This document shows positions 1 to 64,000 of a stretch of DNA of 64,000 bases, piece by piece. Every line of letters begins with the position of its first letter. Position 1 is the stretch's first letter. Source of the stretch: Sphingorhabdus sp. EL138. Its GTDB lineage: Bacteria > Pseudomonadota > Alphaproteobacteria > Sphingomonadales > Sphingomonadaceae. Position numbers and translations under genes: made by a program. The notes under the pieces are model-generated. The model saw only the letters and a program-made list of their open reading frames with translations. It did no database searches and was not told where the DNA came from. The DNA lies in contig NZ_OGVD01000004.1 of assembly GCF_900258045.1 (NCBI RefSeq), forward strand, positions 434,001 to 498,000, in the 5' to 3' direction.

Positions 1-205
1 AAAAACGCACTTTAGAGGCGGCTTGAAGCCTCCATTCAACGACTCGGCGCGCCTTGCAGCCGGTTTAACCCAAGAATATTATCTTGGTATTGAATAATTA
101 ACCAAAATAAACCTACTTCTGTGCTCACAGGAACGGGGCAGACTTTCTGTCAAAATTTAGAGCCGGGATGTTTTTTGGTTCGTAGTAGCAGGATTCGATC
201 AGTTT

Positions 206-913
206 ATGACCGATAGTGTAGTAGGTTTGTATCAAGGGGTTGTGAAAAAAGTCACAGCAGTTGCGATTTTAGGATCGGCAATAACTTTTTCTTCCACAGC
301 AATGGCAGCCGAGGCAGCGGATGCGGACTCAAGTCTTCCGCTTGATGTCCTCAAAGGCAAAACGGATAGCTCCGACAATGTTCTGGGTGAAGCAGATCCG
401 GCCTTTCGGCTCCTTTTTAACAAATGGTCTGGTCAAGGCAAAAAGCAACCCGTCAAACTGACCATTCCTTCCCGCAAACCCGTTGAAAATTATAGACTAA
501 CCAGTTCTTTTGGTTTCCGGTCTGATCCCTTCAAAGGTCGCCGCGCCCGTCATAAGGGCATTGATATGGCTGGACCAGTGGGTACGCCAATCTATGCGAC
601 AGCCGATGGCATTGTTGGCCGCTCCCAATGGGTTCGCGGTTATGGCAACTATATTGAAATCAATCACGGCAATGAAATTCAAACACGCTATGGTCACATG
701 TCGCGACTGAATGTCAAAGCCAATGCCCGCGTAAAGAGCGGCGATCTTATCGGCTTTATGGGCTCTACCGGCCGTTCAACCGGTAGCCATCTGCACTATG
801 AAGTGCGTATCGCGGGCGAAGCGGTTAACCCGGTTCCGTTCATGCAATCAAATGATTTCCTGCTGGCAGAAAAGGCGACGCCGGGCGTTGCACTTGGTGG
901 TCCGGCCGAGTAA
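206..913 (+). CDS. M23 (LytM-type) peptidoglycan endopeptidase, secreted
   Basis: This is a 235-residue M23-family zinc peptidase, expected to cut peptide cross-links of peptidoglycan in the periplasm. A hydrophobic segment at about residues 16-35 ending in an AMA-type site looks like a signal peptide. The LytM domain runs from about residue 100 to 215. The zinc ligands are visible as H116 and D120 (HKGID) and as the HLH motif at 195-197. There is no SH3 or LysM domain, so the protein is a short single-domain form. The ATG at 206 is the first start that keeps the signal peptide. The 205 nt upstream hold no gene I can support. Whether it is an active enzyme or an amidase activator is open, but the catalytic residues look intact. 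Confidence 0.88.
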   Translation: MTDSVVGLYQGVVKKVTAVAILGSAITFSSTAMAAEAADADSSLPLDVLKGKTDSSDNVLGEADPAFRLLFNKWSGQGKKQPVKLTIPSRKPVENYRLTSSFGFRSDPFKGRRARHKGIDMAGPVGTPIYATADGIVGRSQWVRGYGNYIEINHGNEIQTRYGHMSRLNVKANARVKSGDLIGFMGSTGRSTGSHLHYEVRIAGEAVNPVPFMQSNDFLLAEKATPGVALGGPAE

Positions 914-950
914 TTTCATTCCGATACACCTTTGGGAGAGGGTGCCTAAG

Positions 951-987
951 AGGGCTGGTGACGCTGAAACGCTTGCCGGCCCTTTTT
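951..987 (+). terminator. rho-independent terminator after the M23 peptidase gene
   Basis: AGGGCTGG pairs with CCGGCCCT, with one G-U pair. The arms enclose a short partly paired loop and are followed directly by a run of five T. The hairpin lies 38 nt past the peptidase stop and upstream of erpA, so erpA probably has its own promoter. Confidence 0.7.
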
Positions 988-1037
988 AATTCCCAGCTTC
1001 TTTTGACAGGGGGCTATGCAATCCCTATCTTAAGCTT

Positions 1038-1391
1038 ATGACCCAAACAGCAGAACAAACCCCTTCCCAGGACATCATCCTGACCCCCAACGCGGCCAAG
1101 CGTGTGGCTGCTATTGCCGATAAGCAAGAGAAACCGGCGATATTGCGTCTGGCGGTGGAAGGTGGCGGTTGTTCGGGCTTTCAATATCGTTTTGGCTTGG
1201 CTGAAGAAGTAGAGTCTGATGATGTTGCCGTTCAGGAATCCGGTGTGACGCTGGTCGTCGATGAAATCAGTCTTGATCTCGTTCGCGGAAGTGCAGTGGA
1301 CTTTGTTGAATCCCTGGGTGGTAGTGCGTTTCAGGTGACAAACCCCAACGCGGCCTCTGGTTGTGGTTGCGGCTCCAGCTTTTCTATCTGA
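1038..1391 (+). CDS. erpA: iron-sulfur cluster insertion protein ErpA (A-type carrier)
   Basis: This 117-residue protein is an A-type Fe-S carrier that hands [2Fe-2S] or [4Fe-4S] clusters to apo-enzymes in the cytoplasm. The three cluster ligands are present: C45 in GGCSGF, and C109 and C111 in the C-terminal CGCG motif. Length and motif spacing fit ErpA/SufA rather than a larger scaffold. The exonuclease III gene begins 12 nt after its stop, and the two are probably co-transcribed. ErpA and SufA are hard to tell apart from sequence alone. No suf or isc genes are in view, so the stand-alone ErpA name is preferred. Confidence 0.88.
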   Translation: MTQTAEQTPSQDIILTPNAAKRVAAIADKQEKPAILRLAVEGGGCSGFQYRFGLAEEVESDDVAVQESGVTLVVDEISLDLVRGSAVDFVESLGGSAFQVTNPNAASGCGCGSSFSI

Positions 1392-1402
1392 TTGTTGCAT
1401 CG

Positions 1403-2191
1403 GTGAGAATAGCGAGTTTTAACATTAACGGCATAAAAGCGCGCCTGCCGCGCTTGCTCGAATGGCTCGAAGAGACCAAGCCGGATGTCGCCTGTTTGCA
1501 GGAAATTAAAACGCAGGATGAGGGCTTTCCAGCTACGGAATTTGAGAAAATTGGTTATGGTGCCATCTGGCATGGCCAAAAGAGTTTTAACGGTGTGGCT
1601 ATATTGACCCGGGATCAGCAACCCGACGAGACCAAACGCGGCCTTGATGGCGAACCGGAAGACGAACATAGCCGTTACCTTGAAGCCAATGTGAAAGGTA
1701 GCAATGGCCAGACGGTGCGAGTGGCGAGTATTTATCTCCCCAATGGCAATCCGCAGCCGGGTCCCAAATTCGATTTCAAACTCCGCTGGATGAAGCGCTT
1801 GCGCAATCGTGCGACTGAAATCTGGCAGGAGGAAATTCCTGCGGTCTTGGCAGGTGATTACAATGTCATCCCGCGCGATAATGACGTGTTTTTGGTTAAG
1901 GCGATGGAAAATGATGCCTTGATGCAGCCGGAAAGTCGGCAGGCCTATCAGCGGATCGTTAATGACGGCTGGACGGACGCGCTGGGTGTTACTTATCCTG
2001 CAGGCAAAATCTGGACCTATTGGGACTATCGCAGCGGTGGTTGGCAGCGCGATCAGGGGTTCCGGATTGATCACCTGCTTCTCAGCCCTCCGGCTGCTGA
2101 TCAGCTTACCCGTTGCGGCGTTGATAAAGAACATCGCGGGCGAGAAAAGGCCAGCGATCATGCACCAACCTGGATTGAACTCAACATCTGA
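1403..2191 (+). CDS. xth: exodeoxyribonuclease III
   Basis: A 262-residue exonuclease/endonuclease/phosphatase-fold enzyme that removes 3' blocks and cleaves AP sites in base excision repair. It begins with the family hallmark FNINGIKAR. It also carries LQEIK (metal-binding Glu), a GDYNV segment, and a C-terminal RIDHLL...SDHAP segment with the catalytic Asp-His. I chose the GTG at 1403 because the VRIASFNING start matches the family, whereas the longer open frame runs back into erpA. Its stop overlaps the start of the next gene (TGATG), indicating coupling. Confidence 0.9.
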   Translation: MRIASFNINGIKARLPRLLEWLEETKPDVACLQEIKTQDEGFPATEFEKIGYGAIWHGQKSFNGVAILTRDQQPDETKRGLDGEPEDEHSRYLEANVKGSNGQTVRVASIYLPNGNPQPGPKFDFKLRWMKRLRNRATEIWQEEIPAVLAGDYNVIPRDNDVFLVKAMENDALMQPESRQAYQRIVNDGWTDALGVTYPAGKIWTYWDYRSGGWQRDQGFRIDHLLLSPPAADQLTRCGVDKEHRGREKASDHAPTWIELNI

Positions 2192-3006
2192 TGCGCGCCT
2201 TGCTGGCTAGTCTGGCCATTTCTGCGGGGCTCTATTTTGCAATCGTGGCATTGGCTTACAGTTTCCAGCGTGATCTGCTCTATTTTCCCAGTCAAACCGT
2301 TCTTTCAGAGAAGCAATTGGAGGAGGCGGACTTTGAAGCTGTAAAAATCGCGTCAAAAGGCGCCGCCGAACTATTGTCTCTGTGGCGCCCTCCTGCCGAT
2401 CCGACGAAACCGGTTGTCATCCACTTCCATGGCAATGCCGGTTCGCTAGCGGTGCGCTTGCCCATTTATCAGGCGATGGCGCAAGATGGCGCAGGCGTGC
2501 TGGCTGTCGGATATCCGGGTTATGGCGGCAATCACGGCGTGCCGAGCGAAGAGGCCTTCTACGCGGCGGCACAGGCCCATTATGACTGGTTGCTCGTCCA
2601 GGGCTATGGTGCTGACCGGATTGTCATTGCGGCTCAGTCTCTGGGGACCGGTGTGGCGATATGGCTCGCATCCCGCAACGAAGCGTCTGGGCTCATTCTG
2701 GAAGCGGCCTATACCGGCATGGATGAGATGGCCCAGCGACAATTCCCGGTCTTACCGGCGAAACTGCTGATAAAAGACCGTTATCGTTCCATCGAGCGGA
2801 TAGCTCAAATTGATATGCCGCTAATCTGGATACATGGCACGAATGATGAACTGATACCCTTTGCGATGGGACAAAGACTGTTTGACGCTGCCAAAGAGCC
2901 CAAAATCGCGCAGCCAATTAAAAATGGCGGGCACAATGATCTTTGGATGCGCGGGATTGACGCAATGGTGCGTGATGGAGCCCAGCGTTTTGTGTCCGGA
3001 GGCTAA
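2191..3006 (+). CDS. membrane-anchored alpha/beta hydrolase (ABHD13/17, Bem46-like)
   Basis: A 271-residue alpha/beta hydrolase with one N-terminal membrane segment at about residues 5-23. The oxyanion-region motif is HFHGNAG at 78-84. The nucleophile S150 sits in AAQSLGTG, and the likely triad partners are D219 (GTNDELIPF) and H248 (GGHND). Relatives act on lipids or acylated proteins, but the substrate here is unknown. Its ATG shares one base with the xth stop. Its end overlaps by 4 nt the end of the convergent gene downstream. Confidence 0.82.
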   Translation: MRALLASLAISAGLYFAIVALAYSFQRDLLYFPSQTVLSEKQLEEADFEAVKIASKGAAELLSLWRPPADPTKPVVIHFHGNAGSLAVRLPIYQAMAQDGAGVLAVGYPGYGGNHGVPSEEAFYAAAQAHYDWLLVQGYGADRIVIAAQSLGTGVAIWLASRNEASGLILEAAYTGMDEMAQRQFPVLPAKLLIKDRYRSIERIAQIDMPLIWIHGTNDELIPFAMGQRLFDAAKEPKIAQPIKNGGHNDLWMRGIDAMVRDGAQRFVSGG

Positions 3007-4169
3007 CTTTCTGGCTGAGGAGTTGATGCCCTCTGCCACTCCCGCAACATGTTATAGGCCACGGCGCTGGCCGGACCGTCACCCGTCAGCGCAACGGCAG
3101 CATATTGGAGTGATGCCGGGTCGATCATTACGAAAGCTTTTATCCCCGGCATCCCGCCTGCATGGCCAATCCAGATAGCCGATTCACCCTCAGGCCCCGG
3201 TGCTCGCATGGCCATGACGCCAAGTCCGTAAAACATGTTCTTGTCAAACATAGGGTAGAGGGTCGAAAACATTACATCGCGCGTGTCAGGGCTAACCAGA
3301 TCCCCATTTAGAAATGCACGCCAGAAAAGAACCATGTCTGAAGATGTTGCAGCCATTGGTCCGGCCGCGCCTGGCGTACGGATATCAGACTTTTGATCGC
3401 CACTTGGTCGAGGCCCAGCTATGTCTGATAAATTATCATCTACCTTGACCATATAGCTGTTTTTAAGACCAATTTTATCGATGATCTTGTTCTGAATAAT
3501 CTGTGATAACGGTTGTCCATAAACCTGTTCTGCAATTTTACCGAGAAACAGATAGCCGGTGTTGGAGTAGCGCCAATATTGCCCCGGACAGAAAAGCGGG
3601 CCGTGTTTTTTGAGGATCCTGATACTGTCTTTCAGGCTGAGCGCTGCTGGCTGGTTTTTGGCGGCGTCCCGATCTTCATTTGCACTGTAAAGGCCGGAGG
3701 TGTGATTGAGCAGCATTCTGACGGTGATCAAGTCACCATTGGGCACGCCATCAATCCAGTTAGACAGTTTGTCGTCCAGCGACAGACGGCCATTTTCGAC
3801 CAGCTGCATAATAACTATGGCAGTAAAGCTCTTGCCAACACTGGCCCAATAATGGAGTTTCTCAGAGCCTTGCAAACCTTGTGTTTTGGTCCAGATGGAG
3901 CCAGTTTGATTGGCCATGGCAACAGTCAAGCTGGTTGCTTTGGACTTTGTCAGCATGTCCGTGAACAGGGCTGTAAAAGCGTCTTGGTACGTTGGCGATT
4001 GACTTGGAGATGCTGCGACCATGGTGGGTATCGCCACCGAAATCGGAGCCGGGCCGGCATATTTCATTTCGGCGGAGCATTTTTCTGGTTTTTTAGCAAG
4101 AACCTGAATGGGCAGGGCTACTAATGCAGCGGTTAGAACAAGGCGAGAAACAGCTTTGAAAGCAATCAT
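3003..4169 (-). CDS. secreted serine hydrolase, beta-lactamase/transpeptidase-like (class C fold)
   Basis: A 388-residue member of the serine beta-lactamase-like family. A signal peptide covers about residues 1-25 (cleavage near VLAKK). The catalytic SxxK is S110-V-G-K113, and the YxN motif is Y201-S-N203. An HAGG-type third motif lies near residue 345. Such proteins are usually esterases or D-aminopeptidases and not true beta-lactamases. It is transcribed toward the alpha/beta hydrolase, with the ends overlapping by 4 nt. I see no AmpR-type regulator beside it, which argues against an inducible AmpC. Confidence 0.8.
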   Translation of the reverse strand: MIAFKAVSRLVLTAALVALPIQVLAKKPEKCSAEMKYAGPAPISVAIPTMVAASPSQSPTYQDAFTALFTDMLTKSKATSLTVAMANQTGSIWTKTQGLQGSEKLHYWASVGKSFTAIVIMQLVENGRLSLDDKLSNWIDGVPNGDLITVRMLLNHTSGLYSANEDRDAAKNQPAALSLKDSIRILKKHGPLFCPGQYWRYSNTGYLFLGKIAEQVYGQPLSQIIQNKIIDKIGLKNSYMVKVDDNLSDIAGPRPSGDQKSDIRTPGAAGPMAATSSDMVLFWRAFLNGDLVSPDTRDVMFSTLYPMFDKNMFYGLGVMAMRAPGPEGESAIWIGHAGGMPGIKAFVMIDPASLQYAAVALTGDGPASAVAYNMLREWQRASTPQPES

Positions 4170-4250
4170 ATGATTTTCTCTTGAAAAAAGCGGGGCAGAG
4201 TTGCTTTGATGCCTAATATGATTGGGCTGAAACCGGGATGAATGGGTCGG

Positions 4251-5405
4251 TTAAATTGCTTTCTCATAAAGTGTATAGACCCGATTGATTTTGGACTCGA
4301 TGGCGTCGGCAATTGCCACCATCCCCTTATTATCATCCAATATCCATCCGATTTCCCCGCGCGTCGCGCCATAGTTGGCAACGGCTTCCCGGCGGATATA
4401 TTCGATCATCATAAATGCCATTTGACTGGCCATCCGACTGTTTTGCAAATCCTTGACGACACCCATTAGCGGTACGCGCATGGTCGGCGACGTCGGAAAC
4501 TTAAGCCACCAAAGGAGTTTGGCCCAGTTGAACGGCAGCAAACTGCCTTTCATTTTTTTAATTCGGTCATTGAGGTCGGGTAACGACATCATAAAAGCTA
4601 CCGGTTTGCCTTCCAGTTCGGCGATCATGATCAGGTCTTCATACACAATCGGCTTCAATTTGACGCCAACATGGTCAATCTCATGATCTGTCAGCGGAAC
4701 AAATCCCCAATTGTCCGACCAGGCATCATTGAGGATATTCATGATGATTTTGGCATCGCGGTCAAAATGTCTCTTATCGACTTTGCGCAATCTCAGCTTG
4801 CTGCTGCGTTCTCCGGATTTCACAATTCGTTCAATGAGCGGCGGGAAACCGTCTGTGATGGGCAGATCATAGGTGATCAGTTCTTTTACGCTCTTGTAAC
4901 CGTCTGCCTCAATCCAGCCTTGATATTCTGCCTTATGATGCCCCATCATCACGGTCGGGCTATGATCATGCCCCATGGTGAGCAGGCCGGGCTCGTCCCA
5001 TACAGACAGGCTCATGGGGGCGATGATGCGATGCATGCCTTGTTCTTTCAACCATTTTTCCGCTGCAGTGATCAATGCTTTTGTCGTCGCTTCATTCTCT
5101 GCTTCCAGCAGACCCCAATTGCCTGTGCCGGGTCCCAGGCCCTGTTCGACGGGCTGTTTTAAAGCCAGATGATCGATATGTGCGCTAATCCGGCCCACGA
5201 TTCTTCCATCCTGTTCTGCGAGGAAAAGTTGGACCGTTGCATGTTCAAAAAAAGGGTTCTTTTTGGGAGTCAGAAGTGCGTAAACCTCAGATTTTAGAGG
5301 CGGCACCCAATGCGGATCATTTGCATTTAAACGATAGGCCAGTTCGACAAAGCTTTTGAGCTGGGCCTTGGTGGTAACGGGTTTTATGATTATATGCGAC
5401 GACAC
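4251..5405 (-). CDS. GNAT-fold acyltransferase, candidate ceramide synthase (bCerS-like)
   Basis: A soluble protein of about 384 residues, of a family often misnamed dATP pyrophosphohydrolase in databases. I see no Nudix box. An N-terminal GNAT-like half contains FFEHATVQLFLAEQDGRIVGRISA, a typical acetyltransferase beta-strand pattern. A conserved central stretch includes WDEPGLL and MMGHHKAEYQGW. In Caulobacter the ceramide synthase bCerS is a GNAT-type acyltransferase encoded near spt and near LptF/G-like genes, and the same neighbours are present here. That makes N-acylation of a long-chain base a reasonable inference, not a demonstrated one. The start is uncertain: GTG codons at 5405, 5420 and 5441 are all possible. 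I took 5405 because homologues begin just before IIIKPV. Confidence 0.6.
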   Translation of the reverse strand: MSSHIIIKPVTTKAQLKSFVELAYRLNANDPHWVPPLKSEVYALLTPKKNPFFEHATVQLFLAEQDGRIVGRISAHIDHLALKQPVEQGLGPGTGNWGLLEAENEATTKALITAAEKWLKEQGMHRIIAPMSLSVWDEPGLLTMGHDHSPTVMMGHHKAEYQGWIEADGYKSVKELITYDLPITDGFPPLIERIVKSGERSSKLRLRKVDKRHFDRDAKIIMNILNDAWSDNWGFVPLTDHEIDHVGVKLKPIVYEDLIMIAELEGKPVAFMMSLPDLNDRIKKMKGSLLPFNWAKLLWWLKFPTSPTMRVPLMGVVKDLQNSRMASQMAFMMIEYIRREAVANYGATRGEIGWILDDNKGMVAIADAIESKINRVYTLYEKAI

Positions 5406-5413
5406 TGTAATTA

Positions 5414-5441
5414 TTTGCACCTTTTGCGTGATAATTTGCAC
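5414..5441. repeat. two copies of TTTGCAC, 21 bp apart
   Basis: The heptamer TTTGCAC occurs at 5414-5420 and again at 5435-5441, two helical turns apart, within related longer AT-rich sequence. It lies at the 5' end of the acyltransferase gene. It may be an operator or a duplicated start region. Confidence 0.35.
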
Positions 5442-5595
5442 TTAGCTTTGCCATGCTGTGGCGTTATTCAGACTAGCATGTCAAGCGCTTGGGCCTGTCT
5501 CGTCTGTGTTGAAGGCCGGAGCGAGAAGCCATAGCAATGCCATCATCTCGCCATGATGTACTGCTGTAGGCATCACATTACGAAGACAGGATATT

Positions 5596-6690
5596 ATGAA
5601 ACATTCTCCCCCTCAGGCCACAGACGCCGCGAAAGCCCAGGCTTTTGATGATAATGAGCTGATCCGCACTGCCGCGAAAGTCACCCGTGACCTCAATGCG
5701 GTTCGCCCTGTAATCTATTGGTCGGATTTGCTGGTGTCCACTATTGTGGGCTACGGCGCCATGGTTGCTGCGATCATGTTGAACAATGTCGGTCTGGCGA
5801 TACTGGCAGGTATTGTCTCGGTTTTGGCGCTTTATCGGGCCGGCAGTTTCATTCACGAACTGACCCATATCCGCCGCGGGTCGTTGCCGGGCTTTCGCTT
5901 TACGTGGAATGCCCTGATCGGTGTGCCATTGTTGCTTCCGTCTTTCATGTACGAGGGTATTCACAGCCTCCATCATGCTCGCACGCGTTATGGCACCGTC
6001 GAAGATCCGGAATATTTGCCGCTGGCGCTTATGAAACCCTACACCGTGCCATTGTTTGTTCTGGTATCGGCATTGGCACCGATTGGTCTGTTCATCCGTT
6101 ATGCGCTGCTGGCGCCGCTTTCCGCCGTAATTCCGCCCCTGAGAAAGGTGGTAGTGGAACGTTATTCCGGTTTGATCATCAATCCGGAATTCCGTCGCCG
6201 TCCACCTGAGGGCGAGTTTAAAAAGCAGTGGTATGCGCAGGAAATTGCGGCAAGCATCTGGGCCATTGTTGTCTTGAGCGCCGTGGCTACTGGGTTTTTG
6301 CCATTAAGAGCATTTTTGATTGCTGTTGCGATTGCCGCGGGCTCGGTGGTGCTCAACCAGATTCGCACGCTGGTTGCTCATCTCTGGGAAAATGATGGCG
6401 AAGTCATGAGTGTGACCGAGCAATATCTCGACAGCGTCAATGTTCCACCTCCCGGACTTCTGCCAGCTTTGTGGGCGCCAGTTGGACTGCGCTATCATGC
6501 GTTACACCACTTGTTGCCGGGCGTTCCTTATCATGGGCTGGGTGAGGCACATCGGCGTATTGCCGAAGCGTTGCCGAAAGGATCGACTTACTATCGGGCC
6601 AATCATACCAGCCTATGGGGTCTGGTGATGGGATTGGTGCGGGGCAGTTCTGGTCACGCGGCGTCGAGCCAGTCAACCGCCGCCAACTAA
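5596..6690 (+). CDS. membrane fatty acid desaturase/hydroxylase
   Basis: A 364-residue integral-membrane di-iron enzyme. The three histidine boxes are HELTH at 87-91, HSLHH at 123-127 and HALHH at 301-305, spaced as in acyl desaturases. Hydrophobic segments lie at about 45-62, 66-82, 155-180 and 225-265. It would desaturate or hydroxylate an acyl chain at the inner membrane. A role on sphingolipid acyl chains is suggested only by its place beside the candidate ceramide synthase and LptG/LptF. The ATG at 5596 is preceded by an AGGA-type ribosome site. It converges with lptG, and the two stops are only a few nt apart. Confidence 0.85.
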   Translation: MKHSPPQATDAAKAQAFDDNELIRTAAKVTRDLNAVRPVIYWSDLLVSTIVGYGAMVAAIMLNNVGLAILAGIVSVLALYRAGSFIHELTHIRRGSLPGFRFTWNALIGVPLLLPSFMYEGIHSLHHARTRYGTVEDPEYLPLALMKPYTVPLFVLVSALAPIGLFIRYALLAPLSAVIPPLRKVVVERYSGLIINPEFRRRPPEGEFKKQWYAQEIAASIWAIVVLSAVATGFLPLRAFLIAVAIAAGSVVLNQIRTLVAHLWENDGEVMSVTEQYLDSVNVPPPGLLPALWAPVGLRYHALHHLLPGVPYHGLGEAHRRIAEALPKGSTYYRANHTSLWGLVMGLVRGSSGHAASSQSTAAN

Positions 6691-6692
6691 GC

Positions 6693-7781
6693 CTATTCTT
6701 CAGTTCTTATCAGTACTGTTTCGCCGATCAGGAAGAACAGAATGAACGGCGCCCAGGCCGCCAATATCGGCGGGTAGGCGCCAATTGTTCCCATGGCCAG
6801 CGAGAAGTTATCTGCGACAAAATAGGCAAAGCCAAGCGCCATCCCGAGTACCGCGCGGACGAATAACTGTCCTGATCGCGCCAGACCAAAAGCGGCCACT
6901 GCGCCAAGTAGCGGCATCAATACCGCAGACAAGGGCCCTGAAATCTTGTGCCATAGACTGGCCTCCAGCGCCATTGTTGGCCGCCCCGCCTCTTTCAATT
7001 CCGCAATGGCGGATCTCAACTGCGGGAAGGACAAGCCATCTGCTTTAACATCGGCAAGCGTGAACTGGTCAGGGCGCAAAGTATCGCCGACTGTGATGCT
7101 GTCCCTTTTTTCCTCCGTGCCGGTCAGCACGTTAAACTGTGTCACCCCCGTCACGGTCCAGGATGACCCAGTGAACCGTGCTTCGTCACCCTGCATCAGG
7201 TTGCGCAGGCCGCTGTTGGTCCGGTTATAGACAGTTATGTCTTCCAGAACCACATCCGTACCGCGGCCGGTTACGGTCTTTGCGTTGATCAGATTGTCTC
7301 CGTCTTTGACCCAAACGTTGGTCCGGACATTGCTCGCGGCCGGTACTGGTCCATAATCAACCTTCTCCCAGGCTGAGAGCTTGGCTGTAGCCGGTGCCAC
7401 GACAATTTCATTGAACAGAAAAGATATAATGGCGACGAACAGGCTCGTAATGATTAAAGGCGCCAGAATCTGATGCGCGGAGAGTCCGCCAGCCTTCATC
7501 GAAATAACTTCGCTATTCTGGTTTAGCGTCGCGGCAGTTATGATTGTACCCAACAGCACTGCAAAGGGTAAAAAACGTTGGATGAGCTGTGGTGCCCGCC
7601 AAGTGACGTAAGTCCACAGTTCACTCTGCCCATTTCCTTCCTGTGCGAGAATGCGCCCGCTTTCACCGAGTAGGTCCAGCGCCTGCAACACCAGCACCAA
7701 AAGCGCGAGCACGGCCAAGGTTCGTAACATCAGCATTTTTGCCATGTAAAGGGCGAGCGTTCGCGACGGGAAAAAATCCAT
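6693..7781 (-). CDS. lptG: LptG-type permease of the LPS/lipid export ABC system
   Basis: A 362-residue YjgP/YjgQ-family permease with the usual plan: two N-terminal membrane helices, a large periplasmic beta-jellyroll at about residues 110-250, and four C-terminal helices. LptG pairs with LptF and the LptB ATPase to extract lipid from the inner membrane. It lies 39 nt downstream of lptF, so the pair is one transcription unit. Sphingomonads classically carry glycosphingolipid in place of LPS, so the cargo here may be sphingolipid. The gene could serve either role. Confidence 0.85.
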   Translation of the reverse strand: MDFFPSRTLALYMAKMLMLRTLAVLALLVLVLQALDLLGESGRILAQEGNGQSELWTYVTWRAPQLIQRFLPFAVLLGTIITAATLNQNSEVISMKAGGLSAHQILAPLIITSLFVAIISFLFNEIVVAPATAKLSAWEKVDYGPVPAASNVRTNVWVKDGDNLINAKTVTGRGTDVVLEDITVYNRTNSGLRNLMQGDEARFTGSSWTVTGVTQFNVLTGTEEKRDSITVGDTLRPDQFTLADVKADGLSFPQLRSAIAELKEAGRPTMALEASLWHKISGPLSAVLMPLLGAVAAFGLARSGQLFVRAVLGMALGFAYFVADNFSLAMGTIGAYPPILAAWAPFILFFLIGETVLIRTEE

Positions 7782-7820
7782 GTCTATGCATCTCCGTTCA
7801 TGTCGCTGAGGCCATTAGGT

Positions 7821-9032
7821 CTAATCCCGAACATCGGCGCGCTTTCGATTGAAATTGAGAATGCTTTTGAACACACCACCAAATTTTGAAAAAGCCTTTT
7901 CCAGTGCAGCGATTGGCTGTCCGCCGGGAACATTCGCGACCATATGATACATCCAGATAATGAGCCCGCCGAACAGCGCGAATGGAACCCACAGAGCGAT
8001 AATGGGGTCAACAATGCCGAGCGCTCCCAAGTCTTCGCCATATTGGTTGACCTTGTGATAAGTCACGATCATTACGATCGAAATGAAGACACCAAGCGCG
8101 GAATTGGATCTTTTCGGCGGTATTGCCAAGGCCACAGCCAATAGCGGCATCAACAACATCATGACCACTTCGACCATCCGGAAATGGAAGTTTGCGCGGC
8201 TTTGATTGCGCTCGGTCTCGGAGCGGTCTTGATCCAGTCCCACTCTGACAAGCTCCGGAATTGTATATTCCAAGTCAGCACCACCTCTCGATCGAAAGGC
8301 TTCGATATCCGGAAGGTCGATAGGAAGATCATGGCTGCTAAAGCTTAATATCCTCGGTTTTTCGTAAGTTGGCGCATCATGGATCAGCACACCTTGAGAC
8401 AAACGCAATATGATTGTATCGGGATCATCAGTCGCCAGAAACTGGCCATTTTCTGCGGTTACGGATACGATTTGACCGGATTTGTTTTCAGCTCGGACAA
8501 ACATACCGCTTAATTTGGTTCCGTTATCACGGCTTTCTTCGATCCGCATCGTCATTCTGGAGCCCAAATTGGTGAATTCACCGACTTTTATCGACGCTCC
8601 CAGCGCACCGGAGCGCAATTCGAAGCGCAGTTCTTCATAATAATAGCGCGACAGCGGCTGGATGAATCCGACCAATGCAAGATTCACCAGCATCAGTGAC
8701 ACTGCGAACATGTACGGCACTTTCAAAAGACGGGCATATCCCTGACCAACCGCCCGAAAAACATCCAGTTCGGAGCTTAGAGCCAGTTTTCGAAAGGCTA
8801 GCAATATTCCCAGCAGCAGGCCGATAGGAATTCCGAGTGAGAGATATTCTGGAATAAGGTTCGCCAGCATTCGCCAGACTACACTGACCGGGCCGCCTTC
8901 CGCTGCAACAAAGTCAAACAGTCGCAACATCTTTTCGAGTACGAGCAACATCGCCGCGATAACCAGCGTGCTAAACAGCGGAACGGCGATCAAACGGGCT
9001 ATGTAGCGATCAGTGGAACTGAGAAATTTCAA
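7821..9032 (-). CDS. lptF: LptF-type permease of the LPS/lipid export ABC system
   Basis: A 403-residue YjgP/YjgQ-family permease. The N-terminal STDRYIARLIAVPL is typical of LptF. Helices lie at about residues 15-35, 60-80 and 100-120, a periplasmic jellyroll runs from about 130 to 270, and further helices follow at about 280-370. The start appears to be TTG at 9032, with a GAGGG site upstream and no better in-frame ATG. It is the first gene of the lptF-lptG pair and diverges from the DUF2141 gene. No LptB, LptC, LptA or LptD gene is within view. Confidence 0.85.
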   Translation of the reverse strand: MKFLSSTDRYIARLIAVPLFSTLVIAAMLLVLEKMLRLFDFVAAEGGPVSVVWRMLANLIPEYLSLGIPIGLLLGILLAFRKLALSSELDVFRAVGQGYARLLKVPYMFAVSLMLVNLALVGFIQPLSRYYYEELRFELRSGALGASIKVGEFTNLGSRMTMRIEESRDNGTKLSGMFVRAENKSGQIVSVTAENGQFLATDDPDTIILRLSQGVLIHDAPTYEKPRILSFSSHDLPIDLPDIEAFRSRGGADLEYTIPELVRVGLDQDRSETERNQSRANFHFRMVEVVMMLLMPLLAVALAIPPKRSNSALGVFISIVMIVTYHKVNQYGEDLGALGIVDPIIALWVPFALFGGLIIWMYHMVANVPGGQPIAALEKAFSKFGGVFKSILNFNRKRADVRD

Positions 9033-9157
9033 CTTATCGTCGCCCTCTTACCATGTTTCTGCCGCAAATCATTTTCATAACCATATTTATATCAGGGGGT
9101 TGATTCTCTATCCGCCGCAGTTTGAACGCGGGTATAACGACTAGGAGTATTTTCGTC

Positions 9158-9640
9158 ATGTTGAAAATTGCTGCGTCTTTTGCGCTTTCAACCGCCCTTT
9201 TGGCCATGCCAGTATCGGCAGCGACCGCTGGACAGAAAATTTCGAATGATTTGAGCAGATGTCAGGCCGGAAATGGTCCTGCCGTCCTGGTGAATATAAG
9301 TGGCGTCAAGGCGGCATCCGGAAAAATCCGGGTACAAAGTTATCGCGGGACCAAGGCAGAATGGCTAAAGAAAGGCGCCTGGATCAACCGGATTGAAGCG
9401 CCGGCAAAGAACAACAATATGACCTTTTGTGTGCCCGTCCCGTCCAGTGGGATGTATGGCATTGCCGTGCGCCATGACGTGAATGGCAATGGCAAGACCG
9501 ATATTTCCAAAGATGGTGGCGGTATGTCGAACAATCCGAGCATCAATATCTTTAACCTGGGGAAACCCAGTTACAAGAAGACCAAATTTGCGGTCGGTGA
9601 CGAAGTGAAATCTATCAGTATCAAAATGAAATATCTGTGA
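9158..9640 (+). CDS. DUF2141 secreted protein
   Basis: A 160-residue protein with a clear signal peptide (about residues 1-21, ending PVSAA) and a DUF2141 domain. It carries the family signature near YGIAVRHDVNGNGKTD. The family is predicted to be a small extracytoplasmic beta-sandwich of unknown function. The ATG at 9158 has an AGGAG site upstream, and the open frame before it lacks a signal peptide. It is followed after 35 nt by the lipid kinase, so it probably heads a plus-strand operon that runs to 12017. Confidence 0.8.
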   Translation: MLKIAASFALSTALLAMPVSAATAGQKISNDLSRCQAGNGPAVLVNISGVKAASGKIRVQSYRGTKAEWLKKGAWINRIEAPAKNNNMTFCVPVPSSGMYGIAVRHDVNGNGKTDISKDGGGMSNNPSINIFNLGKPSYKKTKFAVGDEVKSISIKMKYL

Positions 9641-9675
9641 TGGGCAGATATTAAAGAGAAACAGGCAATCGAATA

Positions 9676-10650
9676 ATGGCCAATGTAGCGCTACTTTCTA
9701 ACCCAAATTCCACGGGCAACCGTGCGATATTGCCGGAAGTGCGCTCTTATTGCGTCAAAAACTGCGATGTTTTCCACTATGAGGTGGACGCTGTTGACGA
9801 GATCACCAAGGCGCTGCAAACCATCGCCAGAGTGAAACCCAAGGTTCTGGTGATTAACGGTGGTGATGGCACAGTTCAGGCCGCTCTTACAGAATTGTAT
9901 CAAGGCGGACATTTTGGTGACAATCCGCCGCCAGTTGCCGTACTGCCCAATGGCAAAACCAACTTGATCGCCCTGGACCTGGGCGCAGAGGGTAATCCGT
10001 TAAAGGCGCTGGAACGTATTGTCGAAATGGCAAAACATGATCTGCATGAGCATCTGGTCGACCGCGAACTGATCGCCTTGTCCGATGGCAACAAAGATAG
10101 CAAGGTCGTGCTCGGCATGTTCCTTGGCGGCGCTGGCCTGTCGGAGTTTATTCTTTATTGCCGTCACAAAATTTATCCTCTGGGTCTGCCCAATGCGGCT
10201 TCCCATGTTTTGACGGTTTTTGCGGCGCTGGCCTCGGTTCTGTTTGGAATAAGAGCGAAGTTTTTGCCGAACCGGCCTTCACCGATCAGTATTTCGCTGA
10301 TCAAAAAAGGGCAATATCAAGGCAATTTTGCAATTTTGATCGTAACGACACTGGAAAAGCTATTGTTGATGCGCCGTTTTACACGTTCGCGGAGTAGACG
10401 CGGACGCCTGCAATTTATGGCGATCGACCAGAAACCGATGGTGCTGGTCCGTTTCATCCTGTCAGTGTTATTTGGCCGGCTCGGTAAAACCGTGCAAAAA
10501 GGTATTCATCTCGAGCAGGGCGACATGATCCGGATTGAAGGCAAGAATAGCAATGTTGTTATGGATGGCGAACTGTTTCGCGCAAAGGAAGGCCAGCCGA
10601 TTGTTTTGAAATCAACCAAGCCGGTATCTTTCCTTCGCCTCGCTGCTTAG
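9676..10650 (+). CDS. diacylglycerol/sphingosine-kinase family lipid kinase, candidate ceramide kinase
   Basis: A 324-residue lipid kinase of the DAGK catalytic family (Lcb5/YegS type). It starts with VALLSNPNSTGN and carries the nucleotide-binding INGGDGTVQ motif near residue 62, a PNGKTNLIA segment, and a C-terminal VVMDGELF that matches the family's DGE motif. It phosphorylates a lipid hydroxyl at the inner leaflet. Bacterial ceramide kinase CpgB of Caulobacter belongs to this family and is encoded in its sphingolipid locus. Placement here makes ceramide a plausible substrate, with diacylglycerol the main alternative. The next gene starts 15 nt after its stop. Confidence 0.78.
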   Translation: MANVALLSNPNSTGNRAILPEVRSYCVKNCDVFHYEVDAVDEITKALQTIARVKPKVLVINGGDGTVQAALTELYQGGHFGDNPPPVAVLPNGKTNLIALDLGAEGNPLKALERIVEMAKHDLHEHLVDRELIALSDGNKDSKVVLGMFLGGAGLSEFILYCRHKIYPLGLPNAASHVLTVFAALASVLFGIRAKFLPNRPSPISISLIKKGQYQGNFAILIVTTLEKLLLMRRFTRSRSRRGRLQFMAIDQKPMVLVRFILSVLFGRLGKTVQKGIHLEQGDMIRIEGKNSNVVMDGELFRAKEGQPIVLKSTKPVSFLRLAA

Positions 10651-10665
10651 GCTATCATCCGCCGG

Positions 10666-11568
10666 GTGAATCATCTGAAACCCCTTGTAGAAGAGGAGCT
10701 GGCAGAGCCGGTTGATCCTCGTGTATCTGCTTTCGCAGAGGCGGTCGCTGCGCAATATGGCGATGCGTCCCGCGCGGTGCTCTTTTATGGTTCTTGTCTT
10801 CGCACGACGGAGCTCGAAGGGCAGATGCTGGATTTCTATCTGATCGTTTCCAGCTATGAAGAGGCCTATGGGAAAAGCTGGCTGGTGCGCGCGAACGAGC
10901 TGCTGCCGCCGAATGTGTTTCCGGCCGAGCATGATGGGCTGGTCGCCAAAATTGCAGTGCTGAGCGAAGAGGATTTTCACAAGTTAAATGGACTGAAGGC
11001 CAGCGCTGTGAGTGTATGGGCGCGCTTTGCGCAGCCATCACGTCTGGTCTGGTGTACCGACGAGGCAGCGCGTGAAAAAGTTGTGGCGGCGATTGCCTGT
11101 GCCCCCGTGACGCTGTTTGAGCTCACCTTGCCGGTGCTGGGAATTCAGCCGCAGGCGCCCATACTGATCTGGCATCGGGGTTTCGAGCTGACTTATGGGG
11201 CAGAGTTACGAGCCGAACGGGCCAATCGCCCTGGCTCCGTCGTTGATGCTGATCCCGAGCGCTATCAACGATTTGGTCTTGCCACGATGGTGACCCTGCA
11301 AGATCAGGATCCATCAGAATCTGGTGAGCTGTCGACCGCAGAAGCCGAGAAACGCTGGAAGGCGCTGCGCCGGAATGGCAAACTCTTGACTCTGGCTCGG
11401 CTGGCAAAAGCGTCTGGAACCTATGCTGGCGGGATTGATTACCTTGCATGGAAGATCAACCGCCATGCCGGTACCAACTATGTGATCAAGCCATGGCAGC
11501 GCAAATGGCCGATACTGGGGGCGCTCACGATGTTGCCGCGACTAATTGCTGGTGGTGCGATTAAGTAA
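10666..11568 (+). CDS. Tam41-like nucleotidyltransferase, candidate phospholipid/ceramide-phosphate cytidylyltransferase
   Basis: A 300-residue soluble protein that I read as a Tam41/Mmp37-like nucleotidyltransferase. FYGSCLR at 40-46 and MLDFYLIV at 54-61 match the Tam41 plan: a YGS helix start, then an acidic strand. Mitochondrial Tam41 makes CDP-diacylglycerol from CTP and phosphatidate. Following a lipid kinase in the same operon, this enzyme could activate the kinase's product as a CDP-lipid. That coupling is my inference. The start is GTG at 10666. Its TAA overlaps the ATG of the next gene (TAATG). Confidence 0.6.
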   Translation: MNHLKPLVEEELAEPVDPRVSAFAEAVAAQYGDASRAVLFYGSCLRTTELEGQMLDFYLIVSSYEEAYGKSWLVRANELLPPNVFPAEHDGLVAKIAVLSEEDFHKLNGLKASAVSVWARFAQPSRLVWCTDEAAREKVVAAIACAPVTLFELTLPVLGIQPQAPILIWHRGFELTYGAELRAERANRPGSVVDADPERYQRFGLATMVTLQDQDPSESGELSTAEAEKRWKALRRNGKLLTLARLAKASGTYAGGIDYLAWKINRHAGTNYVIKPWQRKWPILGALTMLPRLIAGGAIK

Positions 11569-12017
11569 TGTTGCTTAAAATCAGAAATATATTGCCCCTG
11601 CTTTCAGGCGTTGTCTTTCTTGGGACATTCTGGTTTTTAGATAAGGCTGGGCATTTGGGTTTTCTGGATTGGGCTTCTCCAAAAGAGAGAGACTATGTCT
11701 TCATTGGGGTTCTGGTGAGCTATTTCCTTTTTGCGATCATTGTAGATCGAGCTTACGTCAAGATTATCAAACGGAAATATGGTGTGAATCCACATAAATT
11801 GAGTTGGCGAGAGCGAAGGCGTCGGGATGGCTTTCTGTTTTGTCCAAATTGCTTGGGTGCTACTCTTGAGATTCCGAAAGACAAGAACCCTAAATCAATG
11901 GTCGTATGTCAAGATTGTCGATCGAACATTGGACCGTATGATGAGATTGGTGAATTTTTCGAAGAGGTTAGGCCGGATTTGTTTAAGAGTCTCAATCCGT
12001 TAAATCGCCTCCGATAG
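11568..12017 (+). CDS. small membrane protein with C-terminal zinc ribbon, unknown function
   Basis: I do not recognise the family. The 149-residue protein has two membrane segments at about residues 8-28 and 44-64, then a basic loop (WRERRRRDGF). A four-cysteine ribbon follows, with CPNC near 92-95 and CQDC about 19 residues later, and the tail is acidic. Its ATG overlaps the stop of the nucleotidyltransferase, so it is translationally coupled. The likely role is as a partner or anchor of the kinase/nucleotidyltransferase pair. Base use looks slightly more AT-rich than its neighbours by eye. Confidence 0.65.
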   Translation: MLLKIRNILPLLSGVVFLGTFWFLDKAGHLGFLDWASPKERDYVFIGVLVSYFLFAIIVDRAYVKIIKRKYGVNPHKLSWRERRRRDGFLFCPNCLGATLEIPKDKNPKSMVVCQDCRSNIGPYDEIGEFFEEVRPDLFKSLNPLNRLR

Positions 12018-12812
12018 CTAGCGATCCTTATATTCGGGCTTGCGCTTGCTGAAAAAGGCTTTGGCGGCTTCGCGGCTGTCCTCGGTCATGCTGAGCATGG
12101 CTTGCTGTCGGTCTTCAATCGCCATGGCCGCTTCAAAACTCTGAGCGTCGATATTGCGGTTAAGAGCATCTTTGGTCAGACGCAGGCCCATGGGCGCTGT
12201 ATCGAGCATTTCTTCCGCGAGAGAGAGACCGGTGCTGACCAATTTGTCTTCGTCAGCAACTTCGCTGATTAGCCCCAGTTTCTCAGCGCGTTCAGCATGA
12301 ATGAAACGGCCGGTCAGAAGCAATTCCGATGCGAGCGAAGATCCGACCAGCCGCGGCAGGAAATAACTCGATCCCATATCGCACCCGCCCAAGCCGATTT
12401 TTATATAGGCCGCGTTCATTTTCAGGCTGGGTGCGCCATAGCGGACGTCACTGGCCAGCAGCAGAGAAAAACCGCCGCCGCAGGCCGCGCCCTGAGCCAA
12501 TGATATGATCGGCTGCGGACATTGCCGCATAAGTTGCATGACCGTGGCGATGGATCGCTGCGTCCGCCAGATATGTTGAACCTGCCCACGTGAACCATCA
12601 TTTTTCCAGGCGCCGATATCTAGGCCTGCGCAAAAGGCTCGTCCTTCTGCGCGAAACAGCACGACCCGGATATCATGCCGGTCCTGCAGCCCTCGAAAAT
12701 AGTCTTGCAGCGCGAAGATCATGTCTTCGTTCATCGTATTGAGCTTGTCCGGCCGATTGAGCGAGAGAATCTCAATCGCTCCGCGTTGTTCTATGAGGAT
12801 GGGGTTGGTCAT
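12018..12812 (-). CDS. enoyl-CoA hydratase/isomerase (crotonase) family protein
   Basis: A 264-residue crotonase-fold enzyme. The oxyanion-hole segments AFCAGLDIG and GAACGGGFSLLLASD are present. The second Glu of classic hydratases is replaced near GLGGCDMGSSY, where crotonases vary, so hydratase activity cannot be assumed. It is the last gene of the minus-strand run acp-spt-TonB-C-crotonase and overlaps the TonB-C gene by 4 nt. The position suggests a step on an acyl-CoA or acyl-ACP linked to sphingolipid synthesis, but general beta-oxidation is equally possible. Confidence 0.8.
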   Translation of the reverse strand: MTNPILIEQRGAIEILSLNRPDKLNTMNEDMIFALQDYFRGLQDRHDIRVVLFRAEGRAFCAGLDIGAWKNDGSRGQVQHIWRTQRSIATVMQLMRQCPQPIISLAQGAACGGGFSLLLASDVRYGAPSLKMNAAYIKIGLGGCDMGSSYFLPRLVGSSLASELLLTGRFIHAERAEKLGLISEVADEDKLVSTGLSLAEEMLDTAPMGLRLTKDALNRNIDAQSFEAAMAIEDRQQAMLSMTEDSREAAKAFFSKRKPEYKDR

Positions 12813-13165
12813 TTGTCGAGTTGGTAACGTACCGAAGTTTCAAAGTATCCGACCACAGTATTTCCTTGGGAATCGCGTGCAGGCTTAAAACGAGCTCCTT
12901 TTTTCAATTGTTCACATGCGTTATTATCGAGGTTTGCAAACCCACTTGATTCAATAACTTTACAATCAGAGACACGGCCTTTTGTAGATACTTCGAGTTG
13001 AACTTTTACCGTACCTTCTTCTTCAAATCTCCGAGATGAATATGGGTAACCATCAATAACCCAAGAATCGCCTTTATCGCCAGACTGATTTTGCGCGTTC
13101 AGCCCATTTACTGGCATGAATGCTGAAAAAAATAATATGCAGGATATTGGTACTGAAACTCTCAC
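12809..13165 (-). CDS. small exported TonB C-terminal-domain protein
   Basis: A 118-residue protein with a signal peptide (about residues 1-24) and a TonB C-terminal fold: EGTVKVQLEVSTKGRVSDCKVIESSG, then FKPARDSQGN and a final strand. It lacks the proline-rich spacer and the membrane anchor of a true TonB, so it cannot span the periplasm in the usual way. The GTG start abuts the spt stop with no gap. The end overlaps the crotonase start by 4 nt. The role is unknown. It could be a periplasmic adaptor. Confidence 0.7.
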   Translation of the reverse strand: MRVSVPISCILFFSAFMPVNGLNAQNQSGDKGDSWVIDGYPYSSRRFEEEGTVKVQLEVSTKGRVSDCKVIESSGFANLDNNACEQLKKGARFKPARDSQGNTVVGYFETSVRYQLDK

Positions 13166-14365
13166 CTAAATCGCTCCAACCGCTTTGCCAGCTGCCTCAA
13201 ACATGCCCAGGATCTGGTCGACCTGCTCGGTCGTATGCTCGGCACAAAGCGAGCAGCGCAGCAAGGTCATGTTTGCCGGTGTTGCCGGTGGCCGTGCCAG
13301 ATTGACGTAGAGGCCTTCTGCAAGCAGGGCCTGCCACATCATCGCGCCGCGTTCGAGGTCGGGCATGATGACCGCGATAATCGCGCTTTGTGCTTCCGGC
13401 GTGCCGAGTTCAAAGCCCAGATCGCGCAAGCCTTTGTGGAGCTTCTTGCTGTTTTCCCATAAATGCGCGCGCTTGTTGCCGCTGTGCATCAGCTTGCGGA
13501 TCGAGGTGCTGGCTGTCGCCATTACGCTTGGCGGCAGCGACGCCGTGAACACATAGGGACGGCATACCAGCCGCATGATTTCAAATTTCGGATGGTTGGA
13601 GACACAGAAGCCGCCGACGGTGCCCACTGATTTGCTGAACGTTCCGATAATGAAATCGACATCATCGATAACGCCTTGCTCTTCACAGACGCCGCGGCCA
13701 TTCTCACCAATAAATCCCATCGAGTGCGCTTCATCAACCAGCGTCATCGCACCGTTTTCCTTGCAGATACGGATCATTTCCTTGAGTGGAGCCACATCTC
13801 CAAGCATCGAATAAACGCCTTCGAGCACGACCAGCTTGCCAGCGTCCGCGGGCAACCGCTTCAACCGTTTTTCCAGTGCTTCGACATCATTGTGGCGGAA
13901 CGCTACAATTTCTGCATTGCCCATGGAACAGCCGTCATAGATGGACGCATGGCTGTCGATATCCAGAATAACATAATCACCCTTGCCGGCCAGCGCTGAG
14001 ATAATTCCCAAATTTGCTTGATAGCCGGTGGAAAAGACCATCGCATGGTCCATTGCGTAAAACTCTTTGAGTGCTTCTTCGCAATCCTTGTGCGGGCTGT
14101 ATGTGCCGTTGAGCACGCGGCTGCCTGTTGTTCCGGAGCCAAAATCCTTGAGCGCCTGCAGTCCCGCCTGCTGAACATCATCATCAAAGGTCATGCCCAT
14201 ATAATTATAAGTGCCAAGCAGGATGGTTTCCTTGCCATTGCAAATGGCTACCGTTGGTGACTTCACCTCTTCCATGACGAGGGAGAAGGGATCTTTCACA
14301 CCCGTTGCAAGCAGGGTTTCGCGTTCCTGAATCAGGGGATCATATTTACTCAGAAGATCGGTCAT
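13166..14365 (-). CDS. spt: serine palmitoyltransferase
   Basis: A 399-residue PLP enzyme of the alpha-oxoamine synthase family. It condenses serine with an acyl thioester to give 3-keto-sphinganine, the first step of sphingolipid synthesis. Visible features are GSGTTGSRVLNG near 76-87, the DIDSHASIYDG region with H139 (stacks on PLP), DEAHSMG at 211-217, and the Schiff-base lysine K245 in GTFSKSVG. Length and motifs fit the soluble bacterial SPT homodimer. The related KBL and AONS enzymes are less likely, because an acyl carrier protein gene lies 54 nt upstream as in known bacterial spt loci. Confidence 0.88.
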   Translation of the reverse strand: MTDLLSKYDPLIQERETLLATGVKDPFSLVMEEVKSPTVAICNGKETILLGTYNYMGMTFDDDVQQAGLQALKDFGSGTTGSRVLNGTYSPHKDCEEALKEFYAMDHAMVFSTGYQANLGIISALAGKGDYVILDIDSHASIYDGCSMGNAEIVAFRHNDVEALEKRLKRLPADAGKLVVLEGVYSMLGDVAPLKEMIRICKENGAMTLVDEAHSMGFIGENGRGVCEEQGVIDDVDFIIGTFSKSVGTVGGFCVSNHPKFEIMRLVCRPYVFTASLPPSVMATASTSIRKLMHSGNKRAHLWENSKKLHKGLRDLGFELGTPEAQSAIIAVIMPDLERGAMMWQALLAEGLYVNLARPPATPANMTLLRCSLCAEHTTEQVDQILGMFEAAGKAVGAI

Positions 14366-14419
14366 TATACTCTCGTGTTTTCGTCATTCTGAAACAGGGT
14401 CAGCATGACGATAATGGTG

Positions 14420-14665
14420 TTATTGATCCATCAACTTGGCAACGGCATCGGCAAGTTGACCGACATTTTCGATTTCGGCCTGCATGTTCATGGTAATGAT
14501 AATATCAAATTCATCTTCCACTGCAGCGACAAAATCCATCACCGTCAGGCTGTCCCACTCCAGATCTCCTGCAAAGGTGGTGTCGTCTTTCAATTCGACG
14601 CCCTTATTGTTGAATGGTCCGATCAAGGCTTCCACCTTGGCCATAATTTCTTCGCGACTTGCCAT
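14420..14665 (-). CDS. acyl carrier protein dedicated to serine palmitoyltransferase
   Basis: An 81-residue acyl carrier protein. The phosphopantetheine attachment serine lies in DLEWDSLTVMDFV, close to the ACP DSL motif, and the helix pattern is normal. It presumably presents the acyl thioester to SPT, as AcpR does in Caulobacter. The ATG at 14665 has a GGGGA site upstream, and the longer frame before it does not read like ACP. It is the promoter-proximal gene of the spt operon. A 9-bp inverted repeat lies 44 nt upstream of its start. Confidence 0.88.
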   Translation of the reverse strand: MASREEIMAKVEALIGPFNNKGVELKDDTTFAGDLEWDSLTVMDFVAAVEDEFDIIITMNMQAEIENVGQLADAVAKLMDQ

Positions 14666-14708
14666 GTTTAATTCCCCAATATTCCGGCCTGCTTTCTTCA
14701 AACAACCT

Positions 14709-14735
14709 TTGCCAATGTGAAGCCCCCATTGGCAA
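14709..14735. promoter_or_regulatory. perfect 9-bp inverted repeat upstream of the acp-spt operon
   Basis: TTGCCAATG at 14709-14717 and CATTGGCAA at 14727-14735 are exact inverse complements with a 9-nt loop. The repeat lies in the 185-nt divergent gap between acp and the PycTM-like gene. It could be an operator or a leader hairpin. No T-run follows it on either strand. Confidence 0.5.
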
Positions 14736-14850
14736 GCGAATAAGGCCGAAACAGGGCACAAGGGTGGGCATATGCGCCGCAACTTGCCCAATTGCGCCGA
14801 TTATGTCACTCTCGCGGCGCATCGGGTCGCGCCTGTGCGGAGGGTGAAAC

Positions 14851-15369
14851 ATGACCGAGGACCGAAAATGGCCGGATGAAGTCATCCAATTGCTGCGCAC
14901 GACCCAGCAACATCATGTTCAACTCAGTCTGATGGCCGACCACAAGGCCAATATGCTGATTGGCGCGACGTTTGTGGTTTTCACACTGGCGATTGGTCAA
15001 AGCCATGCGAGCAGCTTTTCCTTACCTCTGCTGATATTAGCGATTTCGGCATTTTGCGCGGCTGGCCTGGCCGCAATAGCCGTCATGCCAGCTACAAAAA
15101 TAAGGGCGGGTGCCAATCCCAACATGCTGTTCTTTGGCGCGTTTTCCAAAGTATCGGAAGACGAGTTTAAGGATCAGCTTTTGTCGGAGAATTTCATCGA
15201 TCAGGAAACTGTTTATCGGACCATGTTGCGTGATATTTATCAAATGGGAGTGGTACTGGAACGCAAGAAATACCGCTATCTAGGCCTCGCATACCGGGTG
15301 TTCTTGCTTGGCTTATCAATGACCTTCGTGACATATCTGGCGGAGCAGTTTTCCGGACCGCTGCTTTAA
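14851..15369 (+). CDS. PycTM-like (DUF5706) membrane protein, orphan Pycsar-effector homologue
   Basis: A 172-residue protein with the PycTM pattern: an N-terminal helix containing HVQLSLMADHKANMLIGATFV, two membrane helices at about residues 36-52 and 57-79, a soluble region at about 85-145, and a last hydrophobic helix at about 147-165. PycTM proteins are effectors of cyclic-pyrimidine (Pycsar) antiphage systems. No pyrimidine cyclase is next to it, and both neighbours belong to lipid genes, so a defence role is unproven here. The start is well set by GGAGG about 7 nt before the ATG. It converges on the P450 gene. Confidence 0.7.
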   Translation: MTEDRKWPDEVIQLLRTTQQHHVQLSLMADHKANMLIGATFVVFTLAIGQSHASSFSLPLLILAISAFCAAGLAAIAVMPATKIRAGANPNMLFFGAFSKVSEDEFKDQLLSENFIDQETVYRTMLRDIYQMGVVLERKKYRYLGLAYRVFLLGLSMTFVTYLAEQFSGPLL

Positions 15370-15376
15370 GGTCATT

Positions 15377-16567
15377 CTATTCCCAGTTGAGCCAGAGCTC
15401 CTCAATCGCCCAGACCACGCCGCCGCGCATCGCACCTTGTGGTTTGTCTGGATCAAGTCGAAACTGGCCAATTTCACGGAACCAGGTTTCGTAGAAAATA
15501 TGCAGTTCCATCCGTGCGAGATGCAGCCCCAGGCAAGTATGAATGCCTGAGCCAAAAGCGCCATGGCGATAATGCTTGCGATCCACCGAAACGGTCATCG
15601 GATCTTCGTTGAGTTTGTCCTCCCAACCGATCATTGCGAGCGGGCAAATGATCTTTTCACCTTTGGACAGTTTCTGGCCGCCCAATATCGTGTCTTCATT
15701 GATCTGGCGGGGCAGATTGACGAAGCTGTAGCGGCGCAGCAATTCTTCGGTAACATCGGGAATGCAATCGGGATTGTCGATGATTCTTGTCTGCAAGGCT
15801 GTGTTTGTCGCCAGATGCTTCATGCTGAAACTGAGTGCATTGACCACAGTGTCCAGCCCCGCGAGAAATAGGAGATGCGCGATCGAGAGCAGCTCTTCGA
15901 AAGTAAGTTCGCGCCCGTCAATATCGGACCGGATGATATGACTCATCATGTCATCCTTCGGGTCCGCCTGACGCTCTTTCACAAATTCCGCCAGCATCGC
16001 GACAATCTTCTGTTGAACCTGCGCAACTTCGGGCGTGCCAGCCAGTTCAAAATTCTCGTTCACCAGCGCGCGAAACTCATCAAATCGGTCAAGCGGCAGT
16101 CCCAGCATTTCCATGAAAACCGATACCGGAAAGCGCGACCCGACCGCGTCTATAAATTCACAACTCCCATCCGTTTTAACTGCACCGATAAGCCTGTCTG
16201 CCCATTGCTGAATCCGCTCTTGCAGGGGCGCAATTGCCTTTTTTTCGAAAAACGGCCGCATCATCTGGCGATAGGGGCGGTGTTCTGGCGGATCGAGAGA
16301 CAGCGGGATTGTTTTGGGTATGTTCTCGATATGGGGAATTGAGAAATTCTCGTTGGAAAAGATATTCGGCTTGCGCAGCAAGTCGATCATCATGTCGCCG
16401 TCAGTGACAATCCAGTGCCCCCCATTTCTGGGTGTCCAGAACAGGGGAGGCGCTTCGTTTTTCAGCGCCAGAAAGGCGTCGTGCACATCCACCTTGATTG
16501 CCGGTTCGCCATATATGTCGAAATCATGAGTGGGCACGTAATCGCGCACCGCTGCATTGCTTTCCAT
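15377..16567 (-). CDS. cytochrome P450
   Basis: A 396-residue soluble bacterial P450. The heme-binding loop FGSGIHTCLG holds the thiolate ligand C345. The I-helix AGLDTVVNAL and the helix-K ExxR near EELLRRY are present. It needs ferredoxin and a reductase, neither of which is encoded nearby. It is the last gene of the minus-strand group obgE-proB-cerR-like-P450, 69 nt after the CerR-like gene. By location it may hydroxylate a sphingolipid chain. Xenobiotic or terpenoid oxidation is the alternative. Confidence 0.85.
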   Translation of the reverse strand: MESNAAVRDYVPTHDFDIYGEPAIKVDVHDAFLALKNEAPPLFWTPRNGGHWIVTDGDMMIDLLRKPNIFSNENFSIPHIENIPKTIPLSLDPPEHRPYRQMMRPFFEKKAIAPLQERIQQWADRLIGAVKTDGSCEFIDAVGSRFPVSVFMEMLGLPLDRFDEFRALVNENFELAGTPEVAQVQQKIVAMLAEFVKERQADPKDDMMSHIIRSDIDGRELTFEELLSIAHLLFLAGLDTVVNALSFSMKHLATNTALQTRIIDNPDCIPDVTEELLRRYSFVNLPRQINEDTILGGQKLSKGEKIICPLAMIGWEDKLNEDPMTVSVDRKHYRHGAFGSGIHTCLGLHLARMELHIFYETWFREIGQFRLDPDKPQGAMRGGVVWAIEELWLNWE

Positions 16568-16636
16568 AACATCGTCTCCCAGACTGCAGTTATGCGCCGG
16601 TTTTGAGAGAATGGCAGCTAGTGATTTTAGGAGGCG

Positions 16637-17563
16637 TCAGAGCCAGTCATTCTGACGATACCATTTTGCGGTATCTTTCAACCCTTGCCGCGTCTCGATT
16701 TGCGGCGTCCATAATTCGGGCGGCAGGCGCTTGGCGGGATCGACCGTCCAGTCATCATGACAGAAATAACTGACGCGATCTTCGGTAAGCTTGGCCTTGT
16801 CACGGCGGAAAAAACGATCGGCCTTTGCACCAAATTCCAACAGAAATCTTGGTGTTGCTATTGGTTTAATCCGTCTGCCAATCGCCCATCCAACGGCTTT
16901 GGCGAAGCTGGTCTGGGTCCAGCCGCCGGTCTTGCCGTCGTCCACCTCAAAAATCTGGGTAGTCAGATCTTCATGTTCTGGAATGATCGTCATCAGAGCG
17001 CGGGACAGGTCGTCAACATGGATCGCCGATAGCCGCCCGTCGGCATCGGGGGGCAGGGTGATAAAGCCGGTTTTTGCCATCTTGAACAGCTCCAGCATTT
17101 CCCTGTCTCCGGGTCCGTAAATGGCAGGAGGCCGGATGATCGTCCAATCGAGTCCGCTGGATGCGACGATCTTTTCCGCTCTGGCCTTGGTATCGCCATA
17201 GATAGACAGCTTTGGCAAGGTCGCCGCAAGCGACGAGACATGAATGAGGCGGTTGCATCCCGCTTTCTTGGCCGCCTCTACGACCGCCAAGGTGCCAGCG
17301 ACATTGCCAGCTTCAAAGCCTTCTCGCGTTGGGGCATTTACAACCCCGGCAATGTGGATCACTGCATCTGCCCCCGTGCACAGCACGCTAAGGCTGGCCG
17401 GGTTATCCAACGCACCGCGCACCCACGTCACATTGGGGCGGTCATCCTGTGTCTGGCGTGTGAGGGCGCGTACGGGAAAACCGGCGCGCACCGCTAGGTT
17501 GAGCAGATGGCTACCCACAAAACCGGTCGCACCGGTGATTGCCAGAGTTGGTTTCGTCCGCAT
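16637..17563 (-). CDS. NAD(P)-dependent epimerase/reductase, candidate ceramide reductase CerR
   Basis: A 308-residue extended short-chain dehydrogenase of the NDUFA9/complex-I-like atypical group. The N-terminal GATGFVGSHLL is the dinucleotide-binding loop. YGDTK near residue 117 supplies the Tyr and Lys of the YxxxK catalytic pair. In Caulobacter, CerR is an NDUFA9-like epimerase that reduces keto-ceramide and lies next to spt. Here the gene is about 2 kb from spt on the same strand, beyond the PycTM-like and P450 genes. That supports the assignment, though other NDUFA9-like proteins act on unrelated substrates. It starts 24 nt after the proB end. Confidence 0.65.
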   Translation of the reverse strand: MRTKPTLAITGATGFVGSHLLNLAVRAGFPVRALTRQTQDDRPNVTWVRGALDNPASLSVLCTGADAVIHIAGVVNAPTREGFEAGNVAGTLAVVEAAKKAGCNRLIHVSSLAATLPKLSIYGDTKARAEKIVASSGLDWTIIRPPAIYGPGDREMLELFKMAKTGFITLPPDADGRLSAIHVDDLSRALMTIIPEHEDLTTQIFEVDDGKTGGWTQTSFAKAVGWAIGRRIKPIATPRFLLEFGAKADRFFRRDKAKLTEDRVSYFCHDDWTVDPAKRLPPELWTPQIETRQGLKDTAKWYRQNDWL

Positions 17564-17587
17564 GCGGTTACCTGTTCATGCCCGGCT

Positions 17588-19794
<2,207 letters not shown>

Positions 19795-19845
19795 CTAGAG
19801 GCTTGATTACCCAGTCCTATCACCGGCGGCCTCATCCGCAGATTT

Positions 19846-21159
19846 TCACTCCGCCGCCTGCAATTGCTCCATTTGGGTTACGCGTGGATCATTGGGATGG
19901 ACCCATTCTTCACCGATCACCTGTTTCACTGCGAGCTCGTCCGGCACGTTATCGAGACCGATCATCTTGTCGCAGGTCTGATGAAAACTGTAGATACGCG
20001 CTTCCTGATAGCTCAAAGGCACACTCTTGAACCCGTCGCTTTCCATGGATTTCTGGATCATCTCGCCAAATTGCGTGTCTTCCAGGATGATCGGGCTCAT
20101 ATCCCTGCCATTCGGCTTGCTCTCATTCGGTACTGTCCACAGGTCTGGCGCTGGACCGTCCCCCCAGTCCAGCGCCATCGTGACGAGTTCCAACCGGGTT
20201 GTATTCAGCCCGGTCGGCCAGAAAACCAAAGGCGGTATAAAATAATTGGATAGTGGTGACACCCAGTTGGGGAACATGGTGTAGCTTTGCGTGCAGGTGC
20301 GGCCCAGTTCGCCGACCGTATCAATCTCTTGCCATTCCGGGGGAGAGTCAACGGCTCTGACATGCTCGCGGTCGGTTTCCTGCGGGGCAGGGGCCAGCAT
20401 CCGGGCATGGCCATTGGGGAAGATGGTGTTCACATTGCGCTTGCTATCGACCAGTGGTGCGACGGTTTCGGGATGGATGAAGGGGACGTGATAGACCTCC
20501 ATATTGGCTTCCATCGCCACCTTCCAGTTGCAGTTGAGGTCAAAGGAGTGGCGCGCGGCGAGTTTGATCTTGTCGAACTGAAATTCTTCCCAGTCATTCC
20601 AGACTGGGCCAAGCCATTCCCTTAGCGGCATTGCATCATCATCAAAGTTCACAAAGATTACATTGCCCAACATCTCGCATTTGACCGGGATCAGGCTGCG
20701 GCAACTAAAGTCGAAATCGGCAGGGAAATCCTGTTTTTCGGGTACACCGACCAGCGTGCCATCGGTCTTGTAGGTCCAGTTATGGTAACCGCACATCAAA
20801 CGCGGCGAGCGGCCTTTTTCTTCTGTAACAACCGGCGCTCCGCGATGTCGACATGTGTTGTAAAACGCCCGTACTTCACCGTCCATACCATGGACAATTA
20901 TAACCGGAGTCCCGGTATTTTCCCATTTCATGAAACATCCAGGTTCCGGGATTTCATCAATATGCGCCGCGAATAGCCAGCTTTTTTTCCAGATATGCCG
21001 TTGTTCCAGATCATAATATTCCTGGGAGGTATAGCGGCCCGCCGGAAGATCAGGCAGAGGCGGAAAACCGTCCGGCGGCGCAGAGCGCGATGCTTCCCAC
21101 TCCATCAGGCGCTTCATTTGCGCTACATAAGCTGGATCCATTGGCATCAGTCTATTCAT
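19846..21159 (-). CDS. Rieske-type aromatic ring-hydroxylating oxygenase, large subunit
   Basis: A 437-residue oxygenase alpha subunit. The Rieske [2Fe-2S] ligands are seen in CRHRG and CGYHNW (CxH...CxxH). The mononuclear iron site is carried by EANMEVYHVPFIHP, which supplies the two His ligands. The C-terminal catalytic domain is of normal size. No beta subunit, ferredoxin or reductase gene is adjacent, as in the three-component alpha-only group that borrows electron carriers. The ATG at 21159, just after a GGGAG site, was chosen; upstream in-frame starts add no recognisable sequence. The substrate is unknown. Confidence 0.82.
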   Translation of the reverse strand: MNRLMPMDPAYVAQMKRLMEWEASRSAPPDGFPPLPDLPAGRYTSQEYYDLEQRHIWKKSWLFAAHIDEIPEPGCFMKWENTGTPVIIVHGMDGEVRAFYNTCRHRGAPVVTEEKGRSPRLMCGYHNWTYKTDGTLVGVPEKQDFPADFDFSCRSLIPVKCEMLGNVIFVNFDDDAMPLREWLGPVWNDWEEFQFDKIKLAARHSFDLNCNWKVAMEANMEVYHVPFIHPETVAPLVDSKRNVNTIFPNGHARMLAPAPQETDREHVRAVDSPPEWQEIDTVGELGRTCTQSYTMFPNWVSPLSNYFIPPLVFWPTGLNTTRLELVTMALDWGDGPAPDLWTVPNESKPNGRDMSPIILEDTQFGEMIQKSMESDGFKSVPLSYQEARIYSFHQTCDKMIGLDNVPDELAVKQVIGEEWVHPNDPRVTQMEQLQAAE

Positions 21160-21379
21160 CTCTCCCGATATCGCCTCATGGCACGGCGATGACCACGTGG
21201 TCGATTGACAATAGTGATAGAGGAAAGACACCGGCGCTATGGTATCAAAATCGGCGGCGAAAACCATGAGACCTGTTCATTGGAAAGTCTTGTCACGTGG
21301 TCTCGGGGCGTGACTATCAGTGGTTCTTTACTTTAAGATTTCTGCGAATACCCGGGTCAATAGTTTGTGGGAGGACATA

Positions 21380-21778
21380 TTGAACGAAGAAGAAGATACA
21401 GAGAGTGTTCCAGGTAATGATAACTCCAGTTATTCTGATGTCACCCATCTCAATTTCACAGCGCATATCGCCGAGCAAAACAAATTACGATCCGAATACT
21501 TCAAAGACCTGACACTTGGCGACCCTATTTGGGATGTTTTGCTGGATATTTATGTTTCGGAAAAAACGGATCGATCAACGACAATTGACGCGATATCGGA
21601 CCGTCAGGAGAGATCGAAGTCCTTGTGTCAAAGATGTGTAGATTACCTCCTCGAACGTGATGCAGTTTTTGAGAATTTCAATCGCTATACCGCGCCGAAA
21701 TTTCGCTATCTTGCCAGCGAGAAAACCAAGCAGCAAATCGCTGCTTGGCTCAACAACTGTCTGGCGTCAGCGCCGTGA
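21380..21778 (+). CDS. small winged-helix-like DNA-binding protein
   Basis: About 132 residues. The segment RSEYFKDLTLGDPIWDVLLDIYVSE matches the start of a winged-helix family common in sphingomonads. The following recognition region (ISDRQERSKSLCQRCVDYLLERDAV) fits a degenerate helix-turn-helix, and the C-terminus matches the wing. I chose the TTG at 21380 because GGAGG precedes it at a good distance; GTG at 21320 would add 20 residues. It is convergent with the LuxR-type gene. The target is unknown. Confidence 0.55.
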   Translation: MNEEEDTESVPGNDNSSYSDVTHLNFTAHIAEQNKLRSEYFKDLTLGDPIWDVLLDIYVSEKTDRSTTIDAISDRQERSKSLCQRCVDYLLERDAVFENFNRYTAPKFRYLASEKTKQQIAAWLNNCLASAP

Positions 21779-21831
21779 TTTATTGTACTTGAAGGATACG
21801 CTTTTTTTGATAAACGCTGGTTTTGACTGCC

Positions 21832-22554
21832 TTACGTCCTCACCAGGTCCATGCTGATTGCTTTTACTGATGCTGATGTGCGATCATGCACGCCCAGTTT
21901 GGTAAATGCACGGCGCATGTAACTGTCGATAGAGCTTTCTGATAATTTTAGAATTGTACCAATTTCGGAGTTTGACTTTCCTTTTGCGGCCCATGCAATG
22001 ATCTGCATTTCTCTCTTGGATAAAGACTTGTCTATTCCATAGAGATCGGATGTTAGCTGACAAAAGCGCAAATGCGCCATCTGCGCAAAAATGTGGCATT
22101 GCAATCCAGCCTCGCTGTCCATGAGCCGCTTGCTATTGGGCTTGCCGTAGGAGGCCAGTCCGTTACGAGACTGTGGTCCGAAAACAGGAAATATCCAACC
22201 CTCGTCAATATCTGCGCTATTGGCGTCTTGCTTAAGATTTTCGAACAGTTGTCGGCTGTTCGTTAAATTGGCAATTTCGGTCCAGCGAAATGCCGAGCCT
22301 TTTGAAAGGCTGTTCTCGGTTGTGATATGACCCTGTTCGATCAGTCCTGTGATGGCGAATTTCTGGAATTGTTCATCTGAGAGACCAACATATCTAATAA
22401 TGGTATCGGGATGTGTTGGCTTTCTGTGGGGTGGCGGGCAAGCATATACAGTGGCTCGAAATCCATATTGTCGAGCGATTTTCAGAACATATTTCCATAG
22501 TCTGGCCGGGTTGTCACATTGATCTAATTTGCCAATTTCATTGAAGGTTAGCAT
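21832..22554 (-). CDS. LuxR-family regulator (solo) with N-terminal sensor domain
   Basis: A 240-residue regulator. The C-terminal LuxR helix-turn-helix is clear: LSKREMQIIAWAAKGKSNSEIGTILKLS, then SSIDSYMRRAFTKLGVHDRTSA. The N-terminal half is of autoinducer-domain size, but the conserved aromatic pocket of AHL receptors is not evident to me. No luxI gene is in view, so it is a solo. It is transcribed away from the Tat-exported protein gene and shares a 442-nt divergent control region with it. Confidence 0.8.
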   Translation of the reverse strand: MLTFNEIGKLDQCDNPARLWKYVLKIARQYGFRATVYACPPPHRKPTHPDTIIRYVGLSDEQFQKFAITGLIEQGHITTENSLSKGSAFRWTEIANLTNSRQLFENLKQDANSADIDEGWIFPVFGPQSRNGLASYGKPNSKRLMDSEAGLQCHIFAQMAHLRFCQLTSDLYGIDKSLSKREMQIIAWAAKGKSNSEIGTILKLSESSIDSYMRRAFTKLGVHDRTSASVKAISMDLVRT

Positions 22555-22917
22555 TGGTCCTCACTTGCAACAATTTGAAGCATATCCACAGATTTTCCTC
22601 TGGTCTGCCCCGCGATCCCGTGGCGTTCTTTTGGGCATGGTGGTCTTCAATTGCGTCTGATCAATTTGGCATTTGATGATCAGGGCGCCAAATATTGCCC
22701 TTCGATCCCCACAGATCTCGATATTCATTGCTCTATTCCGGAATATTTCACAGCCTGTTAGAAATTTTGGTCAAGTCTTAATTTACCAGACAATGATTTG
22801 TGGCGGCGGAGCGGTAGCTTGTCTGGATTAACTCAGCTAACATTTTGAAAATAAGCCTTTAAGTGATTGAAACATGGTCATGGTTAAGGTGGTAAAATCC
22901 CCTAGTAATCATGAATG
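22555..22917. other. intergenic region between the LuxR-type regulator and the Tat-protein promoter
   Basis: I see no gene, tRNA or strong hairpin in this 363-nt stretch. It should hold the promoter of the LuxR-type gene on the minus strand. The promoter and operator of the Tat-protein gene follow immediately. Confidence 0.6.
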
Positions 22918-22947
22918 TTGACAGAAACGCCTTGCTCCAGCTATTAA
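22918..22947 (+). promoter_or_regulatory. sigma-70 type promoter of the Tat-protein/MddA-like operon
   Basis: A perfect -35 TTGACA (22918-22923) and -10 TATTAA (22942-22947) are separated by 18 nt. The -10 box abuts the inverted-repeat operator, so a bound repressor would block transcription start. Confidence 0.75.
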
Positions 22948-22962
22948 GTATCCACTGGATAC
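22948..22962. promoter_or_regulatory. operator GTATCCACTGGATAC, probable TetR site 1
   Basis: Perfect 6-bp arms GTATCC and GGATAC flank a 3-nt centre. The core TATCCACTGGATA recurs upstream of the thioesterase-TetR operon at 26727-26739 on the minus strand. The distance from the TTGACA box is the same at both sites. Confidence 0.75.
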
Positions 22963-22996
22963 ATAAAAAATAGACGAAAATTTAGAAGGAAAAATC

Positions 22997-24424
22997 ATGT
23001 CCCCTCATGAAGTAAAAACACGTTTCGGAACATCGCGGCGCAAGGTTCTTGGCGCTTCGATGCTGGGTGCTGGAACAATGCTTGCTGGCATTGGCGCCAG
23101 CGCCGCCGGTGCGACCCTGAAGTCAAAAGGCAATATCTTGTTGGATCGCGTTCCGGATATGCCCAAGGGGCTTTTCGATGCGGTCAACTTCCCGTTGATC
23201 GAAGCAATTCACGGTCGCCGGTCACGCCGATTTGCGCGCGGCGCATCCATCCCGGATGGTCCGCTGGCCTATACGTCCAAGCAAAAGCCGGAAGCTTTGT
23301 CTGAACTGGAGCAAATGTTGCTGCTCACAACGGTTGCAGGCAATACCGGCTGGTCCAACCTGATCCCCCATAATCCCAAATATCTGCCCCACATCCCCAA
23401 TTATGCCGGGGCCGCTGGCGGACGGACTTTTCCGTCCTGCGCGGGGTTCCAGATTACCGAGTTTTTCTACACTGACGACAAAGGCGTCTACTTCCTCCCC
23501 ACCCGTGACATGCCAGCGACGAGCGCGACCAAGCCCAATGGCGAGACGGATCTCAAAGCCTATCTTGACGCGCACAAATCGCGGATCGCGAAGATCGCCG
23601 ATGGCCGCCTGAACATACCGACAAAGGCTGAGCATATGGAAATGCACAATGAATGGTGCGCCAATGTTCCGGGCAGTACGATGATCTTTCCGGTCGCCGA
23701 TCTCGCGCAGCATATCATCATGGCTTTGTGCTATTTCGTTCAGGGCGGCGTGTGCATCTATGACGACGTGAATAATCGCCCGATCCCAGGTCTGGAGAAG
23801 TTCAAACATCTGGTTGATCTGGAGAACCCGTACCCAATGACTTATGTCGAGCAGGTCAGCGCGAATGAAGTGACGGTCGAATTGTCCTGTTCCTGTTATG
23901 CCGGTGCGCTAATGCTTCAGGCCATGGGGCTTGGCGGCTGGATGTATGACGGCCTCAATCCATTCAGCGTGTTGGGCGCAAGCGGTGATCCCGACGTTCC
24001 CGGCCTGGGCTTCCGTTTTGATATGTTGCCCAATGAACCTTTGCCACATGTCACCGGACTGGAAGGCATATTGGAAGGGCATTGTCAGCCCCATTTCAAG
24101 GATATGCGCGCCGCCGTTGTGTCTGTAGTTGAACGCAAATTTGGAAAAGGCGGACCATTTAACGCCAGCACGCCGGGTCACTATAAAGAAACCGACGCCG
24201 TGCGTCGAAGCGCGGCACCGATCGATGACGAATTCATTGATTGCGTGGCGACCATGGCGCAATATGTTCAGGACACATTTGGCCGGTTCCCTGCCAAAGT
24301 GCCGGCTATTCTGACGCTGATGTACCTTCAGGCGCACAAGCTCGATACCGGTTTCTATGACACCTATTTTGATCACGGCGCCTATCTGAAAACCCATGCG
24401 GATCACCAGAAAAACTGGGCATAG
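22997..24424 (+). CDS. Tat-exported nitroreductase-like protein, function unknown
   Basis: A 475-residue protein with a twin-arginine signal at about residues 13-38 (TSRRKVLGASMLGAG), so it is probably folded with a cofactor before export. After the signal, IEAIHGRRSRRFARGASIP resembles the flavin-binding RRS start of nitroreductases. The rest is long and rich in Cys, including FPSCAGF, NEWCAN, CYFVQGGVC and SCSCYAG. I do not know a characterised relative. AAGGA precedes the ATG. The MddA-like methyltransferase gene follows 28 nt later, and the operator lies 34 nt before the start codon. Confidence 0.65.
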   Translation: MSPHEVKTRFGTSRRKVLGASMLGAGTMLAGIGASAAGATLKSKGNILLDRVPDMPKGLFDAVNFPLIEAIHGRRSRRFARGASIPDGPLAYTSKQKPEALSELEQMLLLTTVAGNTGWSNLIPHNPKYLPHIPNYAGAAGGRTFPSCAGFQITEFFYTDDKGVYFLPTRDMPATSATKPNGETDLKAYLDAHKSRIAKIADGRLNIPTKAEHMEMHNEWCANVPGSTMIFPVADLAQHIIMALCYFVQGGVCIYDDVNNRPIPGLEKFKHLVDLENPYPMTYVEQVSANEVTVELSCSCYAGALMLQAMGLGGWMYDGLNPFSVLGASGDPDVPGLGFRFDMLPNEPLPHVTGLEGILEGHCQPHFKDMRAAVVSVVERKFGKGGPFNASTPGHYKETDAVRRSAAPIDDEFIDCVATMAQYVQDTFGRFPAKVPAILTLMYLQAHKLDTGFYDTYFDHGAYLKTHADHQKNWA

Positions 24425-24452
24425 GTCTGGCGCGACCCAAAGGAATACGGAT

Positions 24453-25247
24453 ATGATACGTAAAAGCCTGATGCTGATCTACGCTTTGGGTGCCTATGCC
24501 CTGAGCATGGCCGCGCTTGTCTACATTATGGGTTTTCTGATCGACTTTGGCGTGCCGAAGGGGATAAGCGGCCAAAGCGCAATGGATGACGAATCCCTTG
24601 CGCTTTGGCCCGCCATATTAGGCAATGCTGGCCTGATCGCGCTTTTCGGTTTGCACCATTCGATTACTGCGCGGACGTCATTCAAGCGCTGGTGGACCGG
24701 GATCATTCCGGCGCCGATTGAACGGGCAACCTATCTGTATATGACTGTGGCTATGACGGCATTGCTTGTCTTGTTCTGGCAGCCCATTCCGATTACGATA
24801 TGGCATGTGGAGCCCAGGCTGGCGGCCAGTTTCATCTATGCCGGATATGCCGGCATATGGACGATGATGGTCGCGGCGACGTTTCACTTTGGCCATTTCG
24901 GTTTTCTGGGGCTCGCGCAAGCCTGGCAGAATTTTCGAAATACCAAACCCGCGCCATCCAACATGACCGCGCGTTATCTCTATGCGCTGGTCCGTCATCC
25001 GATCAGTCTCGGCTGGATGCTTGCGCCTTTCATGACGCCACATTTCACGGTCGGTCATCTGGTTTTTGCAGGGGCTACCTTTGCTTACATCCTGTTGGCG
25101 ACACCGTTTGAGGAAGCGGACCTGATTGAGGAGATAGGAGAACCCTATCGCGATTATCGTGATCGTGTCCCGACTTTTGTCCCGTTTGCCAAGCGCAGAT
25201 TGTTCAAAGCAGTTCCGGAGCATAGATCCCGACCGCCTGGCCGGTAA
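24453..25247 (+). CDS. MddA/NnrU-like integral-membrane methyltransferase
   Basis: A 264-residue membrane protein with about five helices, related to methanethiol S-methyltransferase MddA and to isoprenylcysteine methyltransferases. Key features are FGLHHSITAR near the N-terminus, HFGHFGFLGLAQAW, and the C-terminal SAM-binding part LVRHPISLGWM...TPHFTVGHLVFA...PFEEADL, ending in YRDRVPTFVP. MddA makes dimethyl sulfide from methanethiol. Whether this protein methylates a thiol or another group is open. The ATG at 24453 has AAGGA upstream. It is the second gene of the operator-controlled operon. Confidence 0.75.
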   Translation: MIRKSLMLIYALGAYALSMAALVYIMGFLIDFGVPKGISGQSAMDDESLALWPAILGNAGLIALFGLHHSITARTSFKRWWTGIIPAPIERATYLYMTVAMTALLVLFWQPIPITIWHVEPRLAASFIYAGYAGIWTMMVAATFHFGHFGFLGLAQAWQNFRNTKPAPSNMTARYLYALVRHPISLGWMLAPFMTPHFTVGHLVFAGATFAYILLATPFEEADLIEEIGEPYRDYRDRVPTFVPFAKRRLFKAVPEHRSRPPGR

Positions 25248-25251
25248 ACAA

Positions 25252-25656
25252 TTATTGGTCGGTGGAATCTGAAGTATAATAACCCATGACCGGCTCAACC
25301 TTCAAAAGACTTTTGATATGGCCCCAATCCCCCGATGCAACAATCCGATCATAATGTTCACCATGAAGTTCTTTTGATGCCCACACTTCCTGAAGCACGA
25401 AGACATTGGGTGTTTCAACATTCCGATAAACGATTGCGGAGACAAATCCCGGCTCCGAAGCCATGGCCTCGGACACACCGGCCATTATTTCTGAAAATTC
25501 CTTTAACCCCTCATTGCTCGCCTCGAAGTTAATGATGAGTGTTACGGGCGCTTCAGTATCAGAGGTTGCCGGTGCGTTTGCACAAGCTGGGAGTGTGGCG
25601 ATGGAAAAGATTATCAAGAGGTATTTCAATAAGTTGAATGCTTGATTCTGAATCAT
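25252..25656 (-). CDS. ABM-domain (quinol monooxygenase-like) lipoprotein
   Basis: A 134-residue protein with a lipoprotein signal (lipobox TLPAC near residue 25). An antibiotic-biosynthesis-monooxygenase fold follows, visible as TLIINFEASNEGLKEF, FVLQEVWASKELHGEHY and a final short strand. ABM proteins act on quinols or polyketides or are simple dimeric binders. Membrane anchoring of one is unusual. It overlaps the TetR stop by ATGA and is the last gene of the thioesterase-TetR-ABM operon. It converges on the MddA-like gene. Confidence 0.75.
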   Translation of the reverse strand: MIQNQAFNLLKYLLIIFSIATLPACANAPATSDTEAPVTLIINFEASNEGLKEFSEIMAGVSEAMASEPGFVSAIVYRNVETPNVFVLQEVWASKELHGEHYDRIVASGDWGHIKSLLKVEPVMGYYTSDSTDQ

Positions 25657-26264
25657 TGGGGAGACTCCTTTTCTGTGGACCAGAGCGCCTGCGAAGCTTC
25701 GTCGGGTGCGGGACCTAAGCCAGCTACCGCAAGCAGCTCCTTGATAAAGTCTTCGTCCGGGCGGGCCTTGAGCGTGCCCGAGCTATGCAGCCCAACCCCG
25801 CCATGAACGAGCATCCAGTAACGCATCACAGCCCTGCGTTTGTCATCGTCGCTGCCTTGGTCGGGCGCAAGCACGGCTATCGACGTAGCGATCATTGCAT
25901 CAGCACCGGTGCGTAACTCGGGCACATTTTCAAACTGTGCGTAGCTGCGGTTCATCATGATGGTGTAAAGGTGACCGTGGTTTAGTGCGAATGTCGCATA
26001 GGTACGGACAAATTCCGCCGCATTCCTGGTCTTTGCGAGAAGACCGGAAAGCTCATGATAACCACCAGCAGCTACTGCTGACAGCAATGCGTCCTTGTCG
26101 GCAAAGTGATTGTAAATCGCGCGGTGCGCCACGCCGATCTTGGTCGCCAGAGATCGCATACTAAGCTTCTCTGCGTCGCCTTTGTCAATGCGCCTGCGTG
26201 CAAGGTCCAGCACCGCCTGGCGCAAGTCCCCATGATGATAGTTATCGCGGGTTTTTTTGGTCAA
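25653..26264 (-). CDS. TetR-family repressor
   Basis: A 203-residue TetR regulator. The helix-turn-helix lies in LSMRSLATKIGVAHRAIYNHFADKDALLSAV at about residues 40-70, and the ligand domain ends in a WHG-type motif (YWMLVHGGVGL). The start appears to be TTG, overlapping the thioesterase stop (TTGA). As the only local repressor in its operon it is the best candidate for binding the two TATCCACTGGATA operators, so it would control itself and the facing Tat-protein operon. Confidence 0.85.
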   Translation of the reverse strand: MTKKTRDNYHHGDLRQAVLDLARRRIDKGDAEKLSMRSLATKIGVAHRAIYNHFADKDALLSAVAAGGYHELSGLLAKTRNAAEFVRTYATFALNHGHLYTIMMNRSYAQFENVPELRTGADAMIATSIAVLAPDQGSDDDKRRAVMRYWMLVHGGVGLHSSGTLKARPDEDFIKELLAVAGLGPAPDEASQALWSTEKESPQ

Positions 26265-26713
26265 GCTGCCGCCTTCGAGACATGCCAGTCGACTTGCATG
26301 GCGGTAACTTCTTCTTCTGCCTCATCACGCATGGAGACTTCCACTGCAAACTGGACCTTGCCAGCTTCATCCAGCACGCTCAGCAAATCTCCAGCGGGTT
26401 GAGACAGTTTTGCGAACGCGCGGATCGGACCCTTGGCCACTTTTACATATCGGATGGAGGCATTGGCAGCCACTGGTCTGACCGTCATCAGCACCGATAC
26501 AAAACCCCCTGCCATCGCGGCACCAGATGCCGCTTCGCCGAGCGTGAACAACGCACCGGCATGTTGACTGCCAATATGGTTGAGCGTCACGTCCTGCGCA
26601 GGCAGCAATGCTTCGCCCACGCCGTCTTCTATTGAAATCAGCTCAACCCCGGTATGGTTGGCAAATGGAACGGTTTGGGAAATGCTTTCCCGGATCATGT
26701 CATATGGTGTCAT
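26261..26713 (-). CDS. PaaI/YiiD-like hotdog-fold thioesterase (DUF4442-like)
   Basis: A 150-residue hotdog-fold protein. The pattern FANHTGVELISIEDGVGEALLPAQDVTLNHIGSQHAGALFTLGEAASG is that of acyl-CoA thioesterases of the PaaI/DUF4442 group, with the HAGALFTLGE helix carrying the catalytic acidic residue. It should hydrolyse an acyl- or aryl-CoA. I chose the ATG at 26713 over an upstream TTG because the palindromic operator and promoter lie just before it. First gene of the thioesterase-TetR-ABM operon. Confidence 0.8.
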   Translation of the reverse strand: MTPYDMIRESISQTVPFANHTGVELISIEDGVGEALLPAQDVTLNHIGSQHAGALFTLGEAASGAAMAGGFVSVLMTVRPVAANASIRYVKVAKGPIRAFAKLSQPAGDLLSVLDEAGKVQFAVEVSMRDEAEEEVTAMQVDWHVSKAAA

Positions 26714-26723
26714 AGCGGCCCTT

Positions 26724-26742
26724 ATATATCCAGTGGATATAT
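26724..26742. promoter_or_regulatory. operator, probable TetR site 2
   Basis: ATATATCC and GGATATAT form perfect 8-bp arms around a 3-nt centre. Read on the minus strand, the inner 15-mer is ATATCCACTGGATAT, which differs from site 1 only at its two end bases. It sits 10 nt before the thioesterase start codon. Confidence 0.75.
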
Positions 26743-26770
26743 TTATTGCAAGCAGATGTTCGCTTGTCAA
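26741..26770 (-). promoter_or_regulatory. sigma-70 type promoter of the thioesterase-TetR-ABM operon
   Basis: On the minus strand, TTGACA (26770-26765) and ATAAAT (26746-26741) are 18 nt apart, with the operator right after the -10 box. The layout equals that of the facing Tat-protein promoter. Confidence 0.7.
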
Positions 26771-26830
26771 TTGAAGACTTTTTAAAGGCCGGAACGAGAG
26801 AGGGCTACTCCAATTTCCTGACTTGGTGAA

Positions 26831-28969
26831 TCAAGCCGCACTTACCCGCACTGGAATCGCGCTTTGCACCGCCTGACCGGTAATCGGATCGAGATGATCA
26901 TTGTCGACAATCAACCGGTTGGTCGATCCGCCCTTGGTCATCACATCATCCTTGCCTGCCTCACTGTCGCCAAAGGCATGACTCATAGAGATGACGCCGG
27001 GGCGGACTTTTTCGTCTGCTTTGGCCATGCCGAAGATGGATGCAGTGGGGGAGGTGATTTCGATGATCGCGCCGTCGCTGATCCCCGCCTTCGCCATGTC
27101 GTCGGGATTGATAAAGGCCGGATTAGTCGGCATTTTTTCAACCAGTTTCGGGAAGGGGTGTCCGTTGCTGTTATAGCGATGTTTCGACCGGCGGGAAATC
27201 AGGCGGAAGTCGAAGCCGTCTTTTGCGGGGTCATTGGCGGCATAGTCGATCAGCTCACTTGGCATGGCTCCGGCATTGAGATCAAAACGGTTTTCGCTGT
27301 CCGGGTCAGCGGGACCAACGACCGGGTGCAGCTCGTCATATGTGATCGCCGCGCCCTTGCGCTCCAGCGCCGCTGCATCCGCTTTCGCCTTGCTGGGTTT
27401 CAGGAGCGAGCCTTCTGTTATCAGGTCAAGAACGGTCGCCTTGTCGGGGCATTCGTCCATCGATACCGCGCCGCCGGGATAGTTCATTTCTATGCCCATG
27501 TGCTTGGCGAGCCACCAGAGCATTTCATACTCATCCATCGTGTCGCCGGGCGCCGGAACCATCGCTTCGGTATAGTGGGCATAGGCTTCCTCCGTGAATG
27601 CATCGGAGACATTGTTGATGTCCTCGCGCTCCAGGCACATACTGGGTGCCAGGATGATATCAGAGCGCTTGGCGCTGGCGGACATCCACGGGTCAATCTG
27701 GATGAACAGCTCAACTTCATCGAGCGCGCGGCGGACCTTTTGCTGATCGGGGAAGGCGATCTCGGGATTGCCGCCGATGGAGATTAGCGCCTTGATCTGG
27801 CCTTCACCGGGGGTGAGGATTTCATCGGCCAGCACGTTACAAGGCATTTCCTTGCCCAACATGCCCAAGCCACGAATACGGGATTTGGCAAAGCCTTCGC
27901 CGAACATAGGGGTGGGGGGCGCGACTTGCGCTTTTTTGGGCATGCCGCTGAGCGGATTGAAAACCATCGGGGCGGAAACACGATCGCCTTCCTGATTGAA
28001 ACGCGCGCACAGGATATTGAGTGAGGCTACGAGATATTCGGTCAATGTGCCATTGCCCGCCATTTCCGGGCCTGTCCCTGTGACAACGCGGCCTTTATTG
28101 GCACCGGCAAACATGCGGGCGGCCTTGACCAGCTCTTCCTTGTCCACACCGGCACGCTGTGCCGCGACATCAGGCGTCATCGGTTTGACGGCGGCTTCCA
28201 GTTCCTCGACGCCATCAACATGGGCGGCGACGAAATTCCGGTCATAGAGTTTTTCGGCAAAGATGACATTGAGCATGCCAGCGAGCAGGGCAGGGTCTTC
28301 GCCCGGTTTCACGGGCAGGTAAACGTCTGCCAGCCGCCCCATGTCGCTGACCCGCGGATCGGCAACGATCACCTTCAGACCACGTTCCTTGGCATCGCGC
28401 AGGCCGCGAGACGGCGAGGATGTCGGCATGCCCCCGGAATAGTGGGAGACGATCGGATTGTTACCAACAAACATCGCAACATCTGATTCCGTAAAGGCAT
28501 TACCGCCACCCATCCACATGCCATAGCGGGCCGTGGTGAACACTTTGGCGGGTTGGTCAACCGTAACACTGGTATACCAGTTGCGAGAGCCAATGCCCTG
28601 CGCAAAGGCGTAAGATGTACCAAGCACAGCGCTATTCTGAAACGCATTGGTGCCGCAATAGACCGCTATGCTGTGGGGGCCGTGTTCCTCGACCATCTTT
28701 TTCATCTGCGCGCCGGCCAGTGCCAAGGCGTCTGCCGTTGCAATGTCCTTGAAAGTACCGTCTTCCTGACGAATTTTGCTGGTGATCATCCGGTCTGGCA
28801 GGTTGTGCATGTCGGTAAGCTGGCGGCCCTTGATGCAGGTATAGCCGTTGAATAGATGATCGTCCTTGTCACCGCGCACGGCAACGACCTTTTCATCCTC
28901 AACATCCACCAGCATTGCGCAGCTGGCATGACAAAAACGGCAAAAACTTCTCTTGGTCTCGACGGCCAT
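26831..28969 (-). CDS. molybdopterin-dependent oxidoreductase (DMSO-reductase family)
   Basis: A 712-residue cytoplasmic Mo/W-bis-MGD enzyme. The N-terminal [4Fe-4S] site is C10-x2-C13-x3-C17-x27-C45. Central and C-terminal molybdopterin-binding domains follow (VGNNPIVSHYSGG, SIGGNPEIAFPD, SRRSKHRYNSNGH). There is no Tat signal. Where many relatives carry the Cys, SeCys or Ser metal ligand, I read SVTVDQPAK, so the ligand may be Asp or absent. No electron-transfer subunit or chaperone gene is adjacent. The substrate is unknown. AGGAG precedes the ATG. Confidence 0.8.
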   Translation of the reverse strand: MAVETKRSFCRFCHASCAMLVDVEDEKVVAVRGDKDDHLFNGYTCIKGRQLTDMHNLPDRMITSKIRQEDGTFKDIATADALALAGAQMKKMVEEHGPHSIAVYCGTNAFQNSAVLGTSYAFAQGIGSRNWYTSVTVDQPAKVFTTARYGMWMGGGNAFTESDVAMFVGNNPIVSHYSGGMPTSSPSRGLRDAKERGLKVIVADPRVSDMGRLADVYLPVKPGEDPALLAGMLNVIFAEKLYDRNFVAAHVDGVEELEAAVKPMTPDVAAQRAGVDKEELVKAARMFAGANKGRVVTGTGPEMAGNGTLTEYLVASLNILCARFNQEGDRVSAPMVFNPLSGMPKKAQVAPPTPMFGEGFAKSRIRGLGMLGKEMPCNVLADEILTPGEGQIKALISIGGNPEIAFPDQQKVRRALDEVELFIQIDPWMSASAKRSDIILAPSMCLEREDINNVSDAFTEEAYAHYTEAMVPAPGDTMDEYEMLWWLAKHMGIEMNYPGGAVSMDECPDKATVLDLITEGSLLKPSKAKADAAALERKGAAITYDELHPVVGPADPDSENRFDLNAGAMPSELIDYAANDPAKDGFDFRLISRRSKHRYNSNGHPFPKLVEKMPTNPAFINPDDMAKAGISDGAIIEITSPTASIFGMAKADEKVRPGVISMSHAFGDSEAGKDDVMTKGGSTNRLIVDNDHLDPITGQAVQSAIPVRVSAA

Positions 28970-29124
28970 AGTAACTCTCCTACAACCGCGAGTTTATCAT
29001 GGGTTGCGATAGGAGCGACTGACAAAACTGTTTGGATCATCCGGCAGGAAAACCGCCGGTGTCGGTGCGCCTGTTTTCCCGATATCATATATGTTAGATG
29101 ACGGACGGGAGATGGGAGCCGACA

Positions 29125-29970
29125 ATGTCATTGATAAGCGACTTTATCGCGGGACGAACACCGCCGGATCTATATGAAAGCTATCTATCGGAGGGGCTGT
29201 TCATGCCTTGGGCCGATCCGCTTATCGAGGCTGTTGCGGCCTCGGGCACCTGTCTCGATATTGCCTGTGGTACGGGTGTTGTTTCCCGCAAGTTTTCTGA
29301 TTTGCCTGAGGTAGCAACAATATCGTCAATAGATGTCGCACCACCAATGATCGCCAAGGCGAAAGCCCTGCAACGGGAAAAAGATTATGCGCCGCGTGCG
29401 AAGTTTCAGGTCGCGAGTGCTCTCGAATTACCCTTTGATGAGGACATTTTTGATGTGGCACTATGTCAGCAGGGGTTGCAGTTCTTCCCTGATAAAGTGC
29501 TTGCATTGCGTGAAGCGGCACGGGTGCTAAAGCCCGGGGGCCGTTTGGGAGCTGCTGTCTGGACTTCGGCGCATGATGGTAATCCGGTCTTTGGCGCTTT
29601 CGAAGACATATTGGCGCGCAACATCGGTAGTGATATCGTTCCGATCGCGCCGTTCTCTTATGGCGATCCGGAAGAAATCCGGTCGGTCGCCGAGCAAGCC
29701 GGACTGGATGTAAAAGCGGTTGAGCGCCGGGAGATGATCACGACTTTGCCAGCGGTGCGGGACTTTGTGCTGTTCGATGTAATCTTTCTTGGCCGTCCAG
29801 ATGCCGATGGCGCGTTACAACCGGTCATCGATCCGGAAGATGATGCGGCGGACGAACTGATCGAGACGATTATCGCCGAGTTAACCGATGCGGTCCGCCA
29901 ATATGTGCAGGATGATGGAACGTTAAAATCGCCAACCACCACTCATTTTCTTTTGGCGAAAAGTGCCTAA
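29125..29970 (+). CDS. class I SAM-dependent methyltransferase
   Basis: A 281-residue UbiE-like methyltransferase. Motif I is LDIACGTGVVSRKF, an acidic SIDVAPPMI follows, and post-motifs appear at LPFDEDIFDVALCQQGLQFFPD and VLKPGGRLG. The substrate is unknown. The ATG at 29125 has a GGGAG site 7 nt upstream and was preferred over the ATG at 29098, which lacks one. It diverges from the molybdopterin oxidoreductase gene and ends with a 4-nt overlap with the convergent DUF2461 gene. Confidence 0.8.
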   Translation: MSLISDFIAGRTPPDLYESYLSEGLFMPWADPLIEAVAASGTCLDIACGTGVVSRKFSDLPEVATISSIDVAPPMIAKAKALQREKDYAPRAKFQVASALELPFDEDIFDVALCQQGLQFFPDKVLALREAARVLKPGGRLGAAVWTSAHDGNPVFGAFEDILARNIGSDIVPIAPFSYGDPEEIRSVAEQAGLDVKAVERREMITTLPAVRDFVLFDVIFLGRPDADGALQPVIDPEDDAADELIETIIAELTDAVRQYVQDDGTLKSPTTTHFLLAKSA

Positions 29971-30623
29971 AACTCCACGCCCATGGCATCGGCGACAAAA
30001 CCCATAAGCGGCGCAACCTTTTTAAACTGCGCCTCAACCGAGTCCTCAAACCTGGCTGATGTCGCGAGCTTCTCATCGGCGTCCTGCATGCTGAAAAAGC
30101 TTTTGCGGCGCAGGTCGTCGATCAAGGGATGGTCGGGATCGAAACCTTTGGGTGCGCGCACCAATTGATCACCGCGAAGATCAAGGTCTTCGATCGCTTC
30201 CTCCCAGCGGGCAGGCTTGTCGATGATACGCTGACGGATATTGCGTAGCGCTTCACCCTGTGGGCCCCAGACACCGCCGCCAAAGAAAACTTCCCCCGGG
30301 CCGAGATGGACATAAAAGCCAGGCGCATGAGCATCCTTGCCTGCTTCGTGGCGAAACTGGCAGCCGACATGGGTTTTATAGGGGCTCTTGTCTTTCGAGA
30401 AACGCGTGTCGCGATAAATGCGAAAACGGCTGCCGCCATTGGGACGGGGATCAACTGCTATATGGGGGCTGATCGCGGCGACACGTGGTGCCATGTTGAC
30501 GATGAAATCGGTGACCGGATCGACGACTTCCGCTTCATAGCGTTTCTTGCGCGCCTTGAACCACTCGCGGTCATTATTTTGTTCCAGTTCCCGCAGGAAG
30601 TCAAAAAGTTCCGGGCCAATCAT
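29967..30623 (-). CDS. DUF2461 family protein
   Basis: A 218-residue DUF2461 protein. The family signature is seen as LFDFLRELEQNNDREWFKARKKRYE at the N-terminus, SRFRIYRDTRFSKDKSPYKTHVG, and the glycine-rich FYVHLGPGEVFFGGGVW. The function is not known. The protein is soluble with no signal. I set the start at the ATG at 30623, with a GGGAG site before it; the longer frame adds an unrelated leader. Confidence 0.82.
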   Translation of the reverse strand: MIGPELFDFLRELEQNNDREWFKARKKRYEAEVVDPVTDFIVNMAPRVAAISPHIAVDPRPNGGSRFRIYRDTRFSKDKSPYKTHVGCQFRHEAGKDAHAPGFYVHLGPGEVFFGGGVWGPQGEALRNIRQRIIDKPARWEEAIEDLDLRGDQLVRAPKGFDPDHPLIDDLRRKSFFSMQDADEKLATSARFEDSVEAQFKKVAPLMGFVADAMGVEF

Positions 30624-30670
30624 CACAGTCTCCCATTGGAAAACTAGTCTGTCAGCCCGGAAGGGGGGAG

Positions 30671-31126
30671 TCAATTCAGGTGGCTATCCCATTTTTCAAA
30701 TTGTCGGTTTCCGACAAATCCAATTGCCTGAACACCGGATCGTTTGACGGTGGCTATGGTGTGATCAAATACCTCATAGCGCGCATTGGCATCGGTCTGC
30801 ATATGGAGCTGTGGCTTGTCGGGATCCTTGATCATCCCCGCAAGTCGCGATTTAAGCTGCGTTTCATTTACAGCTTGGCCATTCCAAAGAGTTAGTCCTG
30901 CATTGTTTATGCGCAGAACATTAACCTTCGGCGGCTCACCGGTACCAGGGATCGGCGGTGGCAAGGCGATCTCGACTTTGTGGGTAGCGATGGGAATGGA
31001 GAGCATCAGCATGACCAAGAGGACCAGAAGCACGTCAATGAGCGGTGTGATATTCAGTTGCGACATCGGCTGGCTGTCGGAAGCGCGGATACCATGTTGG
31101 CGAAACTTTGGTCGATAAGTTGGCAT
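30671..31126 (-). CDS. ExbD/TolR-family protein, orphan
   Basis: A 151-residue ExbD/TolR protein. One membrane helix at about residues 24-46 (LNITPLIDVLLVLLVMLML) carries the conserved Asp that takes part in proton flow. A periplasmic domain follows. ExbD normally works with ExbB and TonB or a similar force-transducing protein, but no exbB or tonB lies beside it. It must pair with a partner encoded elsewhere or be a spare copy. Confidence 0.85.
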   Translation of the reverse strand: MPTYRPKFRQHGIRASDSQPMSQLNITPLIDVLLVLLVMLMLSIPIATHKVEIALPPPIPGTGEPPKVNVLRINNAGLTLWNGQAVNETQLKSRLAGMIKDPDKPQLHMQTDANARYEVFDHTIATVKRSGVQAIGFVGNRQFEKWDSHLN

Positions 31127-31249
31127 TTTATCTCTCTCCCGTTTTGATTATTACTCCGATAAATTTTTGTAATGATATAACATCATACTTAAATTTATGA
31201 GTTATGCAAGTTTATCGGGCGATCGACTATCTTCCGGCCTAATGTTGTT

Positions 31250-31936
31250 CTAACGAGACACCTGTCGCAGGTTGCTATGCGTTCGGGTTGTCTTTTCGTC
31301 GAAACTCTTGCCGAGTGCGGAGCCCGAAACCGCGACTTTAGAGCTTTTTACATAGGTCCGCCCGTCTGGCGCTCTGGCGCAACTTGTTTGTAGATTAAAC
31401 TGATTAATACGGGCAAAAATGACTGGCTTGAAAGATTTCGAGGCCGTCAGGCTGTAGGTTAATATTGCAGGAGCCTTTTTGTCCACTGTGACCCGTCCGG
31501 TCAGATGCTTGACAAATTTCTTGCTGGCCTTTTCTTCCGGGTCCGGTAGCGGCTTGAAGGCGTAGGTCGCAGTCGTGGCGGTTTGACTGACGAGCCGCGC
31601 GCTTGCCGGAATACTTTTTGCCATCTCGTTGCACCAAAAGCCCTTATAACCGTTATTTTCGATTTCCTTGACGGCTTTTTTGAACTTATCGGTCCAGGTG
31701 GATTTTGCCGGTCGGGACACTTTTACCCGCTGGCCGGCTGGCCGGCTGGGATTGATCCGCCCAGCTGCATTCATTTCGCGCGTCACATAGCTGATATCAT
31801 AGGAATAGGCTGGACCGTTTTCTGCTGCGTTCAGCGCGCGCTTTAACGGTGTTTGAGCTGTGGCAGGGGCGGATGCAAACAAGCAGGATGAAATCAGCGC
31901 AAGATGCAGCGATACAGAGCGGAGAGAGAGTTTCAT
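31250..31936 (-). CDS. exported protein of unknown function
   Basis: I do not recognise the family with confidence. The 228-residue protein has a signal peptide (about residues 1-27, ending ATAQ). It has two widely spaced cysteines, in KGFWCNEM and LQTSCARAP, that could form a disulfide. The rest alternates beta-rich stretches with basic loops. I see no membrane helix after the signal. The ATG at 31936 was preferred to an upstream TTG. The gene stands alone between the orphan exbD and the TIGR03032 gene. Confidence 0.6.
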   Translation of the reverse strand: MKLSLRSVSLHLALISSCLFASAPATAQTPLKRALNAAENGPAYSYDISYVTREMNAAGRINPSRPAGQRVKVSRPAKSTWTDKFKKAVKEIENNGYKGFWCNEMAKSIPASARLVSQTATTATYAFKPLPDPEEKASKKFVKHLTGRVTVDKKAPAILTYSLTASKSFKPVIFARINQFNLQTSCARAPDGRTYVKSSKVAVSGSALGKSFDEKTTRTHSNLRQVSR

Positions 31937-32092
31937 TGTGGCTTTTCCGTTTTTCAACTTGCAGATTTTGACCGCATATCAATAGAAACAGGACGAACCT
32001 GTAATGTCAAAACCGCAATGCGTTTGTCTAGAGTTATCTATTCCGGCTTGGTACCAGAGTGTTTGGTCGCGACAATGGTGCAATAAAACAGC

Positions 32093-33211
32093 TCAGATCG
32101 GCCTGTCGGGGTTTTCAATGGTTATGAAGTCCCTGATCTCTACCGAGCTGGGACCAAGAGTTATGGGGTTCTTCACACCGGGTAAGACGCAGATGTCGAA
32201 CAGCTCCGTAATCGCACCGTCGAAACGCAACCATTGAGCAATATTGCCGCTGCCCAAGGATATCATTTGAATGCCGCACCACGGGTCAGCGCCCTTTTCT
32301 TTCATCCTGTTGTCGAGCTCCAGGCCTTCGAAACGTTCATGGCGTGGTTTGGATAATGTCACAAAGGCATGCTCATTGTGAAACGCCAGCCCTCTCAAAA
32401 AACCGGGGAAGAAAGCAAAGGGCGTGAAGCTGTTATCGATGGGATCCAGCCACCCCAGTTCACCCGTGCCTGAGTTTAACAGCCAGACCTTGCCATCATA
32501 TACGCGCGGGCTATGCGGCATGGACAGCCCATCGGTCAGGATTTTGTTACTGCCAACATCAATGATAACTCCACCATCATGCCGGCGATCGCGCCAGCCA
32601 TCAACCACATCGGATTGGCAAACAGCGCTCACATATTTGGGTTCGCCTTCGACCATCGCCAATCCATTGAGATGGCAGCGGTCCTCTGGCACCAGTTTAG
32701 AGATGAAATCCGGTTTCCAGATGGGTTTGAAACTGTGCGTTACACTGGGTTCGCACAGGCAGCTATGCCGCGTGTTTACGAAGATAATATGACCGTTTTT
32801 GCGGATACCGATTTCGTGAATATCAACATTGCCCGTGGTCTGCATATTCCGCGGAACATAGACTTTGTCATGTGTATTATTTGCCAACTGATCGGACGCC
32901 AGCACATTTTCCAGGCGAACCACCTGAGTCAGCGTGCCCAGATAAATGCGGTCGGCATTACCGGTTAATCCCATGGCTTGGGGGTAGAGGGCTTCGTGCA
33001 ACGCCAGCCTTCCATTTGCCCCGTGACCGGCCAGATAAAGCCGACCGGTCTGGTAAGAGGTAAAACCTATCGAGATATTATTAGCCGCCAGAAATGCGGC
33101 CAGACCTTGCGAAAAACTAATGTCAATCTTACCGGCTTCCTCTGCCGGTGTGGGCGGTGCCTGGGTCGGTTTGTTGGTGCAGCCTGGCTCAAAGGTTTTT
33201 GTATCATTCAC
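32093..33211 (-). CDS. TIGR03032 family beta-propeller-like protein
   Basis: A 372-residue protein of the TIGR03032 (DUF4915-like) family. The family core is clear: VYVPRNMQTTGNVDIHEI, HIIFVNTRHSCLCEPS, FKPIWKPDFISKLVPEDRCHLNGLA, and a final RGLAFHNEHAFVTLSKPRHERF. It contains no signal peptide that I can see. The fold is likely a six-bladed propeller. The function is unknown, although members are often linked to exopolysaccharide or peptide-modification loci. The start is a GTG. Confidence 0.8.
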   Translation of the reverse strand: MNDTKTFEPGCTNKPTQAPPTPAEEAGKIDISFSQGLAAFLAANNISIGFTSYQTGRLYLAGHGANGRLALHEALYPQAMGLTGNADRIYLGTLTQVVRLENVLASDQLANNTHDKVYVPRNMQTTGNVDIHEIGIRKNGHIIFVNTRHSCLCEPSVTHSFKPIWKPDFISKLVPEDRCHLNGLAMVEGEPKYVSAVCQSDVVDGWRDRRHDGGVIIDVGSNKILTDGLSMPHSPRVYDGKVWLLNSGTGELGWLDPIDNSFTPFAFFPGFLRGLAFHNEHAFVTLSKPRHERFEGLELDNRMKEKGADPWCGIQMISLGSGNIAQWLRFDGAITELFDICVLPGVKNPITLGPSSVEIRDFITIENPDRPI

Positions 33212-33334
33212 GCCAAGCCTCCGATCCCCAATCGCTTTCAGTTGGCAATGTGGTTAGGCAATAACCCCCATTAGGCAAGCCAAATTTCACTACCTAGCCA
33301 CGGGCAGAGGAAAGGGAGTCCGGCGTCTGCATTG

Positions 33335-34447
33335 TCAATCGACATCCCGCCACCATTTTTTGTTCACATGCGGTTGATCTGCCTCAACCACCTCACCAAT
33401 AGTCGGCGTCAGTATTTCAACTTTCTGTTCGGTGGCAGCTTTCAGGGCGCGGTCGATAGGCTCATCCCAATCATGAAGAGCCAGATTAAACGTCATCCAA
33501 TGCACCGGAAGAAGACGTTTGCCACCCACATCCAAATGGACCTGGATAGCGTCTTCTGGCGTCATGTGAATATCTCTCCACGACTGACCGGGGCCGTAAG
33601 CGCCCACTTTTATAATATTCAAATCAAATGGACCCAGCCGCTTTCCTATTTTGGCGAAAAGTGTAGAATAACCACTATCACCGCTGTAGAAAACTTTGTG
33701 AGCTCCTCCCGAAATTACCCAAGAACTCCAGTGCGTCGCTTTATTGTCCAGCAGCCCGCGACTTGAATAATGTCTATTGGGCGTAGCAATAACTGTCAGT
33801 TCACCGATATTGGCACTTTGCCACCACTCCATCTCCACCACCTGGGGTGCTGGAATGTCCCAATCTTCAAGATATTGTCCCACCCCCAGTGGAACAAAAA
33901 ATTTCGTACCTTGAGTCGCCAAATGCCGGACTGTCGCTTCATCCAGATGATCATAGTGATTGTGGGAAATTACCACCGCATCAATACCGGTCAGTTGTTC
34001 CAGCTCAAGCGGTGCTTTGTGCGTTCGTTTGGGCCCGATAAACTGGAAAGGTGAGACTCGTTGCGACAGCACCGGGTCGGTCAAAATGCGATAACCATCA
34101 ATTTCCACCAATACGCTGGCATGCCCAAGCCAGGTAGATCGAAGACCCGGTCGAGGACTATTCTGCAAATCGCTGACATCTATAGGAGTTACCGGAACGG
34201 AACCTTCCGGTTCTCGCTGCTGCTCGCCAAAAAACTGTTCCCCAAGGAAATCCATGCCAAGCTCGTTTTCGGCCTGACGTTCCTCATTTACAAATGCACC
34301 ATCGACATAATGCTCTGAATCTTGGAGTCGGGTTTTTCGTTCTTTTGAAATATCGGTGTGAAGATACCATGCCAATATTCCAACGAAGACCGCGATACCA
34401 AGAAACAGGAATGCGATCCATTTTAGAACATTCAGCAATTTTTTCAT
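33335..34447 (-). CDS. membrane-anchored metallo-beta-lactamase-fold hydrolase, NAPE-PLD/UlaG-like
   Basis: A 370-residue protein with one N-terminal membrane helix (about residues 8-28) and a metallo-beta-lactamase domain. Zinc-binding features are WLGHASVLVEIDG, ILTDPVL, VVISHNHYDHLD, FYSGDSGYS and HWMTFNLALHDW. This pattern fits NAPE-specific phospholipase D-like enzymes, which release phosphatidic acid from N-acyl-phosphatidylethanolamine. Related MBL hydrolases act on other phosphodiesters. The ATG at 34447 gives the membrane anchor a normal position. It is divergent from the GST gene. Confidence 0.8.
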   Translation of the reverse strand: MKKLLNVLKWIAFLFLGIAVFVGILAWYLHTDISKERKTRLQDSEHYVDGAFVNEERQAENELGMDFLGEQFFGEQQREPEGSVPVTPIDVSDLQNSPRPGLRSTWLGHASVLVEIDGYRILTDPVLSQRVSPFQFIGPKRTHKAPLELEQLTGIDAVVISHNHYDHLDEATVRHLATQGTKFFVPLGVGQYLEDWDIPAPQVVEMEWWQSANIGELTVIATPNRHYSSRGLLDNKATHWSSWVISGGAHKVFYSGDSGYSTLFAKIGKRLGPFDLNIIKVGAYGPGQSWRDIHMTPEDAIQVHLDVGGKRLLPVHWMTFNLALHDWDEPIDRALKAATEQKVEILTPTIGEVVEADQPHVNKKWWRDVD

Positions 34448-34774
34448 TTTCGGTTTCCTGCCCCCGCTTGATCTTGCGTTGTTCGAGCAAGATTTAGTGT
34501 TTCTAGCACGGTGATCACCATCTCCAAACACCGATGTTCCGTTTTGCGCCCGCAATTAGAAGCTCCGAAAGCAAAATGCTGCAGGGCTCCTGCCACATGC
34601 AAATTTCCACAAATTTCCTGTTCTGCAGGGCTGCTTTTGTGCAACCATGGAGCATGCCTGTGATGCGCCTATCTGATTCCCGAGTTCCATTCATCATCGA
34701 GATCGCTCGACTCAATCGAATTTCAGCCCCATATCGCGTATAATTTGTCTCCTTTCTGTGTGGAGTAACCTGCA
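34448..34774. other. divergent intergenic region between the MBL hydrolase and GST genes
   Basis: A 327-nt gap between outward-facing genes. It holds a repeated CTGCAGGGCT (near 34580 and 34625) but no clear tRNA, terminator or coding sequence. Promoters for both genes are expected here, but I cannot assign them with confidence. Confidence 0.5.
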
Positions 34775-35464
34775 ATGATCGACCTTTATTTTGCTCCCAC
34801 GCCCAATGGCTGGAAAATCAGCGTTATGCTGGAGGAATGTGAGCTCGATTATAATGTCAGATGGGTGAATATTGGCGCTGGCGAGCAGTTTGAACCGGAG
34901 TTTCTGGCAATCAGCCCCAATAACCGGATACCGGCGATAGTCGATCATGATCCGATCGAAGGCGATGAACCGGTCAGTGTTTTCGAGACGGGGGCGATTC
35001 TGCTCTATCTGGCGAACAAGGCAGAGAAATTCCTGCCGGCCGATCTGCACGGCCAGATTGCTGCAACCGAATGGTTGATGTGGCAGATGGGTGGGCTCGG
35101 CCCGATGATGGGGCAGCATGGGCATTTCAAACTCTACGCACCGGATCGTATTGCCTATGCCACCGAGCGCTATCGCAATGAAGTGCTACGGTTGTTCGGT
35201 GTGATGGATGGTCGGCTCGCGGGTCATGATTATCTGGCGGGAGAGGATTACAGCATTGCGGACATGGCCTGTTTCCCGTGGGTGCAAACGTACAAGCGGC
35301 AGGAAATCGATCTGGCAGATTTTCCGAGCGTGAAGCGCTGGTACGAGACGCTGAAACAACGTGAGGGATTGCGGCGCGGTATGGCGCTGGGTCGCGACAA
35401 GATTAATCGCAATCCACAGGATGATGCCGAAGTGCGCAAGACATTATTCGGAATAAAGGAATGA
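34775..35464 (+). CDS. glutathione S-transferase family protein (YfcG/Nu-like)
   Basis: A 229-residue GST. The N-terminal thioredoxin-like domain begins IDLYFAPTPNGWKISVMLEE and includes NNRIPAIVDHD and VFETGAILLYL, which form the glutathione site. The all-helical domain follows, with YSIADMACFPWV. The TPNGWK motif is that of YfcG/GstN proteins, which have disulfide-bond reductase activity. Its stop overlaps the start of the next gene, so the two are coupled. Together with the isomerase it suggests thiol-dependent handling of an organic compound. Confidence 0.85.
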   Translation: MIDLYFAPTPNGWKISVMLEECELDYNVRWVNIGAGEQFEPEFLAISPNNRIPAIVDHDPIEGDEPVSVFETGAILLYLANKAEKFLPADLHGQIAATEWLMWQMGGLGPMMGQHGHFKLYAPDRIAYATERYRNEVLRLFGVMDGRLAGHDYLAGEDYSIADMACFPWVQTYKRQEIDLADFPSVKRWYETLKQREGLRRGMALGRDKINRNPQDDAEVRKTLFGIKE

Positions 35465-36090
35465 GCATGAATACTGTTGAATTTTACTTCGATCTTTCGT
35501 CCCCATGGACCTGTCTGGCCTTCCACAATATCCAACCGATCATCAAAGAAAACGGCGCAGACATTATCTGGAAGCCGTTTCTCGTCGGCGGAGTGTTCAA
35601 CGCCGTGAACCAGAGCGTCTATGCCGCGCGCGAAAATCCCGATGATCCGAAATTCGTGCACAGCTTTCGGGTGATGAAAGACTGGGCGGCATTGGCCGGT
35701 GTGCCGATGAATTTTCCTAGCGAACATCATCCGGTGAAATCCGTGCACGCGATGCGCGCATGTTGCGCGCTGGAAGACGATCAACCGGCGCTGCATGAAT
35801 TCGCGACTGCGGCTTTCAATGCTTATTATACCGATCAGCGCAATCTGGATGACCCGGCGGTATTGGCGGCAATTGCCAATGAAATCGGTATGGACGGTGA
35901 GGCGCTGGTTGCGCGAACGCAGGAACAGGCGGTGAAGGACAGGTTGCGCGCCAATACCGAGGAAGCAATTGCTCGCGGCGCCTATGGCTCGCCCAGCATT
36001 TTTGTGCCTTATCAAGGTGGCGAACGGATGTATTTTGGCAATGATCAGTTGCCGTTGGTTAATCGAGCGATTAAACTGGCGATTGAATAA
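35461..36090 (+). CDS. 2-hydroxychromene-2-carboxylate isomerase family protein (DsbA-like, kappa GST)
   Basis: A 209-residue member of the HCCA isomerase/kappa-GST family. The start VEFYFDLSSPWTCLAF carries the conserved Ser that activates glutathione, and GSPSIFVPYQGGERMYFGNDQL is the C-terminal cis-Pro-type region. Relatives isomerise a naphthalene-pathway intermediate. There are no other naphthalene genes here, so the true substrate is unknown. It overlaps the GST gene by 4 nt and lies 43 nt before a crotonase gene. Confidence 0.85.
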   Translation: MSMNTVEFYFDLSSPWTCLAFHNIQPIIKENGADIIWKPFLVGGVFNAVNQSVYAARENPDDPKFVHSFRVMKDWAALAGVPMNFPSEHHPVKSVHAMRACCALEDDQPALHEFATAAFNAYYTDQRNLDDPAVLAAIANEIGMDGEALVARTQEQAVKDRLRANTEEAIARGAYGSPSIFVPYQGGERMYFGNDQLPLVNRAIKLAIE

Positions 36091-36133
36091 CTGAACGAAT
36101 CCAATCATAGCCCAGAAATACGGGAGCCTAATC

Positions 36134-36916
36134 ATGTCAGAACGCGTCACCATTTCGGTTGAAAATCATATTGCCGATGTCCGGTTTAACCGGCCGGACA
36201 AGATGAACGCGCTCGATCCCGAGCAGATTGATGCGATCATCGATGCGACCGACAAGCTTGCCGAGATGAAGGATGTGCGGGCGATTGTGCTGTCGGGCAA
36301 TGGCAAAGGCTTTTGTGCGGGGCTGGACATGGCCAGCTTCACGCAGTCGAGCACGACCGGCAGTCTGGTTGACCGCAGCTATGGAAATGCGAATATATAT
36401 CAGCATGTCGTGCTGCAATGGCGGCGGCTTCCCGCGCCGGTAATCGTGGCCATTCATGGCGCCTGTGTCGGCGGCGGCCTGCAATTTGCCTCGGCTGCGG
36501 ATGTCCGGATTGCCACGCCGGATTCCAAATTGTCGATTATGGAAATGCGCTGGGGCCTGATCCCGGATATGGGCAGCTACTCGACCTGGCGCAGCTTTGT
36601 GCGGGACGATATCTTGCGCGAGCTAACCTACACCAACCGGATTTTCTCTGGCGAAGAGGGCAAGGAGCTGGGCTTTGTCTCGCATCTTGCCGATGATCCG
36701 CATGCAAAGGCAATGGAACTGGCGGCGGAAATCGCGGGCAAGAATCCCGATGCGATCAAGGCCGCCAAGCGGTTGATGAACCAGCTGCCGGACATGAACG
36801 AAGACGAGATCCTGATGATGGAAAGCGTCGAGCAGGACAAGGTGGGCAGGGCGCCCAATCAGAAAGAAGCGGTCATGGCCTTCATGCAGAAACGCGCGGC
36901 CAACTTTAACGACTAG
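36134..36916 (+). CDS. crotonase/enoyl-CoA hydratase family protein
   Basis: A 260-residue crotonase. The oxyanion motifs GKGFCAGLDMASF and HGACVGGGLQFASAADVRIATPDSKLSIMEMRWGLIPDMGS are present. The latter holds an acidic residue (IMEMRWG) like those used in catalysis by isomerase-type members. GGGAG precedes the ATG. It follows the GST and isomerase genes on the same strand and converges on the thioesterase gene 4 nt beyond its stop. Confidence 0.83.
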   Translation: MSERVTISVENHIADVRFNRPDKMNALDPEQIDAIIDATDKLAEMKDVRAIVLSGNGKGFCAGLDMASFTQSSTTGSLVDRSYGNANIYQHVVLQWRRLPAPVIVAIHGACVGGGLQFASAADVRIATPDSKLSIMEMRWGLIPDMGSYSTWRSFVRDDILRELTYTNRIFSGEEGKELGFVSHLADDPHAKAMELAAEIAGKNPDAIKAAKRLMNQLPDMNEDEILMMESVEQDKVGRAPNQKEAVMAFMQKRAANFND

Positions 36917-36919
36917 AGC

Positions 36920-37354
36920 CTAGCCGCGCCGTACCATCTGGGCTTCGAGCACCGCCCGGAATTCGCCGTCAATCACCTTGGCACCCTCCGGGTTGGTCAG
37001 CACCAATGTCGTGGTGCAGGTGGCAACGCAGTGATTGCCTTGGAACGCGGCCGACAAGATATCCCAGGACGAATTGCCAATTCGGCCAATGCCGCTGCAA
37101 ATCTCTGCATCCTCAGGAAAATGGGCCTCGCGCAGATAGTTGATCTGAACCGCAGCGATCAGCCAGCGGTCGCCCTCTGTGCGGTTTTCCATGCCCATGG
37201 ACCGGTTGAAACGGACCCGGCCATTCTCGAACAGTTCGGCCATCGCGACATTGTTGATATGGCCGAGCAGGTCCATATCGCCAAAGCGCGTCTGGGTGAC
37301 ATTGGAAAAGGGATAGCTCGCCTTTGACAGCTGCCAGGGTTCAGGCTTGGACAT
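36920..37354 (-). CDS. 4-hydroxybenzoyl-CoA-type acyl-CoA thioesterase (hotdog fold)
   Basis: A 144-residue hotdog thioesterase. The catalytic Asp region is TRFGDMDLLGHINNVAMAELFENGRVRF, the hallmark of the 4HBT/YbgC group. It would hydrolyse a fatty or aromatic acyl-CoA. The MFS transporter gene lies upstream on the same strand, with 31 nt between them, so the two probably form one operon. Confidence 0.85.
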   Translation of the reverse strand: MSKPEPWQLSKASYPFSNVTQTRFGDMDLLGHINNVAMAELFENGRVRFNRSMGMENRTEGDRWLIAAVQINYLREAHFPEDAEICSGIGRIGNSSWDILSAAFQGNHCVATCTTTLVLTNPEGAKVIDGEFRAVLEAQMVRRG

Positions 37355-37385
37355 AGGGTACTCTTTTGAATTTTACTCTGGACGC

Positions 37386-38813
37386 TTAGCTCATCTTGGC
37401 GAGCAGGTCTTTTTGCAGATGCTTGCAGAGCCATAGATAGGCAAGGCCGGAAAGCCCGTAAATCATGGCTGTGAAGCGCAATGCATCGCGCACCCCTTCG
37501 CCCGTGACCTGACGACATGCTTCCAGAACGGCCTGGCTACCAGCGGCCAATATGTCTGCATCGGTACCCTTGCAAAGTTCCAATGTCATCTGGCTGCCCA
37601 AGGCGGCATTGCTACTGACATAGGATGCTGACAAATAGTCACTTATCGCACCAACAAACAGAGGACCAAGACCATATCCGATCAGGTTGACCACGAATAG
37701 CAATATGGCGATTGCAGTCGCTCTTGCTTTCACATCGACCACGCCTTGCGCAATCGTATATTGTGAACCCAGATAGGTATAGTGCAGGAATGCCGCAACG
37801 ATGAGCATCACCAAGGCGGTTGCCTGGCTGTCTGTTGAAAAGCCAATCCAATAGAGCGGCAGCGACAGGATAAGCGACCAGCCCGGGACCCATGCCACGG
37901 CGTTGACGAAGCGACCACTCAGCTTCTCGATCGCATATCCTCCTCCAAAGGTTCCGGCCGCTGCTGCGAGCGATACGGGAAGAACCAGCTGGAGGGCGGC
38001 ATCGGCGATACTCAATTCATGCACGCGAACGAAGAACGACACCTGGAAACTGGAAACCCCGTAACCAACAAAGGCGACAATCGTCGCAGCCAAGGCGTTG
38101 ATCCAGTAGCTGCGGTTTCCGCTCAGTCTTTTCAGTGTTTCACCAAAACCCAGTTTCTCAACCTGCGGTGTGCCCGGCGGGTCAGAATAGCCCCGCGGTG
38201 GCTCCTTAATCGTGAACAATACGATCAGGCCAATGACTACCCCGGGAAGGCCCAATATTATGAACGCTTCGCGCCAAGAAAAAGCTTCTGCAATAGGGCC
38301 GCCAAAAGCAGCAGCCAACGCGCTGCCCAGCGTCACGCCCATTGCGTAAATCGCGAGTGCCCGTGCCCGGCTTCGCGGCGGAAAATAGTCTGCGATGATT
38401 GAATTGGCTGGCGGTGTGCAGCCTGCTTCACCAATCCCTACACCAATACGAAATACCAAAAGCGCAAGAAAACTTCCTGCGAGCCCGCATAGCGCGGTCA
38501 TGACTGACCACAAGATGACGCTGAATGCGATAATGCGAACGCGGTTATATTGTTCTGCAAACCGCGCGATCGGAATTCCGAAAAGCGTATAGGTCAGGGC
38601 AAATCCAAAGCCCGAAAGCAAGCCGAACTGCAAGTCCGTGAGCTGAAATTCCTGAATGATTGGTTCTGAGATAACGCCAATCAAGGCGCGATCGATAAAG
38701 TTGAGCGTGTAAACAACAAGCAATGAAAACAGAACGTAGTTTCGATAACCACTCGTACCAAATGCCTGTCCGGTATTTGTGGTGGGCGAGCCCTGGGCCT
38801 GGGTTGCGCTCAT
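37386..38813 (-). CDS. major facilitator superfamily transporter (spinster-like)
   Basis: A 475-residue transporter with about 12 membrane helices. The early motif LNFIDRALIGVISEPIIQEFQLTDLQFGLLSGFGFALTYTLFGIPIARFAE is typical of the spinster-like MFS group common in sphingomonads and linked to aromatic or sphingolipid-like substrates. A cytoplasmic loop lies near residues 200-230, and a periplasmic loop near the C-terminus holds two cysteines. I set the start at the ATG at 38813, with AGGAG 5 nt before. The direct repeat at 38905 lies about 90 nt upstream. Confidence 0.83.
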   Translation of the reverse strand: MSATQAQGSPTTNTGQAFGTSGYRNYVLFSLLVVYTLNFIDRALIGVISEPIIQEFQLTDLQFGLLSGFGFALTYTLFGIPIARFAEQYNRVRIIAFSVILWSVMTALCGLAGSFLALLVFRIGVGIGEAGCTPPANSIIADYFPPRSRARALAIYAMGVTLGSALAAAFGGPIAEAFSWREAFIILGLPGVVIGLIVLFTIKEPPRGYSDPPGTPQVEKLGFGETLKRLSGNRSYWINALAATIVAFVGYGVSSFQVSFFVRVHELSIADAALQLVLPVSLAAAAGTFGGGYAIEKLSGRFVNAVAWVPGWSLILSLPLYWIGFSTDSQATALVMLIVAAFLHYTYLGSQYTIAQGVVDVKARATAIAILLFVVNLIGYGLGPLFVGAISDYLSASYVSSNAALGSQMTLELCKGTDADILAAGSQAVLEACRQVTGEGVRDALRFTAMIYGLSGLAYLWLCKHLQKDLLAKMS

Positions 38814-38904
38814 ATCATCTCCTAAATCTGTTTTTTGAGATGATGGCCTGATCCGTCTTGCAAGTCCAGCACGCATTGTCTGGTTTTTCAATAAATTGCT
38901 TTGA

Positions 38905-38924
38905 ATTATGTTACATTATGTTAC
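38905..38924. repeat. tandem 10-bp direct repeat in the MFS promoter region
   Basis: ATTATGTTAC occurs twice in a row, one helical turn apart. Read toward the MFS gene it gives TGTAACA-N3-TGTAACA. Such head-to-tail spacing is typical of response-regulator or other dimer sites. It lies between the MFS gene (minus) and the NfrB-like gene (plus), so it could serve either. Confidence 0.5.
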
Positions 38925-39036
38925 ATAAAGATATATCTCGGTAGGCTCATTTCCGCAGGCAGCGGTTGCAGCATTGTTGTTTCGGGCGAGGAATTGGACT
39001 GGTAATATTGCCGAAACGACGGGGGCGTCGCAACAA

Positions 39037-40461
39037 ATGAATGATTATATTCTACCGGCTGTTGAGGTCGTACAAAAGGAATTGCTGCTTTTCGCAAGCT
39101 TGTGTTTCATCATCGGATCCATTGACGACATCATATTTGACATGATGTGGATTGTTCATTCCGCGAAACGAAAATTCCTGATCTACAGCCAATATGATCG
39201 TGCCGTTGTCGAGCAACTGCCGTCTTCGGACCAGGATCAACCGCTTGCCATATTTGTGCCGGCATGGCGTGAGGCCGCGGTTATAGGGATCATGCTGCGA
39301 CGATGTTTGGTGCAATGGGGTCAGGGTAACTATCGTATCTACGTCGGCTGCTACCCCAATGATGATGAGACAATCGCGGCGGTAGCGGATGTGGCGGCCG
39401 GTGCGCGGAACATCCGTATCATTATCTGCGACCATGATGGCCCGACGTCCAAAGCGGATTGTCTGAACCGATTGTGGCGAGCACTATGCGAAGACGAGAT
39501 TCTTGAATCGACCAGCTACAAGGCCATCATTCTTCAGGATGCGGAGGATCTTGTGCACCCCAATGCTCTGGAATTGTTCGACTATCTGATCGACCGCGCA
39601 TCACTTGTGCAGATACCGGTCATTCCGCGCCGCGCTTCGCGCTCGACATGGGTGGCGGGTCATTATGGTGACGAGTTTGCTGAACTGCACGGCAAACAAA
39701 TGGTGTTGAGAGAAGCTCTTGGTGTATCCATCCCGGCGGCAGGAGTGGGGTGTGCTTTCAGCCGGAGTGCTCTCGGTAAGCTGTCCGCCCGAACCCAGGG
39801 CAATCCGTTTGACGCGTCCAGTCTTACTGAGGATTACGAACTTGACATCAACCTTACCGAAGGCGACGCCCGCGGAATTTTTGCGCGGCTCAAAGACCGA
39901 CATGGTCAATGGGTGGCTACACAGGAATTTTTTCCGGACAATTTTGAAGATGCGATAAGACAGAAAAGCCGCTGGATGATCGGCATAGCCTTGTCAGGGT
40001 GGGATCGGCTCGGATGGAAAGCCTGTTGGCGTGAAAACTGGATGCGCCTGCGCGATCGCAAAGCCAGTTTCGCGGCCATCATTCTGGCATTGGCCTACAT
40101 CGCAATTCTGTTGACAGGATTATTATATGTTTTCGGCCTAACCGGCCTTTATCAGCCCGGGCCAGTTTCTGGTTTGCTGAAAACAATGCTTGCGTTCAAT
40201 GCCCTGTTTTTGTTGTGGCGACTTGCGATCAAGGGCTATTTTGTATTTGCGCTCTATGGATTGCGCGAAGCCTTGCTCTCGGTTCCTCGAACGTTCGTCG
40301 CCAATATGATCAATATATTGGCGGCCAAGCGCGCGCTTGTTCAGTATCTGCAAATTCTCTCCGGTGCTCCGGCCAGATGGGACAAAACAAGCCATTTTCA
40401 TCCCGATATTGCCAACGTCAAGCGGTTAAGAGCAACCGAAAACATCCGCCGGAGCCAATAA
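39037..40461 (+). CDS. NfrB-like family 2 glycosyltransferase (short form)
   Basis: A 474-residue inner-membrane glycosyltransferase similar to NfrB, the phage N4 adsorption protein B. The N-terminal helix is at about residues 17-37. The GT2 domain shows IFVPAWREAAVIG, IYVGCYPNDDETI, ILQDAEDLVHP (DxD-like) and the acceptor-site SLTEDYELDINL, then KSRWMIGIALSGWDR (QxxRW-like). At least three helices follow. E. coli NfrB carries a C-terminal MshEN domain that binds cyclic di-GMP. This protein ends just after the helices and lacks it. The ATG at 39037 replaces an upstream TTG. Confidence 0.78.
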   Translation: MNDYILPAVEVVQKELLLFASLCFIIGSIDDIIFDMMWIVHSAKRKFLIYSQYDRAVVEQLPSSDQDQPLAIFVPAWREAAVIGIMLRRCLVQWGQGNYRIYVGCYPNDDETIAAVADVAAGARNIRIIICDHDGPTSKADCLNRLWRALCEDEILESTSYKAIILQDAEDLVHPNALELFDYLIDRASLVQIPVIPRRASRSTWVAGHYGDEFAELHGKQMVLREALGVSIPAAGVGCAFSRSALGKLSARTQGNPFDASSLTEDYELDINLTEGDARGIFARLKDRHGQWVATQEFFPDNFEDAIRQKSRWMIGIALSGWDRLGWKACWRENWMRLRDRKASFAAIILALAYIAILLTGLLYVFGLTGLYQPGPVSGLLKTMLAFNALFLLWRLAIKGYFVFALYGLREALLSVPRTFVANMINILAAKRALVQYLQILSGAPARWDKTSHFHPDIANVKRLRATENIRRSQ

Positions 40462-40465
40462 ACCC

Positions 40466-41578
40466 ATGTCCATCAATAAAGGTGCTCCTTTGAGAGCGCT
40501 CTCCACCATTGCTATCCTCTGGATAGCGGTCCGGATTGTTTGGGAAGCGATATTTCCCTCTGCGAATTTGCAGCCAGCAATGGCCGCAAAAATTGATGCT
40601 AGCGTGCCGCAAGGTGAAAACGCCGTCAAACCTTTGATCCCGCCACCGGCTGTTTTTGATAAAATTGCTTTAATCAGCCGTGAGCCGGAACCGCCGGGTG
40701 ATCGAGGGCAGGGGCATGCCCGCTGTCAAAAGGTGCCGTCCTTGGCGGTGGGCATGTCCGGCAAATGGCTACAAAGGGCGTTACTCGTGAAAACACAATC
40801 TGAATCGTCAAAACCGCCCAACTCCACGGGTGTTGGGGAGCCGATACCGTCAATATCACAAATTGAGGTTTCGGCTTCAAAAAGAGCTGCTGGCTTGCCT
40901 CCGTCATCAAAGCCTCTATCTGGCTACCTCTGGGCCTTTGCTAGGCAAAATAACGGTCTGGCACAGTTCGGCGCGGCGGCACCAATTGCGCAATCGCCGG
41001 GCGGACAATATGGCGGGAGCCAGGCAGGAGCCATTGTGGCCTATCGACTGGCGGGAAACGAGCGGCGTAGCCTATCGACTTTTGTTCGCCTGTCGACTGC
41101 CCTGTCCACCGCTGGTGAAGAGGAATTGGCGATAGGCGTAAGCGCCAAGCCTTTCACCAAACTGCCCTTGTCCCTGTTTGCTGAACAACGGCTAGGTGCA
41201 AAGAATTTTCGCAATCGCGGGACATCGATCTACGTGGCGGGAGGAACCGGGCCGGATAGGTTGTTGGCCGATCTTAATTTGGAAACCTATGGGCAGGCGG
41301 GTTTTGTCTTTGCCGATGATAGCAGCTATTTTTTTGATGCTTCGGCGACCTTGCAGCGCAGGTTATGGGCGCGCGGTGACTATAAGGTTACGGCCGGGGC
41401 CGGGATCTGGGCTGGAGGGCAAGAAGGATTGACGCGCGTGGATGTCGGACCGCGGGCCAATCTTCATATCCCGCTAGGTAATTTGGATACGCGACTTTCA
41501 TTGGATTGGCGGCAGCGAGTTGGCGGGAATGCACTGCCGGATTCTGGATTGGCAGTAACTGTCGCAACGGGGTTTTGA
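40466..41578 (+). CDS. short NfrA-like outer-membrane-type protein
   Basis: A 370-residue protein starting 4 nt after the NfrB-like gene. An N-terminal hydrophobic segment (about residues 10-30) may be a signal or anchor, and a low-complexity linker follows to about residue 140. The C-terminal 220 residues, with alternating strands (GYLWAFARQNNG, FVRLSTALSTAG, LPLSLFAEQRLG, DYKVTAGAGIWAGGQEG) and a terminal VTVATGF, resemble the C-terminal domain of N4 adsorption protein A. The TPR-like middle of NfrA is missing. With the previous gene it likely forms a reduced glycan secretion or display pair. Confidence 0.65.
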   Translation: MSINKGAPLRALSTIAILWIAVRIVWEAIFPSANLQPAMAAKIDASVPQGENAVKPLIPPPAVFDKIALISREPEPPGDRGQGHARCQKVPSLAVGMSGKWLQRALLVKTQSESSKPPNSTGVGEPIPSISQIEVSASKRAAGLPPSSKPLSGYLWAFARQNNGLAQFGAAAPIAQSPGGQYGGSQAGAIVAYRLAGNERRSLSTFVRLSTALSTAGEEELAIGVSAKPFTKLPLSLFAEQRLGAKNFRNRGTSIYVAGGTGPDRLLADLNLETYGQAGFVFADDSSYFFDASATLQRRLWARGDYKVTAGAGIWAGGQEGLTRVDVGPRANLHIPLGNLDTRLSLDWRQRVGGNALPDSGLAVTVATGF

Positions 41579-41608
41579 TGATCTTGTGTTTCGGGTTTCT
41601 CAAAGATT

Positions 41609-41629
41609 CTTGACCATAGTTAGGTCAAG
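41609..41629. promoter_or_regulatory. inverted repeat CTTGACC-N7-GGTCAAG upstream of the TSUP gene
   Basis: Perfect 7-bp arms (41609-41615 and 41623-41629) lie between the NfrA-like stop and the TSUP start. It may be an operator for the TSUP operon or a weak terminator. A CCCTTTATCC tail follows, not a clear T-run. Confidence 0.45.
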
Positions 41630-41670
41630 TCCCTTTATCCTGTAACGAAAAGGGATTAGTCCTTGGAAAT

Positions 41671-42585
41671 ATGGATATTTACCTCCCAATAGCCAATTTG
41701 TCGGTCGATGCGTTTGTTATCGTGTTGCTCGGCGGCCTGGTGGGTATCCTGTCCGGCATGTTTGGTGTTGGTGGTGGTTTCCTCACCACGCCGCTTTTGA
41801 TCTTCTATGGCATTCCGCCAACCGTCGCTGCCGCATCGGCATCAACACAGGTTACGGGTGCCAGTATTTCCGGGGTTGCGGCCCACATGCGCCGGAAGGG
41901 CGTTGATTTTCGGATGGGAGCAATCCTGGTGGTTGGCGGGATTGTGGGTACCTTGATAGGCACCGGGCTGTTCCAGATTCTGCAGAGCTGGGGTCAGATT
42001 GATACCGTAATTTCCGTGTTATATGTTCTGATGCTCGGCAGCATTGGCGCGATGATGGCCAAAGAATCCTGGGGCAGCGTCAAGGCGGTTCGCTCCGGCA
42101 AGCCGTTGCCAGCGCGTAAAAGGCGGCATCATCCGTTGGTCGCAAACCTGCCGATGCGATGGCGTTTCTATCGTTCCGGGCTCTATATCTCACCCATCGC
42201 GCCTTTTGTGCTCGGCCTGATGACCGGGATATTGACAATGCTACTTGGTGTCGGCGGCGGATTTATAATGGTTCCGGCGATGCTGTATCTGCTCGGCATG
42301 GGCGCGCAGGTTGTGGTTGGCACTTCGCTTTTTCAGATATTGTTTGTCACCATTGCCTCAACCATGATGCACAGCATGACAACGAGAGCAGTAGACATCG
42401 TTCTGGCCAGCCTGCTGCTGATCGGCAGTGTTACCGGCGCGCAGCTTGGCGCGAAATTTGCGCAGCGGATGCGGCCGGAATATCTGCGGCTGGCCTTGGC
42501 TGTCATGGTGTTGTTGGTTGCTATTCGCATGGCGTTGGGACTCGGTTTCCAGCCGGACGAGATTTACACGGTGCAGTTGTTATGA
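41671..42585 (+). CDS. sulfite exporter TauE/SafE (TSUP) family permease
   Basis: A 304-residue TSUP membrane protein with about eight helices. Two family repeats are clear: GLVGILSGMFGVGGGFLTTPLLIFYGIPPTVAAASASTQ and GLMTGILTMLLGVGGGFIMVPAMLYLLGMGAQVVVGTSLFQ. TSUP proteins move sulfite, sulfoacetate or other organosulfur anions out of the cell. The stop overlaps the next start by 4 nt (ATGA). Pairing with a TIGR02186 gene is a recurring arrangement in alphaproteobacteria. Confidence 0.88.
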   Translation: MDIYLPIANLSVDAFVIVLLGGLVGILSGMFGVGGGFLTTPLLIFYGIPPTVAAASASTQVTGASISGVAAHMRRKGVDFRMGAILVVGGIVGTLIGTGLFQILQSWGQIDTVISVLYVLMLGSIGAMMAKESWGSVKAVRSGKPLPARKRRHHPLVANLPMRWRFYRSGLYISPIAPFVLGLMTGILTMLLGVGGGFIMVPAMLYLLGMGAQVVVGTSLFQILFVTIASTMMHSMTTRAVDIVLASLLLIGSVTGAQLGAKFAQRMRPEYLRLALAVMVLLVAIRMALGLGFQPDEIYTVQLL

Positions 42586-43355
42586 CCGGGCTGAGATCAA
42601 AATTCGCGACGATATTATGCGCTCTTGGTGTCCTGTTTTTAACTACCGCGAACACGCCGGTTCTGGTGCCTGATGTGTCCCAGGACAAGATCAGTATCCA
42701 GGGTGATTTTAACGGCGCGCAGCTGTTGTTATTTGGTGCGATTACTTATCCGCCGGGCACGCCCAACCGTGATCAGGCTGACATTGTCGTCGTGCTCAAA
42801 GGCCCGACCGAATCCATCGTACTGCGCGAGAAGCAGCAGGTGGCGGGGATCTGGATCAATGCGGCAAGCAGCGAATTTCGCTCCGCTCCCGGCTATTATG
42901 CCGTCGCTTCCTCGCGGCCGGTGGAAGAGATTGTCGATGACAAGACGGCCGATATTTATGAACTCGGCCTCGATCATCTGCAATTGTCACCCGCCAGTGC
43001 CATTGACAGCAGGGAACTGGACCGGTTTACCGACGGACTGGTGGATTTGAACACGCGCGGCAGATTGTACAAAAATCTGCCCAACAGCGTCGAAATTACT
43101 GATTCCGTCCTTTATCAGGCACGGATCAATTTGCCTGCCAGTGTGCCCGTTGGTAAATATTCTGCCGAGACGTTCCTGATCATTGACGGCCGCGTTGAAG
43201 CGGCTGAAATCAAAGACATTACCATCGAAAAAATCGGGTTGGGACGGTTCATCACCAACCTGTCGCAGGAAAACGGCTTTATTTATGGCCTTTTGGCGGT
43301 TCTGATTTCCGTCGTTCTGGGCTGGGCCGCAGGCTATTTGTTCCGGAAAATCTGA
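42582..43355 (+). CDS. TIGR02186 family membrane-anchored periplasmic protein
   Basis: A 257-residue protein with a signal or anchor at about residues 8-25, a periplasmic beta-rich domain (VSQDKISIQGDFNGAQLLLFGAI), and a C-terminal membrane helix at about 230-250 (FIYGLLAVLISVVLGWAAGYLF). This is the plan of TIGR02186, whose genes sit beside TSUP transporters and may gate or assist them. The start is the ATG overlapping the TSUP stop. The open frame continues far upstream inside TSUP but has no meaning there. Confidence 0.8.
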   Translation: MTGLRSKFATILCALGVLFLTTANTPVLVPDVSQDKISIQGDFNGAQLLLFGAITYPPGTPNRDQADIVVVLKGPTESIVLREKQQVAGIWINAASSEFRSAPGYYAVASSRPVEEIVDDKTADIYELGLDHLQLSPASAIDSRELDRFTDGLVDLNTRGRLYKNLPNSVEITDSVLYQARINLPASVPVGKYSAETFLIIDGRVEAAEIKDITIEKIGLGRFITNLSQENGFIYGLLAVLISVVLGWAAGYLFRKI

Positions 43356-43465
43356 TGCAAAGGCATAGTTCGCCAACAGTTTACCTTTTTGAAAGGCCGG
43401 TAAATCTTCCTTAACCATGATGGCTTAATCCTGCCGGTAGATAAACAATACAGGATTGTGCCTTC

Positions 43466-45181
43466 ATGTCTGATATGGGTTCTCATAGTTTTCCAGCAGC
43501 TCGCCCGCTTCCTTCCGATGATGATGACGTAGCGGCCGAACCGGTGGCCACATCTGCGCCAACAGCGACGCCGAAGCGGTCAGAGGGGCACAAGATTGGC
43601 GAAGTCATTGAAATTGCCGGATCAGGCTCTCGCATCGTCATGGATGCAGCGGTTCTGGGCAGTTTGGCAGAACATCCCGACGCAACGGTAAAAATGGCCG
43701 GGCAGGTCGGTAGTCAGGTTAAAATCCGTGTCGGACAGACATGGTTGCTCGCCAACATCCGCACGCAAAAACTTTACGAAGGTCAGGCCGGCCTGATCAT
43801 TGCCGAAATTGACTTTCTGGGTGAGGGTGATGAAGAACGGCTCACCGGTCATATTTATAATTTCCGCCGTGGTGTGACCCGTTATCCGGTTCCTGGTTCG
43901 CTGATCTATGCGGTTACGACCGCTGATCTGAAACAGGTTTACGCATCCGATGGCCGCGCCAATGTTGAAATCGGTACGGTGTATCCCACCGACGATATTC
44001 GCGGCGCGCTATATGTTGATGCCATGCTCGGCAAGCATTTCGCGCTTCTGGGATCGACCGGTACCGGTAAATCGACATCGGCCGCGTTGATCCTGCACAA
44101 GATCTGCGACATCGCGCCAGAGGGTCACATATTGATGATCGACCCGCACGGCGAATATTCGGCAGCCTTCAAAAATAATGGACGCCTGTTCGATGTGAAC
44201 AATCTGAATCTGCCCTATTGGCTGATGAACTTTCGCGAGCATTGCGAAGTATTTGTGCAATCCACCGGTGATGCCAAACAGATGGATTGTGACATTCTCG
44301 CAAAATGTCTGCTGGCCGCGAAGGCCAAGAGCCAGGCCGCGCAGGGTGTGGCTAAGCTGACCGTAGACAGCCCGGTACCTTACCTGTTGTCCGATCTGAC
44401 AACGATTATTCAAAATGAAATGGGTAAGCTGGACAAGTCCACCAATTCTGCTCCTTATATGCGGCTGAAGACGAAGATTGACGAGATCAAGGCCGATCCG
44501 CGATACAGCTTCATGTTCTCCGGCATGCTGGTTGGCGATACAATGGCAGACTTCCTGTCGAAAATTTTCCGTCTGCCATCTGATGGCAAACCGATTTCGA
44601 TTATCGACGTATCAGCCGTACCTTCGGAGATTACACCGACTGTGGTCGCCGTCTTGAGCCGTCTGGTTTTCGACTATTCCATCTGGGCAAAAAATGAACC
44701 CCAGCGACCGATCCTGCTGGTCTGCGAAGAAGCTCATCGTTACATTCCCAATGATGATGTCGGCGGCGACAGCAGTGTCCGCGATATTTTGAGCCGGATT
44801 GCAAAGGAAGGCCGTAAATATGGCGTCTCGCTGGGCCTGATTACGCAGCGTCCATCGGATTTGGCCGAGGGTGTGTTGTCGCAATGTGGTACCATATTGT
44901 CCATGCGTCTGAACAACGATCGTGACCAAGCCTTCGTGAAAGCCGCCATGCCAGAGGGTGCACGCGGTTTTCTCGACTCCATTCCTGCACTGAGAAACCG
45001 GGAGGTTATTTGCTGCGGTGAGGGTGTCGCGATTCCTATTCGAGTATCGCTTGATACGCTGGTCGAAGAACGCCGTCCGGCGTCGGAAGATCCGATGTTC
45101 AGCGAACTGTGGCGCGAAAACGGCGGCGAGGAAGAGATTATCCAGCGGGTAATCAAGCGCTGGAGAAGTCAGGGGCGTTAA
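43466..45181 (+). CDS. HerA-type (DUF87) ATPase
   Basis: A 571-residue FtsK/HerA-family ATPase. A variable N-terminal part (about 1-170, with a HAS-barrel-like beta region) precedes the P-loop GSTGTGKS at 196-203. ILMIDPHGEYSAAF follows, then the Walker B-type LLVCEEAHRYIP and a later RPSDL...SQCGTILSMRLNND sensor region. In archaea HerA pairs with the nuclease NurA for end resection, and bacterial homologues also occur in defence systems. No nuclease gene is adjacent here. The role is unknown. Confidence 0.82.
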   Translation: MSDMGSHSFPAARPLPSDDDDVAAEPVATSAPTATPKRSEGHKIGEVIEIAGSGSRIVMDAAVLGSLAEHPDATVKMAGQVGSQVKIRVGQTWLLANIRTQKLYEGQAGLIIAEIDFLGEGDEERLTGHIYNFRRGVTRYPVPGSLIYAVTTADLKQVYASDGRANVEIGTVYPTDDIRGALYVDAMLGKHFALLGSTGTGKSTSAALILHKICDIAPEGHILMIDPHGEYSAAFKNNGRLFDVNNLNLPYWLMNFREHCEVFVQSTGDAKQMDCDILAKCLLAAKAKSQAAQGVAKLTVDSPVPYLLSDLTTIIQNEMGKLDKSTNSAPYMRLKTKIDEIKADPRYSFMFSGMLVGDTMADFLSKIFRLPSDGKPISIIDVSAVPSEITPTVVAVLSRLVFDYSIWAKNEPQRPILLVCEEAHRYIPNDDVGGDSSVRDILSRIAKEGRKYGVSLGLITQRPSDLAEGVLSQCGTILSMRLNNDRDQAFVKAAMPEGARGFLDSIPALRNREVICCGEGVAIPIRVSLDTLVEERRPASEDPMFSELWRENGGEEEIIQRVIKRWRSQGR

Positions 45182-45311
45182 TCCCCAAGCCCACTTTTAT
45201 CTTTGTTCATAGGTTGTTGGTCGAACAGCAATGGCGCAGTCACGCTATTCGATTACATCTGTAGTCAATAGGTCGGGCATGATGCTCGGTCCGGTTGGAT
45301 GGAGAACAGAG

Positions 45312-45749
45312 ATGACCAACGGAAAATTTACGGGAGCAATTGCGGGACTGGCAGTCATTGCAATGGCATCGATAATCCCGCTTGCCGCCAGCAATGCGCA
45401 TGATGGCAAGCACAAGTTCGACAAAAAATGGAGCGAAAACCTGGCTAAGAAGATCGAAGCCAAGGTTGCAGCGGGTATGGCCAAAGGCGCGATCGGCATG
45501 GAAAAGGGTGCGGAAAAAATGCTGCGTGGTGCCGACAAGATGGAAGCCTATGCCGACCGGCTGGAAAGTGATGCGGCCTTTCGCGAGGCTGAAGCGGCGA
45601 AGAGGAACAAATGGAACGAAGGCAACATGACGGCAGATGAACTGCTGGCACAAGCTCCCGAGTTTCGCCGCGGTGCAACCGAAATGCGCGAAGGTGCGGC
45701 AGAGATGCGAAAAGCGGCCGAGAAAATGCGGCGCGGTGACAGGAATTAA
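45312..45749 (+). CDS. exported protein with methionine heptad repeats, unknown function
   Basis: A 145-residue protein with a signal peptide (about residues 1-30, ending SNAH) and an all-helical mature part. Methionines recur every seven residues at 56, 63, 70 and 77, with Leu at 84. A second run occurs at 125, 132 and 139, each in a GA-x-x-M or AA-x-x-M unit. This predicts an amphipathic or coiled-coil helix with a Met face. Metal or membrane contact is possible but unproven. The ATG at 45312 is the start that gives a good signal peptide. Confidence 0.6.
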   Translation: MTNGKFTGAIAGLAVIAMASIIPLAASNAHDGKHKFDKKWSENLAKKIEAKVAAGMAKGAIGMEKGAEKMLRGADKMEAYADRLESDAAFREAEAAKRNKWNEGNMTADELLAQAPEFRRGATEMREGAAEMRKAAEKMRRGDRN

Positions 45750-45866
45750 GGCTCGCCACTAGTGCTCCTCAATTTTGCCACAGCGGTCTTGTGTATTGGT
45801 TTTACGCAAAGGGCGCCAAGATTTCGAAGAGGCCAGTGAAAAAGTTGGAAATAGCTGCCTGTTAGA

Positions 45867-46256
45867 TTAGGGCAGGCGATAATTATTCGCTACGCGTTTG
45901 AGTCCTTCTTTTAAGGTGATACCGCCGAAATTGATGAGTAGGCCCAATGGAAGTTTCATCAGCCGGAGGTAAGTCAGCGTTTGACGCGTATGAATAGGAA
46001 CAAGCCGCTCCACGGCCTTGATTTCGAGCAACAGGCTGTCGTCGACCATTATGTCCACGCGAAAAGCATCGGGGAAATCCAAGCCATCAATCCGCGTACC
46101 GACCGGCATCTGCCGGTCAATTTTCATGCCTTGCTTGCGCAACCGGTTGGCCAGAACCTGTTCGTAAACAGATTCCAGCAAACCCGGCCCCAAATCAATA
46201 TGCACGCCCATAGCGGTATCAATGACCCGGCTGGCTCTATCCTCAAGATCGACCAC
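45867..46256 (-). CDS. GxxExxY family protein
   Basis: A 129-residue protein of the GxxExxY family. The naming motif is in GPGLLESVYEQVL, and the PD-(D/E)xK-like pattern (DIMVDDSLLLEIKAVERL) suggests a nuclease-type fold. FGGITLKEGLKRV at the end is typical. The biological role is unknown. The start is a GTG. It lies 45 nt from the valS end on the same strand and may be transcribed with it. Confidence 0.85.
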   Translation of the reverse strand: MVDLEDRASRVIDTAMGVHIDLGPGLLESVYEQVLANRLRKQGMKIDRQMPVGTRIDGLDFPDAFRVDIMVDDSLLLEIKAVERLVPIHTRQTLTYLRLMKLPLGLLINFGGITLKEGLKRVANNYRLP

Positions 46257-46300
46257 AAAACTGCCCTCTTGAAAATCTTAGCGCCCTTTGCGTGAATCTA

Positions 46301-49123
46301 TTACCCCAAACGCGCAAGCGCCGCCTGCAGCCGTTCGGCCTCTGCGCTTTTGTCGGCGAGATCGGCACGGGCTTTTTCGACCGCTTCCGGTTTGGCTTTC
46401 TCAACAAAATTGGCGTTGCCTAACCTGCCTTCGAGAGACTTGGCTTCTTTGGACACGCCTTCCAGCGCTTTGCCGAGACGTGCTTTTTCGGCATCAATGT
46501 CAATCGCACCGGCCAGCGGCAGGACATAGGTAGCGCCATCGATAACAATCTGTGCGGTTGCGCCCTCAGGTGCTGGATCAAAGGAGAAACTCTCCAAACG
46601 ACCAACCCGATCCAGAGCAGATGCCTGCCGCTCAATCCGCTGCTGCAGGGCATCATCGCCATCACGAACATGGGCAGTCATCTTCGTGCCCGGCGCGATA
46701 TTGAGTTCGACCTTTGCTGTACGGGTCGCCGAGATCAGGCGGATGAGCCAGTCGACTTCTGCCTTGGCATCGGCATCGATTTCCGCCCTCGGTTCCGGCC
46801 ATTTCGCGACAATCAGATCATAGTTCCGGCCACCGGTTTCGGAAGCCATGCTGTGCCACAGTTCCTCTGTGATAAACGGCATGAACGGGTGGAGCATCAC
46901 AATGATCTGGTCGAGCACCCAACCGGCAACCGCCCGCGTTTCATCTGCCGCAGCGGCATCATCACCTTGCAGCAGCGGCTTGATCAGCTCCAGATACCAG
47001 TCGCAGAACCGGTCCCATGTGAAATGATAAATGGTATTGGCCGCCGCATCAAAACGCAGGTCACCCAGCGCCTTGTCGAGTGTGGCCAGCGTTTCGGTCA
47101 CTTCGGAAATGATCCAGCGATTGACCGGCAGCTTGGCCTCTGGCCCGCGCAGTGTTTGGCTCGCCCCAATGCCGTTCACTTCACAGAAGCGCGAGGCATT
47201 CCAGAGCTTGGTCGCAAAGTTGCGATAGCCCTCGACCCGCTTGTCATCCATCTTGATATCGCGGCCCTGGCTTTCCATCGCCGCCATGAAGAAGCGCAGC
47301 GCATCGGCGCCATATTGATCAATCAGGCCGAGCGGATCGACAACATTGCCCTTGGACTTGGACATTTTCGAGCCGTCTTCGGCGCGGACCAGCCCGTGCA
47401 GATAGAGCCGCTTCCACGGCACGTCATTCATAAACTGTATGCCCTGCATCGCCATCCGCGCGTCCCAGAAGAACAGGATGTCAAAGCCGGAGATTAGCAG
47501 GTCATTCGGATAATGGCGCTTGAGATCTTCGGTTTCTTCCGGCCAGCCAAGTGTGCCGAAGGGCCAGAGGGCAGAGGAGAACCAGGTGTCGAGAACGTCA
47601 GGATCGCGGGTCAAGTTGACAAAGTCGGCAGATATTCCATCGGGAGTACCACCAATGGCTATCTCATAATTGTCTGGATAGTAAGCTCGCGCTTCCCGAA
47701 TAATTTCCTCTTCACTGCTGCCAACGAAAATCTTATCGTTATTCCGCTGCGCAACCCCGTCTTCGATCGTGGGTCCAAACCAAGCCGGTATCCGGTGTCC
47801 CCACCAAAGCTGACGTGAGACACACCATGGCTGGATATTCTCCATCCAGTTGAACCAGGTTTTCTCCCAAGTCTTCGGGACGATCTCGATACTGCCATCG
47901 CGCACCGCCTTGATCGCTGGCTGCGCCAATGTCTCGGCATCGACATACCATTGGTCGGTCAGCCAAGGCTCGATAACCACACCGCCGCGATCCCCGAAAG
48001 GTGTCGCAATCGTGCGCGGCTCGGCATCATGCTCGACTTCTTCGCCATCTTTGTTTTTGGAAACATGCGGGATCAGGCAACCCATTTCCTTCATCCGCTG
48101 CACCACCAGTTCGCGTGCGCCATCGACGCCATCTTTCTTGAACCGATGCAGACCGATAAATTCTTCCGGAACCAGACCGTCCGCGGATTGGCAAACATTG
48201 GCCTCGCCATCGAGCATATTGAGCATCTCGCCGGCCGCAAAACCGGCCCGCTTGCCAACCTCGAAATCGTTAAAGTCATGGCCCGGCGTGATCTTCACCG
48301 CGCCGCTACCCAGTTCTGGGTCGGCATGTTCGTCTTCAACAACCTTGAAACGCCGTCCGGTAATCGGTTGCTCAATCTCTTTGCCGATCACGCTTTTATA
48401 GCGCTCGTCACTAGGGTGCACGGCAACCGCCATATCGGCGAGCATCGTTTCGGGCCGGGTTGTGGCAACTTTGATATAGTCTTGCCCATTGTCCAGCTTC
48501 ACGCCATCAGCCAATGGATATTTGAAATGCCAGAAACTACCTTTCATATCGGTAGTCTCGACTTCCAGATCGGAAATTGCGGTCTTGAGGGCTGGGTCCC
48601 AATTGACCAGCCGCTTGTCGCGATAGATCAGGCCATCATTATAGAGATCAACAAACACCTTGAGCACGGCTTCGTTCATGCCGTCGTCCATGGTGAAGCG
48701 CTCGTTCGACCAGTCCATCGAACAGCCGAGACGACGGAGCTGGCCAGTTATGGCGCCGCCGGATTCCTCTTTCCATTCCCAGACTTTTTCGACAAATTCT
48801 TCGCGCGTATAGTTGGTGCGCTTGTCCTGCCGCTCTTCCATCTGCCGCTCGACAACCATTTGGGTCGCAATGCCCGCATGGTCCATGCCGACCACCCAGA
48901 GCGCATCCTTTCCCTTCAGCCGTTCGTGACGGATGATGATATCCTGCAAGGTGTTATCGAGCGCGTGGCCAATATGCAGACTTCCGGTGACATTGGGCGG
49001 CGGATTGACGATCGTAAATGGCTCCGCATCGCCGCGTTCAGGGCGAAACTGGCCGGATTTTTCCCAATGTGCATACCAGCGCGCCTCAATGGCCGCCGGA
49101 TCGAAATTTTTATCTAATGTCAT
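46301..49123 (-). CDS. valS: valyl-tRNA synthetase
   Basis: A 940-residue class I synthetase that charges tRNA-Val. The HIGH motif is in [14 protein letters not shown], the editing domain lies in the middle, and the KMSKS motif is in [18 protein letters not shown]-terminal coiled-coil arm ([29 protein letters not shown]) is present, as expected for ValS and not IleRS. Length is normal. The opposite strand has several long open frames that are mere shadows of this gene. Confidence 0.95.
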
Positions 49124-49189
49124 GCGCTGCCTTTGCCATTGCGGTTTCCGCTAGGCAAGCGTCACGTCAAAACTGTGGCCAGAATTCTG

Positions 49190-51175
49190 TCAGTAGGCTG
49201 GATTATGCTTGGACAGAAAACTTTCCATCTGCTGCAAAAGCAGCAACCGGTCGGGTTCGCGTGTGAAATAATGGTCGGCTTTGGGCAACAAGACGAACTC
49301 CACGGGCTTGCCAGCCTTTCGCATCGCCTTTTCCATGATGACCGATTGTTTGTAATCGACTGTCACATCCTTGCGACCGTGAATCAGCATCAGCGGTACC
49401 TCTATCTTATCGACTGAATAGATTGGTGATACCGCCTTGAAATCCGGCGTCATTTTATTCCAGCTATTCTTATGGGTTCTGGAATAGACGTTTCCACCAA
49501 AGTCATTCACTTCACGGCGGAGGTTGGACACCCCGGCGATAGAGATAGCGCAGCGATAAAAGTCGGGGTCTTTCACAACACCCCACATCGCCGCATAGCC
49601 GCCATAGGAAGCACCCACGATGCATATCTTTTTGGGATCGGCAATACCCTGGTTCACCAGCCAATTGACACCATCGGTAATATCATCCTGCATGGCAAAA
49701 CCCATTTGCCCCTGGCCCTTACGCAAAAAGGTCTCCCCATAGCCTGTCGATCCCCTGAAATTCGGCTGGATAACGGCATATCCACGATTGGCCAGAAACT
49801 GTGCCCAATAATCATAGCTGAGCTTATCATGACCCCAAGGACCGCCATGGGGCATTGCAATAACAGGTAGATTCTTCGCCTCTCGCCCGCGGGGCAGCGT
49901 CAGAACAGCTTCAATTTCCAGACCGTCACGTGCGTCATATTGAACATATTTTGCCCGCGCCAGACGCTTGTTGCCAATAGTCTCGTTGATATCTGCCAAC
50001 TTAGTCAGTTGGCCAGTGGTGCGTTCGAACATGTAAATCAGTCCGGGATTATCAGCAGTGCCGATGCGCACGATCATCCGGTTAAGGTCATTGTCGATGC
50101 TGATAATGCGAGCTTTCGCGTTTTTCACAGCCGTATTCAATCCTTCTTGCGCGCTTTTCAGCTGTTCATTTATCCATTGAATTGATTGTTCCTCATCATT
50201 GGTGTGAACACCCAACAGCTGGGTTTTATCGGCGGATAGCACAACGCTTGTAACGTCGGCCTTAGGCATTTCAAACTCGGTGGCAAGCTCCTCCTGCGTC
50301 ATCAAGTTGATGCGCTTTACCACCGATTTGCCCGACTGATCCTCACGGATAACCAAGCCCTCATCCGATCCCGGCAGAATCATGAACGGCAGGGTCAGGT
50401 CCTCTTCCTGGCGGAGCTTTGCCTTTTCAATGGTTTGAAAAAGTTTGCCATCCCGTGATCTGTACAGCAGACGCTGCGTGCCCGTTCGATCATTGTAGGA
50501 AATTCCCATGCGGACGACGCCGCTGCTGTCGCTCATCCATGACAAAACGCCTGATCGACCGTCATCAACGCGCCGATATTTGCCGGTTTCAACATTGATG
50601 CGATAGACTGCCGGCCAGAACCCTTCGCGATTGCTATATATAGAATTCTGCGCAGCAGCGATTATCTCAACGCCGTTTTGGGTTGATGACCAGAGTAGGT
50701 TATCGCCGTTTTGTCCTCCCATTTTCGACAGGAGGCTGGTTATCTTCTTACTCTGCCTGTTGATGGCAAACATGCGGGATATGTACCATCGATCGGATTC
50801 AACCCGCATGAGCTTGTTCACCCCGATCACCAGATTATCATTGCCTGCCCACCGCAACCAACTCGGTTCTGTCTCGTCGGGAATCCCGACAAAGAATTTG
50901 GTTGTTCCCTCGCCATCATCCTTATCCAGTCCGATGATACCAATCACCTGGGTTCCGCCGAGGCCGAACAGCCCTGCAAGATATTTCCCATTGGGTGAGA
51001 TGGTCGCTGTGGAGATGAATGGCAGTTTGGCAAAAGCCTCAACGGGCAAGAGATTTTTATTTTCCGCGGTCTTGGCGTTCTCAATATCGGAGGTGGCTGC
51101 AGCTGTGGTTGACGTGAAGCCCAGCGCAATCATGCAACTCAATATCAGACACTTCTCTATGACAGCACGAATCAT
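49190..51175 (-). CDS. secreted S9 family prolyl oligopeptidase-like peptidase
   Basis: A 661-residue S9 peptidase. It has a signal peptide (about residues 1-25), a beta-propeller at about 40-400, and a hydrolase domain. The catalytic Ser lies in VGASYGGYAAMWG, the Asp in IHGRKDVTVDYKQS, and the His in KADHYFTREPD. It likely degrades peptides in the periplasm. A partial Fur-box-like sequence lies about 40 nt upstream of the start. Confidence 0.87.
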   Translation of the reverse strand: MIRAVIEKCLILSCMIALGFTSTTAAATSDIENAKTAENKNLLPVEAFAKLPFISTATISPNGKYLAGLFGLGGTQVIGIIGLDKDDGEGTTKFFVGIPDETEPSWLRWAGNDNLVIGVNKLMRVESDRWYISRMFAINRQSKKITSLLSKMGGQNGDNLLWSSTQNGVEIIAAAQNSIYSNREGFWPAVYRINVETGKYRRVDDGRSGVLSWMSDSSGVVRMGISYNDRTGTQRLLYRSRDGKLFQTIEKAKLRQEEDLTLPFMILPGSDEGLVIREDQSGKSVVKRINLMTQEELATEFEMPKADVTSVVLSADKTQLLGVHTNDEEQSIQWINEQLKSAQEGLNTAVKNAKARIISIDNDLNRMIVRIGTADNPGLIYMFERTTGQLTKLADINETIGNKRLARAKYVQYDARDGLEIEAVLTLPRGREAKNLPVIAMPHGGPWGHDKLSYDYWAQFLANRGYAVIQPNFRGSTGYGETFLRKGQGQMGFAMQDDITDGVNWLVNQGIADPKKICIVGASYGGYAAMWGVVKDPDFYRCAISIAGVSNLRREVNDFGGNVYSRTHKNSWNKMTPDFKAVSPIYSVDKIEVPLMLIHGRKDVTVDYKQSVIMEKAMRKAGKPVEFVLLPKADHYFTREPDRLLLLQQMESFLSKHNPAY

Positions 51176-51213
51176 CCAAAATACCCCCTAGATTCAGAAA
51201 CGATCGATATCGA

Positions 51214-51233
51214 TGCCAATCATTATCAATGAG
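51214..51233. promoter_or_regulatory. possible Fur-like half-site upstream of the S9 peptidase gene
   Basis: On the minus strand GATAATGAT (51227-51219) matches half of the Fur box exactly, but the other half is poor. It lies 39-58 nt before the S9 start codon. It is a weak candidate only. Confidence 0.25.
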
Positions 51234-51290
51234 TACAAGTAACTATTCAGAAATATTGCGATGAAACAGAATCTATTATTTTGGAGTCAA

Positions 51291-51968
51291 CTAGACCGTC
51301 TTTGTCAATATTGCGTCAATTTCCGCATTGGCCTTTGCGCGCAATTGGCGCTTGCAGGCGGCGAAACCGGGTTGGGCATTTAACTCTTGCGCTTTTGCGA
51401 TCGACCTTTCGATTAAATCTCCTGGCATAAGGGTCGCCTCGACCATGCCAGCGCCAATGGCTTCATTGGGTTTCAGCAACATGCTCGATAGCGCCAGACG
51501 CCGTCGCCACGAGGGTTCCAGCCAATGATCCAATATTGCTTGCGGCACGGGCGGGAAGGGGAGTCCGGCCTTGGCCTCGGGCAGTCCGATTTTATAGTGA
51601 CCAGAGGCGGCATAAATCCAGTCAGCGCACAACATCATGATTCCGCCAGCACCAATGGCATTGCCATTAACCGCGCAGACAAAGGCGCAGGGCAGGCGAT
51701 GGAGCGCGGCGGCATAGGCGTTGACAGCCGCGATAGCGCGCTCTTGGCCGGCTTCATCCAGAGAGGCGGCGATCTTGGTATCCATGCCGCAGGTGAAATG
51801 CTCGCCTGCACCAGTCAGTACGACGCCGCCTTTGGGTCTATCCTGCGCGAGCTTTTCAAAGACGCTTGCACCCTCTTCGAGCAAATCTGACGAAAGCGTG
51901 TTGCGCGGTGCATTGGTCAGGGTGACGACAACAGTGTCGCCATCAGTTTCGGTGGGGAAAAAGCTCAT
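51291..51968 (-). CDS. crotonase/enoyl-CoA hydratase family protein
   Basis: A 225-residue crotonase. The oxyanion motifs are LTGAGEHFTCGMDTKIA and NGNAIGAGGIMMLCADWIYAASGHYKIGLPEAKAGLPFP, where a Glu is present. It is short at the C-terminus compared with full hydratases. The ATG at 51968 overlaps the upstream S9 peptidase stop (ATGA), and I chose it over the ATG 24 nt before. The link to the peptidase is transcriptional only, as far as I can tell. Confidence 0.8.
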   Translation of the reverse strand: MSFFPTETDGDTVVVTLTNAPRNTLSSDLLEEGASVFEKLAQDRPKGGVVLTGAGEHFTCGMDTKIAASLDEAGQERAIAAVNAYAAALHRLPCAFVCAVNGNAIGAGGIMMLCADWIYAASGHYKIGLPEAKAGLPFPPVPQAILDHWLEPSWRRRLALSSMLLKPNEAIGAGMVEATLMPGDLIERSIAKAQELNAQPGFAACKRQLRAKANAEIDAILTKTV

Positions 51969-54058
51969 TCGCTCTGGCCCTCCTTCGTCCATTTGTCCAT
52001 CCAGTCAAATACAGCATTGTGCCATTGGACGCTATTCTTACCCTTAAGTACCCAGTGATTTTCATCCGGAAAAATCAAGAGCTTGGATGGGATATTTCGT
52101 TCCTGTGCATAGGTGAACGGCATTATGGACTGGGTATAGGGAATACGGAAATCCTTCTCGCCATGGATGAACAGGGTCGGTGTCTTCCATTTGTCGATAT
52201 GCTGGATCGGATTCCATTTTTCGGGATCAGCGCGTTCCCACCAGGGCCCACCATGATCCCACTGATCGAACCACAATTCTTCGGTGGAAAAGGCAAAGCT
52301 GCGCAGATCGAATATGCCGGCATGGTTGACGATGCAGTCAAACCGATCCGGCCATTGGCCCGAAATCCAGTTCATCATGTAGCCGCCATAGCTGGCACCC
52401 AGTGCGCAGGATCGTGTCCCGTCTATCTGTTTGTCAACTTTCAGTGCCGCTTCGTAACCCAAACGCAAATCTTCTAGTGGCTTTCCGCCCCAATCCTGGT
52501 TGATGCTGTCCATGAATTCCTGACCATAGCCCGATGACCCGTGGAAATCGATTGTCACCACGGCATAGCCTTGCGCGGCCATGACCTTTGGATTCCAGCG
52601 GTAAGACCAGCTATCGCCAAAGCTGCCCTGCGGCCCGCCATGCACCAAAAACGCCATCGGCAGCTTTTCCTTGGCGCCTTTCGGCTTGATGATCTGACCC
52701 CAGACCTGATGGCCTCCAGCACCTTTGAAGCTAAAGCGTTCCACGGCAACTTTGCTAATCTCCGCCAGCCTATCGCCATTAATATTGGTAAGCTGCGTAA
52801 CCTTTCCATCAGTATCCCGGCGATAGATATCATCAGGTGCTTGCAGGCTTTTTCTGGTGAAAATCATCGATCCGTCTTTTAACGGCGTGATATTCCCGAC
52901 ACTGCCATTCCCGGTCAGACGAGTGACCTTGCCATCGGCAATGTCCACTCGAAAGGCTGCATAGTCGAGAATTTCCTGAGCCGTAACAATCAGCGCATTG
53001 CTGTCCGGTGTCCATGTGATTGAACTGACAGAGCGATCCCAGTCGCCGGTTAATATCCTTGGTTCCTCTTCGCCTTTACCCAGCAATTTGATGACCTTGC
53101 GATCACTTTCGTAACCCGGACGTTCCATTGCCGCCCAGGCCCGCCATTGGTCATCCGGAGAGAAAGCTGGCAAGGTATCTGTTGCGTCACTGTTTCCTGG
53201 CATGAGTTTCGGTTCGCCGCTGGAAAGGGCGACGCCGTAAATGTCGAGATCGGTTGACTTGGGTTCATTGCGATCTGCTTTGCGCAATGTAAAGGCTAAG
53301 CCTCTTCCACTTGGAGACCAGGAAATTTCCTCCCCGCCGCCAAAGGGTTTTGACGGACTATCGCCTATAAGCTCGCCATCTAGTGCAGTTCCATCGCCGG
53401 TGAGCTTGCCATCTTGCAAATCAAAGGCAAAAATCCGGCTGTAGTTGCCGGGCGTTTCCCAACTCGACCAGTGGCGCACGAATAGTTCTTCATATTCACG
53501 GCCTGTACCAGGACCGGGCAGGGCTCTATTACCATCACCACCTTCAGCTTTACCACAACCAAATGTCGGGCAATCTTTGGCGACATCTCCCCAGATCGCA
53601 ACCTTGTCGCCCTTGGGGGATAGTTTGAAGCCAGCGATATCGGCTTGGAGGTTGCTAGCCTGCACCGGTTCGCCCTCCTGTCCACCAGAAGTTATCGTAG
53701 CCTTCCAAAGCTGTTCTGTTCCACCGGCATCGGAAAGGTAGTAGAGCAACCCTCCATCATTAGAAAAGGAAGGACTGTGTTCACTTGCGCTCGCTTTGTC
53801 GGCAATACGCAAGGGAACCGCATCTGGCTTGGTGAGGTCAAGCAGGTAAAGCCCCTTTGAGCGTTCATAGCTTTTCGGATCAGTTTCAGTTACGCCAAAA
53901 GCGGCCCATTTCTCATCGGGCGAAACAGTCACAGAACCAACGCGTTTCAGCGTGGCGAGATCTTCTGCTGTCATTGATCGAGCAAGAGCCATGGGGGTGG
54001 ACAGAAGCGCGCCTGTGATCAACAAGGCGATACATGATGCTTTGGATAGATTGTTCAT
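51965..54058 (-). CDS. secreted S9 family peptidase (dipeptidyl aminopeptidase/acylaminoacyl peptidase-like)
   Basis: A 697-residue S9 peptidase with a signal peptide (about residues 1-27), a WD40-like propeller and a C-terminal hydrolase domain. The triad is seen in LGASYGGYMMNW (Ser), IHGEKDFRIPYTQS (Asp) and FPDENHWVLK (His). A VAKDCPTFGCGKAEGGDG insertion in the propeller holds a possible disulfide. It is distinct from the other S9 protein about 3 kb away. Its stop overlaps the crotonase start. Confidence 0.88.
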   Translation of the reverse strand: MNNLSKASCIALLITGALLSTPMALARSMTAEDLATLKRVGSVTVSPDEKWAAFGVTETDPKSYERSKGLYLLDLTKPDAVPLRIADKASASEHSPSFSNDGGLLYYLSDAGGTEQLWKATITSGGQEGEPVQASNLQADIAGFKLSPKGDKVAIWGDVAKDCPTFGCGKAEGGDGNRALPGPGTGREYEELFVRHWSSWETPGNYSRIFAFDLQDGKLTGDGTALDGELIGDSPSKPFGGGEEISWSPSGRGLAFTLRKADRNEPKSTDLDIYGVALSSGEPKLMPGNSDATDTLPAFSPDDQWRAWAAMERPGYESDRKVIKLLGKGEEEPRILTGDWDRSVSSITWTPDSNALIVTAQEILDYAAFRVDIADGKVTRLTGNGSVGNITPLKDGSMIFTRKSLQAPDDIYRRDTDGKVTQLTNINGDRLAEISKVAVERFSFKGAGGHQVWGQIIKPKGAKEKLPMAFLVHGGPQGSFGDSWSYRWNPKVMAAQGYAVVTIDFHGSSGYGQEFMDSINQDWGGKPLEDLRLGYEAALKVDKQIDGTRSCALGASYGGYMMNWISGQWPDRFDCIVNHAGIFDLRSFAFSTEELWFDQWDHGGPWWERADPEKWNPIQHIDKWKTPTLFIHGEKDFRIPYTQSIMPFTYAQERNIPSKLLIFPDENHWVLKGKNSVQWHNAVFDWMDKWTKEGQSE

Positions 54059-54105
54059 AAACGCCGGTTTAGCAGGCCTGCGCGCTATAGCAATTGGGAT
54101 TGAAA

Positions 54106-54675
54106 TTACTTGTCGTTCAGCCTTTGAATTTCACGAGCAACCATTTCCTCGACCAGCTTTGGTAAATTCTCATCCAGCCACTCTTTCAACATTGGTCTCA
54201 TCAGGTCTCGGGTGAGATCTTCCAGAGAGGTGCCATGACTGGGGTTTGTTGGAGCCGGGGTGCTGGATCCCTCCATAGCGACCAACGCTGACAAGGACTG
54301 ACGCATAGAATCGAGCTTCTGATCATTAATCAACCGTTCTTCCTTACGGCGATCTCCGAAAACACCTTGAGCCGAGGATGGTCCGGTGTCCTTCACCTCA
54401 TTGGTTAGTTCGAGAACGCTGTCATCATCACCGGTTGTCTGCACAGTAGGTTTTTTGGTTTTACTGCTTTTGGTTGCAATATTTTTTGGCAGCGGTGCGA
54501 TAGGTGTTACGTTGTTGGGAACAGGCTTCAAGTGCGATGCAGCATCTTCGCCTTGCTCAATATCTTCATTTTTTTCGGCAGAGCGGTCTGTGTCAATCGC
54601 CTTGTCCTCAGCGATGATTCGCTTAATCGACGACAGAATTTCTTCCATGGACGATTCTTTATTTTGTTCTGCCAT
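54106..54675 (-). CDS. DUF2497 protein, PopZ-like polar organising protein
   Basis: A 189-residue acidic, mostly disordered protein. The conserved N-terminal helix MEEILSSIKRIIAEDK and the C-terminal helices (LEDLTRDLMRPMLKEWLDENLPKLVEEMVAREIQRL) are the signature of DUF2497/PopZ. PopZ self-assembles at the cell pole and anchors the chromosome origin in alphaproteobacteria. The middle is rich in Asp, Thr and Ser. The ATG at 54675 was chosen over a TTG upstream. Sequence between the conserved ends diverges, as is usual. Confidence 0.8.
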   Translation of the reverse strand: MAEQNKESSMEEILSSIKRIIAEDKAIDTDRSAEKNEDIEQGEDAASHLKPVPNNVTPIAPLPKNIATKSSKTKKPTVQTTGDDDSVLELTNEVKDTGPSSAQGVFGDRRKEERLINDQKLDSMRQSLSALVAMEGSSTPAPTNPSHGTSLEDLTRDLMRPMLKEWLDENLPKLVEEMVAREIQRLNDK

Positions 54676-54772
54676 TTGCAAAAGCCCCAAACTCAAAAAA
54701 TGTTAAAGCCGCTAGTTGTCCAATCTCTTTAGCGCATTAACCTCTAGATCGGCAACCATTAGCCGCCCGGTC

Positions 54773-56236
54773 TTATTCGCTTTCTCTCGACTCCGGCAAG
54801 GGCTCTATGTCAGCCGTTTGTGCGGGTGTATCTACAGTCCGGGTCGCCTGGGGTTCAGGATTCGGGTCCGATTGAAAATCGTAGAACTGGTTTTTAACCC
54901 GGTCATAATTGACTTGCGGGTCATAGAGTGGACCGCCTTCAAGACCCAGATCACGAGCTTCCGCACGCCCCATGGCGGCGAGCAACGTAAAGCCCGCCAC
55001 ATAGCTATTGCGTCGCGCTGTTACCAATTGCACCTGTGCGTTGAGCAACTCCTGTTCCGCGTTCAAAATGTCGAGGATGGTTCTGTTGCCCACGCTATTT
55101 TCAGCTCTGACGCCTTCCAGGGACAGCGCGCTGGCAGCGACGGCTCGCTCCGACGACTGGATGACTCGCTCGGATGCGCGCCAACTGGAATAAGCGGCGC
55201 GTGTTTGCGCGATGATGTTGCGTTCTGTCTCTATAAGCTGTTCATAGGCCTGACCCGATCGCGCCTGTGCCTGTCGCACCTGCGCCGCTGGCCGTCCACC
55301 CTGATAGATTGGAACAGTCATGCGCACACCTGCTTCTGCGTTCGATTGCTCTTGAACAAAGTTCACGCCCGGAACATTGCCGCCGAGCGTGTTAAGGAAA
55401 TTGACATAGCTACCCTGAGCAAAGGCCTCGACTGTAGGCTTGACCGCGCCTTTTGCAGTTTTGATATCGATTTCAGATGCTGCGCTTCGTTCTTTGGCTG
55501 CAAGCAGGTCGGGATTGTGTTGTAAGGCGATATCTACGGCTTCATCGGGTGATTCTGGCAGATTGGGAAGTGGTGGTGGTGATTGCAGCTCACCGGGAAC
55601 CTGTCCTACTAAGGCAATATAATTTTCTTTGCTCGTGATCAGATTTGCGCGCGCAGATTCCAATTCTCCCTTGGCAACTTCCAGGCGCGATTCGGATTGG
55701 GCAACATCGGTACGCGTGAGATCACCGATTTCAAAACGGTCGCTGGTCGCTTCCAGGTTGACGGATAGAACACCGACATTGGCGCGATTGAGCCGCACAA
55801 CGGCCTCATCTCGCATCACATCCATATAGGCTGCGACCACGTTGCTGAACAGGCTGGCCTCGGTACCTCGCAGGCTATATTGACCGGCGACAACCCGCGC
55901 TTTAGCAGCGCGCACAGCATTTTTAACCCTGCCTCCGGAATAGATCGGTACATTGAATTCGCCCCCTGCGCTGGCTTGCCGAAGAGGTGCGTTAAAACTG
56001 TTCGAGTTTCGAAGAAAATTTTCCTGAAAGGTGAAGCGGGACCCTGAATTCGGCCGCCCATCGGCTTTGGCGATAGCAACATTCTCATCTTCCGCGCGCT
56101 GCCCCGCTTGCGCCCCGGACAATGTCGGGTTCGTTTTGTAGGCAGCGACAAAAGCTTCACGCAGAGTGTCAGCATGGGCAGGAGTAGAGAACGTCGCAAC
56201 GGCGACGGCGCTAAGCAACAGATGGCGCTTACACAT
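54773..56236 (-). CDS. tolC: TolC-type outer membrane channel protein
   Basis: A 487-residue TolC/OMF protein. A signal peptide covers residues 1-22 (AHA before DTLREAF). Two repeated helical halves follow, each with the family pattern (for example RTDVAQSESRLEVAKGELESARANLI and GNRTILDILNAEQELLNAQVQLVTARRNSYVAGF). It forms a trimer that acts with type I secretion and efflux pumps. The ATG at 56236 has a GGGAG site about 10 nt before. It lies 43 nt after the upstream methyltransferase gene, the usual alphaproteobacterial pairing. Confidence 0.88.
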   Translation of the reverse strand: MCKRHLLLSAVAVATFSTPAHADTLREAFVAAYKTNPTLSGAQAGQRAEDENVAIAKADGRPNSGSRFTFQENFLRNSNSFNAPLRQASAGGEFNVPIYSGGRVKNAVRAAKARVVAGQYSLRGTEASLFSNVVAAYMDVMRDEAVVRLNRANVGVLSVNLEATSDRFEIGDLTRTDVAQSESRLEVAKGELESARANLITSKENYIALVGQVPGELQSPPPLPNLPESPDEAVDIALQHNPDLLAAKERSAASEIDIKTAKGAVKPTVEAFAQGSYVNFLNTLGGNVPGVNFVQEQSNAEAGVRMTVPIYQGGRPAAQVRQAQARSGQAYEQLIETERNIIAQTRAAYSSWRASERVIQSSERAVAASALSLEGVRAENSVGNRTILDILNAEQELLNAQVQLVTARRNSYVAGFTLLAAMGRAEARDLGLEGGPLYDPQVNYDRVKNQFYDFQSDPNPEPQATRTVDTPAQTADIEPLPESRESE

Positions 56237-56279
56237 TGAAAAACGTCTCCCTGGGAAGTTTTGCAGGAATACCTGCATC

Positions 56280-56933
56280 TTAGAAGCTGAAACTCTTGGC
56301 TTGTTCAAAGCCGGGCAGGGCGACGCCGCCGCAATCTGCGAAATATTGATACCCAATGGTGCCACCTGCCTTGTGCCCGATGACAAGACGCGCGACGCCG
56401 TTATCCATGATCGCTCCCACTAGCCGGCCTTCCGGTTGCAGTTGTTCGACCAGCGCGTTCGATATGGCATCAACGGTGCCGTCAATAATGATCACAGAAT
56501 AAGGTGCGCTTTCAGCAAAACCATCACTATGGCTCGCTTTTTCAACCTGGACATTGTCGAGTTCGCTCAGGTTGTTTTTCGCCTTAGTCGCAAGCTTTGG
56601 TGACTGCTCTACGGCGACGACCGAACCCGCAAGTTGTGCGACTACCGCAGCGGTGTAACCTGTCGCGGCCCCTATCAGCAGAACATTGTCGTCCTTTTTC
56701 AGTTCGGCCGTATTCAGCAGACGCCCCGTGACGAGTGGCGCGTTCAATGCGCGCCCGTCGCCAACGGTTACACCACGGTCGGAATAGGCGACACTGCGTG
56801 ATGCGGCAGGCACAAAATCTTCCCGTGCAACATGGCTCATCGCGGCAATGACACGAGGGTCGCTGACATCGGTTGTCCGCAGCTGGCTGACAACCATCGC
56901 TTTGCGCATTTCCTTGAAGTTCTCGTGACCCAC
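56280..56933 (-). CDS. protein-L-isoaspartate O-methyltransferase family protein
   Basis: A 217-residue PIMT-fold SAM methyltransferase. The N-terminal FKEMRKAMVVSQLRTTDVSDPRVI and the REDFVPAASRSVAYSD segment are typical of the group encoded before tolC. Motif I is VLLIGAATGYTAAVVAQLAG. True isoaspartate repair activity is uncertain for this branch. The GTG at 56933 was chosen because an AAGGGTGG site precedes it and the length then fits the family. Confidence 0.8.
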   Translation of the reverse strand: MGHENFKEMRKAMVVSQLRTTDVSDPRVIAAMSHVAREDFVPAASRSVAYSDRGVTVGDGRALNAPLVTGRLLNTAELKKDDNVLLIGAATGYTAAVVAQLAGSVVAVEQSPKLATKAKNNLSELDNVQVEKASHSDGFAESAPYSVIIIDGTVDAISNALVEQLQPEGRLVGAIMDNGVARLVIGHKAGGTIGYQYFADCGGVALPGFEQAKSFSF

Positions 56934-57171
56934 TTTACCACCCTTGATGTGTTTTAATCTGTTTAAAAAATGAACCATGCCATCTCTGTATTATTAACGC
57001 AATACAGTATGGAAATATTCTGCTCGCTTCTAACCGTACTTGTCGACGCAGCCAAGACGGATTTCGGCGTTTTTCCAATGATAGCAACTTTTGCGTAACA
57101 TCGTGAAACGCACACCGGGATAAGTTAGGGTTGACATTGCCGGCAAAGCGAAGCAATTGCGCCCCCTCTCC

Positions 57172-57245
57172 GGCCCGATGGCGGAGTGGTGACGCAGCGG
57201 ATTGCAAATCCGTGTACGCCGGTTCGATTCCGGCTCGGGCCTCCA
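57172..57245 (+). tRNA. tRNA-Cys (GCA)
   Basis: The acceptor arms GGCCCGA and TCGGGCC pair fully. The anticodon GCA (57204-57206) lies in a seven-base loop with a GGAT/ATCC stem. The T-arm carries GGTTCGATTCC, and the CCA end is encoded. The tRNA has the usual 74 nt. Confidence 0.95.
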
Positions 57246-57385
57246 GAACTTTTCTCAACCACATGCCGTTTCTTGCCAAAAGGCAGAGCGGTTGCACGCA
57301 TTGACGTGAACCCGCGCAAAGAGATGTAAGAGATGAGGTCAGGAAAAAATCCTAACCCTTTTCCAGACATACAACGGGCAGACAA

Positions 57386-57913
57386 TCAACTAGGGTCTTT
57401 CAAATAGGCGATTACGTCCGCCCGCTGTTGTGCGTCCGGCAAGCCAGCAAAGACCATTTTTGTCTTTGGAATCACGCGCTGCGGTTTTTCCAGATACTGG
57501 AACATTTTTTCCTCGGTCCAGGTAATGCCGCTGTTCTTATTGGCATCGGTGTAGTTAAATCCTTCAACTGCACCTGCCTGATTGCCCATAATTCCTGCCA
57601 TTGACGGACCAATGCGGTTCACTCCTGGGTCGGTAACATGGCAAGTGCGGCACTTGGTAAATACCTTTTTCCCGGCCTCTGCATCGCCGGTCAGGCTGGC
57701 ATATTCAACACCATCAAGAGTCGTTACATCATCTGCGGCTGGTGTCCCCGCATCAACAGGCGCAGCAGTCTCTTCATTCACTTCTGATTCTGGCTCTGAT
57801 GTTTTTGATTCGGTTGTCTCTGCTTGTGGGGTGGATTCTGATCCTCCACCGGAACAGGCTGCTGCGAGAGCCGACAAAGCAATCACCCCTGTTAGGGCTT
57901 TAAACTTGGGCAT
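57386..57913 (-). CDS. lipoprotein cytochrome c (class I, c2-like)
   Basis: A 175-residue cytochrome. The lipoprotein signal ends in a LAAAC lipobox (C20). A disordered Glu/Thr/Ala-rich linker runs from about 21 to 65, and a class I cytochrome c domain follows. The heme is held by C88-R-T-C91-H92, and the Met ligand is probably in PKTKMVFAG. The long acidic linker would let the domain reach between membrane partners in the periplasm. Related proteins carry electrons to cytochrome oxidase. Confidence 0.85.
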   Translation of the reverse strand: MPKFKALTGVIALSALAAACSGGGSESTPQAETTESKTSEPESEVNEETAAPVDAGTPAADDVTTLDGVEYASLTGDAEAGKKVFTKCRTCHVTDPGVNRIGPSMAGIMGNQAGAVEGFNYTDANKNSGITWTEEKMFQYLEKPQRVIPKTKMVFAGLPDAQQRADVIAYLKDPS

Positions 57914-58182
57914 ATTGTCTCCTCTTTCCTGATTTAAATGGCGTATTGATGTGCCAGCCGTGTAGTGCAGAATTCCTGCAAATAGAAGAAAGTTTTTGGC
58001 GCAAGCGGCATATCATTAATCAGGTCACCGGAGTTACCGGAAGTACAACTGCCTCGATGGAGTTATCTGACGCCGACATACCGTCAGACGTCAAAACTGT
58101 GATTGGGTTGTTCTTAAAGGCGTTTGCAAATCAAACAATCAGCTCATTCGAAGATAGATATTCCTCAAGACATTGCTTGTTT

Positions 58183-58256
58183 TGGATCCCCCGTGAGGAT
58201 TCGAACCTCAATTGACGGAGTCAGAGTCCGTAGTCTTACCATTAGACGACAGGGGA
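58183..58256 (-). tRNA. tRNA-Gln (CTG)
   Basis: On the minus strand TCCCCTG pairs with CGGGGGA (one G-U pair). The loop CTCTGAC within a five-pair stem gives anticodon CTG (58224-58222). GGTTCGAATCC forms the T-arm and CCA is encoded. Length is 74 nt. Confidence 0.94.
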
Positions 58257-58426
58257 GTACCGGGGCGCGCAATAGGCCCGGCATGCAAGCTGGTCAAGGT
58301 TTTTCAAATCCGCGAGATGGTGGGTCGTGTAGCGCTAAACTCTTGCACATCGAACGCCCCGGGGTTATCTCTGCAGTCAAGTACCGGCGGTATTACCCGA
58401 TCCGGAGAAATATAAGAGTAACGGTT

Positions 58427-59536
58427 ATGGTGGATGAATCATCCCCATCGCCGCAACGACAGGACGGCGGAAAACCGGCAAAGACGGCCCGCCCGAAACA
58501 TGCGGCGACACATAAAAACGGGAGTCGAAATGCGCCTCCCTATCGAAATAATGGTGCTCGCTGGCCCAAATTGCGGTCTTATGCGGCGATTGATCTAGGT
58601 ACGAACAACTGCAGGCTACTGGTCGCAAAACCTTCTGCTGACGGTTTTATCGTGACCGATGCCTTTTCCCGCGTCGTGCGGCTAGGAGAGGGCTTGGTCG
58701 AGACAGGGCGGATTAGCAACCGCGCGATGGACCGGGCTGTTGCGGCTCTTTCCATCTGTGCCGACAAGCTGAAACGCCGCAATGTAACACTCGCGCGTTC
58801 CGTGGCGACGGAAGCATGCCGAAGGGCGAGCAATGGCGACAAGTTTATCGACCGTGTGCGGCAGGAAACCGGCATTGCGCTTGATATCATTACAGCCGAA
58901 GAAGAAGCGCGTCTTGCCGTGTTGGGTTGCCAGATTTTGCTGGAACCGGGCGAAGGGCCAGCTTTGATATTCGACATTGGCGGGGGATCGACAGAACTGG
59001 TGCTGGTCGATACATCCGGAGCGGCACCCGAAATCATCGATTGGCTCAGCGCGCCGTGGGGCGTGGTCTCGCTGACGGAGAGCGAGAAATATGATGGTAG
59101 TGATGCGAAGGCGCGCGAACAGGCCTATGCCAATATGCGCGCACGGGTCACAGACAGTTTTGCAGAATTCGCCAGTCGCTTGCCATCTTCCGACAATAGT
59201 GATTTTCGCTTGCTGGGCACCAGCGGCACCGTGACCACGCTGGCCAGCCTGCATCTCAAACTGCCGCATTATGACCGAAAGGTCATTGATGGTTTGATTG
59301 TGCCAGCCGAATCAATGCGCGACATCAGTGCAATGCTGGCAGGATGTTCTCCGGAGGAACGGGCGGCGATACCCTGTATCGGCAAAGAGCGTGCAGATCT
59401 TGTGGTTGGCGGCTGTGCCATTCTCGATTCCATTCTGGACATCTGGCCTGCAAGCCGAGTTGGTGTAGCTGATCGCGGGATCAGGGAAGGTATCTTGCGT
59501 TCCTTGATGTCCTCCAACGAAAGAGTGCGGCGATAA
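58427..59536 (+). CDS. Ppx/GppA family exopolyphosphatase/guanosine pentaphosphatase
   Basis: A 369-residue ASKHA-fold phosphatase. A basic, disordered leader (about 1-50) precedes YAAIDLGTNNCRLLVA, the phosphate-1 motif. LIFDIGGGSTELVLVD follows, and a second-domain GTSGTVTTLA segment. It removes phosphate from polyphosphate or pppGpp. It is the short, two-domain form without the C-terminal helical domains of E. coli Ppx. Sequence before the ATG at 58427 runs through the tRNA-Gln and is not coding. rlmE follows 16 nt later. Confidence 0.87.
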   Translation: MVDESSPSPQRQDGGKPAKTARPKHAATHKNGSRNAPPYRNNGARWPKLRSYAAIDLGTNNCRLLVAKPSADGFIVTDAFSRVVRLGEGLVETGRISNRAMDRAVAALSICADKLKRRNVTLARSVATEACRRASNGDKFIDRVRQETGIALDIITAEEEARLAVLGCQILLEPGEGPALIFDIGGGSTELVLVDTSGAAPEIIDWLSAPWGVVSLTESEKYDGSDAKAREQAYANMRARVTDSFAEFASRLPSSDNSDFRLLGTSGTVTTLASLHLKLPHYDRKVIDGLIVPAESMRDISAMLAGCSPEERAAIPCIGKERADLVVGGCAILDSILDIWPASRVGVADRGIREGILRSLMSSNERVRR

Positions 59537-59552
59537 TGAAGAGGAAATCGCC

Positions 59553-60227
59553 ATGAGCCGGGGCAGGTCGGGACAACGACAGCGGGTGAAAACCGCAAAA
59601 GGCCGGAAAATCGGTTCGACGCGCTGGTTGGAACGACAGCTCAACGATCCCTATGTCAAACAGGCAAAGGCGGATGGATATCGTTCGCGTGCGGCTTACA
59701 AGATATTGGAACTGGACGAGCGCTTCAAATTTGTCCGGAAGGCGAAAGCCGTCGTGGACCTTGGAATTGCACCGGGCGGCTGGTCTCAGGTCATCCGCAA
59801 ATTCGTTCCGCAGGCGAAAATTGTGGGCATCGATCTGTTGCCGGTCGATGCAATCGAAGGTGTCACCATTTTCGAAATGGATTTTATGGATGACAGCGCG
59901 CCTGATAAATTGATGGATGCGCTGGGCTGCGCACCTGATCTCGTTCTGTCCGATATGGCGGCCAATACTGTCGGGCATCAACAGACCGACCATCTGCGCA
60001 CCATGGGCCTGGTGGAAGCCGGAGCCTATTTTGCGATTGAAAACCTTCAGGAAGGCGGTGCCTTTGTTGCAAAGGTCCTGGCCGGCGGGACTGACAATGA
60101 TTTGCTGGCCATGCTCAAAAAACATTTCAAGACTGTCAAACACGCCAAACCGCCTGCAAGCCGCAAGGGTTCATCCGAATGGTATGTGGTGGCTCAGGGT
60201 TTCAAAGGACGGCCGGAAACCGCCTGA
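59553..60227 (+). CDS. rlmE: 23S rRNA (uridine-2'-O-)-methyltransferase RlmE (FtsJ)
   Basis: A 224-residue RrmJ/FtsJ methyltransferase that modifies U2552 of 23S rRNA. An N-terminal basic tail precedes RSRAAYKILELDERF with the first catalytic Lys. VVDLGIAPGGWSQVI is the SAM motif, and the rest of the K-D-K-E tetrad is in LSDMAANTVG, FVAKVLAGG and KGSSEWYVVAQGF. It is coupled to ppx/gppA. After it lies the duplicated intergenic element. Confidence 0.92.
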   Translation: MSRGRSGQRQRVKTAKGRKIGSTRWLERQLNDPYVKQAKADGYRSRAAYKILELDERFKFVRKAKAVVDLGIAPGGWSQVIRKFVPQAKIVGIDLLPVDAIEGVTIFEMDFMDDSAPDKLMDALGCAPDLVLSDMAANTVGHQQTDHLRTMGLVEAGAYFAIENLQEGGAFVAKVLAGGTDNDLLAMLKKHFKTVKHAKPPASRKGSSEWYVVAQGFKGRPETA

Positions 60228-60242
60228 AAAGCCAATGGCGGC

Positions 60243-60320
60243 GAAGTTTACAATGTTTACTGTGTCCTTTTGGCGACATTTATCCAGCAGACCGTCTTTC
60301 AAAGTTCACACAATTCTCAC
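60243..60320. repeat. noncoding tandem element, copy 1
   Basis: Copy 1 starts GAAGTTTACAATGTTTAC, continues TGTCCTTTTGGCGA and ends AAAGTTCACACAATTCTCAC. Its ends match copy 2, while the middle differs in length and sequence. It has no open frame of note. Confidence 0.7.
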
Positions 60321-60334
60321 CGCCCTTTGCGTAC

Positions 60335-60423
60335 GAAGTTTACAAAGTGCACAATGTCCTTTTGGCGATTTTCTGGGAGTGTCATCAGCCCAAGCGATGA
60401 TCCAAAGTTCACACAGTTCTCAC
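60335..60423. repeat. noncoding tandem element, copy 2
   Basis: Copy 2 starts GAAGTTTACAAAGTGCAC, contains TGTCCTTTTGGCGA and ends AAAGTTCACACAGTTCTCAC. It starts 92 nt after copy 1 begins. Conserved ends and variable middle suggest a repeat family with selected termini. Confidence 0.7.
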
Positions 60424-60556
60424 GGTAGCGAATGCGGGATCATAGCGGGTAGGGGGATATTCAAAACTGAGAAAGAGCCATCAGTTTTTATCACAAACAG
60501 AGGGCTGTAGGAAAGTGCGAGAGTGTTGGCAAACTCGGCTACAAACGGCATCTAAC

Positions 60557-61339
60557 CTATTTCGACCCGCGTGCCTTGGCGATCATATCCTTGATACCAT
60601 CATAGCCGACCGCGCCGACTTCGGTCTGGTTGCCCACCACAAAGGCCGGTGTTCCGGTAAACTGAAGCTTTCGGGCCACCTCGATGTTGTTCTGTAACTC
60701 CCGCTGAGCCTCTGGCGTCGCAATAAACTTGCGGGCTGCTGCCATATCCAGGCCGACTTCCTTGGCCGCGCTTTCGATTGTTGAAGGGGTGGGGCGTCCC
60801 GTAGCGAACATGGTTTTGTGGAAGGCGTAATATTTCCCTTGCTTGGCGGCGGCCAATGCCATCAGGGCTGCGTCATTACTCGCTTCGCTAAGGATAGGCA
60901 GTTCGCGAAACACAACCTTGATATTCTTGTCTTCTTTCAAGAGCCGGTCAATATCGGCCGTCGTCTGTTTGCAATAGGGGCAGGCAAAGTCGGAATATTC
61001 GACAATGATAACATCACCATTGGGGTTTCCCGCAAAAGCCGCTCCCGCAAAAGGCGCTTCGATACCGGAGCGGATTTCATCAATTGCAGCAGTCTTTTGC
61101 CTAGTCTGCAATATCTCGACAGCTTCGGGAATGATTTCCGGATTTTTGAGAATATAGTCGCGGACAATGGCCTCGATGGCCGCCTGTTGTTTGCCGTCAA
61201 TGCCCGCTGCCAGTGCGGCCTGCGCAGTTTCGTCGCTGGCGGACGTTCCGCCTGTTTGCATGAACCAGACGGCTGCAGCCGCTGCTATGGCCAAACCGCC
61301 ACCTGCCATAATCATCCACTTTCTATTTGTATTTTCCAC
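60557..61339 (-). CDS. DsbA-family thiol:disulfide oxidoreductase, membrane-anchored
   Basis: A 260-residue protein with an N-terminal membrane anchor (about residues 8-27) and a DsbA/Com1-like thioredoxin fold. The redox motif is CPYC in IIVEYSDFACPYCKQTT, and a cis-Pro region (FTGTPAFVVGNQTEVGAVGYD) is typical. A helical leader (AIVRDYILKNPEIIPEAVEIL) precedes the fold, as in the BdbD/Com1 group. It forms or reshuffles disulfides in exported proteins. The start is set at the GTG at 61339, with GGAAG before it. Confidence 0.85.
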   Translation of the reverse strand: MENTNRKWMIMAGGGLAIAAAAAVWFMQTGGTSASDETAQAALAAGIDGKQQAAIEAIVRDYILKNPEIIPEAVEILQTRQKTAAIDEIRSGIEAPFAGAAFAGNPNGDVIIVEYSDFACPYCKQTTADIDRLLKEDKNIKVVFRELPILSEASNDAALMALAAAKQGKYYAFHKTMFATGRPTPSTIESAAKEVGLDMAAARKFIATPEAQRELQNNIEVARKLQFTGTPAFVVGNQTEVGAVGYDGIKDMIAKARGSK

Positions 61340-61448
61340 GTTCTTCCATTCCAAAAGACGAAGCCTCCTTGTCGAAGCTTCGTCCCTTTGTCCACAATTG
61401 TTACAGGGGAGATTTGATTTTGCCTGTCAGCGTTGCTTGCAAACCAGC

Positions 61449-62852
61449 TTAGCGGCGACGCCGGTCTGACCGTTCAAACTCATTTTTCGCGATCAGAGAT
61501 ATGTCCTGCGCGCGGATCCATTCCGGTGTGTTTTCCTTGATTCCTGCCATAGCGATTTGCGAGCTGCGGATCGCACTGCCATAATTGCGCTGCAGCAAGG
61601 CACTTTCTGCGGTTGCCAATTGCGCGCGCGCGGTATCGCCTTGTTGGGAATAGACAACGCCTAGTTGATACCAGGCGAAAGGATTACGGTTGTCCTTAAC
61701 CACGGCGGCCTTCAGGACCCGCTCTGCCTCTTCAAAATGCGTTTCATCCTCCGTCGCAATCAGTGCATGGCCGAACAGGCTGGCGATCAGAGGCTGGTTA
61801 TTGGTCAGGCGTACGGCCTTTCGAAGTGAGGCGATAGCCTCTTTCGGTCTACCGGATTCCAGCAGAATCTGGCCGTGCAGTTCCAGAAAATAGGGATCAT
61901 TCGGCGCATCTTTGAGGAGATTATTGACCTCCAGCAAAGCGCGGTCGGGATAAGCACTTTTATGCCAGGCATAGGCGCGCGCATACCGAGCAGGGATACT
62001 CTGGTCGCTTTCCGGGAATTTGCGCAACGTAGTAGTCGGTTCATTGGTGAAACCAAGTAATTTTGCCTTAACACGCTGAAAACGTTCTTCGATTTCCGGA
62101 TCTGGTGGCGTGTCCCATGCCGGGTCGGCCTGGTAGACGTCTCGGAGCAGCGTCACACGTTCGCCAGAGAGCGGGTGGGTGCGGCCATAGCTGTCTTCTT
62201 GCGGAATGCCGAGACGGAACTCATAATTTTGCAGTTTTTTGAAGAAATCAATCGAACCCCGGCCGGTGATCCCGGCGGCGGAAAGATAGCGTGCGCCAGC
62301 GGAGTCTGCTGCCCGCTCCTGCACACGGCTAAAAGCCAGGAACTTCCCGGTTGCCGCCTGCTGACCTGCGGCCAATATCCCGGCGCCTGCATCGCCAGCA
62401 CCTGCGGCAATGGCGGCGGCACCCAGGATCAGGCTGAGAATGGTAATGCCGGTTGCGGTCTTGATACCTTCATCAAAGCGGATGATATGACCGCCAGTAA
62501 TATGACCCAGTTCGTGTGCCATGATCCCCTGAATTTCGACCGCACTGTCGGCGGCCTCGATCGTACCGGAGTAGAAAAACATGCGCTGTCCGCCCGCGAC
62601 AAAGGCGTTGATCTGACTACTGTTGATCAGAATGACTTCGACATCTTTTGCATCCAGTTCGGACACTGCGACCAAAGGTGATACCATATCGCTGAACAGC
62701 GCTTCAGTCTCGGCATCGCGAAGAATGGATTGCGCGGCAACCGGTTGAACGGTGATCGCGACCATCGCGAGAAACGCGGTGATGAGTTGTCCGATGCGGG
62801 AGAGAGAAAGGTGAGCAAACGGTTGGCGCTTGGTATCATTCGGCGATGACAT
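61449..62852 (-). CDS. M48 family metalloprotease with TPR region (BepA-like)
   Basis: A 467-residue periplasmic protease. A signal peptide at about residues 20-40 ends in PVAAQ. The zinc site is HELGH at 113-117, with the downstream Glu in the RAADSAGARYLS region. The C-terminal half (about 270-450) has TPR-type helical repeats (PYFLELHGQILLESGRPKEAIASLRKAV). This matches BepA, which supervises outer-membrane protein assembly. AAGGA lies 6 nt before the ATG at 62852. Confidence 0.87.
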   Translation of the reverse strand: MSSPNDTKRQPFAHLSLSRIGQLITAFLAMVAITVQPVAAQSILRDAETEALFSDMVSPLVAVSELDAKDVEVILINSSQINAFVAGGQRMFFYSGTIEAADSAVEIQGIMAHELGHITGGHIIRFDEGIKTATGITILSLILGAAAIAAGAGDAGAGILAAGQQAATGKFLAFSRVQERAADSAGARYLSAAGITGRGSIDFFKKLQNYEFRLGIPQEDSYGRTHPLSGERVTLLRDVYQADPAWDTPPDPEIEERFQRVKAKLLGFTNEPTTTLRKFPESDQSIPARYARAYAWHKSAYPDRALLEVNNLLKDAPNDPYFLELHGQILLESGRPKEAIASLRKAVRLTNNQPLIASLFGHALIATEDETHFEEAERVLKAAVVKDNRNPFAWYQLGVVYSQQGDTARAQLATAESALLQRNYGSAIRSSQIAMAGIKENTPEWIRAQDISLIAKNEFERSDRRRR

Positions 62853-62999
62853 AGATTTCCTTCGGGACGTCCTCTGGATGAAGTTCTGACGAATTCGCTT
62901 GTCCATTACCACAAACAGAGTGAACCTGCGATGAAATCTATCTATTCCTCTGCAAACCGGAATTTGTTCGGCAAAGGCCAAAACGGTCGAGATGGAATT

Positions 63000-63027
63000 A
63001 TGGGCCTCTGTATACGCAGAGGCCCAT
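63000..63027. terminator. hairpin downstream of rne, possible terminator
   Basis: ATGGGCCTCTG and CAGAGGCCCAT form a perfect 11-bp stem around a 6-nt loop. It lies 25 nt past the rne stop on the minus strand. No T-run follows, so it may act with Rho or as an RNA-processing or stability element. Confidence 0.5.
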
Positions 63028-63051
63028 ATTCAAGCAATCAATCGCCAACAA

Positions 63052-64000
63052 TCAACCAAAGGTCCGTTGCCACCATCCGCCGCGCGGCGATTCCGCCTTC
63101 TGGCCGGCTTTGTCGGCCGTATCATCGGTTTTTTTAGTGGCCTTACTTTCCTTTGCAGCGCTCTCATCAACTTTTTTTGCAGCCGACTTCTTCGCTGCTG
63201 TCTTTTTGGCGGGGGCCTTCTTGGCCGGTTTTTCAGCGGCTTCCACGCCGTCCGCATCAGTTTTTTTTGCCCTGGAGCGGGTCGTCTTTTTGGCCGCCGG
63301 TTTTTCCGCCTTGGCGTCATCGGTCGTTTCCGCCGCAGCATCTGATTTTTCAGCTGCTTTGGTTTTGCGCGGTGCGCGGCGACGCTTTGGTTTCTCTTCG
63401 TCGTCTTTCGCTAAGCCGTCATCGGCGGCTGGTGCACTGTCCGTTTCATCAACTGGCGTTTCCGCTTTCTTGCGTGAGCGGCTGGCCCGCTTCGGTTTTT
63501 CCGCTAATTCAGCATTGTCATCGGAACCAGTCTCTGCTGCTTTTTCATCATCCGACTTCCGGTTGCGTCCACCTCTGGAGCGTCGCGATTTTGGCTTTTC
63601 GCCATCATCGCTGCCTTGCTCAGCGGTTTCCGTTTTACTGTCTTCGTCGGACTGTTTATCGGCGGCTTGGTCGCGGTCACCTGTTTCGACCTTGCTTTCG
63701 TTGTTACGATCTCCGCCGCGTCCGCGCCGTCCGCGCCGCCGCCGCCGCTTGCGAGGACGTTCTTCTGTCTCTTCATCCTGTTCAGCGGTGTCGACAATAT
63801 CGTCATCATCTTCATCGACGATAGGCTCGAATTTCGGAACATTTTTGGGAGGGCCGCCAGAGCCTTTGACCTCCATCCGTGCGCCTTCGATCTCTCCGTC
63901 AGGTATGATCTCTACCGAAACGCCATAGCGTTTTTCAATTTCGTCAATCTCGTGCCGTTTACTGTTCAGCACATAGATTGTCGCTTCCTGACTAGCCGTC
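63052..64000 (-). CDS. rne: ribonuclease E, C-terminal part (5' end outside window)
   Basis: The reading frame is open to the window edge, so the gene is cut at its 5' end; about 316 residues are seen. The part near the edge (TIYVLNSKRHEIDEIEKRYGVSVEIIPDGEI) is the end of the RNase E catalytic domain, near the small domain. The rest is a long disordered tail rich in Lys, Ala, Glu and Arg, with an RRRRGRRGRGG stretch that likely binds RNA. RNase E starts mRNA decay and rRNA processing. The tail is the expected scaffold region of an RNA degradosome. Confidence 0.9.
   Translation of the reverse strand, partial: TASQEATIYVLNSKRHEIDEIEKRYGVSVEIIPDGEIEGARMEVKGSGGPPKNVPKFEPIVDEDDDDIVDTAEQDEETEERPRKRRRRRGRRGRGGDRNNESKVETGDRDQAADKQSDEDSKTETAEQGSDDGEKPKSRRSRGGRNRKSDDEKAAETGSDDNAELAEKPKRASRSRKKAETPVDETDSAPAADDGLAKDDEEKPKRRRAPRKTKAAEKSDAAAETTDDAKAEKPAAKKTTRSRAKKTDADGVEAAEKPAKKAPAKKTAAKKSAAKKVDESAAKESKATKKTDDTADKAGQKAESPRGGWWQRTFG

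Follow-up and report, generated by a model that had tools for sequence, protein, structure and literature searches.

Genes and Promoters at the Locus

In the 64,000-nt stretch of the Sphingorhabdus sp. EL138 genome analysed here (the window), two operons converge: a rightward one, encoding a protein with a twin-arginine (Tat) signal and an MddA-like methyltransferase, and a leftward one, encoding a predicted thioesterase, a TetR-family regulator and an ABM-domain protein; because the two operons converge, the palindromic sites considered in the following, putative operators 1 and 2, mark the outer ends of the locus (Table 1). The earlier note on this DNA had placed a core TATCCACTGGATA at positions 22949-22961 of the plus strand and 26739-26727 of the minus strand, and both positions were confirmed by a sequence scan; likewise, the distance of 30 nt that it gave between the first base of a TTGACA and the first base of each 15-mer was found at both promoters (22918 to 22948 and 26770 to 26740). 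The two 15-mers have 13 bp in common and differ in their end pairs, each of which is self-complementary. The two candidate -10 boxes both match TATAAT at four of six positions, TATTAA touching putative operator 1 and AATAAA lying 1 nt from putative operator 2.

Table 1: Features of the two convergent operons, in window coordinates.
Feature	Position	Strand	Basis
-35 box TTGACA, Tat/MddA-like promoter	22918..22923	+	invariant in 7/7 clade genomes
Candidate -10 box TATTAA, operator 1 promoter	22942..22947	+	by eye; inferred; 18-nt spacer
Putative operator 1, GTATCCACTGGATAC	22948..22962	+	sequence scan and clade alignment
Twin-arginine-signal protein (SRRKVLG), 475 aa, P0002	22997..24424	+	rare family; signal by eye
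MddA-like membrane S-methyltransferase, 264 aa, P0003	24453..25247	+	NF045656
ABM-domain protein with lipobox (LPAC), 134 aa	25252..25656	-	PF03992, 41.4 bits (cut-off 23.1); lipobox by eye
TetR-family regulator (TetR_N + TetR_C_33), 203 aa, TTG start	25653..26264	-	Pfam, model, alignment
DUF4442 hotdog thioesterase (predicted), 150 aa, first gene of TetR operon	26261..26713	-	PF14539
Putative operator 2, ATATCCACTGGATAT, ahead of thioesterase-TetR-ABM operon	26740..26726	-	sequence scan and clade alignment
Candidate -10 box AATAAA, TetR operon promoter	26747..26742	-	by eye; inferred; 17-nt spacer
-35 box TTGACA, TetR operon promoter	26770..26765	-	invariant in 7/7 clade genomes

The predicted thioesterase matches PF14539 (DUF4442) with 68.5 bits (cut-off 25), and its stop codon is overlapped by the TTG start of the TetR gene. 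The regulator itself matches PF00440 (37.8 bits) and PF13305 (43.9 bits), both above cut-off; its predicted structure (mean pLDDT 85) has the TetR fold, the best structural match being PDB 3on2, a Rhodococcus TetR protein titled as of unknown function, and it has no match on the plasmids of PLSDB at E 1e-20. As for P0003, the description as MddA-like stands insofar as the NCBI model NF045656 of MddA (methanethiol S-methyltransferase; PMC5607357) is matched across its whole length, whereas an assignment to MddA proper does not, the score of 230.2 bits lying under the curated equivalog cut-off of 270.

Rarity of the Palindrome

The perfect palindrome TATCCANTGGATA occurs only twice in the 3.66-Mb window genome (4 contigs), both times in a promoter, against a chance expectation, at the base composition of the window, of about 0.17 per genome of this size; the shorter core ATCCANTGGAT is found at eight places, and the six besides the two operators are inside open reading frames. 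When mismatches are allowed, this contrast is slight: with up to three mismatches, and palindromes tallied on both strands, the window holds 22 matches against 9.8 expected, a number reached by one of 100 shuffles, and with up to two the window genome holds 74. The motif with two or three mismatches is thus close to background, and the genome search with two mismatches proposed in the earlier note, when run, proved too loose to be used alone. The near-site TATCCTCTGGATA at window position 40513 is, by eye, inside a reading frame, as are the one-mismatch sites L003, L005, L006 and C3:345499 of the window genome, while one more, C2:465107, is flanked on both sides by the 3' ends of frames that converge on it.

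In a sample of 199 genomes of the same family, the three which encode a TetR protein at least 46% identical to that of the window all carry perfect sites beside it, whereas a perfect site is found anywhere in only 7 of the remaining 196, one in each (Fisher p 9e-5). Five of these seven sites (L096, L097, L100, L103, and L104) are inside reading frames; the other two (L101 and L102) overlap the start of a frame, and therefore some perfect sites outside the group are not plainly non-promoter. Extra perfect sites in two ortholog genomes, G207 and G460, are again inside reading frames.

The Operator Accompanies One Branch of TetR Proteins

In all 22 orthologs considered (about 31-100% identity) the palindrome precedes either the TetR gene or the operon that contains it, 16 of the sites being perfect, two carrying one mismatch and four carrying two, in the form of the symmetric variant CATCCANTGGATG (a double change, CATCC...GGATG, in G318, G421, G340, and G207). 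The first 17 orthologs (L007-L009, L039-L041, L043-L047, and L106-L111), all in different genomes, were gathered by protein similarity alone, and they contribute 12 perfect sites, one with a single mismatch (the TetR-operon site of L043) and the four CATCCANTGGATG sites; a profile search, made only once the motif was fixed, contributed five further orthologs, with four perfect sites and one with one mismatch. In these counts L042 and G153/L008, being one genome, are entered once, and the site of L109 is the one found only in a longer stretch, L114. Over the 22 loci the consensus of the operator is AT[A/G]TATCCANTGGATA[C/T]AT, its centre base being unconstrained.

The 76 control loci comprised 28 further TetR loci from the family (27 plus L146) and 48 weaker loci; these 48, together with nine orthologs, made up a set of 57 loci. 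Among the 76, this palindrome was found upstream of TetR in none. Sites within two mismatches occur in 1 of the 28 and in 1 of the 48: control L034 carries TATGCATTGCATA, a different palindrome, immediately ahead of its TetR gene, and control L092 carries GATCCAATGGATA, which lies 987 nt beyond the point where the TetR match starts. The site is likewise absent from two weaker profile matches, L145 and L146 (L145 and L011 are one gene). The proteins are divided along the same line: the recognition helix reads AHRxxYNHF in 18 of the 22 orthologs and in none of 37 control rows (35 rows plus L145 and L146, representing 36 distinct genes), the other four helices being GHRALYNHF, THRALYNHF or THRSLYNHF in three cases and THRALYRHY in one. 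In a phylogenetic tree the 22 orthologs fall on one side of a branch and 33 other proteins on the other (support 100/97), a placing to be taken with care since long branches meet there.

These observations indicate that the putative operator belongs to this regulator, and the single autoregulated TetR-type repressor supposed by the earlier note is supported by a site upstream of its own gene or operon in 22 of 22 orthologs. That a different regulator, encoded elsewhere, binds both sites, the TetR gene being a mere neighbour, could be argued from the site before the Tat gene, next to which no separate regulator gene lies; this alternative is nonetheless very improbable, given that the site accompanies the TetR branch throughout and is missing beside the control TetR genes, and that in the family genomes devoid of the ortholog most of the perfect sites are inside frames, with L101 and L102 at frame starts.

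Conservation of the Two Operators within the Clade

Both operators are present in all seven genomes of the clade to which the window belongs (the window and L039-L044). In the alignment of the seven Tat promoters, 11 of 12 columns of the operator arms and 6 of 6 of the -35 box are conserved, against 6 of the 24 spacer columns between -35 box and operator, 31 of the 100 columns lying upstream and 21 of the 30 that cover the first codons; the TetR operon of the same genomes gives 11/12, 6/6, 9/24, 25/100, and 18/30, respectively. In both cases the arms stay fixed and the centre base of the operator varies. Both copies are thus kept in the clade, and the further claim of the earlier note, that the regulon has two operators, is supported by the retention of the second one in 7/7 genomes whose promoters have otherwise diverged; two operators, in turn, would imply two controlled operons.

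The spacing of 30 nt after TTGACA, shared by the two promoters of the window, recurs in 6/6 other Tat promoters and in 6 of 10 other TetR-operon promoters (L039-L041, L043, L044, and G162), the distance being 28 nt in L042; L045 has two tandem sites, the first of them 24 nt after TTGACA, and at L046 and L047 the stretch examined holds no TTGACA. Of the five orthologs from the profile search, L140 has 27 nt and L141-L144 have no TTGACA in range (L106-L111 are left out of the spacing counts).

These data also bear on the possibility that TetR acts through operator 2 only, operator 1 being a relic or a weak site of no effect on the Tat/MddA-like genes. Operator 1 has indeed been recorded in a single clade, and whole-genome scans of 11 other genomes with an ortholog (G153 and its clade being set aside) gave one perfect site alone, beside TetR, in six (G949, G1009, G1034, G162, G912, and G290), although the genomes behind L039-L041 and L043-L047 are outside these scans and may hold a second operator elsewhere. 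On the other hand, operator 1 retains its arms in the clade, where the spacer has diverged, and starts 30 nt after TTGACA in every one of the seven genomes, and we regard this explanation as having a very small probability.

It is therefore very probably one local repressor that runs both promoters. According to the mechanism proposed here, a TetR dimer would bind the palindrome TATCCANTGGATA, in its longer form AT[A/G]TATCCANTGGATA[C/T]AT, and would sit just downstream of the -10 box both at its own promoter and at the Tat/MddA-like promoter, where, by analogy with established TetR biology, it would block RNA polymerase; a small ligand would then free the protein from DNA, and, as this ligand would release it from both promoters, both operons would come on together. 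That TetR represses both operons through the two palindromes and is released by a ligand, an acyl-CoA or acid being the likeliest, is held with high confidence.

Operon Partners, Evolution and the Probable Inducer

The gene most often found with the TetR gene is that of a DUF4442 protein (17 of 22 loci), and next in frequency is an enoyl-CoA hydratase gene (3 of 22: G207, G340, and G460), with an intervening alpha/beta hydrolase-like frame, recognised from its sequence only, in G207 and G340, and without it in G460; at the remaining two loci, either the DUF4442 gene has been lost (G153) or the operator precedes TetR alone (L144). A 4HBT thioesterase gene is located 3' of TetR in L045, L046, and L141-L143, whereas in G162 the DUF4442 gene faces away from TetR across a shared operator and is itself followed by the 4HBT thioesterase gene. 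The window genome has a 4HBT thioesterase gene similar to those following TetR, at C1:389799; no site within three mismatches is present in the 3.4-kb locus around it.

By tblastn, the TetR loci outside the clade, many of which are only about 3.5 kb long, contain no MddA-like gene, and no Tat gene was found in those of them queried for it; in G089, which belongs to the same genus, TetR matches do not exceed 41% identity and the Tat gene is absent. The stable unit accordingly consists of the operator and TetR, usually with an acyl-CoA-type enzyme, and the Tat/MddA-like operon, whose operator has been seen so far in the window's clade only, seems to have joined it later, in a single clade.

Within the clade itself the composition of the regulon is not constant: in two of the six relatives (L043 and L044) the ABM gene was not found, and in one (G153/L042) the thioesterase gene has been lost, with a short remnant left between operator and TetR. 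The idea of the earlier note that the regulon genes serve a single pathway is not borne out by these losses.

By association with the operon partners, an acyl-CoA or the corresponding acid is the likeliest inducer, a choice favoured because the recurring partners are predicted to act on acyl-CoA thioesters. Structural comparison leaves the ligand undecided: further down among the matches of the predicted TetR model, together with many similar TetR-family structures, are FasR with C20-CoA and FadR with stearoyl-CoA. The presence of the MddA-like gene in the second operon would suit an inducer of another kind, implied by the prediction in the earlier note that the pathway substrate induces, namely, a sulphur compound (methanethiol or similar) serving as substrate of the MddA-like enzyme; an acyl thioester or acid nevertheless appears likelier, given the acyl-CoA-type enzymes which recur beside TetR, the lack of an MddA-like gene at the loci, many of them short, searched outside the clade and the below-cut-off score of P0003, and the sulphur compound is considered improbable. 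A broader reading, which we consider rather unlikely, is that an acyl-CoA-sensing repressor, placed elsewhere over thioesterases, captured an exported enzyme from a family not yet described and a dimethylsulfide-type methyltransferase in one sphingomonad clade, in such a way that thiol methylation and periplasmic redox might answer acyl-thioester stress.

Relation to Known Systems

Several regulators of the same general kind have been described. EdcR of Caenibius tardaugens, a TetR repressor of estrogen degradation, is, like the regulator examined here, a sphingomonad protein proposed to be autoregulated, and at several promoters its palindrome overlaps the -10 box; EdcR differs in being estrogen-dependent and in its palindrome, TnnCnnTACnAnTnGTAnnGnnA, unlike the TATCCANTGGATA of the present locus (PMC8700777). 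PsrA and Smlt2053 are likewise autoregulated TetR proteins in an operon with metabolic enzymes, and are involved in fatty-acid metabolism, but their operator is G/CAAAC(N2-4)GTTTG/C (PMC10304680), in contrast to the palindrome TATCCANTGGATA conserved here. A PsrA-type fatty-acid regulator was rejected as an identification: by eye, the TetR promoter has no PsrA-type box, the conserved palindrome being TATCCANTGGATA. FadP and LiuQ, which regulate fatty-acid and branched-chain amino-acid use, share with the window protein the TetR type and the connection with acyl-CoA metabolism; they are set apart, by their description, as unique to betaproteobacteria and controlling on average 17.9 and 5.2 genes per genome, respectively, against two operons here (PMC5343134).

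The window TetR reaches none of the NCBI TetR equivalog cut-offs, and no paper containing the 13-mer was found in a literature search covering six spellings; for DUF4442 together with TetR, a single paper, about BLUF photoreceptors, was found. Since no equivalog cut-off is reached, the 13-mer is absent from the literature searched and the palindromes of EdcR and PsrA are different, this regulator and its operator are new, although the kind, a local autoregulated TetR repressor, is well known. An uncharacterised group of TetR proteins, distributed over several alphaproteobacterial families and linked to acyl-CoA thioesterases as well as to an enoyl-CoA hydratase, thereby gains a specific predicted operator, and the locus provides a clear example of a regulon enlarged by gaining a second operator.

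The Tat-Signal Protein

The least understood part of the regulon is the Tat-signal protein P0002, the representative of a rare family of which one distant relative was found. P0002 has no Pfam match; its structure model, built from an alignment of seven rows all at least 90% identical, has a pLDDT of 29.6 and was, at this low confidence, kept out of the fold search. The family is present in 2 of the 199 family genomes (the window genome and G153) and, besides the window genome, in one (G313) of 385 class genomes and in none of 309 phylum genomes, the three samples overlapping. The relative in G313 is 29% identical to P0002 and matches PF00881 with 18.1 bits, below the cut-off of 23.5; the P0002 family profile gave no signal with seven of the eight nitroreductase matches of the window genome. 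P0002 is possibly nitroreductase-like. The gene of this relative adjoins that of a molybdopterin oxidoreductase, and a glycyl-radical enzyme is encoded nearby.

Putative operator variants and the recognition helix

A symmetric variant of the proposed TetR operator, CATCCANTGGATG, is present at TetR ortholog loci of four genomes (L114, position 2949; L115, 6503; L118, 5628; L119, 4171), in all of which the recognition-helix pattern is the same, AHRSLYNHF; this is a natural pair for the study of TetR specificity. In a Hyphomonadaceae genome (L045, 7507-7538), a tandem pair of putative operators, starting 19 nt apart and with two mismatches in the first, is found upstream of the thioesterase-TetR operon. 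At the locus of a control, non-orthologous TetR of the family, a different perfect palindrome, TATGCATTGCATA, occurs immediately upstream of the gene (L034, 1453), and is probably that regulator's own operator.

In one genome (G153, locus L042), the thioesterase gene has shrunk to a short remnant (7925-8001), flanked by the putative operator on one side and TetR on the other; despite this reduction, operator, TetR, ABM, MddA-like and Tat genes are all kept.

The Tat-signal protein and neighbouring genes

The Tat-signal protein of the window belongs to a very rare family, the single distant relative detected (about 29% identity) being in genome G313, with a weak Nitroreductase match (18.1 bits vs a cut-off of 23.5). 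A 922-aa molybdopterin oxidoreductase adjoins this relative and a glycyl-radical enzyme is close to it; in the window, a molybdopterin oxidoreductase gene adjoins the thioesterase-TetR/Tat locus. Leftwards, a LuxR-type regulator with an autoinducer-binding domain directly precedes the locus, and a Rieske oxygenase gene is also present.

Coordinates of the Tat-signal genes and of genes neighbouring the window locus
Feature	Sequence	Position	Strand	Pfam
Rieske ring-hydroxylating oxygenase, alpha subunit	window	19846-21267	minus	PF00848, PF00355
LuxR-type regulator	window	21832-22554		PF03472, PF00196 (both over cut-off)
Tat-signal protein	window	22997-24424		
Molybdopterin oxidoreductase	window	26831-28969		
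Distant relative of Tat-signal protein	L121 (G313)	5788-7215
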